A stretch of DNA of 34,125 nucleotides, from contig VAWZ01000103.1 of assembly GCA_005888365.1 (NCBI GenBank), positions 9,303 through 43,427 on the forward strand. The letters run 5' to 3'. The stretch is from Actinomycetota bacterium. Lineage in GTDB: Bacteria; Actinomycetota; Thermoleophilia; Gaiellales; Gaiellaceae. The translations under genes were made by a program, and so were the position numbers. The notes beneath the pieces are model-generated. The model did no database searches and was not told where the DNA came from. It worked only from the letters and a program-made list of their open reading frames with translations. This document shows positions 1-34,125 of this stretch, piece by piece; positions within the stretch are counted from its first letter, which is position 1; every line of letters begins with the position of its first letter.

Positions 1-316
1 GCACGGTCGCGGGAGCCGGGCTCGCAAGATAGGCGACGACCGCGTCGAGGTCGCCCGTCTTCCAACCTCCCCGCAGCCGTCCGTCCCCGTCTCGCCTCCC
101 GTCGACGTCGTCGACCACGACCAGCCGGGCGTCCCCGAACAGGCTTCCCGAGTTGCAGAGCCGGACCGCGACCTCTGCGGACGTGTCGAGCGCGCTGACG
201 ACCTCGATCGCCTCGGGGGCGAAGCGCACGCGGAGCCGGGAGACCGCGGTGGCGATCTTCGGACGATCGCTGCCGGTGAGGAGATAGACGGGCTCGAGCG
301 CCTGCTCCGTGGCCAT
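1..316 (-). CDS. holA: DNA polymerase III subunit delta, N-terminal part (runs off the left edge)
   Basis: My reverse-strand translation from ATG at 316 reads MATEQALEPVYLLTGSDRPKIATAVSRLRVRF..., a HolA-like N-terminus; comEA lies nearby. Confidence 0.7.
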   Translation of the reverse strand, partial: MATEQALEPVYLLTGSDRPKIATAVSRLRVRFAPEAIEVVSALDTSAEVAVRLCNSGSLFGDARLVVVDDVDGRRDGDGRLRGGWKTGDLDAVVAYLASPAPATV

Positions 317-418
317 CCTGCTGCACCCTACCGAGCGGGTCGAGACCGAGCGTGTGAGACGCCGAGGAGCAGAGTCCGCCGTTTTGCGACCACGGCTCGA
401 GCGTGCGACCATCCTCAC

Positions 419-1102
419 ATGAGGAGAGGAACAGCCGGTCTCGTGGCACTCGTTCTCGCGCTCGTCGTGGCCGGCGCCGACGCGACGGCCCACGGAGCCT
501 CGACCTCGGCGCCGCCGGGAGCGACCGCACGGTGTCGAGACGGCACGTACAGCTTCTCCCAGCATCATTCGGGTACGTGCTCCCACCACGGCGGGGTGGC
601 CGTCTGGCTCGACGGAAGCAGCTCGAGCGGTTCGTCGACGAGCGTCGGCACGACCGTCCTGCTCTCTCCGCGGAGCCGGGCGTACGGCTGCCGTCGCGGC
701 GAGGAGCCGGATCGGCGCTGCTCTCCCGGCGCCTACTACTCCCGCCTCACGCAAGGCGTGATCTGCTCTTCCGGATTCCGCACCGGCTCGATCCGCAACG
801 TCCCGCAGTCGGAGAAGTTCGCCGTCGAGCGGGAATACGGAATGCCCGCCACTTACTACGGACACTCGATCGAGATCGACCACATCGTGAGCCTGGAACT
901 GGGCGGCTCGAACGACATCGCCAATCTCTTCCCCGAGCCCGGTTCCGGTCCCGGCAACTACCACGTCAAGGATCGGCTCGAGAACCGCCTCCACGACATG
1001 GTCTGCACCGGAGCCATCGCCCTCCGCGCCGCGAGGCAGGGGATCGCCGGCGACTGGGAGGCGCTCTACAGGCACGTCTTCGGAATCTCGATCTCCCGCT
1101 AG
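419..1102 (+). CDS. Secreted DUF3761-HNH nuclease-like protein
   Basis: Signal peptide; ARCRDGTYSFSQHHSGTCSHHGGVAVWL (DUF3761-like); IEIDHIVSLELGGSNDIANLFPE (HNH-like). Confidence 0.75.
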   Translation: MRRGTAGLVALVLALVVAGADATAHGASTSAPPGATARCRDGTYSFSQHHSGTCSHHGGVAVWLDGSSSSGSSTSVGTTVLLSPRSRAYGCRRGEEPDRRCSPGAYYSRLTQGVICSSGFRTGSIRNVPQSEKFAVEREYGMPATYYGHSIEIDHIVSLELGGSNDIANLFPEPGSGPGNYHVKDRLENRLHDMVCTGAIALRAARQGIAGDWEALYRHVFGISISR

Positions 1103-1186
1103 GAGCGCCGCGTGCCGCGCTCGCGGGCAAGACGAGCACGGAGCCCGATCGGGATCGCCGTTTCGACATCGAGAACGACATGTCCC

Positions 1187-1789
1187 TCACGGCGTCACGA
1201 GATCGCGGATGTCCTCGATCGTCGCCGGTCCGATCCCGGGAACCGCGTCGAGGTCGTCGACCGATGCAAAGGGACCGTTCTCGGTCCGGTAGTCGACGAT
1301 CTTCTGCGCGGTGACCGGACCGATCCCGGGCAGGCCGTCGAGCTGCTCGAGCGTCGCGGTCGAGAGGCTCACCGGGGGCGACGCACCTCCTGTGGAGCCG
1401 GACGCGGCCGTGCCCGAGGGCGATCCGGCCGGCGCACCCCCCGCAATAGCCACACGATGAGGCACGAGCACCTGGGTGCCGTCGACGAGCGGTGCCGCGA
1501 GGTTGATCGCCGCGAGATCGGCCTTACGTGTCGCACCGCCCGCCCGGGCGACGGCGTCCGCCACACGATGGCCCTTGCGCAGGCGGTAGAGCCCGGGGCG
1601 ACGGACGGCCCCGACCACGTGTACAACGAGCCTGTCCGGCACGGCGGACGCGGCCGTCTCGACTGGAAGTGCGACGTCGGGCGCGCTCGCGGTTCCCGTC
1701 TTTGCGAGCCGGTTCCCGGCGAGAACGAGGACCGCGAGCAAAGCACAGGCGACAACGAGCACGGTCGAGCGCGAGACGTTGACGGGCAC
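1187..1789 (-). CDS. comEA: ComEA family DNA-binding protein
   Basis: N-terminal TM, SLBB-like VHVVGAVRRPGLYRL, C-terminal helix-hairpin-helix repeats LPGIGPVTAQKIVDYR...VPGIGPATIEDI. Confidence 0.9.
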   Translation of the reverse strand: MPVNVSRSTVLVVACALLAVLVLAGNRLAKTGTASAPDVALPVETAASAVPDRLVVHVVGAVRRPGLYRLRKGHRVADAVARAGGATRKADLAAINLAAPLVDGTQVLVPHRVAIAGGAPAGSPSGTAASGSTGGASPPVSLSTATLEQLDGLPGIGPVTAQKIVDYRTENGPFASVDDLDAVPGIGPATIEDIRDLVTP

Positions 1790-1891
1790 CTGTCGATCGT
1801 GCCGGGCGACGTCTCACGCGTGGGACACGTCTTCGTCAAAGATGTACGCCAGCGAGCGGGACGACCCCGTCCCGAGCCAGCCGGTGCCCGC

Positions 1892-4318
1892 CTACGTCAC
1901 GAAGTTGACGAGCTTCTTCCCCGGTGCAACGAAAGTCCGGACGACCTCGGCCCCATCGACGTACGCCTGCACGCGACTCGACTCTCGAGCGAGGGCGACG
2001 AGTTCCTCCTCGGGCGTGTTCGGCGCGACATGCAGGCGGTCGCGGATCCTACCGTTCACCTGCACGACCACCTCGATCGTCTCGAGCTCGAGCAGAGCGG
2101 GATCGGCCTTGGGCCACGACTCCTCCCAGAGCCGCTCGTGCCCGAGCCGCTCCCAGAGCTCCTCCACGACGTGCGGAGCGTACGGCTGGATCAACGACAC
2201 CGCCGTCTCGGCGGCGAAGCGTGCATCTCGTCCAGCGCGGTCTCGGGACAGCTCGTTGACGAGCTCCATCACCGCGGCAATGGCAGTGTTGAACGCGTAG
2301 CGTCGGCCGATGTCGTCGCTGACCTTCGCAATCGTCGCGTGAGCCTTCCGCGCGAGCACGCCTCCCCCAGGCTCACCCGAGGGCGCCTGGTCGACGACAT
2401 CGTTGATCACACGCCAGAGCCTGCGGACGAACCGCGCCATCGCCTCGACGCTCGTCTCCGTCCACTCCATGTCCTCGTTGGCAGGGCCGAGGAAGAGGAT
2501 GTTGAGGCGGCACGCGTCGGCTCCGTAGCGCTCGAGGAAATCGTCCGGGCCGACGACGTTTCCCTTCGACTTCGACATCTTCGTCTTCCCGAGCGTCACC
2601 CAGCCGTTCGAGTAGAACCGGGAGAACGGCTCGCGGAAGCCAACGAGGCCGAGCTCATTCAGCACCCTGACCCAGAACCGCGCGTAGATCATGTGCATCG
2701 TCGCGTGGTCGACGCCGCCGATGTACAGGTCGATCGGGTTCCAGTAGTCGACGAGGGCCCGATCGAACGGCGCCGCCTCGTTCCGCGCGTCGCAGTAGCG
2801 CAGGAAGTACCAGGACGAGTCGACGAACGTGTCCATCGTCTCGGTCTCGCGCTTCGCCTGCCCCCCGCAGCGCGGGCAGGGCGTGTTCACCCAATCCTCG
2901 GCCTGCGCGAGAGGGGGCTGGCCCTTGGGCTTGTAGTCCTCGATGTCAGGGAGCAGGACGGGGAGCTCCTCCTCTGACACTGGGACGATTCCGCACTCCT
3001 CGCAATAGACGACCGGGATCGGGCAGCCCCAGTACCTCTGCCGCGAGAAACCCCAGTCGCGGAGGCGGTAGTTGACCGCGAACCGGCCCCACCCTTCGGC
3101 GGCCAGCTTCTCGACGATCCGCCGACCGCCCTCGGGCGCCGGGAGGCCGTCGAACTCGCCCGAGTTGACGAGCACCTCGTCCCCGGTGTGCTCGACGTAG
3201 GCGGCGCTCTCGTCCGCGTCGGCGTCAGGTGGTCGCACGACGTGCCGGACCGGCAGGTCGAAGGCGGTGGCGAAGTCGAAGTCGCGCTGATCGTGGGCGG
3301 GGACGGCCATGATCGCGCCGGTTCCGTAGTCGGTGAGCACGTAGTCCGCGACGTAGACGGGCAACCGCTCCGCGTTTACCGGATTGATCGCGTGAAGCCC
3401 TGTGAAGACGCCCGTCTTCTCCGTCGCCGCAGCGCGCTCCGCGGTCTTCTTCGCCGCCGCGCGGCGAACGTAGTCGCGCACCTCCTCAGACTCGATCCTG
3501 GCGACGAGCTCGTGCTCCGGAGCGAGCACGAAGAACGTCGCGCCGTAGAGCGTGTCCGGGCGGGTCGTGAACACGGGCACGTCCTCGTCCAGGCCCTCGA
3601 TCCGGAAGAGGATCTCCGCACCGTCAGAGCGGCCGATCCAGTTTCGCTGGCGAGCCTTGATCGACTCCGGCCAGTCGAGGGTGTCGAGGTCGTCGAGCAG
3701 CGCCTGCGCGTAGTCCGTGATGCGGAAGAACCACTGCTCCATGAGACGGGACTCGACCTCCGCGCCACACCACTCGCAGCGGCCGTCGTGCACCTGCTCG
3801 TTCGCGAGAACGGTCTGGTCGTTTGGGCACCACTTGACTGGGGCAGCCTTTCGGAACGCGAGCCCGCGCTCGTAGAACTTGAGGAACTGCCACTGCTGCC
3901 AGCGGTAGTACTCGGGCTCGTGCGTCGATAGCTCGCGCGACCAGTCGATCGCCCAGCCGATCCGGCGCATCGACTGCCGGATGTTCGCGATGTTTCGCTC
4001 TGTGATCTCGCGAGGATGGCCGCCCTCGCGGATAGCGGCGTTCTCCGCGGGGAGCCCGAAGGCGTCGAAGCCTTGCGGATGGAGGACGCGCATGCCGGAG
4101 CGGCGCCGGAATCGTGAGACGACGTCGCCGATCGTGTACACGAGCATGTGCCCCATGTGCAGGGAGCCCGAGGGGTACGGGAGCATCTCGAGGACGTAGC
4201 TCTTCTCGCGCTGCTGCTTCAGTTCATCGGTGCCGGGATTCGGAACCTCGAACGCGCGCTGGTCGGCCCAGATCCGCTGCCACTTCGCCTCGATCGCCTG
4301 TGGGTCGTACTCCTCCAT
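1892..4318 (-). CDS. leuS: Leucyl-tRNA synthetase
   Basis: PYPSGSLHMGHM (HIGH-type) and KMSKSKGN motifs; preferred start is MEEYDPQAIEAKWQ at 4318 rather than the upstream in-frame ATG at 4360. Confidence 0.95.
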   Translation of the reverse strand: MEEYDPQAIEAKWQRIWADQRAFEVPNPGTDELKQQREKSYVLEMLPYPSGSLHMGHMLVYTIGDVVSRFRRRSGMRVLHPQGFDAFGLPAENAAIREGGHPREITERNIANIRQSMRRIGWAIDWSRELSTHEPEYYRWQQWQFLKFYERGLAFRKAAPVKWCPNDQTVLANEQVHDGRCEWCGAEVESRLMEQWFFRITDYAQALLDDLDTLDWPESIKARQRNWIGRSDGAEILFRIEGLDEDVPVFTTRPDTLYGATFFVLAPEHELVARIESEEVRDYVRRAAAKKTAERAAATEKTGVFTGLHAINPVNAERLPVYVADYVLTDYGTGAIMAVPAHDQRDFDFATAFDLPVRHVVRPPDADADESAAYVEHTGDEVLVNSGEFDGLPAPEGGRRIVEKLAAEGWGRFAVNYRLRDWGFSRQRYWGCPIPVVYCEECGIVPVSEEELPVLLPDIEDYKPKGQPPLAQAEDWVNTPCPRCGGQAKRETETMDTFVDSSWYFLRYCDARNEAAPFDRALVDYWNPIDLYIGGVDHATMHMIYARFWVRVLNELGLVGFREPFSRFYSNGWVTLGKTKMSKSKGNVVGPDDFLERYGADACRLNILFLGPANEDMEWTETSVEAMARFVRRLWRVINDVVDQAPSGEPGGGVLARKAHATIAKVSDDIGRRYAFNTAIAAVMELVNELSRDRAGRDARFAAETAVSLIQPYAPHVVEELWERLGHERLWEESWPKADPALLELETIEVVVQVNGRIRDRLHVAPNTPEEELVALARESSRVQAYVDGAEVVRTFVAPGKKLVNFVT

Positions 4319-4346
4319 CGCCTCGCTCGATTCGTCTCCAGGAACG

Positions 4347-4370
4347 AAAAAGCCTCTCATTCGAGAGGCT
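4347..4370 (-). terminator. Intrinsic terminator in the leuS leader (attenuator)
   Basis: Minus strand AGCCTCTC-GAAT-GAGAGGCT followed by TTTTT: 8-bp perfect stem, 4-nt loop, U tract, about 30 nt before the leuS start. Confidence 0.85.
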
Positions 4371-4413
4371 CCAAGAGAACGCTCGCAGCCTGCGCCGCGT
4401 TCGCTCCCTAGCC
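4367..4413 (-). promoter_or_regulatory. Putative antiterminator competing with the leuS attenuator
   Basis: GGCU-a-GGGAG...CUCUU-gg-AGCC can pair (two G-U), enclosing AACGC/GCGUU and CGCA/UGCG; AGCC is the first half of the terminator arm. Confidence 0.55.
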
Positions 4414-4433
4414 TACGTAAGAAGCTGCATCAT
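4413..4433 (-). CDS. Putative leuS leader peptide MMQLLT
   Basis: ATG ATG CAG CTT CTT ACG TAG; tandem CTT Leu codons, unusual in this GC-rich sequence, immediately upstream of the terminator leader. Confidence 0.65.
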   Translation of the reverse strand: MMQLLT

Positions 4434-4464
4434 CGAATTCGAGGGTACCAGGCAGAATCGGCGG

Positions 4465-5727
4465 ATGTTGGAGTTGTTCCCGGATTCCGCGCGGATCGAG
4501 GAAGGCGAACTGACGGTCGGCGGACTCCGGGCGAGCGCGCTCGCCGGGCGCTTCGGGACGCCGCTCGTGGTCTACTGCGAGCAGACGCTGCGCGCCCGGG
4601 CACGCGAGATCCGAGAGGCGGTTCCGGAGGCACTCGTCCTCTTCGGCTCGAAGGCGTTCCCGAACGTCGCGATCCTGCGCCTCTTCGCGGAGGAGAGAAT
4701 CGGTGCGGACGTCTCGACGCTCGGGGAGCTGGCGTTCGCGCGCGCAGCCGGGATCGAGGGCGAGCGGCTCGTGTTCCACGGCAACGCGAAGTCCGACGAC
4801 GAGCTCCGGACGGCTGCGGAGGCCGGCGCGACGGTCGCTCTCGACGCCGAGGACGAGCCGGGGCGCGCGGCCGCGGCCGGGACCCGCCGTGTGCTCGTGC
4901 GCGTCACCCTCGGGGTCGAGGCCGACACGCACGAGGCCATCCAGACCGGCCATCACGGCTCGAAGTTCGGCCTTCCTCCGGACTCGGCGCTCAGGACGAT
5001 CGCGGCAGCGCGCAGCCACGGCTTGGACGTGGCGGGCCTCCACATCCACGTCGGCTCACAGCTCGCGGATATCGCCGCCCATCAGGAGACGATCGAGCAG
5101 CTGGCGGCCTTCGCCGCGCGCTGCCGGGACGAGTTGGGCTGGACTCCGGAGGTCGTCGACATCGGGGGCGGCTTCGCCGTCCGCCACGTCGAGGACGAAC
5201 CGATCGCGCCACTGGGCGAGCTTGCGCGAGCGGTGACGGATGCCGTCGAGCTGGTGTGGGACTCGCGCGCGCTGCCCCGGCCGAGCCTCGTGCTCGAGCC
5301 CGGCCGTGCGCTCGTCGGGCATGCGGGCGTGACGCTCTACCGCGTGCGCTCGGTGAAGCGGCTCGCCGACGTGACCTGGGTCGCGGTCGACGGCGGCATG
5401 TCCGACAACCCAAGGCCGCAGCTCTACGGCGCCCGCTACACGGCACTCTCGGCGACGCGGGCGGACGAGCCGGCGACCGAGAACGTGAGCATCGCCGGCC
5501 TCCACTGCGAGTCGGGCGACGTGCTGATCGACGACGTCCTCCTGCCCGATCCTCGCTCGGGCGATCTCCTCGCAGTTCCCGCGACCGGCGCCTACGCGCT
5601 CGCGATGAGCTCGAACTACAACGCGACCCCGCGGCCGGCAGCCGTTCTCGTCGCCGACACGGAAGCTCGCCTCATCCGCCGTCGCGAGACTATCGACGAC
5701 CTGCTCGCGTTCGAGTACCAGGAGTAA
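4465..5727 (+). CDS. lysA: Diaminopimelate decarboxylase
   Basis: FGSKAFPNVAIL, GLHIHVGSQL, DIGGGFAV, EPGRALVG, GLHCESGDVL motifs. Confidence 0.92.
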   Translation: MLELFPDSARIEEGELTVGGLRASALAGRFGTPLVVYCEQTLRARAREIREAVPEALVLFGSKAFPNVAILRLFAEERIGADVSTLGELAFARAAGIEGERLVFHGNAKSDDELRTAAEAGATVALDAEDEPGRAAAAGTRRVLVRVTLGVEADTHEAIQTGHHGSKFGLPPDSALRTIAAARSHGLDVAGLHIHVGSQLADIAAHQETIEQLAAFAARCRDELGWTPEVVDIGGGFAVRHVEDEPIAPLGELARAVTDAVELVWDSRALPRPSLVLEPGRALVGHAGVTLYRVRSVKRLADVTWVAVDGGMSDNPRPQLYGARYTALSATRADEPATENVSIAGLHCESGDVLIDDVLLPDPRSGDLLAVPATGAYALAMSSNYNATPRPAAVLVADTEARLIRRRETIDDLLAFEYQE

Positions 5728-5731
5728 GCTT

Positions 5732-5772
5732 GTCCTCGTGACGATCGTCTCATAGAGGAGACGCAAGAGGAC
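5732..5772. other. Nested inverted repeat between lysA and the downstream secreted protein
   Basis: GTCCTC...CGTCTC-atagag-GAGACG...GAGGAC, two perfect 6-bp nested arms. Confidence 0.5.
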
Positions 5773-5778
5773 GGGAAC

Positions 5779-6720
5779 GTGCGGGCGTTTCTCATCGGCT
5801 CAACGCTGCTGACGGCTCTCTTCGCCGCCGTCGCAGTGGGTCGTGGAGCGCAACCGACTCCCGCGCAGGCCGAGACCTCTTGCAACGCGAGCGTCGTTCA
5901 CTACGAGCAGAACAGGGACGCGGGCCAGGGGCTTACGGAGCTCCCCTGGATCGCGGGCGGACGCGGCCGGCAGCGGATCGTGGGGTACCTCTTCTACTAC
6001 CCGAGCGTCCTCGGCGACCGACGCGCGAACCAGGAGCGCGGCGTCGTCATTCCGACCGGCGGCGCGGTTCCCAGTGGCGCGAACGCGAAGATCCTGTGGG
6101 TGCCGCGCGGTCCCTCGGCCCTCACTATGCTCCTCACCGCCCGTCAGCTGGACGGGCCGGGAGCCTTCCGGCAGCGTCTGCACATCGCGAGCGGCGGAAG
6201 CTATCCCTCGATCATCACGATCCCGCGCGCTGGATGCTGGCAGCTCACGCTGCGGTCGGGAGAGGCGCACGCAACGGTCGTGCTGCAGGCGATAGACGCA
6301 GCTCCGTCCGGCACATGCGATGCAACGCCGATCCGTGAGGAGCCGAATCCTGCGCTGCTTTCAACTATCTGGATCGAGACGATCGGCGCCTCGCGACCCA
6401 TCTACGCCGTCGGCTCAATCCACGACGGCGGCTCGGCGAGCGAGGGCGCCACCATCGCGACGGGCGGGCGGAAGGTGATGTGGGTGCCCAGCGCGCCGGA
6501 GTCGGTTGGCCTCTCACTGACCGTCAGTGGCCGTCGCCTGGACGCAGTCGGGATCTTCCGGCAGCAGTTCCCGGTCGCATATGCGATCACGCCTCCGGTG
6601 GGACCTGTCTTTCCTTCGACAATCGACATCCCAACTCCCGGCTGCTGGCTCCTGACGGTCCGCGGCGCGAAGGCCGCCGGGATCGCAGTGTTCGGTGCGG
6701 TCGCCCTAACGAGCAACTGA
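5779..6720 (+). CDS. Secreted protein of unknown function with two tandem homologous domains
   Basis: Signal peptide; repeated pattern TGG..k(I/V)(L/M)WVP...RxLD..G.FRQ...(P)S.I.IP..GCW.LT. Confidence 0.7.
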   Translation: MRAFLIGSTLLTALFAAVAVGRGAQPTPAQAETSCNASVVHYEQNRDAGQGLTELPWIAGGRGRQRIVGYLFYYPSVLGDRRANQERGVVIPTGGAVPSGANAKILWVPRGPSALTMLLTARQLDGPGAFRQRLHIASGGSYPSIITIPRAGCWQLTLRSGEAHATVVLQAIDAAPSGTCDATPIREEPNPALLSTIWIETIGASRPIYAVGSIHDGGSASEGATIATGGRKVMWVPSAPESVGLSLTVSGRRLDAVGIFRQQFPVAYAITPPVGPVFPSTIDIPTPGCWLLTVRGAKAAGIAVFGAVALTSN

Positions 6721-6726
6721 CGCCGA

Positions 6727-9123
6727 CTAACGAGCGCGCGCGCCCACGATGCCCGGGCGCACGAGGCGCGGCGGCGCGACGAGGCCCGCGTCTTTGATCG
6801 GCGGATTCAACGGCTCCGCCAGCAGCGGCGCGCCAAACGACGCGCGCACCCGCTCCTCGGGCGGCTCGCCGTAGAGCGTCGTCCGCTGCCGCGGAACGCG
6901 CCCCGCCGAGCGGATCAGCTCCTCCATGCGCTCGGGCGGCATCTCCTGCCCGAAGAGCGCTCCGGCCGAACGCGAGATCGACTCGTTCATGAGCGTTCCG
7001 CCGAGGTCGTTGACTCCCGCTCGGAGAGCCTCGCGGGTGCCAGCGGGGCCGAGCTTCACCCACGACGCCTGGACGTTCGTGATCCACGGATGCAGCGCGA
7101 GCCGGCCGACCGCATGCACGAGCAGCGCCTCCCGGAACGTAGGCCCTCGGCGCGCGAGGCCCTTGACGTACATCGGCGCCTCCATCGGCACGAACGGAAG
7201 CGGGACGAACTCGGTGAAGCCCCCCGTCCTGCGCTGTTGCTCGCTGGCCCGAATCAGGTGCCGCGCCCAGCTGCGAGGCGAGTCTGCATGCCCGAACATC
7301 AGCGTCACGTTGGAGCGGAGCCCGGCGCGATGCGCCGTGTCGTGGACCTGGAGCCACTGCTCGGTCGTCACCTTGTCCGGGCAGATGACTCGCCGCACCT
7401 CGTCGTCGAGCACCTCGGCGGCGGTGCCCGGAAGCGAGCCGAGCCCGAGGTCGTGCAGGCGAGCGAGGTACTCCTCGAGCGAGAGACCGAGCGTCGCCGC
7501 CCCCTGCCAGATCTCGAGCGCGGAGAACGCGTGCACGTGGATTCCCGGCACGGCTTCCTTGATCGCGCGAACGACGTCCGCGTAGTAGTCGCCCGTGAAG
7601 GCCGGGTGAATCCCGCCCTGGAGGCAGACCTCGGTCGCCCCCCGCTCCCAAGCCTCCTGCGAGCGGCGGACGATCTCTTCGAGCGGGACGAGGTACGGCG
7701 CGCCGCGCAGGTTCTCGGCGAGCTTTCCCTTGGAGAAGGCGCAGAAGCCGCAGCGGAAGTAGCACACGTTCGTGTACTGGATGTTTCGGGTGACGACGTA
7801 GGTGACCTCGTCGCCGCACACCTCGCGCCGAAGCCGGTCGGCGGCCACGAAGACGCGGTGTGCTTCCCCGCCGCGGGCCCCGAGCAGGCGCGTCAGCTCG
7901 TCCTCGCCGAGCTCGTCCCCCGCGAGGCCGAGCGGAAGCGCGTCGCGCTGCACGAGGAACGGGATCGCCCCGAGCTCGCCAGGCGCCCAGGCATCGTCTC
8001 GCGCATGGCCGGTCGCGTCGGCCGCACGCCGGACGAAAGGCGCCACTGTGGGATCGCACCAGCGTTCGAGCCCGGCGACGTACTCGGGGTAGATCGGTAG
8101 CCTCGGCGCGAGCTCGAGCCCGCGGCTATGCGTCGCTTCGGCCAGACGCGCCATCTCGGGCCAGGGCGCCTCGGGGTTGACATGGTCGACCGTGACCGGG
8201 GAGACACCGCCCCAGTCGTCGATCCCTGCGTCGAGAAGCCTTGGAAAATCGTCGTAGGCCAGATTCGGCGGCGCCTGGATGTGCCATTCGGCGCCGAGGA
8301 CGATCCGAGCGACCGCGACCGTCCAGAGGTGCTCCTCGAGGGACGGCTCGGAATGCGCCGCCATCCGCGTCCCCGGCTTCGCGCGGAAGTTCTGGACGAT
8401 CACCTCCTGGATGTGCCCGTACTCCTCGCCCAGCGCTCTCAGGGCGAGCAGTGCGTCGACCCGCTCCTCCCGTGTCTCGCCGATCCCGATCAGGATCCCG
8501 CTCGTGAAGGCGATCCGGAGCTCGCCGGCAAGCCCGATCGTCTCGAGGCGACGGGCGGGGGTCTTGTCGGGCGACGCCCAGTGCGGGCCGCCCCTCCCCC
8601 CCAGCCGCTCGGCCGTCGTCTCGAGCATGATCCCCATCGAGGCGCTGACCGGCCGCAGGAGCTCGAGCTCCGCCCGGTTCATCACCCCCGGGTTCAGGTG
8701 AGGGAGAAGCCCAGTTTCCTGGAGGACGAGGTCCGCGCACCGGGCGAGGTACTCGATGGTCGTCTCGCAGCCGAGCCGGGCGAGCTCCTCGCGGGCCACC
8801 TTGTAGCGGAGCTCCGGCCTGTCTCCGAGCGTGAAGAGCGCCTCGCGGCATCGTGCCTCGGCGCCCGCACGAGCGATCTCGAGCACCTCGTGCTCGGTCA
8901 GGAACGCCCGCTCGCCCCGCCGCGGCGGCCGCGCGAACGTGCAGTAGCCGCAGACGTCGCGGCAGAGCTTCGTCAGCGGAATGAAGACCTTCGGCGAGTA
9001 CGTGACGAGCGGCCCGGGTCGTAGCCGCCGGGCCTCCGCGAGGACCTCGTCGAGCGGCGCAGCAAGGAGATCGCCCCAGTCGAGAGCTGAGTCGAGGGCT
9101 GAGTCGAGGGCTGAACCGACCAC
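6727..9123 (-). CDS. fbiC: FO synthase, fused CofG/CofH radical SAM protein (F420 biosynthesis)
   Basis: Two CxxxCxxC clusters (CRDVCGYC and CYFRCGFC), 798 aa two-module layout. Confidence 0.92.
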   Translation of the reverse strand: MVGSALDSALDSALDWGDLLAAPLDEVLAEARRLRPGPLVTYSPKVFIPLTKLCRDVCGYCTFARPPRRGERAFLTEHEVLEIARAGAEARCREALFTLGDRPELRYKVAREELARLGCETTIEYLARCADLVLQETGLLPHLNPGVMNRAELELLRPVSASMGIMLETTAERLGGRGGPHWASPDKTPARRLETIGLAGELRIAFTSGILIGIGETREERVDALLALRALGEEYGHIQEVIVQNFRAKPGTRMAAHSEPSLEEHLWTVAVARIVLGAEWHIQAPPNLAYDDFPRLLDAGIDDWGGVSPVTVDHVNPEAPWPEMARLAEATHSRGLELAPRLPIYPEYVAGLERWCDPTVAPFVRRAADATGHARDDAWAPGELGAIPFLVQRDALPLGLAGDELGEDELTRLLGARGGEAHRVFVAADRLRREVCGDEVTYVVTRNIQYTNVCYFRCGFCAFSKGKLAENLRGAPYLVPLEEIVRRSQEAWERGATEVCLQGGIHPAFTGDYYADVVRAIKEAVPGIHVHAFSALEIWQGAATLGLSLEEYLARLHDLGLGSLPGTAAEVLDDEVRRVICPDKVTTEQWLQVHDTAHRAGLRSNVTLMFGHADSPRSWARHLIRASEQQRRTGGFTEFVPLPFVPMEAPMYVKGLARRGPTFREALLVHAVGRLALHPWITNVQASWVKLGPAGTREALRAGVNDLGGTLMNESISRSAGALFGQEMPPERMEELIRSAGRVPRQRTTLYGEPPEERVRASFGAPLLAEPLNPPIKDAGLVAPPRLVRPGIVGARAR
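9078..9113. repeat. Three 12-bp tandem repeats in the fbiC N-terminal coding sequence
   Basis: agtcgagagctg / agtcgagggctg / agtcgagggctg, encoding (SALD)3. Confidence 0.85.
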
Positions 9124-9241
9124 CCGCCTATCGTGTCACGCGGGTCGTGTCGACCGTCGAGGCGCAGGATCGCGGTCGACCGGCGACGGTCTCGCTCGTC
9201 GTATGGACACACGACGGCAAGAGAGAGAGAAGGGAGGAGAG

Positions 9242-9586
9242 ATGAGGTTCCTGTTCCTGATCCACGGCGACACCGATGGTGAGGCGGCACTGAGCGTGGG
9301 CGACCGTCGCGCGATCGTCGAACAGCACTTTGCCTTCGCCGACATGCTGCGCGAGAGAGGCGCACATGTCGCGGGCGAGGCGCTCGAGGCCGGCGACTCG
9401 GCGGCCGTCGTGCGTCCCGGGTCGAATCCCCTCGTCACCGACGGTCCGTTCGCCGAGACGAAGGAGGCGATCGGCGGCTTCTACCTCGTCGACTGTGCGA
9501 GTCGCGAGGAGGCGCTCGAGCTGGCCGCTCGAGTCCCGCAGAGCCCGGGCGTCGCCGTCGAGGTGCTCAAGGTCGCCGAGTTCTAA
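9242..9586 (+). CDS. YCII-related (DGPF domain) protein
   Basis: MRFLFLIHGD...VTDGPFAETKEAIGGFYLVD; gggaggagag ribosome-binding site. Confidence 0.85.
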   Translation: MRFLFLIHGDTDGEAALSVGDRRAIVEQHFAFADMLRERGAHVAGEALEAGDSAAVVRPGSNPLVTDGPFAETKEAIGGFYLVDCASREEALELAARVPQSPGVAVEVLKVAEF

Positions 9587-9698
9587 GCGCGAGCCCTGCT
9601 TGATGCGCATGCACGCGTCGGCCGTGAGGGTGGAGCGTGTAAGCGCTTGCCGCCTTTAACGGGCAGTACACTCCGGGCGACGAAAGGGGGCGTCCGCG

Positions 9699-10853
9699 AT
9701 GTCCGTTCGACGCCTCGAGCACATCCCCGGGTTCAGCATCGACCGTGTAGCCGCCGCGGCAGGCGACGACCCAGACGTCCTCCGTCTGGAGAACCTCGAC
9801 ACCGACATCCCTCCGCCGGCAGAGGCGATAGAGGCGACGCGGGCGGCGATCGGCGAGGACGAAGCGAACAGCTGGTTGCCCTTCACTGGCCGCGACGATC
9901 TCAAGGAGTCGGTAGCCGCATACATCGAGCGCCGCGGCGGGCCTCGCTATGGACGCGGAGAGATCGTGATCACGTGCGGCGAAGGCGATGCGATGCTGAA
10001 CGCCCTCTTTTGCCTGACGGATCCTGGAGACGAGGTTGTGCTCACCGATCCGACGTACGCCGGGATGCTCAACCGTGTCCGGCTTGTCGGCGCAAGCCCG
10101 CGGCTCGTATCGCTCCGCGTCGTCGACGGAGAGTGGCGGCTCGATCTCGAAGCATTGTCGGCCGCGGCCGGCGAGCGCACGCGCGTCGTCTTCGTCAACA
10201 ACGCGTCGTTCCCGACCGGGTGGGTTGCGAGCGACGAGGAGTGGGATGCCATCGCCTCGATGTGCCGCGAGCACGATCTCTGGCTTCTCTACTGGGCCGG
10301 ATACGAGTGCGTCCTCTTCGACGGCCGGCCGATCCGGCAGCCAGCGGCGCTTCCTGGCATGCGGGATCGAACGGTCACCATCGGCGCGCCTACACTCGAG
10401 CAACGCATGATCGGCTGGCGGGTCGGCTGGGTCGTCGCACCGGGCGAGCTCGCAAACGACGTCTCACGTGTCCACATCTACAACGGACTCGTGGCGAGCG
10501 GATTCGCGCAGATTGGAGCTCGAGTCGCACTCCACCTGCCCGACGACCACTTGGATGCGGCCAACGGGGAGTACCAGCGGCGCCGCGACGAGACGCTCCG
10601 CGCGCTCGACGGCCTGCCTGCAGTGCGCCCGGCCGGAGGCTGGTCGCTCCTGCTCGACATCGCCGCCCTCGGGCTGGACTGCGTCGAGGTCTCCAACCGC
10701 CTCCTCGAGGAGAAGGTCGCTGCCACGCCGATGCGGGGCTGGGGCGGAGAGATCGCGGACCGACACGTGCGCTTCGTCTTCAGCAACGAGCCGGTCGAGC
10801 GGCTGGCGCTCCTTGGTCCACGCGTCCGGGCTGCGCTGACCGCAGCTTCGTAA
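9699..10853 (+). CDS. Class I/II aminotransferase-fold protein with catalytic residues replaced
   Basis: Fold motifs GEGDAMLNAL, DPTYAG, FPTGWV, GWRVGW, HVRFVFSNEP; the Schiff-base Lys position is Leu. Confidence 0.8.
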   Translation: MSVRRLEHIPGFSIDRVAAAAGDDPDVLRLENLDTDIPPPAEAIEATRAAIGEDEANSWLPFTGRDDLKESVAAYIERRGGPRYGRGEIVITCGEGDAMLNALFCLTDPGDEVVLTDPTYAGMLNRVRLVGASPRLVSLRVVDGEWRLDLEALSAAAGERTRVVFVNNASFPTGWVASDEEWDAIASMCREHDLWLLYWAGYECVLFDGRPIRQPAALPGMRDRTVTIGAPTLEQRMIGWRVGWVVAPGELANDVSRVHIYNGLVASGFAQIGARVALHLPDDHLDAANGEYQRRRDETLRALDGLPAVRPAGGWSLLLDIAALGLDCVEVSNRLLEEKVAATPMRGWGGEIADRHVRFVFSNEPVERLALLGPRVRAALTAAS

Positions 10854-10887
10854 GCGCCTCGCCGGTTCAGCTACCGTCGCGCGAAGG

Positions 10888-11895
10888 GTGGAGTGGGGGG
10901 TCCCCACATTGGCCGACGTCCTCGTGGCGCGCCGTCGCATCGCACCTCACCTTCGACCGACTCCGCTCTATCGCTACGCAGGTCTCGACGAGCTGCTCGG
11001 AGCCGACGTCTTCCTGAAGCACGAGAACCACCAGCCGGTCGGCGCCTTCAAGGTCCGGGGCGGCGTCAATCTCGTCTCCCAGCTCACGGACAGCGAGCGG
11101 AAGCGCGGAGTCATCGCAGCCTCGACCGGAAACCACGGGCAGTCGGTCGCCTTCGCCGCTCGGCTCTTCGGCGTCCGGGCGACGATCTGCGTCCCCGAAT
11201 GCGCGAACCGGGTCAAGGTCGAGGCCATGCGCGGGCTCGGCGCGAAGCTCGTCTTCCACGGCCGGGACTTCGACGACGCCCGCGAGCACTGCGAGCGCCT
11301 CGCCGAGCAGCACGGGTATCGGTACGTGCACTCGGGCAACGAGCCACTCCTGATCGCCGGGGTCGGAACAGAGACGCTCGAGATCCTGGAGGAGGAACCG
11401 CAGATTGATGCAGTCGTCGTGCCGGTTGGTGGTGGAAGCGGCGCTGCCGGCGCGTGCATCGTCGCCAACGCGATCAATCCGGAGGCCCAGGTCATCGGCG
11501 TCCAGTCGTCGGCTGCGCCGACCGCGTATCGCTCCTGGAAGGAGCGTCGACTCGTCGAGGAGCCCATGGAGACGTTCGCCGAAGGGCTGGCCACGCGGAC
11601 GGCGTTCGAGCTCCCACAGAGGATTCTCTGGCAGTGGCTCGACGACTTCGTCCTCGTGACCGATGACGAGATTCGCAAGGCGCAGAGGACGTTGATAACC
11701 GAAACTCGGAACCTGGTGGAAGCCGCGGGCGCAGCGCCACTCGCCGCGGCCTTTCAGCTCCGTGAGCGGATCGCCGGAAAGCGGATCGCGCTCGTCGTGA
11801 GCGGAGGAAACGTCACGCGAGAACAGCTTCTCGACGTGTTGAGCCCCGACCCTGCTGTGCCCGCCGAATCTCGCGAGCTGACGGCGAAGCTCTGA
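10888..11895 (+). CDS. Threonine/serine dehydratase-like, PLP fold-type II
   Basis: KHENHQPVGAFKVRGG with intact Lys, STGNHGQSVAFAARLFG, VPVGGGSGAAG. Confidence 0.85.
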   Translation: MEWGVPTLADVLVARRRIAPHLRPTPLYRYAGLDELLGADVFLKHENHQPVGAFKVRGGVNLVSQLTDSERKRGVIAASTGNHGQSVAFAARLFGVRATICVPECANRVKVEAMRGLGAKLVFHGRDFDDAREHCERLAEQHGYRYVHSGNEPLLIAGVGTETLEILEEEPQIDAVVVPVGGGSGAAGACIVANAINPEAQVIGVQSSAAPTAYRSWKERRLVEEPMETFAEGLATRTAFELPQRILWQWLDDFVLVTDDEIRKAQRTLITETRNLVEAAGAAPLAAAFQLRERIAGKRIALVVSGGNVTREQLLDVLSPDPAVPAESRELTAKL

Positions 11896-11914
11896 GTAGA
11901 CCTCTCAGAGCTTC
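11886..11914. terminator. Bidirectional hairpin between convergent genes
   Basis: GAAGCTCTGAG-tagacct-CTCAGAGCTTC, 11-bp perfect arms containing both stop codons. Confidence 0.7.
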
Positions 11915-13140
11915 TTCGACGTCCAGATCCCTCCGAACGGGGCCCAACGCCCCTTCGTCCAGCGCTGGAGCTGGCCTTGCTGGATCGGAAAGCCGTCGCC
12001 CGGGCCCGTCTTGACCGCGATCCCAGGCAGCAGGAACGGGTTCGAGGGGTCGTTCAGCGACCGTGCCTTCGCCATCAGCCCTGCGCGGGTGGGATTCGCC
12101 CCGAGCCGTTTGAAGAGCGACACCGTCTCGTAGGCGACCGCCATGCCGTACACGTGGTAGACGTCGTTCACGTTCGCGCCCTTCGCGTACTTCGACATGA
12201 TCGCCCGGTACGTGCGCACGCCCGGGTCCTTCTTCCAGCGCTCGTCGGTCGGGTCCTTGAGGAAGTTGAGCGCGACCGTTCCCTCGACCGCCTTGTTCTT
12301 CCCGCCCTCGGAGGCGAGCAGCATGATGTTCGACGCTGCCGAGACCGCGTTGTCGATGACAGCGGGCCTCCACCCCAGGCGGTTGGCGAAGACGTAGGCC
12401 TGGATCGCGAACTTGGGAGTCGCGAAGATCGCGAAGATCCCGGCGTGCGAAGCCTTGAGCTTCGCGACCTGCGAGGAGACGTCGGACGCGGTCACCTCGT
12501 AGGGCTGCGCGGCGACCACCTTCACCCCGGAGGACTGCAGGCCGCGCTTGAACCCTCCGAGCAGGTCCTTCCCGTAGTCGTCGTTCTGGAAGAGGACGCC
12601 GACCTTCCCGCGCTTCTTCGTCTTCGCGAGGTACTGTCCGAGCACCCAGCCCTCGGCCTGGTAGCTCGGCTGGAAACCGATCGTCCACGGGTACTGCGCG
12701 ACGTCGCGCCCGAATGTCGTCGCGCCCGAGGCCGCGAAGAGCTGGGGGATCTTGTGCGCGTTCAGGTAGTCGCGGATCGAGAGATTGACCTCGGTCCCGA
12801 GCGTGTTGAAGATCGCGAAGGCCTTGTCCTGCTCGACGAGCTGGCGCGTGTCCTGAACGGTCTGCGCAGGGTCGTAGCCGTCGTCGAGGTACTTGTACTG
12901 GATCTTCCGCCCGGCGACGCCGCCCTTCGCGTTCACGGAGTCGAAGTAGGCCTTCGCCCCGCGCGCGACGGACGCGTACGCGGCCGCGGGGCCGGTGAGC
13001 GGCGCCGTCCCGCCGAGGAGGATCGTCGTCGACGTGATCCCCGGATCGGCCGCTCGCGTCGCAGGGCTCGCGAGCGCTCCGGGAAGCGCGGCGAGCGCGA
13101 TCACGGCCAGGACAACGGCGGAGAAACTCGTCTTTCTCAT
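11905..13140 (-). CDS. livK: Branched-chain amino acid-type ABC transporter substrate-binding protein
   Basis: Signal peptide, ITSTTILLGGTAPLTGPAAAYASVARGAKAYFDSVNAKGG; adjacent to liv permeases. Confidence 0.88.
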   Translation of the reverse strand: MRKTSFSAVVLAVIALAALPGALASPATRAADPGITSTTILLGGTAPLTGPAAAYASVARGAKAYFDSVNAKGGVAGRKIQYKYLDDGYDPAQTVQDTRQLVEQDKAFAIFNTLGTEVNLSIRDYLNAHKIPQLFAASGATTFGRDVAQYPWTIGFQPSYQAEGWVLGQYLAKTKKRGKVGVLFQNDDYGKDLLGGFKRGLQSSGVKVVAAQPYEVTASDVSSQVAKLKASHAGIFAIFATPKFAIQAYVFANRLGWRPAVIDNAVSAASNIMLLASEGGKNKAVEGTVALNFLKDPTDERWKKDPGVRTYRAIMSKYAKGANVNDVYHVYGMAVAYETVSLFKRLGANPTRAGLMAKARSLNDPSNPFLLPGIAVKTGPGDGFPIQQGQLQRWTKGRWAPFGGIWTSKKL

Positions 13141-13181
13141 CGCGGGACGGCTCCTTTGGCAGGCGCTGGGCTCGGACGAGG

Positions 13182-14225
13182 TTACCGGCGCCGCGTGAAC
13201 GCCTCCCCGACGCGGCGGAAGAGCCCGCCGACGCCCGAGGGCAGGACGAACATGAGCAGGATGAGGACGACGCCGTAGACGATCGCCGGCCCGCCCGGCT
13301 TCTTCGTCTCGTCGACGAGAAAACCAGGGAGATGGGAGCCCAGGTCTTCACCCTGTGCCCACAGCGGCAGGAACTCGATGAAGATCGCTCCGAAGACGAG
13401 ACCCGACAGGCCGCCGAGCCCGCCGACGACGACTCCGACGAGCAGGAAGATCGAGAGCGCGATCGGAAACGTGTCCGGATTGACGTACGTGTTCGCGACC
13501 GCGAAGAGGGCGCCCGCGACACCCGCGTAGGCAGCGCTGATCCCGAAGGCGAGCGTCTTGTAACGAGCAAGGCTCACCCCGGACGAGACCGCGGCCGTCT
13601 CGCTGTCGCGGACGGCGCGGAAGGCGCGACCGGTGCGGCCCCGCAGGATCAGCCAGGCCACGGCGAAGGCGACGAGCGCGATCGTCCAGGCGAGGTAGTA
13701 GAGCCAGTCGTTGAAGCTCAGCTGCCTGCCGAGGACGGTGACTCCCGTGAGGCCGCCCGTCAGCTCCGGCTTTCCGAAGAGGTTGATCCCCGTGCCGCCG
13801 CCCGTGAAGTCCGCGAAGCGCTTGATCGCGGACGGCATCGCGACCGCGATCGCGAAGGTCGCGAGGGCCAGGTAGAGACCGGAGAGCCGCAAGGCGGGAA
13901 GACCGAAGGCGAGACCGACGAGGCCCGCGACGACCCCCGCGACCGGAATCGTCCAGAAGTCCTCGACCCCGCCGCCGATCGGGCCGCCGAACTGCTCGTT
14001 CCCGACCATGAGGATCGCGGACGTGTAGCCGCCGATCGCCATGAACGCTCCGTGCCCGAGCGAGATCTGACCCGTATACCCCGTGAGGACGTTCAGGCCG
14101 AGGAGCGCGATCAGGTAGATGCCGACGTACGCGTACTGCTGCGCCTTGAAGTCGCTGACGAAAGTCGGCAGGACCGCGACGAAGACGACGAAGGCTGCGA
14201 ACGCGACGAAGCCGAGCCGGCTCAT
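13182..14225 (-). CDS. livM: Branched-chain amino acid-type ABC transporter permease (LivM type)
   Basis: GLNVLTGYTGQISLGHGAFMAIGGYTSA, multiple TM segments. Confidence 0.9.
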   Translation of the reverse strand: MSRLGFVAFAAFVVFVAVLPTFVSDFKAQQYAYVGIYLIALLGLNVLTGYTGQISLGHGAFMAIGGYTSAILMVGNEQFGGPIGGGVEDFWTIPVAGVVAGLVGLAFGLPALRLSGLYLALATFAIAVAMPSAIKRFADFTGGGTGINLFGKPELTGGLTGVTVLGRQLSFNDWLYYLAWTIALVAFAVAWLILRGRTGRAFRAVRDSETAAVSSGVSLARYKTLAFGISAAYAGVAGALFAVANTYVNPDTFPIALSIFLLVGVVVGGLGGLSGLVFGAIFIEFLPLWAQGEDLGSHLPGFLVDETKKPGGPAIVYGVVLILLMFVLPSGVGGLFRRVGEAFTRRR

Positions 14226-14251
14226 AGGCGGGTTTCCGGCCTATGAGCCGG
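14217..14251. repeat. Hairpin 1: 13-bp perfect inverted repeat covering the livM start codon
   Basis: CCGGCTCATAGGC-gggtttccg-GCCTATGAGCCGG; livM ATG at 14225-14223 lies in one arm. Confidence 0.85.
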
Positions 14252-14263
14252 TGGTGGAGGGGT

Positions 14264-14287
14264 GTGGGGAACCCGGAGGTTCCCCAC
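14264..14287. repeat. Hairpin 2: 10-bp perfect inverted repeat
   Basis: GTGGGGAACC-cgga-GGTTCCCCAC. Confidence 0.85.
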
Positions 14288-14304
14288 GCTCTCGAGAAGA
14301 AGGG

Positions 14305-14341
14305 GGGTGCGCGGGGGAAACATGGTTTCCCCCGCGCACCC
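14305..14341. repeat. Hairpin 3: 17-bp perfect inverted repeat
   Basis: GGGTGCGCGGGGGAAAC-atg-GTTTCCCCCGCGCACCC. Confidence 0.88.
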
Positions 14342-14364
14342 GAGCCGAAGGCGAGCGTTGCGTC

Positions 14365-15282
14365 TCAAACGCGTTTCACCTCCGCGTGCCCGAAGAGCCC
14401 GGATGGCTTCACGAGGAGGACGACGAGGATGATTCCGAGCGCGAGCGGCAGCCGCAGCTCCTCGGTGAACCAGCCGAACCCGTGGTACTGGCTCAGGTAG
14501 CTGACGACGTTGAGCAGCACCCCGAGTAGGAGGCCTCCGACCACGGCGCCGAGCGGCGAGTCGATCCCGCCGAGCACGGCCGCGGCGAACGCGTAGATCA
14601 GGATCGGGGCCATCATGTTCGGGTCGAGGCCGACGCTCGGCGCGGTCAGCATCCCGGCTACGGCCCCGAGCGTCGCGGCGAGGCCCCAGCCGAGCGCGAG
14701 CATCCACGTCACGCGCACTCCGACCAGCCGCGCTTCCGCCGGATTCACCGCCGCCGCACGCAGCGCGAGGCCGACCTTCGTGAAGCGGAAGAGCCCCCAC
14801 AGAAGGACGACGATGCCGATCGTGACCGCGATCGTTCCGATGTCCTGGACGGAGATCGCGACGCCGCCGACGTCTATCGTGTTCGAGGGGAACGGGCTCT
14901 CGAGCTGGCGTTGCTCCCCGCTCCACTGCCAGGTCACGAAGCCGTTGACCGCGATGAGCAGCCCGATCGTGACGATGACGATGCGCAGCACGTTGCCGCC
15001 TTCGACCGGCCTGATGACGACGCGGTGCGTTCCCACCCCGAAAAGGAACGAGAAGGCGAGCGTGACGACGAACGCGGGCCAGTAGCTCCAGCCGTGATTC
15101 ACGGTCAACGTCCAGGCGATGTACGTGCAGAGAGTCGCCATCTCTCCCTGCGCGAAGTTGATGACTCCGGTCGAGCGGTGGATGATCACGAGCGCGAGCG
15201 CGAGCGCGGCGTAGATCCCGCCCGACGCGAGGCCGGACACGATCTGCTGCATGAAGTCGGCGAAGGCGGCGAGCGGGAGCAC
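14365..15282 (-). CDS. livH: Branched-chain amino acid-type ABC transporter permease (LivH type)
   Basis: GLASGGIYAALALALVIIHRSTGVINFAQGEMA. Confidence 0.9.
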   Translation of the reverse strand: MLPLAAFADFMQQIVSGLASGGIYAALALALVIIHRSTGVINFAQGEMATLCTYIAWTLTVNHGWSYWPAFVVTLAFSFLFGVGTHRVVIRPVEGGNVLRIVIVTIGLLIAVNGFVTWQWSGEQRQLESPFPSNTIDVGGVAISVQDIGTIAVTIGIVVLLWGLFRFTKVGLALRAAAVNPAEARLVGVRVTWMLALGWGLAATLGAVAGMLTAPSVGLDPNMMAPILIYAFAAAVLGGIDSPLGAVVGGLLLGVLLNVVSYLSQYHGFGWFTEELRLPLALGIILVVLLVKPSGLFGHAEVKRV

Positions 15283-15283
15283 G

Positions 15284-15994
15284 TCAGTAGCCGAGGTAGC
15301 TCCGGCGCACGGACTCGTCGTCCTGGAGCTGGTCGCTCGTCCCCGCGAGCGCGACGCGGCCGACCTCGAGGACGTACGCGCGGGAGGAGACGGAGAGCGC
15401 GATGCGCGCGTCCTGCTCGACGACGAGGACCGTCAGGCCCTCCTTCGCGTTGAGCTCGCGCACGATGCGGAAGAACTCGCGCACGACGAGCGGCGCGAGC
15501 CCGAGCGAGGGCTCGTCGAGGAGGAGAAGCCGCGGACGGCTCATCAACGCCCTCCCGAGCGCGAGCATCTGCTGCTCGCCCCCGGAGAGGGTCCCGGCGC
15601 GCTGGGAGCCGCGCTCGGCCATCCAGGGGAAGTACTCGGCGACGCGCTTGACGTCTGCCTTCACTCGTTGCCGTTCGCGCCGCGTGTAGGCGCCGAGCCG
15701 GAGGTTCTCGTTCACCGTCAGCTCGACGAACGTGCCACGCCCTTCCGGGACATGTGCGATGCCCGCACGCGCGGCAGCTTCCGGACCGCCGCGTAGCGTC
15801 TTGCCGTCGAAGTCGATCACGCCGCTCCGTGCGACCGTTCCCGAGATCGCGCGCAGGGTCGTCGTCTTGCCCGCTCCGTTCGCCCCGAGAACGGCGACGA
15901 CCTCGCCCTCCCCCACCGTCAGCGACACGCCGCGGAGGGCCTGCACCGGGCCGTAGTGCGCCTCGAGCGCGTCGAGCTCCAGGAGCGTCCTCAT
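15284..15994 (-). CDS. livF: Liv-type ABC transporter ATP-binding protein (LivF type)
   Basis: GANGAGKTTTLRAISG, LSGGEQQMLALGRALMSRPRLLLLDEPSLGLAP. Confidence 0.9.
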   Translation of the reverse strand: MRTLLELDALEAHYGPVQALRGVSLTVGEGEVVAVLGANGAGKTTTLRAISGTVARSGVIDFDGKTLRGGPEAAARAGIAHVPEGRGTFVELTVNENLRLGAYTRRERQRVKADVKRVAEYFPWMAERGSQRAGTLSGGEQQMLALGRALMSRPRLLLLDEPSLGLAPLVVREFFRIVRELNAKEGLTVLVVEQDARIALSVSSRAYVLEVGRVALAGTSDQLQDDESVRRSYLGY

Positions 15995-16725
15995 GTGTCG
16001 CCTAGCTCGTCTTCGTCGGGGATTCCGAGGTAGGCCTCGATCACCGCGGGATCGGCCTGCACCTCGGCCGGAGTGCCGTCCGCGATCTTGCGCCCGAAAC
16101 TCAGGACGTTGACGTGGTCGGACACGCTCATGACCAGGTTCATGTGGTGCTCGACGAGGAGGATGGTGAGCTCGAGGTCCTCCCGCAGCCGGCGGATGAA
16201 GGCGCCGAGCTCGGTGACCTCGTCGTGGTTCAGCCCGCCGGCGGGCTCGTCGAGAAGGAGCAGTTGCGGCCTGGCGACGAGCGCTCGCGCGAGCTCGACG
16301 CGCTTCTGCGTCGCGTAGGGCAACCCGGCAGCCGGGAAGTCGGCTCGGTCGCGGAGGCCGACGATGTCGAGGGTCGCGAGCGCCTGTGCGTCGCCGACGC
16401 GTCTCCCGCGTGAGTGGGCTCCCACGAGCACGTTCTCGAGGACGGACATCGTCCGGAAGAGCTGGATGTTCTGGAACGTGCGGGCGATGCCCTTGCTCAC
16501 GATCCGGTGCGGCGAGCCGCGCAGGAGCGACTCGCCGTCGAAGGTGACTTCGCCGGAGTCCGGCTTGTAGAGGCGCGTGATGACGTTGAACGCCGTCGTC
16601 TTGCCCGCGCCGTTCGGGCCGATGAGCCCCGATATCTGCCCCTTCTCCACCTCGAACGAGACGCCGTCGAGGGCGACGATGCCGCCAAAACGGAGCGTTA
16701 CGTTGTCTACCGCCAGCAACGCCAT
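15991..16725 (-). CDS. livG: Liv-type ABC transporter ATP-binding protein (LivG type)
   Basis: GPNGAGKTTAFNVITRLYKPDSG, LLLLDEPAGGLNHDE; 4-nt overlap with livF. Confidence 0.9.
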   Translation of the reverse strand: MALLAVDNVTLRFGGIVALDGVSFEVEKGQISGLIGPNGAGKTTAFNVITRLYKPDSGEVTFDGESLLRGSPHRIVSKGIARTFQNIQLFRTMSVLENVLVGAHSRGRRVGDAQALATLDIVGLRDRADFPAAGLPYATQKRVELARALVARPQLLLLDEPAGGLNHDEVTELGAFIRRLREDLELTILLVEHHMNLVMSVSDHVNVLSFGRKIADGTPAEVQADPAVIEAYLGIPDEDELGDT

Positions 16726-16962
16726 CCCGGCGCGACACCCTAAACCGCGATGCACCCGAGCGCCGGGTTTCCGACTGAGGAGCGGCCGTCACCGCTCGCA
16801 ACGGCACTCGAGGACAGGTGACTCCTGGACCTTCGGCGAGAGCGGCGGGCCCGAGCCGGGACTAGCGTGGAAGGGTCAGGGGAGTTCGGGAGGGGGAAGG
16901 CCCGACAGTAATGCTTCGGTCGCTTTCCCCCCGGGATCCGGGCTCGATACACGCAGGTTTAG

Positions 16963-17002
16963 AGGGGCCGGGTTTCGCAGGCCACGGAGCTCGGCCCCTT
17001 TT
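16963..17002 (+). terminator. Candidate intrinsic terminator inside a divergent intergenic region
   Basis: AGGGGCCG-(21 nt)-CGGCCCCT followed by TTT; 60 nt upstream of the ACAD start. Confidence 0.55.
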
Positions 17003-17061
17003 GGCTGGTCCAGCGGCGACTGGCGAGCGTACGCGCGCGAAGCCGTCTAGCATCGGCGGCG

Positions 17062-18222
17062 GTGGACCTGCGGGACACACCCGAGGAAGCCGCGTTCCGC
17101 GAACGTCTCCGCAGCTGGCTCGAGGAGAACCTGCCCACGGAGCTCCAAGGTCACCGCGGAGGCGAAGCCCGCTTCGAAGGGGCTGCGCTGCGAGCTTGGA
17201 GCAGGGCGCTCTACGACGCTGGCTATGCCGGGTTGACCTGGCCGAAGGAGTACGGAGGCGGCGGCGCGCCGTACAGCTTCCAGGCCATCTGCCTGGAGGA
17301 GCTCGCCCGCGCCGAGGCGCCGGCGCACGTCGGCGTGATCGGGCTCGGGATGGCCGGGCCGACGATCATCGCGCACGGAACCGAAGAGCAGAAGTCGCGC
17401 TACCTGGCTCCGATCCTCTCGGCGGAGGAGATCTGGTGCCAGGGCTTCTCGGAGCCTGGCGCGGGCTCCGATCTCGCGGGAGTGCGCACGAGCGCGAGGC
17501 TCGACAACCACCGCTTCGTCGTGGACGGGCAGAAGCTCTGGTCTTCGTTCGCCCACATCGCGGACTGGTGCATCCTGCTCACGCGCAGCGATCCGAAGTC
17601 GACGCGTCATGCGGGCCTGACGTACCTGATCGTCGACATGCACTCGCCGGGCGTCGAGGTGCGTCCCCTGCGACAGCTGACCGGGGAGGCCGAGTTCAAC
17701 GAGATCTTCTTCACGGGCGTCGAAGTTCCGGTCGAGAACGTCGTCGGAGAGATCGGCGGCGGCTGGCAGGTGGCGATGACCACGTTGCTGCACGAGCGGG
17801 GCACTCTCGGCTTCGCTCTGCAGGCGGCGCTCGAAGTGCAGGTGCGCAAGGCCGTCGGGCTCGCGCGCGACAGGGGCGCCGATCCGATCCTCCGTGACCG
17901 CCTCGCCCGCGAGTGGATCGAGCTGCAGGCACTCCGGATGACGAACGTCCGCTCGCTCTCGAAGCTCATGAAGACGGGCGTTCCGGGGCCCGAGGGGTCG
18001 ATCGCCAAGCTCGTCTGGTCGGAGGCGAACCAGCGGGTGACGAAGCTCGGGCTCGAGCTGCTCGGCCCTGACGCCTCGCTCGCAGACGCGAACGCGCCCT
18101 ACGGCGGCTACTGGCAGTACCAGCAGCTCCGCAGCCGGGGCAACACGATCGAGGCGGGCACCTCCGAGATCCTCCGTTCGATCGTCGCCGAGCGGGTGCT
18201 CGGGCTCCCGAGGTCGAGGTAA
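17062..18222 (+). CDS. Acyl-CoA dehydrogenase
   Basis: GFSEPGAGSDLAGVRTSA, FVVDGQKLWSS, NTIEAGTSEILRSIVAERVLGLPR. Confidence 0.9.
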   Translation: MDLRDTPEEAAFRERLRSWLEENLPTELQGHRGGEARFEGAALRAWSRALYDAGYAGLTWPKEYGGGGAPYSFQAICLEELARAEAPAHVGVIGLGMAGPTIIAHGTEEQKSRYLAPILSAEEIWCQGFSEPGAGSDLAGVRTSARLDNHRFVVDGQKLWSSFAHIADWCILLTRSDPKSTRHAGLTYLIVDMHSPGVEVRPLRQLTGEAEFNEIFFTGVEVPVENVVGEIGGGWQVAMTTLLHERGTLGFALQAALEVQVRKAVGLARDRGADPILRDRLAREWIELQALRMTNVRSLSKLMKTGVPGPEGSIAKLVWSEANQRVTKLGLELLGPDASLADANAPYGGYWQYQQLRSRGNTIEAGTSEILRSIVAERVLGLPRSR

Positions 18223-18385
18223 GTGCCTCGTCCGGCAACAGTTAGGGCGATTCTGACTTCCGATCTGCGGCGCGCTGCGTCGTCCTCAGTCGCGCCAATA
18301 TCAGTTGATATTGACGCTCCCTGCGTCCTTGCATCGCTTGCATCTCGAATTCCAGAATCGCGAAACCGTCACCGGACGAGGCACT
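18222..18385. other. Intercistronic element bounded by 14-bp perfect inverted repeats
   Basis: AGTGCCTCGTCCGG (18222-18235) and CCGGACGAGGCACT (18372-18385); nested GCGATTCTG/CAGAATCGC and palindrome CAATATCA-gt-TGATATTG. Confidence 0.85.
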
Positions 18386-18386
18386 G

Positions 18387-19364
18387 ATGGACCTCACGTT
18401 CACCTTCGAGCAGGACGAGCTCCGCGAGCAGGCGCGCGCGTTCCTGGCCGGGCGTCCCGAGCCGGCGTGGGAGGAGCTGGCGGAACTCGGCTGGACCGGG
18501 GTCTCGATCGCCGAGGACGCGGGAGGTGCCGGCCTCTCGTTCGTCGAGGAGGCCGTCCTCTTCGAGGAGCTCGGCCGCGCCCTCTACCACGGGCCGTACT
18601 TCTCGACAGTCGCGCTCGCGCTGCCGGCGCTTCCGGCCGATCTCCGAGCCGAGGTAGCCGCCGGGGAGACGAGCTGGACGCTCGCGCTCGCCCCGCTCGT
18701 CTCGGACCTCGACACCGCCGACCGCATCGCGATCGTCGGCGGAGACGGGATCTACGAGCTCGAGGGAGCCGAGCGCGAGGTGCTCGCGACCACGGACGGC
18801 TCGCGTCCGCTCGGCGTCGTGCGCGGAGGCGAGCCCGGCCGATTGCTCGCACCGACGGGAGTCCTCGCGGAGATCCGTGCGCGCGCGCTCACGGCACTCG
18901 CGCTCGAGTCCTGCGGGGTCGCGGGGCGCGCCCTCGAGCTCGCGATCGAGCACGTCTCGACGCGAGAGCAGTTCGGGCGACCGATTGGCGCCTACCAGGC
19001 GGTCTCGCACCGGCTCGCGGATGCGTACACACAGCTCGAGCTCTCCCGCTCGCTCGCGCTCTGGGCGGCCTGGTGCGTCGCCGAGAGCGACGAGCAGGCG
19101 ACCGTTGCAGCCGCTGCGGCGAAGTCCTCGGCTGCCGAGACGGCGGTTGCGGTCTGCGAGACGGCGATCCAGGTCCACGGAGGAATCGGCTTCACCTGGG
19201 AGCACGAGCTGCACCGCCTGTACAAGCGAGCACTCGGGATCGAGAGCTTCATCGCGTCCGGGACCAGGCTCCGCGCCGACGTCGCCGGCGCGCTGCTCGA
19301 CGGAAAACGGAACATGGCGTCCGACGCGACGTCGGCGCCGGTCGCCGTAAGACAAGGAGGCTGA
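18387..19364 (+). CDS. Acyl-CoA dehydrogenase, short partner-type
   Basis: MDLTFTFEQDELREQARAFLAG; EHVSTREQFGRPIGAYQAVSHRLADAY; VCETAIQVHGGIGFTWEHELHRLYKRA. Confidence 0.88.
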   Translation: MDLTFTFEQDELREQARAFLAGRPEPAWEELAELGWTGVSIAEDAGGAGLSFVEEAVLFEELGRALYHGPYFSTVALALPALPADLRAEVAAGETSWTLALAPLVSDLDTADRIAIVGGDGIYELEGAEREVLATTDGSRPLGVVRGGEPGRLLAPTGVLAEIRARALTALALESCGVAGRALELAIEHVSTREQFGRPIGAYQAVSHRLADAYTQLELSRSLALWAAWCVAESDEQATVAAAAAKSSAAETAVAVCETAIQVHGGIGFTWEHELHRLYKRALGIESFIASGTRLRADVAGALLDGKRNMASDATSAPVAVRQGG

Positions 19365-19365
19365 C

Positions 19366-20988
19366 GTGGACGGCCTGAACATGGACTACCAGCTGAACGT
19401 GCCGGCGATTCTGCGGCGCGGCGAGCAGCTTTTCGGCGACAAGGAGATCGTCACGCGACTCCCCGACCGCGCGTGGCATCGCTACACGTACGCGGACTTC
19501 GCCCCCCGGGCGAAGCGGCTGGCCGCGGCCCTTCGGAACGAGCTCGGGCTCGGGGACGGCGACCGCGTCGCCACGCTCTGCTGGAACCACTTTCAGCACC
19601 TGGAGGCGTACATCGGGGTCCCGACCGGCGGGATGGTCACGCACACGCTCAACCTCCGCCTCCACGCGGACGACCTCACGTACATCGCGACGCACGCGGG
19701 CGACCGGGTGCTGATCGCGGACAAGGTGCTCTGGCCATTGTGCGAGAGCTTCGTCGGGGGCTGCGGGTTCGAGCATCTCGTCGCGGTCGGAGAGGGGCCG
19801 ACACCCGAGGGGGCGATCGAGTACGAGGACCTGCTCGCGAGCGCGGAGCCCACGGATCTTCCGGAGCGCGAGATCGACGAGCGCTCGGCGGCCGCGATGT
19901 GCTTCACGAGCGGTACGACGGGACTTCCGAAAGGAGCGGTGTACTCGCACCGCGCGATCGCGGTGCACTCGCTCGCCTCGGCGATGGCGGGCGTCCTGTC
20001 CGTCACCGAGAAGGACACCGTCCTGCCCGTGGTGCCGATGTTCCACGCGAACGCCTGGGGCTTTCCCTTCACGTGCACGCTCGTCGGCGCGAAGCAGGTC
20101 TTCCCGGGGCCCTTCCTCGACCCGGAGAGCCTGCTCGAGGCGTTCGAGCAGGAGAGGGTCACGGTCACCGCGGGCGTGCCGACCATCTGGATGGGGATCC
20201 TGGGCGAGCTCGACGCGAACCCGGACAAGCACGACGTCTCTTCGATCCGGTGCATGATCGTCGGCGGGTCCGCAGCGCCGCAGGCGATGATCGAGGCCTT
20301 CGAGAAGCGCCACGGACTTCGGATCACGCACGCCTGGGGAATGACGGAGACCTGTCCGCTCGGGTCGGTCTCCGACCCCACCAGCCGGGAGCTCGCGCTC
20401 TCCGAGGAGGAGCAGTACCGCTACCGCGCCAAGCAAGGGATCCCGGCTCCGTTCTTCGAGATTCGAGCGCGTGGCGCAGAGGGGCTCGTCCCTTGGGACG
20501 GGGGGTCGATGGGTGAGCTCGAGGTGCGGGGCGTCTGGGTCTCGTCTGCGTACCACGATGCACCGGAGTCGGCCGATCGCTGGACGGACGACGGCTGGTT
20601 CAAGACCGGGGACGTCGTGACCATCGAGCCGCACGGGTACATCGAGATCCAGGACCGCGCGAAAGACCTCGTCAAGTCCGGCGGCGAGTGGATCTCGAGC
20701 GTCGCCCTCGAGAACGCGCTCATGGGCCATCCGGCGGTCGCCGAGGCGGCGGTCATCGCCGTCCCCGATGCGAAATGGCAGGAGCGCCCGCTCGCGGTCG
20801 TCGTGCTCAAGCCGGGAGCGAGCTCGACGGCTGACGAGCTGCGCGAGCATCTCGCTCCGCACTTCGCGAAGTGGTGGCTCCCCGACCGCGTCGAGTTCGT
20901 GGAGGAGATCCCGAAGACGGCGGTCGGCAAGTTCCGGAAGACCGCGCTCCGCGAGCAGTTCGCGGCGCAACCGGCGGAGACGGTCTAG
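19366..20988 (+). CDS. AMP-dependent acyl-CoA synthetase/ligase
   Basis: CFTSGTTGLPKGAVYSHR, HAWGMTETCPLG, GWFKTGDVVTI, GKFRKTALRE. Confidence 0.92.
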   Translation: MDGLNMDYQLNVPAILRRGEQLFGDKEIVTRLPDRAWHRYTYADFAPRAKRLAAALRNELGLGDGDRVATLCWNHFQHLEAYIGVPTGGMVTHTLNLRLHADDLTYIATHAGDRVLIADKVLWPLCESFVGGCGFEHLVAVGEGPTPEGAIEYEDLLASAEPTDLPEREIDERSAAAMCFTSGTTGLPKGAVYSHRAIAVHSLASAMAGVLSVTEKDTVLPVVPMFHANAWGFPFTCTLVGAKQVFPGPFLDPESLLEAFEQERVTVTAGVPTIWMGILGELDANPDKHDVSSIRCMIVGGSAAPQAMIEAFEKRHGLRITHAWGMTETCPLGSVSDPTSRELALSEEEQYRYRAKQGIPAPFFEIRARGAEGLVPWDGGSMGELEVRGVWVSSAYHDAPESADRWTDDGWFKTGDVVTIEPHGYIEIQDRAKDLVKSGGEWISSVALENALMGHPAVAEAAVIAVPDAKWQERPLAVVVLKPGASSTADELREHLAPHFAKWWLPDRVEFVEEIPKTAVGKFRKTALREQFAAQPAETV

Positions 20989-21767
20989 TGGAGTTCGTCT
21001 CCAGCGAGCGCGACGGGGCCGTCGCCGTCGTCACCATCGACCACCCGCCGGTCAATGCACTCTCGGCCGCGCTCCTCGAGGAGCTGGAAGAAGAGATCGC
21101 CGGGCTCGACGCGGACGAGGAGGTCCGAGCGATCGTGCTGCGCGGAGGCGGCGAGCGCGCGTTCGTCGCCGGCGCGGACATCTCCGAGTTTCCGGCGCTG
21201 CGCGAGGCTGCGAGCCAGGAGGGCGGATCGGCGCATGGGATCCAGCGGCTCGGCGCTCACATGGACGCGGCGGACACTTCGTTCGTGGCGGCCATCCAGG
21301 GCTTCTGCCTCGGCGGCGGGCTCGAGCTCGCGATGTGCTGCGACATCCGGGTCGCGGCCGAGGATGCGCAGCTCGGCCAGCCCGAGATCAAGCTCGGGCT
21401 GATCCCGGGCGGCGGTGGGACGCAACGGCTTCCGCGTCTCGTCGGCCTCGGTCGGGCGATGCTCCTGAACCTGACCGGGGAGTTTGTCGACGGACGCACC
21501 GCCTACGACTGGGGGCTCGTCGAGCGAGTCGTGCCGCGGGAGGAGGTTCTCCACGCGGCTGTCGAAATCGCCCGCACGATCGCCGAGCGCTCGCCGCACG
21601 CGGTGTCGGTGCTGCGGGAGCTCGCCCGCACATGCCGTGACCTGCCTCTCGAGGACGGGCTCCGACGCGAGGCAGATGGGTTCCGCCGCTGCCTCGCGAG
21701 CGAGGACGGACTCGAGGGCGTGACCGCGTTTCTCGAAAAGCGGGAGCCCCACTTCACGGGTCGCTGA
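20988..21767 (+). CDS. Enoyl-CoA hydratase/isomerase family protein
   Basis: RAFVAGADISEF, GFCLGGGLELAMCCDIRVA, QPEIKLGLIPGGGGTQRLPRLVG; GTG start overlaps the ligase stop. Confidence 0.92.
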   Translation: MEFVSSERDGAVAVVTIDHPPVNALSAALLEELEEEIAGLDADEEVRAIVLRGGGERAFVAGADISEFPALREAASQEGGSAHGIQRLGAHMDAADTSFVAAIQGFCLGGGLELAMCCDIRVAAEDAQLGQPEIKLGLIPGGGGTQRLPRLVGLGRAMLLNLTGEFVDGRTAYDWGLVERVVPREEVLHAAVEIARTIAERSPHAVSVLRELARTCRDLPLEDGLRREADGFRRCLASEDGLEGVTAFLEKREPHFTGR

Positions 21768-21862
21768 CGACACGGGCGCCTTTCGGCGTGCTCGACTTTT
21801 GCCGTGGGCGGTCGTAAGCTCGGCGCCGCAGATCCCTCCACCGGCTCGCGGAAGGAGGCCTG

Positions 21863-22504
21863 ATGGGCGCGCAGAGACTCGGCGCTCTGAGCGGCGTGGT
21901 GGCCATCCTACTGATCTTCGCCGGGGAGGCCGTGGCCGGCAGCACTCCGAACGGCACGTCGTCGGTCGCGAAAGTCGCCGCCTTCTACGACAAGCACGCG
22001 ACGGCGCAAACGACCTCGGGCGTGCTGCTGAGTCTCGGCGCACTGCTGTTTCTGGTCTTCTCGGCCACGTTGGCCGCCCGGCTGCGGCGCGTCGAGGGTG
22101 AACCGTTCGGCGCCTCCGGGCTCTGTCTCGCCGGCGCCGTTGTGCTCGTCGTCGGTTTGGGCGTTTACGCCGGGCTCAGCATCGCGATCGCCGATGTCGC
22201 GGGCCACGTCGAGGGGTCGGCGCTCCAGACGCTGAGCGTCCTGGCGAACGACTCCGTGTTCGTCTTCCTGATCACGATCGGGACGAGCGCCTTTCTGCTC
22301 GGCGCGGCCGCCAGCGTGCTCACGACCGAGGTCCTACCGCGTTGGCTCGGCTGGCTGGCGCTGCTCGTGGCGATCGTGGGAGCGATACCGAGCCATGTGC
22401 TCGGCGGAACGCTCGATCACATCGGTATCGCGGCGTTCGCCGGGCTCGGAGTCTGGACCCTCATCGTCGGTGTCCTGCTCGGAGTGAGGAGCACGGCCGC
22501 TTGA
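21863..22504 (+). CDS. Multi-pass membrane protein of unknown function (DUF4386-like)
   Basis: About six hydrophobic segments, good upstream ggaagg ribosome-binding site. Confidence 0.65.
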   Translation: MGAQRLGALSGVVAILLIFAGEAVAGSTPNGTSSVAKVAAFYDKHATAQTTSGVLLSLGALLFLVFSATLAARLRRVEGEPFGASGLCLAGAVVLVVGLGVYAGLSIAIADVAGHVEGSALQTLSVLANDSVFVFLITIGTSAFLLGAAASVLTTEVLPRWLGWLALLVAIVGAIPSHVLGGTLDHIGIAAFAGLGVWTLIVGVLLGVRSTAA

Positions 22505-22548
22505 ACCCAACACCCGACCACGACCGCGCCAATCCGTAGGCTGCGCGC

Positions 22549-23202
22549 GTGTCCACGGCACTCGTCACCGGCTCCGCGGGTGGAATCGGCAGCGCGATCG
22601 TCGGACGCCTGCGCGAGGAAGGGTTCGAGGTCCGCGAGCTCGACCTCGTCTCCGGCTTCGACGTCGCCGACTCGGAGGCCTGGGAGCACATCGGCTCGGT
22701 CGACGTCGCCTGCCTGAACGCGGGCGTGGTCACGGGTGAGAGCGAGGTCGCCGACCTGACCGACGAGCAGTACCGGCGCGCGGTCGGCGTCAACGTCGAC
22801 GGGGTCGTCTTCGGCGTGCGCAGGCTCGACCGCGTGATGCCGAAAGGCGGCTGCATCGTCGTTACCGCGTCTCTCGCCGGCCTCACTGAGATCGCGGACG
22901 ATCCGATCTACGGTCTGACGAAGCACGCCGTGGTCGGCTTCGTGCGCTCGGTCGCTCCGCAGCTCGCGACCCGCGGGATCCGGATCCAGGCCGTATGCCC
23001 GGCCTGGGCCGACACGCCGCTGACGACCCAGGAGTTTCGACAAGAGCTCGAGGGCCGCGGTTTTCGGCTCTTGCAGCCGCACGAGGTGGCCGCCGGAGTC
23101 TGGGCGGCGTACCGAAGCGAAGGCACCGGCGAGGCGTGGATCGTCCAGCCGGGAAGAGAACCGCTCCACTACGAGTTCAGGGGCGTTCCGGGCCCCCGCT
23201 AG
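22549..23202 (+). CDS. Short-chain dehydrogenase/reductase
   Basis: TGSAGGIGSAIV cofactor motif, catalytic Ser in VTASLAGL, YGLTK (YxxxK). Confidence 0.88.
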   Translation: MSTALVTGSAGGIGSAIVGRLREEGFEVRELDLVSGFDVADSEAWEHIGSVDVACLNAGVVTGESEVADLTDEQYRRAVGVNVDGVVFGVRRLDRVMPKGGCIVVTASLAGLTEIADDPIYGLTKHAVVGFVRSVAPQLATRGIRIQAVCPAWADTPLTTQEFRQELEGRGFRLLQPHEVAAGVWAAYRSEGTGEAWIVQPGREPLHYEFRGVPGPR

Positions 23203-23281
23203 CGCAGGAGGGTTCACGGACGAGGCGCCGGGAACGCACACGGGTGACTGTGCTGTACCGAGCCGTCTCACCGTTTCGCGA

Positions 23282-24884
23282 TCAGCGCGCTGCTTGCGAG
23301 CGTTCGAGCCGCCTCGACGCGAGGGCTGCAGCCGCAGCGGCCGCGGCCGGGCCTGACACCGCGGTGAGGAACGCTCCGGCGTCGATTGCGTACCCCTCGA
23401 CACGTGTTCGCGCGACGACTGTGGCCGTCCGCGGCACTCGACGGAGGAGCGCGATCTCGCCGACGCCGTCTCCCGGTCCGCATGTGCCGAGGGCACGGCC
23501 GTCGGCACTGACGTCGACCTCACCGTCCTCGATCAGCAGGTACATGTCTCCAGGATCACCTTGCCGCATGACGACCTCGCTCTCCCCGTACGAGACCGAC
23601 AGCTGGCTCTCGGCCAGGCGGTCGAGTGCCGTCAGCGGCAATGGCGCGAAGAGCGGGTTGCGGCGAAGGAGGGCCATCTGCGCCTCCACGAGCGGCGATC
23701 GGCGCGTGCGCTTCGCGATTGGCCGCCACGTGATCAGGGCGAGGATCGGCAGGATCGCGCCCGCAACCGCGAGGCTTGGGCGAATGCCGAGCAGCGCTAC
23801 GAGCGCCGGCCCGACGAGGCTGCCGACGAGGAGCCCGACACCGAAGAGCCCCTCCATCACACCGAACATCGTCACACGATCCTCGTTTCGCACCCCGCGC
23901 TGAACGAGTGTGAACCCCGAGACGTCGAGGACGGCGTTGTTCACCCCGGTGACGAAGAGCGCCGACGAGGGCCAGCACCGCACAGGCCACGCACCGATGA
24001 GCATCAGCGGCAAGCCCCACCCGACGAGCGCCATCGTGAATACTCGTGCTAGCCGAGGCCCGCCGCCAAGGCCGAGCGCGCCGAGAGCACCTAGGAGCCC
24101 ACCCAGGCCGATGGCGGCGTTCAGGAGGCCGACCCCCGTGTCACCCATGCCGAGGAGCTCGATCGACGAGACCACGACGAGCGTGACGAGTAAGCCGCGG
24201 ACGAAGGTCTGCGCGACGAAGTCGCCGGCGACGAGGCTCGCCCCTGGGTAGCGGAGAAGCACGCGAGGAGCGTCGGAGATGCGGAACCCCCTGGCCCGGT
24301 CTGCGCCGATCCCACCCCGCGCATCCGCCGCGCGCTCGAAGCGGATTCCCGTCACTGCCGCCGCCGCACCTGCGAACGTCACGGCGACGAGCAGGCTGGC
24401 GGCGACCGAGCCGGTCCCGGCTACGACCACACCGGCCAGAAGCGGGCCGACGAACGTCCCCATGCCCTCGCCGGTACTCGAGGCGACGTTCGCTGCGACG
24501 AGCTCTCTCGGTGTCTGCGCGAACGCCGGAAGCAATGCCGTCTGGATCGGCCGAACGAGCGAGCCGGCACCTGCGACCAGCGCGGCGAGCAGGTACACGA
24601 GTTCGATCGGGGCGTCAACGCCGATTGTGATTGCGGTGAGTACGGCACCACCACAGCGCACACCATTGATCGCGGTGAGAACGCGGTCGCCGCGATGACG
24701 CTCGACGAGCGTCGGTGCGAACGGCGCCGCCACAATCGCGGGAATTATCCGAACGGCGCCGAGGAGGCCGACGCGTTCCACCCGCGTCGTATGCGAAGAC
24801 GAGCAACACAACCAGGAACGCCCAGTCCGCTGCCGTCCCCGCCGTCCACGAAAGCTCGATCTGCCTGATCGACGGGTTCCGCAG
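23282..24884 (-). pseudogene. MFS transporter with C-terminal cyclic-nucleotide-binding domain; N-terminus appears frameshifted
   Basis: MFS body followed by cNMP motif MRQGDPGDMYLLIEDGEVDVS...GDGVGEIALLRRVPRTATV; expected N-terminus LRNPSIRQIELSWTAGTAADWAFLVVLLVFAYDAGGT is in another frame. Confidence 0.6.
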
Positions 24885-24999
24885 AACACCGCGAAGCGCA
24901 GAAGCTGCAGGTGAGACGCGTACCCGCGTCGGTTACCGATTCTGACTCGTTCAGGGATGCGTCAAGATCCACTCGACTGCGCGGCTCGTCCCGAACCGG

Positions 25000-25584
25000 C
25001 TAGCGCATGAGGACGGGGCGCACCTCCTCTTCGAGGACCCGAGGTACACGGGTTCCGAACTGCAGCTCGAGCTCGCTCCTCGCGGCCAGGTAGGAGTCGA
25101 CGGCATCCGTGCTCGAGCGCGGCTGCCCGACGACACCCATCGGGCCGAGCATGAGCTCGAACAGGTCGCGGAGACTCTTCTCGAGCTGCGAACGACGGCC
25201 TCCGCGCCGCTTCTGCTCCAGCCAGAGGATCCAGTCCCAGAAGTGGCGGTCGATCGCCTCGAGCGTCTCGGGCGAGGGCGCCCACGCGGGCGACCACCTG
25301 CGCTTCTCGCCCGGAAAGATGAGGTCGATCTTCGTCGGGCCTCGGAGGAGGAGCATGTAGCACGCGCGATCCGAGTACGGGTCCCACTGCTCGGAGAGCG
25401 GAGCCAGGGACGCGACGAGCGCCGGCCGGTCTCCTTCGACGCTCCGGAAGTCGTTGGTCCCGATGAGGAAGTCCCAGTCCGAGAGCTCGTGCGCGCGACC
25501 CGTTGCGCGCGAGCCGACGAGCCGGACGACGTGAACCGCCGGATGCTTCTCGAGAGCGGCGGGAACTGCGCGAGCGAGATCCAC
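25000..25584 (-). CDS. Nucleotidyltransferase domain protein
   Basis: LVGSRATGRAHELSDWDFLI (GSxAxG...SDxD), later KIDLIF. Confidence 0.8.
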   Translation of the reverse strand: MDLARAVPAALEKHPAVHVVRLVGSRATGRAHELSDWDFLIGTNDFRSVEGDRPALVASLAPLSEQWDPYSDRACYMLLLRGPTKIDLIFPGEKRRWSPAWAPSPETLEAIDRHFWDWILWLEQKRRGGRRSQLEKSLRDLFELMLGPMGVVGQPRSSTDAVDSYLAARSELELQFGTRVPRVLEEEVRPVLMR

Positions 25585-25591
25585 GACTTCT

Positions 25592-26524
25592 TTAGTGGCA
25601 GCGTGCCGAGCCGCGGTCCGTGAAGGAGCCGACCGCCGGGACGAAGCGCCAGTCGTAGCTTCTCGGCTTCAACGTCAGGGCGAGGATCCCGAACGACGTC
25701 GAGTCGTGCACCTGGCTGTGCGGCTGGAGAGAACCGATGCCGTAGTGCGACTTGCCGCCGGTGCCGACGACGAACTCACGGATTCCCTGCGCTCGATCGA
25801 GGGCTCCGGCCACGTTCTGCGGGGCGAAGCGCTCGTAGTCGTGGTCGTGCCCGGAGAGCACGACGTCGGCGCCGTAGTCGTAGAGCGCGTGCCAGAGGCC
25901 GGAGACGGACTCGTCGTTACCGTGCGGACCGGATGAGAACCGCGGATGGTGCCAGTACGCGAGCGTGCACGTCGTCCTGTGCGCGGCGAGATCACGGCGA
26001 AGCCAGCGCTCCTCCGGCGATCCCTCCTGGCAGCCGCCGATCTCCGAGCAGTTCGAGTTCAGGGAGACGAAGTGCCAACCACCGAGGTCGAAGCTGTAGT
26101 ACCCGCGTCCGGGCGGGCCCGCCGCCCTCCCGAAGTAGCGGAAGTAGCCCGAGGCGCCGCGCGTCTCGTACTCGTGATTGCCGGGCGCCGGCCTCGTGAT
26201 CCGCTTCACGCGCCCCCACGACCTGGCGTACGAGAAGAGGTACTTCGCGTACGCGCCGTCCTCGTACTGGTTGTCCCCGAGCGTGAGCACAGCCGTATAG
26301 CTGCCTCTGAGCAGGAGGTTCGAGGTCGCGAGCTGCCGGCACGCGCTCGAGGTGCCGCCTCCCCCGTCGTACGAGCCGTCGAACGGGTCGCAGGCGATGT
26401 CTCCGGCGGCGGCAATCACGGGATACCGCATCTTCGGAGTCGCTCCAGTGGGCGCCGCTGCCCCGAGCAACGCAATGACGCTGAAGAAGACGAGGGCCGA
26501 CACTTTGCCGCGCGGGCTCGTCAC
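25592..26524 (-). CDS. Secreted calcineurin-like metallophosphoesterase
   Basis: AAAGDIACDP, LTLGDNQYEDG, PGNHEYETRG, YWHHPRFSSG, VLSGHDHDYERF; GTG start overlaps the upstream ACAD stop. Confidence 0.88.
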   Translation of the reverse strand: MTSPRGKVSALVFFSVIALLGAAAPTGATPKMRYPVIAAAGDIACDPFDGSYDGGGGTSSACRQLATSNLLLRGSYTAVLTLGDNQYEDGAYAKYLFSYARSWGRVKRITRPAPGNHEYETRGASGYFRYFGRAAGPPGRGYYSFDLGGWHFVSLNSNCSEIGGCQEGSPEERWLRRDLAAHRTTCTLAYWHHPRFSSGPHGNDESVSGLWHALYDYGADVVLSGHDHDYERFAPQNVAGALDRAQGIREFVVGTGGKSHYGIGSLQPHSQVHDSTSFGILALTLKPRSYDWRFVPAVGSFTDRGSARCH

Positions 26525-27729
26525 TCGAACCGCCAGCCGTCGCCTTCCGCGAACGCCTGCAGGATGCGGCGGGCGACGACCATGCGGTGGACCTCGTCCG
26601 GCCCGTCGTAGATGCGCGCGCCACGCGCTTGCCGCGCCATCGAGGCGAGCGGCGTCTCGTCCGTCAGCCCGCGCGCCCCGTGCACCTGCACGGCCCGGTC
26701 GAGCACCTCGTTCAGCACTCGCGCCGCGTAGAACTTGAGCAGCGAGATCTCCACGCGCGCGTCTTTGCCACCGTCGATCTTGTGCGCCGCGTCGAGGGTC
26801 AGCAGGCGACAGGCCTGGATCTCCGCCGCGGAGTCGGCGATCCAGGTCTGAACGGTCTGCTTCTCCGCGAGCGGGCCGCCGAACGCCTCACGCTCGAGCG
26901 CGTACGAGCACATGAGCTCGAACGCTCGCTGCATCTGGCCGAGCCAGCGCATGACGTGATGGATGCGGCCGGGCACCAGTCGCTTCTGCGCGATCCGGAA
27001 CCCGGCTCCCTCCTCGCCGAGCATGTTCTCCACGGGGACGCGAACGCCCGTGTAGCGAACGTCGCAATGCGTCGTCCACCCCCGGCCTCTGTGGCCCAGG
27101 ACCGGGACGGGCCGGATCTCGACGCCCGGAGTCTCCGCCGGGACGACGATCTGCGTCGCTCGCCGGTGCGGCTCGGCGTCCGGGTCGGTGACCGCCATCA
27201 CGATCCCGAACGCCGCCCCCTCCGCACCCGACGAGAACCACTTGTGGCCATCGATCACCCACTCGTCTCCGTCGCGCACAGCTCGCGTTCGCAGAGCCGT
27301 CGGATCCGAGCCGGACACCTCGGGCTCCGTCATCGAGAAGAACGAGCGCACCGCGCCCGCGACGAGTGGCTTGAGCCAGCGCTCCTTCTGCTCCATCGTG
27401 CCGAACTGCCACAGGATCTCCGCGTTCCCCGCGTCCGGCGCCTGACAGCCGAGCACGAGCTGCGCCCAGAGCGAGCGACCGATCTCCTCGTTCAGGTGCG
27501 CGTACGTGAGGAAGCTCCCGTTCGATCCTCCAGCCTCCGGCGGCAGGTGAGGAGCCCATAGGCCCTGCTCTTTAGCCACGCCGCGCAGCCGCGTGACGAG
27601 CAGATCTGACTCCTCGTCCTCGCGGTCGAGGGCAGGCTCGTTCGGAAAGACGTGCTCCTCCAGGAAGGCGCGCACCCGAGTGCGAAGCGTGACCACCTCA
27701 TCCGTCGGTCGGAAATCGGCGATCGCCAC
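26521..27729 (-). CDS. Acyl-CoA dehydrogenase, ACAD10/11 (LvaC-like) type
   Basis: FSMTEPEVSGSDPTALRT, LVPGRIHHVMRWLG, VQVHGARGLTDETPLASMARQARGARIYDGPDEVHRMVVARRIL. Confidence 0.88.
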   Translation of the reverse strand: MAIADFRPTDEVVTLRTRVRAFLEEHVFPNEPALDREDEESDLLVTRLRGVAKEQGLWAPHLPPEAGGSNGSFLTYAHLNEEIGRSLWAQLVLGCQAPDAGNAEILWQFGTMEQKERWLKPLVAGAVRSFFSMTEPEVSGSDPTALRTRAVRDGDEWVIDGHKWFSSGAEGAAFGIVMAVTDPDAEPHRRATQIVVPAETPGVEIRPVPVLGHRGRGWTTHCDVRYTGVRVPVENMLGEEGAGFRIAQKRLVPGRIHHVMRWLGQMQRAFELMCSYALEREAFGGPLAEKQTVQTWIADSAAEIQACRLLTLDAAHKIDGGKDARVEISLLKFYAARVLNEVLDRAVQVHGARGLTDETPLASMARQARGARIYDGPDEVHRMVVARRILQAFAEGDGWRFE

Positions 27730-27778
27730 GCGTTTAGCATCGCAGTCATGGGCCCGGGCAGCCAGGTGCGATAGCACA

Positions 27779-28783
27779 GTGCACATCGGCTTCTCCATGG
27801 GCTACGCCCCGCCGGGGACGAACCCGCTGGAGCCGATCGCGCTCGCGCAGGAGGCCGAGCGGCTCGGCTACGACTCGGCTTGGGCCTCGGAGGCCTGGGG
27901 AACGGACTGCGTCACCGTCCTCTCGTGGCTCGGGGCGACGACGACGACGATCAAGCTCGGCTCGGCGATCATGCAGATCCCCGGCCGGACGCCCGCCAAC
28001 ACCGCGATGACCGCGGCGACGCTCGACCTCCTTTCAGGCGGCCGCTTCGTCCTCGGACTCGGCACCTCGGGGCCGCAGGTCGTCGAGGGCTGGCACGGCC
28101 AGCCGTGGGGGAAGCCGCTTCCGAAAACCCGTGAGTACGTCGAGATCGTGCGCACGGTTCTCAGGCGCGAGGTGCTCGAGTATCACGGCGAGCACTACGA
28201 CGTCCCGCTCCGCAGCGGCAGCGGCCTCGGCAAGCCGCTCAAGCTCATGGCGAGGCCGCTTCGCGCGGACATCCCGATCTACCTGGCGGCGATCTCACCC
28301 AGGGCGGTCGGGCAGACATTCGAGATCGCCGACGGCTGGCTGCCGATCTTCTGGTCGCCCGAGAAGGCGCGGAGCGTGTTTGCGTCCGCATTCGAACGAG
28401 CACGCCCGGGGTTCGACATCTCTCCCACCGCCCCGGCCCTGCTGACCGACGACGTTCAGGCCGGTCGCGACGCGCTCAAGCCGTACTACGCCCTCTACGT
28501 CGGCGGCATGGGGTCGCGGGGCAAGAACTTCTACAACGACCTCTTCCGCCGCTACGGGTACGAAGAGGAGGCACGTGCGATCCAGGAGCTCTACCTCGAC
28601 GGGCGGAAGCGGGACGCCGCGGTAGCCGTGCCGGACGGCTTCGTCGACGAGGTCGCGCTGGTCGGCCCGAAGGAGCGCATCGCAGAGCGGCTCGCCGCGT
28701 GGCGCGAGTCGGGCGCAACGAGCCTTCTCGTCTCGACCCCGCAGGTCGAGGCTCTCCGCGCAATCGCCGAGCTCGCCCTGTGA
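27779..28783 (+). CDS. LLM-class (luciferase-like, probably F420-dependent) oxidoreductase
   Basis: VHIGFSMGYAPPG...EAERLGYDSAWASEAWGTDCVTVLSWLGATTTTIKLGSAIMQIPGRTPANTAMTAATLDLLSGGRFVLGLGTSGPQVVEGWHG. Confidence 0.9.
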   Translation: MHIGFSMGYAPPGTNPLEPIALAQEAERLGYDSAWASEAWGTDCVTVLSWLGATTTTIKLGSAIMQIPGRTPANTAMTAATLDLLSGGRFVLGLGTSGPQVVEGWHGQPWGKPLPKTREYVEIVRTVLRREVLEYHGEHYDVPLRSGSGLGKPLKLMARPLRADIPIYLAAISPRAVGQTFEIADGWLPIFWSPEKARSVFASAFERARPGFDISPTAPALLTDDVQAGRDALKPYYALYVGGMGSRGKNFYNDLFRRYGYEEEARAIQELYLDGRKRDAAVAVPDGFVDEVALVGPKERIAERLAAWRESGATSLLVSTPQVEALRAIAELAL

Positions 28784-30084
28784 AACAGGCGCTCGAGGAG
28801 GCGCTCGGGGCGAAGGTCGAGCGGGCCGTCCTGCTCGCCGGAGGGGCTTCGAAGGAAGCTTGGGCGGTCGACACGGAGGACGGGCGGGAGCTGCTCGTGC
28901 GGCGGGCAGGGGGAGGCGTGATCCACGCTGGGACTCTCTCGCTCCGCGACGAGTTCGAGGTGCTGCACGCGGCCCGCGAGGCGGGCGTCCTGGCTCCGGA
29001 GTCGATCGCCTACCTCGGTGAGGTCGCCGGCCGAGAGGCCTTCGTCATGGAACGGGTCCGCGGGGAGACGATCGGGCGCCGGATCGTGCAGAGGCCGGAG
29101 CTCGAGGACGCACGCCGTGCGCTTCCGATGCAGATGGCCGAGCAGCTCGCGCTCATCCACGCCATCCCGCGTGAACGGCTGCCGGCGCTCGCGGACGACG
29201 ATCCGATCGAGCGCTTCTACTGCGAGCTGGACAGCGTGGGCGAGCCACATCCGGCGATCGAGCTCGGTCTGCGTTGGGTGGCCGAGCGGCTGCCTCGTGA
29301 CCGCGAGCACGTCGTCACGCACGGGGACTTCCGGCTCGGGAACCTTGCAGTCGACGAGAACGGGCTCGTTGGGATCCTTGACTGGGAGTTCGCACACATG
29401 GGGGATCCCGCGGAAGACGTCGCCTGGCCGCTGGTGCGCGCGTGGCGCTTCGGCGTGGACGGCGAGCGCCTCGCGGGGATCGCGCAGGTCGAGCCTTATC
29501 TCGCGCGCTACTGCGAGCTCGCCGGCTGCGACATCTCTCTCGAGGAGCTCCAGGTGTGGGAGGTGTTCGGAAACGTGAAGTGGGCGATCGGCGCCTTGCG
29601 TCAGAGCCGTCGCCACCTCTCGGGCAAGCAGCGCTCGGTCGAGCTCGCGATCCTCGGGCGACTCGCAGCCGAGATGGAGTACGAGCTCCTTGACCTGATC
29701 GAAAGGCATGGCCCGCGGAGACGGGGTTCGGACAGATCACCTCCAGTGCCCGACACGGTCTCCCCGACGGTGTCTGACACCTTTTCCACAGTTTCCACAG
29801 CCGACCGGCCCGTGGCCGGCGAGCTCGCGGCCGCGGTGCGCGAGTTTCTCCAGGCCGAGCTCCTCCCCACGCTCGACGACCCTCGCCTGCGCTTCCGCAC
29901 GCTCGTCGCGATGAACGCCCTCGGGATCGTCGAGCGCGAGTCGCCGCCTCCGCAGGACCACGACTGGGAGCTCGCGCGACGCATCCGCGCGGGCGACGTG
30001 CCCGAGGACGCCCTCACGCTCGTCAAACAGCAGGTGCGCGACAAGCTCCTCGTCGCGAGCCCCTCGTACCTGGACCGCTATTGA
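28780..30084 (+). CDS. APH-family phosphotransferase fused to a C-terminal DUF6285-like domain (LvaA-LvaB-like fusion)
   Basis: VTHGDFRLGNLAVDENGLVGILDWEFAHMGDPAEDVAW; C-terminal ADRPVAGELAAAVREFLQAELLPTLDDPRLRFRTLVAMNALGIVERE; GTGA overlap with the upstream gene. Confidence 0.82.
   Translation: MKQALEEALGAKVERAVLLAGGASKEAWAVDTEDGRELLVRRAGGGVIHAGTLSLRDEFEVLHAAREAGVLAPESIAYLGEVAGREAFVMERVRGETIGRRIVQRPELEDARRALPMQMAEQLALIHAIPRERLPALADDDPIERFYCELDSVGEPHPAIELGLRWVAERLPRDREHVVTHGDFRLGNLAVDENGLVGILDWEFAHMGDPAEDVAWPLVRAWRFGVDGERLAGIAQVEPYLARYCELAGCDISLEELQVWEVFGNVKWAIGALRQSRRHLSGKQRSVELAILGRLAAEMEYELLDLIERHGPRRRGSDRSPPVPDTVSPTVSDTFSTVSTADRPVAGELAAAVREFLQAELLPTLDDPRLRFRTLVAMNALGIVERESPPPQDHDWELARRIRAGDVPEDALTLVKQQVRDKLLVASPSYLDRY
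29743..29782. repeat. REP-like palindromic sequence in the fusion linker
   Basis: GTGCCCGACACGGT-ctccccg-ACGGTGTCTGACAC, 11 of 14 arm positions complementary; contains perfect GTGTC-t-GACAC. Confidence 0.6.
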
Positions 30085-30788
30085 GAGAACGCCGCCGCCT
30101 CTATCTGCTGCGCCACGCCGAGGTCTCGTACGTCGGCGAGGACGGACCGCTTCCGACGCCCGCAGAGGTGTCGCTGAACGAGGAGGGGCGCGAACAAGCG
30201 CGGGCGGCGGCGGCCGCTCTCGCAGGAATCCGCCTCGACCGTGTCCTCACGAGCGGTCTGCCGCGGACGGTGGAGACCGCGGAGATCGTGGCCCCCGGCC
30301 ACGAGCTCGAGCGGTGGCCAGAGCTGCGTGAGATCAGAGGCGGCCGTCTCTCGGAGATCCCGCCGGAGGCGCTCGAGCACGAGTTCGTCCATGCGTTCCG
30401 CGGCGTGATCCCGAACGACGTGCGCTTCCTCCGCGGGGAGTCGATCGGCGAGCTCTTCGACCGTGTCCTGCCCGCGGTCGACCGGCTTATCGCGGACGCG
30501 AGCTGGCACGCGGCCCTTGCCGTCCTCCACGGCGGCGTCAACCGCGCGATCCTCTCCTACGCGCTGACCGCCGAACGGATCTACCTCGGGCACTTCGAGC
30601 AGGCGCCCGCTTGCATCAACCTGCTCGACCTCGGAGACGAGGGCGAATGGATCGTGCGGGCGGTCAACATCGCACCGTACGACCTCCTGCACTCGGCGCA
30701 TCGCCAGACGACGATGGAGCGCTACTGGGAGGAGCTTGCACCGTTCCGAGTGCTGCTCGAGGAGAAGGGGCCAGGCCCGGAGGCCTGA
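30081..30788 (+). CDS. Histidine phosphatase family protein
   Basis: LYLLRHAEVSYVG (RHG-type) , VLTSGLPRTVETAEIV, AVLHGGVNRAIL; TTG start overlaps the upstream TGA. Confidence 0.87.
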   Translation: MRERRRLYLLRHAEVSYVGEDGPLPTPAEVSLNEEGREQARAAAAALAGIRLDRVLTSGLPRTVETAEIVAPGHELERWPELREIRGGRLSEIPPEALEHEFVHAFRGVIPNDVRFLRGESIGELFDRVLPAVDRLIADASWHAALAVLHGGVNRAILSYALTAERIYLGHFEQAPACINLLDLGDEGEWIVRAVNIAPYDLLHSAHRQTTMERYWEELAPFRVLLEEKGPGPEA

Positions 30789-30800
30789 CCCCCTCCTCTT
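30761..30800. terminator. Putative bidirectional terminator between convergent genes
   Basis: GGGGCCAGGCC-cgga-GGCCTGACCCC, one mismatch, flanked by GAGGAG/CTCCTC. Confidence 0.6.
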
Positions 30801-30804
30801 CTGA

Positions 30805-32052
30805 CTACCGCGGCCGCGCCTGGACGAGCGGGCCGACCTTCGACCATACGCCGCCCGAGAAACGCTGGAGCTGCATCTGGCTGATGATGAAGTGGTCCTT
30901 GGCGCTCGTCTTCTGGACGACGCCCGGAAGAAGGAATCGGTTCTTCAGGTTCAGCGACAGCAGCGCCTTCATCAGGCTCGCGCGAGTCGGGTTCTTCCCC
31001 GCCTTGTAGAGCGCCTGCACGAACGTCTCGGCTTTTGCGAACCCGTACATGTTCAGCTGATCGGTCGGGTCTGCCGAAGCCTCGTACTTCGCGAGGATGC
31101 GCTTGTAGTCGACGACGGCAGGATCCTTCTGCTGGGCGGGGCTCGACGGATCCTTCAGATAGCCGATCGAGAGGGACCCGTTCACGTACGCCGCGCCCGC
31201 CGCTCCGACGGCGATCTTGAGGTAGGCGGCCGTAGCGGAGACATGGTTGATGTAGATGGTGCTCGGGTTGAAGCCGAGCGCCTTCCCGAAGGCGTATGAC
31301 TGGATGGCGAACTTCGGCGTGGCGAAGATCAGGAAGACGTCCGCGCCCGACGCCTTGATCTTTGCCATCTGCGACCGAACGTCCGCCGCGGTCACCTCGT
31401 ACGGTTCCTCGGCGACGATGTTCGCCTTCGAGTAGCTCGAGCCGAGCGCGGTCTTGAGACCGTAGAGGTAGTCCCTGCCATACGCGTCGTTCTGGTACAG
31501 GACGGCGATCTTCTTGCCCGACTGGTTCTTCTTGATCTGGAGGCCGAAGAGACGGCCTTCCGCGATGTAGTCCGGCTCCCAGCCGATCGTCCACGGGTAC
31601 TGCTTCCACTCGGCGCCGAACTCCGTCGCGCCGGTGGAGACGAGCACTTCGGGGACCTTCTGCTGGTTCAGGTACGGACGTACGGCGAGCACGGGCTCCG
31701 TCCCGAGCTGCCCGACGATGGCGAACACCTTGTCTTCCTCGACCAGCTTGCGCGTGAGCTGGACTGTGTTCGCCGGGTTGTAGCCGTCGTCGTAGTAGAT
31801 GAAGTTGATCTGGCGGCCGTAGACGCCGCGCTTGCCATCGGGGCCCTTCCGCGAGTTGATGTACGCGAAGTACGCCTTCATCGCCGGGGCGATCGGCGCG
31901 TACGCCGATGCCGGCCCGGACTCCGGAAACGTGCCGCCGACGACGATCTTCGAGGCGGTGATTCCCGTCTCGGCTGGACGTCCGAGAGCACCGGGTATCC
32001 CGACGGCGAGCGCGACGATCAGGGCTACCGAAGGCACGATGAGCTTTCGCAC
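30805..32052 (-). CDS. Second Liv-type ABC transporter substrate-binding protein (orphan paralog)
   Basis: Similar to the 11905-13140 product (YPWTIG, EVTA.DV.SQ.AK.KAS, IFATPKFAIQ.Y.F); AGGAGG before GTG at 32052. Confidence 0.87.
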   Translation of the reverse strand: MRKLIVPSVALIVALAVGIPGALGRPAETGITASKIVVGGTFPESGPASAYAPIAPAMKAYFAYINSRKGPDGKRGVYGRQINFIYYDDGYNPANTVQLTRKLVEEDKVFAIVGQLGTEPVLAVRPYLNQQKVPEVLVSTGATEFGAEWKQYPWTIGWEPDYIAEGRLFGLQIKKNQSGKKIAVLYQNDAYGRDYLYGLKTALGSSYSKANIVAEEPYEVTAADVRSQMAKIKASGADVFLIFATPKFAIQSYAFGKALGFNPSTIYINHVSATAAYLKIAVGAAGAAYVNGSLSIGYLKDPSSPAQQKDPAVVDYKRILAKYEASADPTDQLNMYGFAKAETFVQALYKAGKNPTRASLMKALLSLNLKNRFLLPGVVQKTSAKDHFIISQMQLQRFSGGVWSKVGPLVQARPR

Positions 32053-32170
32053 CGACCTCCTCCTTCTCCTCACCGAATGGCCTGCCTGTCGCCGCGAGCG
32101 TAACTCCGCGCTCGTGGCGCCGCCACTGATCTCGTGTCCAGCGAGGGCTCGATGTGTAATCGGATGCGTC

Positions 32171-32191
32171 CGCGGCCGCTCCGCGGCCGCG
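32171..32191. repeat. GC-rich inverted repeat
   Basis: CGCGGCCGC-tcc-GCGGCCGCG, 9-bp perfect arms. Confidence 0.7.
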
Positions 32192-32205
32192 CGTCAGGAA
32201 TCTTC

Positions 32206-32245
32206 GCGCGATCCGAATCTGCGCGAGCGGATTCGGATCTTGCGC
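32206..32245 (-). terminator. Strong hairpin just downstream of pepF, possible non-canonical terminator
   Basis: GATCCGAATC-tgcgcgagcg-GATTCGGATC, 10-bp perfect arms extended by GCGC/GCGC; begins 5 nt after the pepF stop; no U tract. Confidence 0.55.
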
Positions 32246-32249
32246 ACGG

Positions 32250-34043
32250 TTAGCCGATACCGATCTCGTTCGCGAGCGCTTCGGCTGCGTCGAGCTCCTC
32301 GGCGAGCGCGTCGATCCCGCTCGCCCAGATTCCGGGATCGGCGAGGTCGAGCCCGACGATCTGCGCGAGCTCCTCGGGAGTCTTCGAGCCTCCCGTGCTC
32401 AGGAGCTCGAAGTACGGCTCGACCATCGACTCTCCCTCGAGCTCGTACTTGCGGAAGATGGCGAGTGCGAAGAGGTAGCCGTAGGCGTACGCGTAGACGT
32501 AGCCGGGCACGCCCGTGAAGTGGGAGATGTAGCTCCACCACGTGCCGTAGCCTTCGAGGTCGACCGCGTCGTCGAACATCCGCGTCTGGTTCTCGAGCCA
32601 AAGCTCCTGGAAGCGCTCGATCGAGAGCTCGCCCTCGCTCCGGCGCTCGGTGTGTACGGCGTTCTCGAAGCGGTTCATCGAGATCTGCCTGAAGACGGTC
32701 GCGATGCTGTCCTCGATCCGGCCAGCGAGCAGGTTCAGCCGTTTGCCGGGATCGTCCTCCAGGGCGAGGAGCCGCTTGAAGGTGAGCGCCTCGCCGAAGA
32801 CCGAGGCGGTCTCTGCCGTCGTGAGCGGCGTGTCGGCGTTGAAGAGACCGAGCGGCATGGACAGCGTGCCGTGGAGGCCGTGCCCGAGCTCGTGGGCCAG
32901 CGTCAGGATCGAGCGACGGTCTCCGGTGAAGTTCATGAGGACGTAGGGATGCGCGTTCGGGATGGTCGTCGCGCAAAAGGCTCCGTTTCGCTTGTTGTCC
33001 CGCACCGGCGCGTCGATCCAGCGGTCGCGGAAGAACCGCTCGACGATCTCTCCCGAACGCGGCGAGAACTCGGTGTACGCCTCGACGACGATGTCCCGCG
33101 CCTCGTCCCACGAGACCTTCGTCGGGTCCTCGGCTATCGGAGCGAAGCGATCGTAGTAGGCGATCTTGTCCAGGCCGAGCATCCCTGCCTTCAACCGGTA
33201 GTAGCGCTGGACGACGTCGTAGCGCGAGGTGGTCGCATCGATGAGGGCCTGAACCGCCTCGTCGGTCGTCTCGTTACGCAGGTTCCGGGCCGAGAGCCAC
33301 GTGGGGTAGCCGCGCAGCCGGTCGTCGATCGACTTGTCCAGGAGGATCGTGTTGAAGATGAACGTGCGCGTCCGGAGACCCGGCTCGAGGGCCTTCGTCA
33401 CCGCTTCGGCGGCCGCGAGGCGCTCGCTGCGATCCGCGAGGTAAAGCCGGGACATCGCTTCCTCGAAGGCGACCTCGTCGCCGTCGATGTCGACGCGGAG
33501 CGCACCCAGGAGCTCTTCATACAGGCGGTCCCAGGCGGAGACGCCGGAGACCGACTTCTCGGTGAAGATCTTCTCCTCGGGCTCGCTCATGAGGTAGGGC
33601 CGGAACTTCCTGAGAGACCGCATCCAGTGATCCCACTTCTCGAGCTCGGGGCTGGCGAGGAACGACTCGGCGGCCTCGTCCTCGAGGTCTGCGATCTCCA
33701 GGCCGAAGAAGAGGAGCTGCGTCTCGAGAGCCGCTCCCTTCTCGGTCAGCCGCGCGACGAGCGCGCTGCGGGTGGGGTCGGCCATGTTCGTCGAGAACTC
33801 GAGATGGGCGAAGTAGCCTGCGCGCGTGATGAGCGACTCGATTCGCTCCAGCTCTGCAATCGCCTCGGCGAGCTCGGCGGCGGAGAGCCCGGCGACCTTC
33901 CCGTAGTAGCGCTCCCGGAAGGCGGCACTTGCGTCTTCGGCCTCCTTGACGTCAGCTTCGAACCGTGGGTCGCCGGCAGTCTCGTACAGGTCGGAGAGGT
34001 CCCACGCGACCTCCTCCGCTCCCGTGATCTCCGTGGTCGTCAT
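32250..34043 (-). CDS. pepF: M3-family oligoendopeptidase F
   Basis: LAHELGHGLHGTLS (HExxH); start at MTTTEITGAEEVAWDLSDLYE. Confidence 0.9.
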   Translation of the reverse strand: MTTTEITGAEEVAWDLSDLYETAGDPRFEADVKEAEDASAAFRERYYGKVAGLSAAELAEAIAELERIESLITRAGYFAHLEFSTNMADPTRSALVARLTEKGAALETQLLFFGLEIADLEDEAAESFLASPELEKWDHWMRSLRKFRPYLMSEPEEKIFTEKSVSGVSAWDRLYEELLGALRVDIDGDEVAFEEAMSRLYLADRSERLAAAEAVTKALEPGLRTRTFIFNTILLDKSIDDRLRGYPTWLSARNLRNETTDEAVQALIDATTSRYDVVQRYYRLKAGMLGLDKIAYYDRFAPIAEDPTKVSWDEARDIVVEAYTEFSPRSGEIVERFFRDRWIDAPVRDNKRNGAFCATTIPNAHPYVLMNFTGDRRSILTLAHELGHGLHGTLSMPLGLFNADTPLTTAETASVFGEALTFKRLLALEDDPGKRLNLLAGRIEDSIATVFRQISMNRFENAVHTERRSEGELSIERFQELWLENQTRMFDDAVDLEGYGTWWSYISHFTGVPGYVYAYAYGYLFALAIFRKYELEGESMVEPYFELLSTGGSKTPEELAQIVGLDLADPGIWASGIDALAEELDAAEALANEIGIG

Positions 34044-34125
34044 GGGCCAGACTCTACGTAATGCCCGCTCCGGCGCCGGCAAAGCCGGCACCTCGCTCTT
34101 GGGGCGGCTCCGTCGAGACTACGCC

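Follow-up and report, generated by a model that had tools for sequence, protein, structure and literature searches.

Few PLP enzymes have been studied as thoroughly as the class I aminotransferases, and the roles of the active site residues of aspartate aminotransferase (AspAT) are well established: Lys258 forms the Schiff base, Asp222 contacts the PLP ring nitrogen, Asn194 is the Asn of the NPTG motif, Arg266 binds the PLP phosphate and Arg386 binds the substrate alpha-carboxylate. Other branches of the fold already offer examples of a lost Lys. SPT LCB1 is a fold type I subunit which lacks the Lys and pairs with LCB2 (PMC3794620), and in ColD-type 3-dehydratases the catalytic Lys is replaced by His while the cofactor is kept (PMC8987622). 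The nearest named models to the protein described here include capreomycidine synthase VioD and the gamma-hydroxy-L-arginine cyclodehydratase GntC (NF041364), an enzyme with a PLP-binding Lys219 (PMC10367076).

The window, the whole 34,125-nucleotide stretch of actinomycetotal DNA that we analysed, carries a gene whose product had been described in a sequence-only reading as an aminotransferase-fold protein without the catalytic Lys, the PLP Asp and the NPTG Asn. We assigned its active site positions by alignment with solved aspartate aminotransferases, using E. coli AspAT numbering, and compared them with two groups of relatives, a Lys-less clade and a Lys-containing sister clade:

9699..10853, + strand: Lys-less class I aminotransferase-fold protein, 384 aa (PF00155 E=7.4e-31; pLDDT 95.8; TM up to 0.93)
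9981..9989, + strand: Glu95-Gly96-Asp97 of the phosphate-binding cup (AspAT Ser107-Gly108-Thr109 region), which mark out the Lys-less clade in the clade comparison
10209..10211, + strand: Phe171 (ttc) at AspAT Asn194, by alignment; Met in the Lys-containing sister clade
10293..10295, + strand: Trp199 (tgg) at AspAT Asp222, by alignment; Trp or Leu in the Lys-less clade
10395..10397, + strand: Leu233 (ctc) at AspAT Lys258, by alignment with AspAT and relatives; Leu, Phe, Trp or Ile in the Lys-less clade and Lys throughout the sister clade
10419..10421, + strand: Arg241 at AspAT Arg266, retained and invariant
10770..10772, + strand: Arg358 at AspAT Arg386, retained and invariant

The open reading frame is uninterrupted, as had been claimed, and a purine-rich stretch, gaaaggggg, lies directly 5' of its ATG. 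The three replacements fall at codons 233, 199 and 171 just as the sequence-only reading had placed them. A BLASTP alignment with a Lys-containing relative is gap-free over residues 88-337 of the window protein, which leaves no doubt about the Lys column. The protein has two Lys residues in total: Lys69, in an N-terminal helix, is Arg in every Lys-containing relative compared, and Lys339 is unconserved, which leaves no visible candidate for a displaced Schiff-base Lys. Nor does the alignment contain any column with Lys in all members. We therefore rejected a shift of the Schiff-base Lys to another position, and the alternative active site Lys that the earlier reading had named as its possible refutation was not found.

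The fold type I architecture and the PF00155 match (108 bits against a cut-off of 19.7 in the Pfam profile search) place the protein in the class I/II aminotransferase superfamily. AlphaFold2 models were built on the family alignment, without ligand, for the Lys-less protein (pTM 0.93) and for one Lys-containing sister (pLDDT 96.0, pTM 0.94). Both align full length with PDB aminotransferases, the Lys-less model for example with 1gd9 (TM 0.93, 1.9 Å RMSD), and the predicted fold is kept despite the loss of the cofactor residues. Judged from its residues, the window protein is a member of the superfamily by sequence and fold but not a PLP-dependent aminotransferase as an enzyme class, because both defining residues tested, the Schiff-base Lys and the ring Asp, are absent, although the carboxylate Arg is present.

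We sought homologs in a genome-collection scan, whole-genome searches and a plasmid search. Fifteen further distinct Lys-less homologs, 55-83% identical to the window protein, were placed in a tree; a sixteenth, L036, was left out since its active site stretch is missing. They come from Actinomycetota MAGs, the isolate Lentzea terrae (81% identical to the window protein), another Lentzea-family genome, a complete Arthrobacter plasmid, a Nitriliruptorales MAG, and MAGs labelled Chloroflexi, Dormiibacterota and Zixiibacteriota. In all 16 Lys-less sequences the Lys position holds Leu, Phe, Trp or Ile and the Asp position Trp or Leu. The IQ-TREE phylogeny separates them from the other sequences by a single branch with support of 99/97, which traces the loss of Lys and Asp to a single origin. 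A phage or viral origin was rejected: viral contigs held no relative, and phage matches were distant (at most 28.7% among the matches listed).

The sister clade (e.g. L091, Paraburkholderia BEI73130.1) is 43-53% identical. Like the Lys-less proteins, it has the ENLDTD N-terminus, a hydrophobic residue for the NPTG Asn, Arg241 and Arg358; unlike them, all its members keep Lys258, nearly all keep Asp222, and the cup has Gly instead of Glu95. The Asn194 position is Met and the Tyr225 position mostly Met. Since Met already replaces Asn in this Lys-retaining clade, the NPTG Asn was lost before Lys and Asp. The triple substitution proposed earlier thus stands in part: the losses of Lys and Asp are common to the 15 further homologs, but the loss of Asn is older, so that at least two events are involved. 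The sister subfamily has an unusual PLP site of its own, with Met at both PLP O3' contacts (Asn194 and Tyr225) while Lys, Ser, Arg and nearly always Asp are kept, and its members (L091, L079, L095 and others) match no NCBIfam model above cut-off. Against the GntC model both clades score 170-239 bits, the window protein 178.6, far under the cut-off of 415; membership in a named NCBIfam family, GntC included, was rejected, as every score lay under its cut-off.

Apart from Lentzea, the additional Actinomycetes that we sampled carried the Lys-containing form alone, which makes the Lys-less form the less common of the two. The two forms were never found together in one genome at E<=1e-60, though the numbers are too small for significance within the family of the window. 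This distribution bears on the idea that the Lys-less protein is a structural or regulatory subunit paired with an active aminotransferase, as LCB1 is with LCB2 in SPT. Aminotransferase dimers have their active site at the interface, and the fold type I precedent is close in one respect, LCB1 being a conserved homolog without the PLP Lys (PMC3794620). LCB1 nevertheless belongs to a different family and forms an obligate heterodimer with a Lys-containing paralog, whereas we found no such sister paralog at E<=1e-60 in any genome with a Lys-less copy and no aminotransferase as a conserved neighbour. A generic aminotransferase encoded elsewhere in the genome could still pair with it, and we consider a partner-subunit role quite unlikely.

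The lineage is under strong purifying selection in several phyla and is not decaying. Pairwise dN/dS is 0.08-0.16 for the closest Lys-less pairs and 0.08-0.25 in the Lys-containing sister, and mean branch lengths from the shared ancestor are 0.81 and 1.05 changes per site, respectively. The earlier proposal of a function under selection is therefore borne out by a single clade with low dN/dS, evolution no faster than in the sister, and new clade-specific conserved residues. Two damaged copies are the observations that would suit a lineage decaying into pseudogenes or an artefact of sequencing. L036 (1480-2184), from a MAG, has three in-frame internal deletions and, like the window gene, precedes a PALP gene; it is either a pseudogene or an assembly error. 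L010 (6001-7200), also from a MAG, has a deletion and a frameshift near codon 312. The damage in both may mean that the gene is dispensable in some genomes, or may reflect assembly errors. However, 15 of the 16 tree members are undamaged (L019 is merely cut by a contig end), including those of the isolate genome and the complete plasmid, and identical replacements recur across independent assemblies. The decay that could have overturned the sequence-only reading is not seen in the lineage as a whole, and we regard this explanation as very improbable.

The cofactor pocket appears rebuilt rather than merely broken. Comparison of 15 Lys-less with 27 Lys-containing sequences shows a remodelled phosphate cup: Glu95 is found in 13 of 15 Lys-less sequences (Gln or Asp in the others) and Gly96 and Asp97 in all 15, while the sister clade mostly has Gly-Leu/Met-Glu/Asn at 95-97, in the loop around the PLP phosphate. 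Hydrophobic replacements occur in the clade at 171, 199, 202 and 233. Three of the four sequences with Leu199 in place of Trp199 have Trp201, which looks like packing compensation. The clade also retains Tyr120 (at the Trp140 position), Asn57 and Ser58, together with most of the ENLDTD motif (31-36).

These replacements would preclude covalent binding of PLP and probably any PLP binding whatever, because large hydrophobic side chains (Trp199 or Trp201, Phe171, Leu or Phe233, Phe202) would occupy the site of the pyridine ring, a filling of the ring site that we infer from the alignment, and Glu95 and Asp97 can occupy Arg241. An internal aldimine and classical transamination are likely absent, and PLP is probably absent altogether. 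One point against a PLP-free reading is that Arg241 and the Tyr at the Trp140 position remain, so that PLP or PMP may bind non-covalently. The cofactor could then be exchangeable or a cosubstrate, with another residue as acid/base, as in the ColD/E1 nucleotide-sugar 3-dehydratases, which share the aminotransferase fold and a replaced catalytic Lys. Retention of Arg241, Tyr120 and Arg358 favours this, as do a PNPOx-like gene adjoining one Lys-less gene (L099) and the precedent of a cofactor kept without Lys in the His-bearing 3-dehydratases (PMC8987622). ColD/E1 enzymes, however, use PMP and a catalytic His, and no such His is present at the Lys position anywhere in the clade, where Leu, Phe, Trp or Ile stands instead; the ring-nitrogen Asp is lost too, its replacement by Trp or Leu is expected to clash with the pyridine, and the phosphate cup has gained an acidic residue. 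Non-covalent use of the cofactor is accordingly unlikely in our estimate and, like the partner-subunit idea, is less favoured than the explanation we prefer.

That explanation, to which we give somewhat better than an even chance, is a conserved pseudo-aminotransferase, PLP-independent and probably binding a carboxylate metabolite. In this one lineage of the class I aminotransferase fold, the Schiff-base Lys and the ring Asp are gone and Glu has replaced the Gly of the phosphate cup. More tentatively, the protein may still form an aminotransferase-like homodimer and hold a carboxylate, such as an amino acid or a keto acid, via Arg358; its role, in amino-acid metabolism, may be to bind a ligand, to regulate, or to catalyse acid-base chemistry in the absence of PLP. 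Sensing or binding of a carboxylate metabolite through Arg358 and PLP-free catalysis are both possible; at most, the window protein would act as an aminotransferase without the chemistry, with the dimeric fold and the carboxylate Arg but no cofactor machinery. A bolder version, in which PLP has been shed altogether and a new PLP-independent catalytic or metabolite-sensing site has arisen in the old pocket (Glu95/Asp97 with Arg241, and Arg358) in several phyla, we hold to be doubtful. New catalysis in the narrower sense, by Glu95/Asp97 together with the invariant polar residues Tyr120, Tyr261 and His356, would fit the presence, at and near the old cofactor site, of polar residues that are specific to the clade or invariant in it, but the same residues could serve binding only. 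We know of no precedent for PLP-independent catalysis in class I, and we consider this possibility, too, quite unlikely.

The genomic neighbourhood of the window gene does not extend to a conserved partner. A link to its downstream neighbour had been implied in the sequence-only reading:

10888..11895, + strand: PALP (threonine dehydratase-like, fold type II) gene, 34 bp downstream of the Lys-less gene

The two genes are adjacent only in the window and in one relative of the same taxonomic family (G255), and other Lys-less loci have different genes. The PALP gene is therefore not a conserved neighbour and is probably not part of the system, and we rejected the partnership. Where the Lys-less gene seems operonic (the window, L084 and L099), its neighbours are amino-acid genes: in L084 a gamma-glutamyltranspeptidase gene lies 12 bp upstream, and in L099 (6989-10640, - strand) DDAH/arginine-deiminase-like, class III aminotransferase and PNPOx-like genes lie upstream on the same strand in an apparent operon. 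The remaining loci have unrelated neighbours, and because neighbours vary between loci the link to amino-acid metabolism is weak. Elsewhere in the window, 6727-9123 (- strand) encodes a protein of 798 aa in which two stretches are of radical-SAM type and the C-terminal region is of CofH/MqnC type; it resembles a CofG/CofH fusion of F420 biosynthesis.

The sister clade has a more regular context, with an XRE-cupin regulator directly beside the aminotransferase in 16 loci, usually divergent with ~50 bp between the genes. Example loci of the regulator are:

L088, 1460-2026, - strand: XRE-cupin regulator
L095, 6399-6950, - strand: XRE-cupin regulator
L081, 7354-7899, - strand: XRE-cupin regulator

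L088, from genome G238, is a Lys-less locus sharing this divergent arrangement. In that genome at least, the Lys-less gene seems to sit in a locus equivalent to that of the sister-clade gene.

The open-access literature that we searched described no Lys-less clade of class I aminotransferases. Most likely, the job of this lineage no longer uses the vitamin B6 cofactor. Automatic annotation through PF00155 as 'pyridoxal phosphate-dependent aminotransferase' would assign these genes a function that they very likely lack. The order in which the cofactor contacts were lost can be read from the two clades: Asn went first, and Lys and Asp followed along with the remodelling of the phosphate cup. The Lys-less clade and its ~50% identical Lys-containing sister form a clean pair for probing the capabilities of the fold once the cofactor is gone.

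What the first reader, a model, noticed from the sequence alone, without database searches (positions are those of the whole stretch)
18222..18385. 164-bp inverted-repeat element linking the stop of one ACAD to the start of the next
Seen: perfect 14-bp inverted repeats begin at the last base of the upstream TAA and end one base before the downstream ATG. A nested 9-bp pair (GCGATTCTG/CAGAATCGC) and an AT-rich palindrome (CAATATCAGTTGATATTG) lie inside. The ribosome-binding site of the second ACAD (GGACGAGG) is in the closing stem. Inference: a ribosome terminating on ACAD 1 would open the stem and release it, coupling translation of two subunits that may form a heteromer. Alternative: a MITE inserted exactly between the genes.
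Basis: partly seen in the sequence, partly recalled or inferred. Interest (0 to 1): 0.75.

Follow-up and report, generated by a model that had tools for sequence, protein, structure and literature searches.

The report
Mobile foldback element between two genes
The 164-bp sequence between two acyl-CoA dehydrogenase genes is one copy of a previously uncatalogued family of small mobile foldback DNA elements in soil actinobacteria (Thermoleophilia) that land exactly between the stop codon of one gene and the start codon of the next, even in ribosomal-protein operons, and supply the stop codon and ribosome-binding site themselves.

Summary
The inverted-repeat anatomy is real (14/14-bp arms, nested pairs; fold z = -5). 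It is not a private device of the two ACADs. About 20 relatives lie in the same genome, 61/61 searched relatives give hits (strong in most of the family, weak in much of the order), and >116 core matches occur across Thermoleophilia MAGs. Empty orthologous sites in 13 relatives show a ~164-bp insertion into a short or overlapping stop-start junction. Copies share a conserved core, but their arms fall into classes. Class B and E arms match the ends of resident DDE (IS5-like) insertion sequences, several classes are TA-flanked, and copies nest in each other: a MITE-like family. The window's class A sits almost only between co-oriented genes (34:2; S10, atp, nuo operons), with the stop at one end and Shine-Dalgarno and start at the other. 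No transposase with class A ends was found. Pairing is conserved by strong covariation, but wobble pairs lie on the antisense strand, which folds ~22 kcal/mol better in 126/126 copies. So the element was not shaped as an mRNA hairpin for coupling. It nevertheless buries the ACAD2 ribosome-binding site (27 vs 5-16 kcal/mol), making dependence on ACAD1 translation a plausible side effect.

The parts
17062..18222 (+). ACAD 1 (acyl-CoA dehydrogenase, 386 aa, GTG start); last base of its TAA is the first base of the element
   Evidence: PF02771, PF02770, PF00441
18222..18385 (+). whole foldback element (class A, 164 bp, 57.9% G+C in a 68.7% G+C window)
   Evidence: empty in 13 orthologous loci
18222..18235 (+). 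left terminal arm AGTGCCTCGTCCGG; with the preceding TA it forms the stop codon TAA
18372..18385 (+). right terminal arm CCGGACGAGGCACT; carries Shine-Dalgarno-like GGACGAGG (18375-18382)
18247..18268 (+). left inner arm
   Evidence: 73% complementary to 18340-18361
18340..18361 (+). right inner arm
18282..18293 (+). conserved core block 1 GTCCTCAGTCGC
   Evidence: invariant or nearly so in 48 class A copies; used for the scan
18292..18317 (+). core hairpin of variable sequence (GCGCCAATATCAGTTGATATTGACGC), kept by compensatory change between copies
18316..18330 (+). conserved core block 2 GCTCCCTGCGTCCTT; contains the site where nested copies insert in other genomes
18387..19364 (+). ACAD 2 (325 aa, ATG start)

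Best explanation
The 164-bp sequence is a non-autonomous, MITE-like foldback element of a family found in Thermoleophilia. All copies share a strand-asymmetric core and about 160-bp length; the terminal arms belong to several classes, of which B and E match the ends of resident DDE (PF01609, IS5-like) insertion sequences. The window copy inserted, in this species or its recent ancestry, into a tight ACAD1-ACAD2 stop-start junction. Because class ends begin with G after a TA, insertion at the TA of a stop codon rebuilds a stop; the class A right arm carries a Shine-Dalgarno sequence just before the kept start codon, replacing the native one. Insertion in an operon is thereby tolerated. In the mRNA the arms pair and bury the ACAD2 ribosome-binding site, so ACAD2 translation probably depends on ribosomes ending ACAD1, but as a side effect. 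Shown by sequence: family, empty sites, stop/SD/start geometry, IS ends for classes B and E, covariation, strand asymmetry. Inferred: mobilisation of class A by an IS5-type transposase, tolerance as the reason for the location, and the coupling effect.
For: Dispersed family: about 20 copies in the own genome at E < 1e-3, hits in 61/61 relatives, >116 exact core matches in Thermoleophilia/Actinomycetota MAGs. Empty sites: ACAD1-ACAD2 orthologues in 13 relatives lack it, with TGATG, TAGTG or short-spaced junctions; S10-operon junctions rplW|rplB, rplB|rpsS, rplV|rpsC are occupied in some relatives and empty (mostly TGATG/TAATG or short) in the rest. IS-type ends: class B arms flank a PF01609 transposase in G007 (903 bp) and class E arms match the ends of a multicopy FR_37 IS with CTAG/TTAA flanks. 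Recent mobility: 10 near-identical class D copies flanked by TA; about ten copies nested at one core site; tandem arrays. Location: class A 34 '++' vs 2 '--' (p = 2e-8), classes B-E 16:15 (Fisher 6e-5); start codon within -3..+6 of the right end in 29/37 class A vs 3/22 others; 23/34 co-oriented class A copies have both stop and start at the ends. Shine-Dalgarno in arms next to starts -8.4 vs -5.35 kcal/mol elsewhere (p = 0.0015). RBS opening 27 vs 5-16 kcal/mol in empty orthologues.
Against: No transposase with class A ends was found: an arm-pattern search of eight genomes gave only ~166-bp (two ~235-bp) arm pairs and unpaired hits. Class A copies differ strongly from each other, so recent hopping of this class is not shown. 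A precise target duplication at the window copy cannot be read (left TA, right TG). The strand asymmetry is not explained by ordinary DDE transposition.
Confidence: 0.8

Rival explanations
1. Dedicated translational coupler: the hairpin evolved to hide the ACAD2 ribosome-binding site until a ribosome ending at ACAD1's TAA opens the outer 14 bp.
For: Geometry: stop at one foot, SD and start at the other; SD paired in the 14-bp stem; RBS opening 27 kcal/mol vs 5-16 without the element. Class A lies between genes of known complexes. The RNA-unfolding model of coupling is established (PMC12548453).
Against: Pairing is maintained on the antisense strand. Start-adjacent copies are no better paired in the mRNA than others. 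The in-operon orientation gives the more open RBS in 28/30 copies. Relatives do without it. Sister classes with the same core are not between genes in a fixed orientation.
Confidence: 0.1
2. The antisense strand is the working molecule: a structured RNA made from, or a folded single DNA strand of, the bottom strand, maintained by selection across all classes; the arms are secondary. This is compatible with the element also being MITE-like.
For: Arm mismatches are C.A on the + strand = wobble on the - strand in every class and gene orientation (505 vs 108 overall; A 113:26, B 71:12, C 33:3 after dropping shared positions). The - strand folds better in 126/126 copies. 35 of 41 pairs show compensatory changes; 92% of cells paired vs 73% shuffled and 35-44% slid.
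Against: No promoter or transcript evidence; no Rfam match; no GNRA/UNCG loops on the - strand. Copies within a class share ancestry, so the counts overstate independent events; the structure was derived on the - strand.
Confidence: 0.35
3. Transcript-processing site (RNase III/E), as shown for Correia and ERIC elements inserted in operons.
For: Long co-transcribed hairpin inside operons; precedent summarised in PMC3049150 and PMC10969869.
Against: Not testable here; the orientation in operons gives the less perfect duplex in mRNA.
Confidence: 0.2
4. REP-like element moved by a Y1 (RAYT) transposase as single-stranded DNA.
For: Strand-specific folding; Y1 transposases in 8 of 10 genomes tested.
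Against: No copy flanks a Y1 gene: the loose matches are false on inspection. FR_37, with 194 core blocks, has no Y1 match. Two sister classes match DDE IS ends.
Confidence: 0.05

Closest known systems
RUP (Streptococcus pneumoniae, IS630-Spn1 MITE) and Correia/NEMIS elements
   Same: About 100-160 bp, TIRs, TA target, no gene, ends shared with an IS (for RUP; PMC2229807), highly base-paired
   Different: Different host and target context; here one conserved core carries several unrelated end classes, and class A sits exactly at stop-start junctions with SD in the arm
ERIC/IRU (enterobacteria)
   Same: Intergenic foldback elements in operons, with orientation-dependent effects reported (PMC2229807)
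   Different: Different host; no reported supply of stop plus SD in what I could read; sequences not compared directly
Translational coupling by RNA unfolding (review PMC12548453)
   Same: RBS of the second gene buried in a stem that upstream ribosomes would open
   Different: Here the stem came with a mobile insertion and the mRNA strand is the poorly paired one
IS5-like (DDE_Tnp_1) insertion sequences
   Same: Ends match those of classes B and E; TA/CTAG/TTAA flanks
   Different: Window element has no transposase and class A ends were not found on any IS

Membership tests
MITE | under 500 bp, no transposase gene | tested here: met
   164 bp, class A 160-170 bp; 164 bp is too short for a transposase
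MITE | terminal inverted repeats | tested here: met
   14/14 bp; arms in 126 copies
MITE | many dispersed copies, occupied/empty polymorphism | tested here: met
MITE | target site duplication | tested here: inconclusive
   TA flanks in class D and C (11/14 left, 10/11 right); class A 23/45 left, 17/42 right; window copy TA/TG
MITE | TIRs shared with an autonomous IS | tested here: inconclusive
   met for classes B and E; not found for class A
MITE | AT-rich relative to genome | tested here: inconclusive
   window copy 57.9% vs 68.7% G+C of the window, class A mean 66.4%
RUP/Correia/ERIC | family sequence and host | not tested
   no direct comparison with their sequences; all core hits are in Thermoleophilia/Actinomycetota, no plasmid or phage match
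REP/RAYT | association with a Y1 transposase gene | tested here: not met
IS630-type MITE (TA target) | IS630 transposase in the same genome | tested here: not met
   PF13358 absent from G000 and seven of the nine other genomes; MAG incompleteness is a caveat
Known Rfam RNA | match to a family at its gathering score | tested here: not met
Translational coupler (mechanism) | second gene depends on translation of the first | not testable with these tools
   only energy estimates

The most novel reading that the evidence does not exclude
A modular mobile element whose conserved core works through a folded bottom strand (RNA or single-stranded DNA) and has repeatedly exchanged its ends to match different resident IS transposases, with one class specialised for stop-start junctions of essential operons.
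Probability: 0.3. Interest if true: 0.85.

Novelty: new variant of a known kind. Interest (0 to 1): 0.6.

Why it matters
Mobile elements are expected to break operons. This family shows a way to enter ribosomal-protein, ATP-synthase and respiratory operons without obvious damage: the ends rebuild the stop codon and bring a ribosome-binding site. It changes how tightly the two genes are likely to be translationally linked, and gives a natural set of occupied and empty junctions in the same operon in which coupling could be measured. The antisense-strand wobble signature, shared by all classes, points to an unrecognised single-stranded stage and is directly testable.

Tried and rejected
Y1/RAYT link: loose core matches near Y1 genes were false. 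IS630 transposase as driver: absent from nearly all. Replication-strand bias in FR_37: GC skew flips near 0.75 and 3.0 Mb, but element strand does not follow it cleanly. IS with class A ends: none. RNA tetraloop signature on the folded strand: none. Viral contigs, plasmids and phages: no match. Rfam: one sub-threshold viral stem-loop match, E 0.08 and far below its cut-off, taken as chance. Intrinsic terminator: no T-run after the arm, and essential genes lie downstream (by eye). Literature: no report of such elements in Gaiellales/Thermoleophilia, or of a repeat giving both stop and RBS, in the open-access library; subscription journals were not covered.

Full report
Observation. The reported sequence is exactly as described. 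The 14-bp arms lie at 18222-18235 and 18372-18385, the first sharing its first base with the TAA of ACAD1 and the second ending one base before the ATG of ACAD2. Both genes are acyl-CoA dehydrogenases. The stretch folds far better than shuffled sequence (z = -4.98).

It is a dispersed family. BLASTN in the own genome gives about 20 relatives at E < 1e-3 besides itself, and all 61 genomes of the genus, family and order give matches, strong in most of the family and weak in much of the order. A core pattern (GTCCTCRGTCGC-12..36-GCTCCCTGCGTCC) finds more than 116 stretches in a collection of 85,000 species, all in listed records titled Thermoleophilia, Solirubrobacterales, Ca. Gaiellasilicea or otherwise Actinobacteria/Actinomycetes/Actinomycetota (scan stopped at its limit), and none in viral contigs, plasmids or phages. 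One complete genome, FR_37, has 194 exact core blocks.

Anatomy of the family. Copies are tightly about 160-170 bp. The core is nearly invariant; the arms are very different between copies but stay complementary. By arm sequence they fall into classes: A (GTGCC..., the window copy), B (GAACTCG...), C (GGAGGGTTTGG...), D (GGGGCCTGTCCG...), E (AGGCTGTTGAA...). Covariation is strong: on the antisense strand 35 of 41 consensus pairs have compensatory changes, with 92% of cells paired against 73% for shuffled and 35-44% for slid partners.

It is mobile, MITE-like. (i) Empty sites: 13 relatives have the ACAD1-ACAD2 pair without the element, with junctions TGATG, TAGTG or a few bases. In the S10 operon, rplW|rplB, rplB|rpsS and rplV|rpsC are occupied in some relatives and empty in the others. 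(ii) Ten near-identical class D copies in one genome have TA on the left and mostly TA on the right; in FR_37 one subfamily has inserted about ten times into the core of other copies at the same site, and tandem arrays occur. (iii) Class B arms flank a DDE_Tnp_1 transposase gene in G007 (903 bp), and class E arms match the ends of a multicopy 1.44-kb IS in FR_37 with CTAG/TTAA flanks. For class A itself no IS was found, so its mobilisation by an IS5-type transposase is inferred.

Class A and stop-start junctions. Gene context was computed with a codon-usage caller trained here. Class A lies between two genes read in the same direction as the core in 34 copies against 2 in the opposite direction (p = 2e-8); classes B-E are 16:15. 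A start codon lies within -3..+6 of the right end in 29/37 class A copies with a forward gene on the right, against 3/22 in the other classes. In 23 of 34 both the stop and the start are at the ends. From their sequences I read neighbour pairs as rplW|rplB, rplB|rpsS, rplV|rpsC, rpsQ|rplN, rplN|rplX, rpsJ|rplC, rpmI|rplT, atpF|atpH, nuoM|nuoN, nuoL|nuoM, pdhA|pdhB and ccmE|ccmF (gene names by eye, not by profile search; a few of these copies have divergent arms outside the strict class A pattern). Arms next to starts bind the anti-Shine-Dalgarno better (-8.4 vs -5.35 kcal/mol, p = 0.0015). TA plus the leading G of the class ends rebuilds a TAG stop; in the window it reads TAA.

Which strand folds. 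Mismatches in the arms are overwhelmingly C.A on the core's + strand, which are wobble pairs on the - strand: 505 vs 108 overall, in all classes and in both gene orientations, and still 113:26, 71:12 and 33:3 after dropping positions with a common mismatch. The - strand is more stable in 126/126 copies (mean -106.6 vs -84.5 kcal/mol). In the window this strand is antisense to the ACAD mRNA. Copies share ancestry, so the p-values overstate independence; the agreement between classes with unrelated arms is the stronger argument. The cause is unknown: a bottom-strand RNA or a single-stranded DNA stage would both fit.

Translational coupling. In the mRNA the ACAD2 ribosome-binding site needs about 27 kcal/mol to open, against 5-16 in 13 orthologues without the element. 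A ribosome with TAA in its A site would be expected to cover much of the 14-bp stem (general knowledge of the ribosome footprint), so coupling is plausible. But the mRNA strand is the badly paired one; start-adjacent copies are not better paired than others (16.5% vs 13.2% outer-arm mismatches, computed from the counts); and the native orientation lowers the RBS opening energy compared with the flipped element in 28/30 cases (20.2 vs 27.6 kcal/mol). This fits tolerance of an insertion, not design of a lock.

Verdict. New variant of a known kind (MITE-like foldback element), of real interest for its stop-start location, its shared core with exchangeable ends, and its strand-specific pairing. 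The heteromer idea was not tested and is not needed.

Noticed in passing
L336:1049-1951 (G007): 903-bp IS5/IS427-like insertion sequence with class B arms at both ends: a likely partner of class B (its transposase frame may be partly degraded).
   Followed up: partly
L350-L360 (FR_37, JAOSKU010000001.1): Multicopy ~1.44-kb DDE insertion sequence with ends AGCAGGCTGCTGAAA and CTAG/TTAA flanks; the same ends appear on class E elements.
   Followed up: partly
L323-L332 (FR_37): About ten copies nested inside other copies at the same core site GCTCCCTGCGTCC^TTGCC; tandem arrays of period 163-165 bp are in L315-L318.
   Followed up: partly
L065, L085, L092, L115, L122, L132: Short (~103 bp) relatives of the core, several from Solirubrobacterales or other Thermoleophilia MAGs, with unique arms in each copy, often at gene 3' ends.
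   Followed up: no
L006, L012, L017, L058: Copies with extra small hairpins inserted within the core.
   Followed up: no
L309-L313 (G030); G024: Class A arms in one genome are all different yet paired at exactly 166 bp span, suggesting a strict length constraint; two G030 pairs span 235 bp.
   Followed up: no
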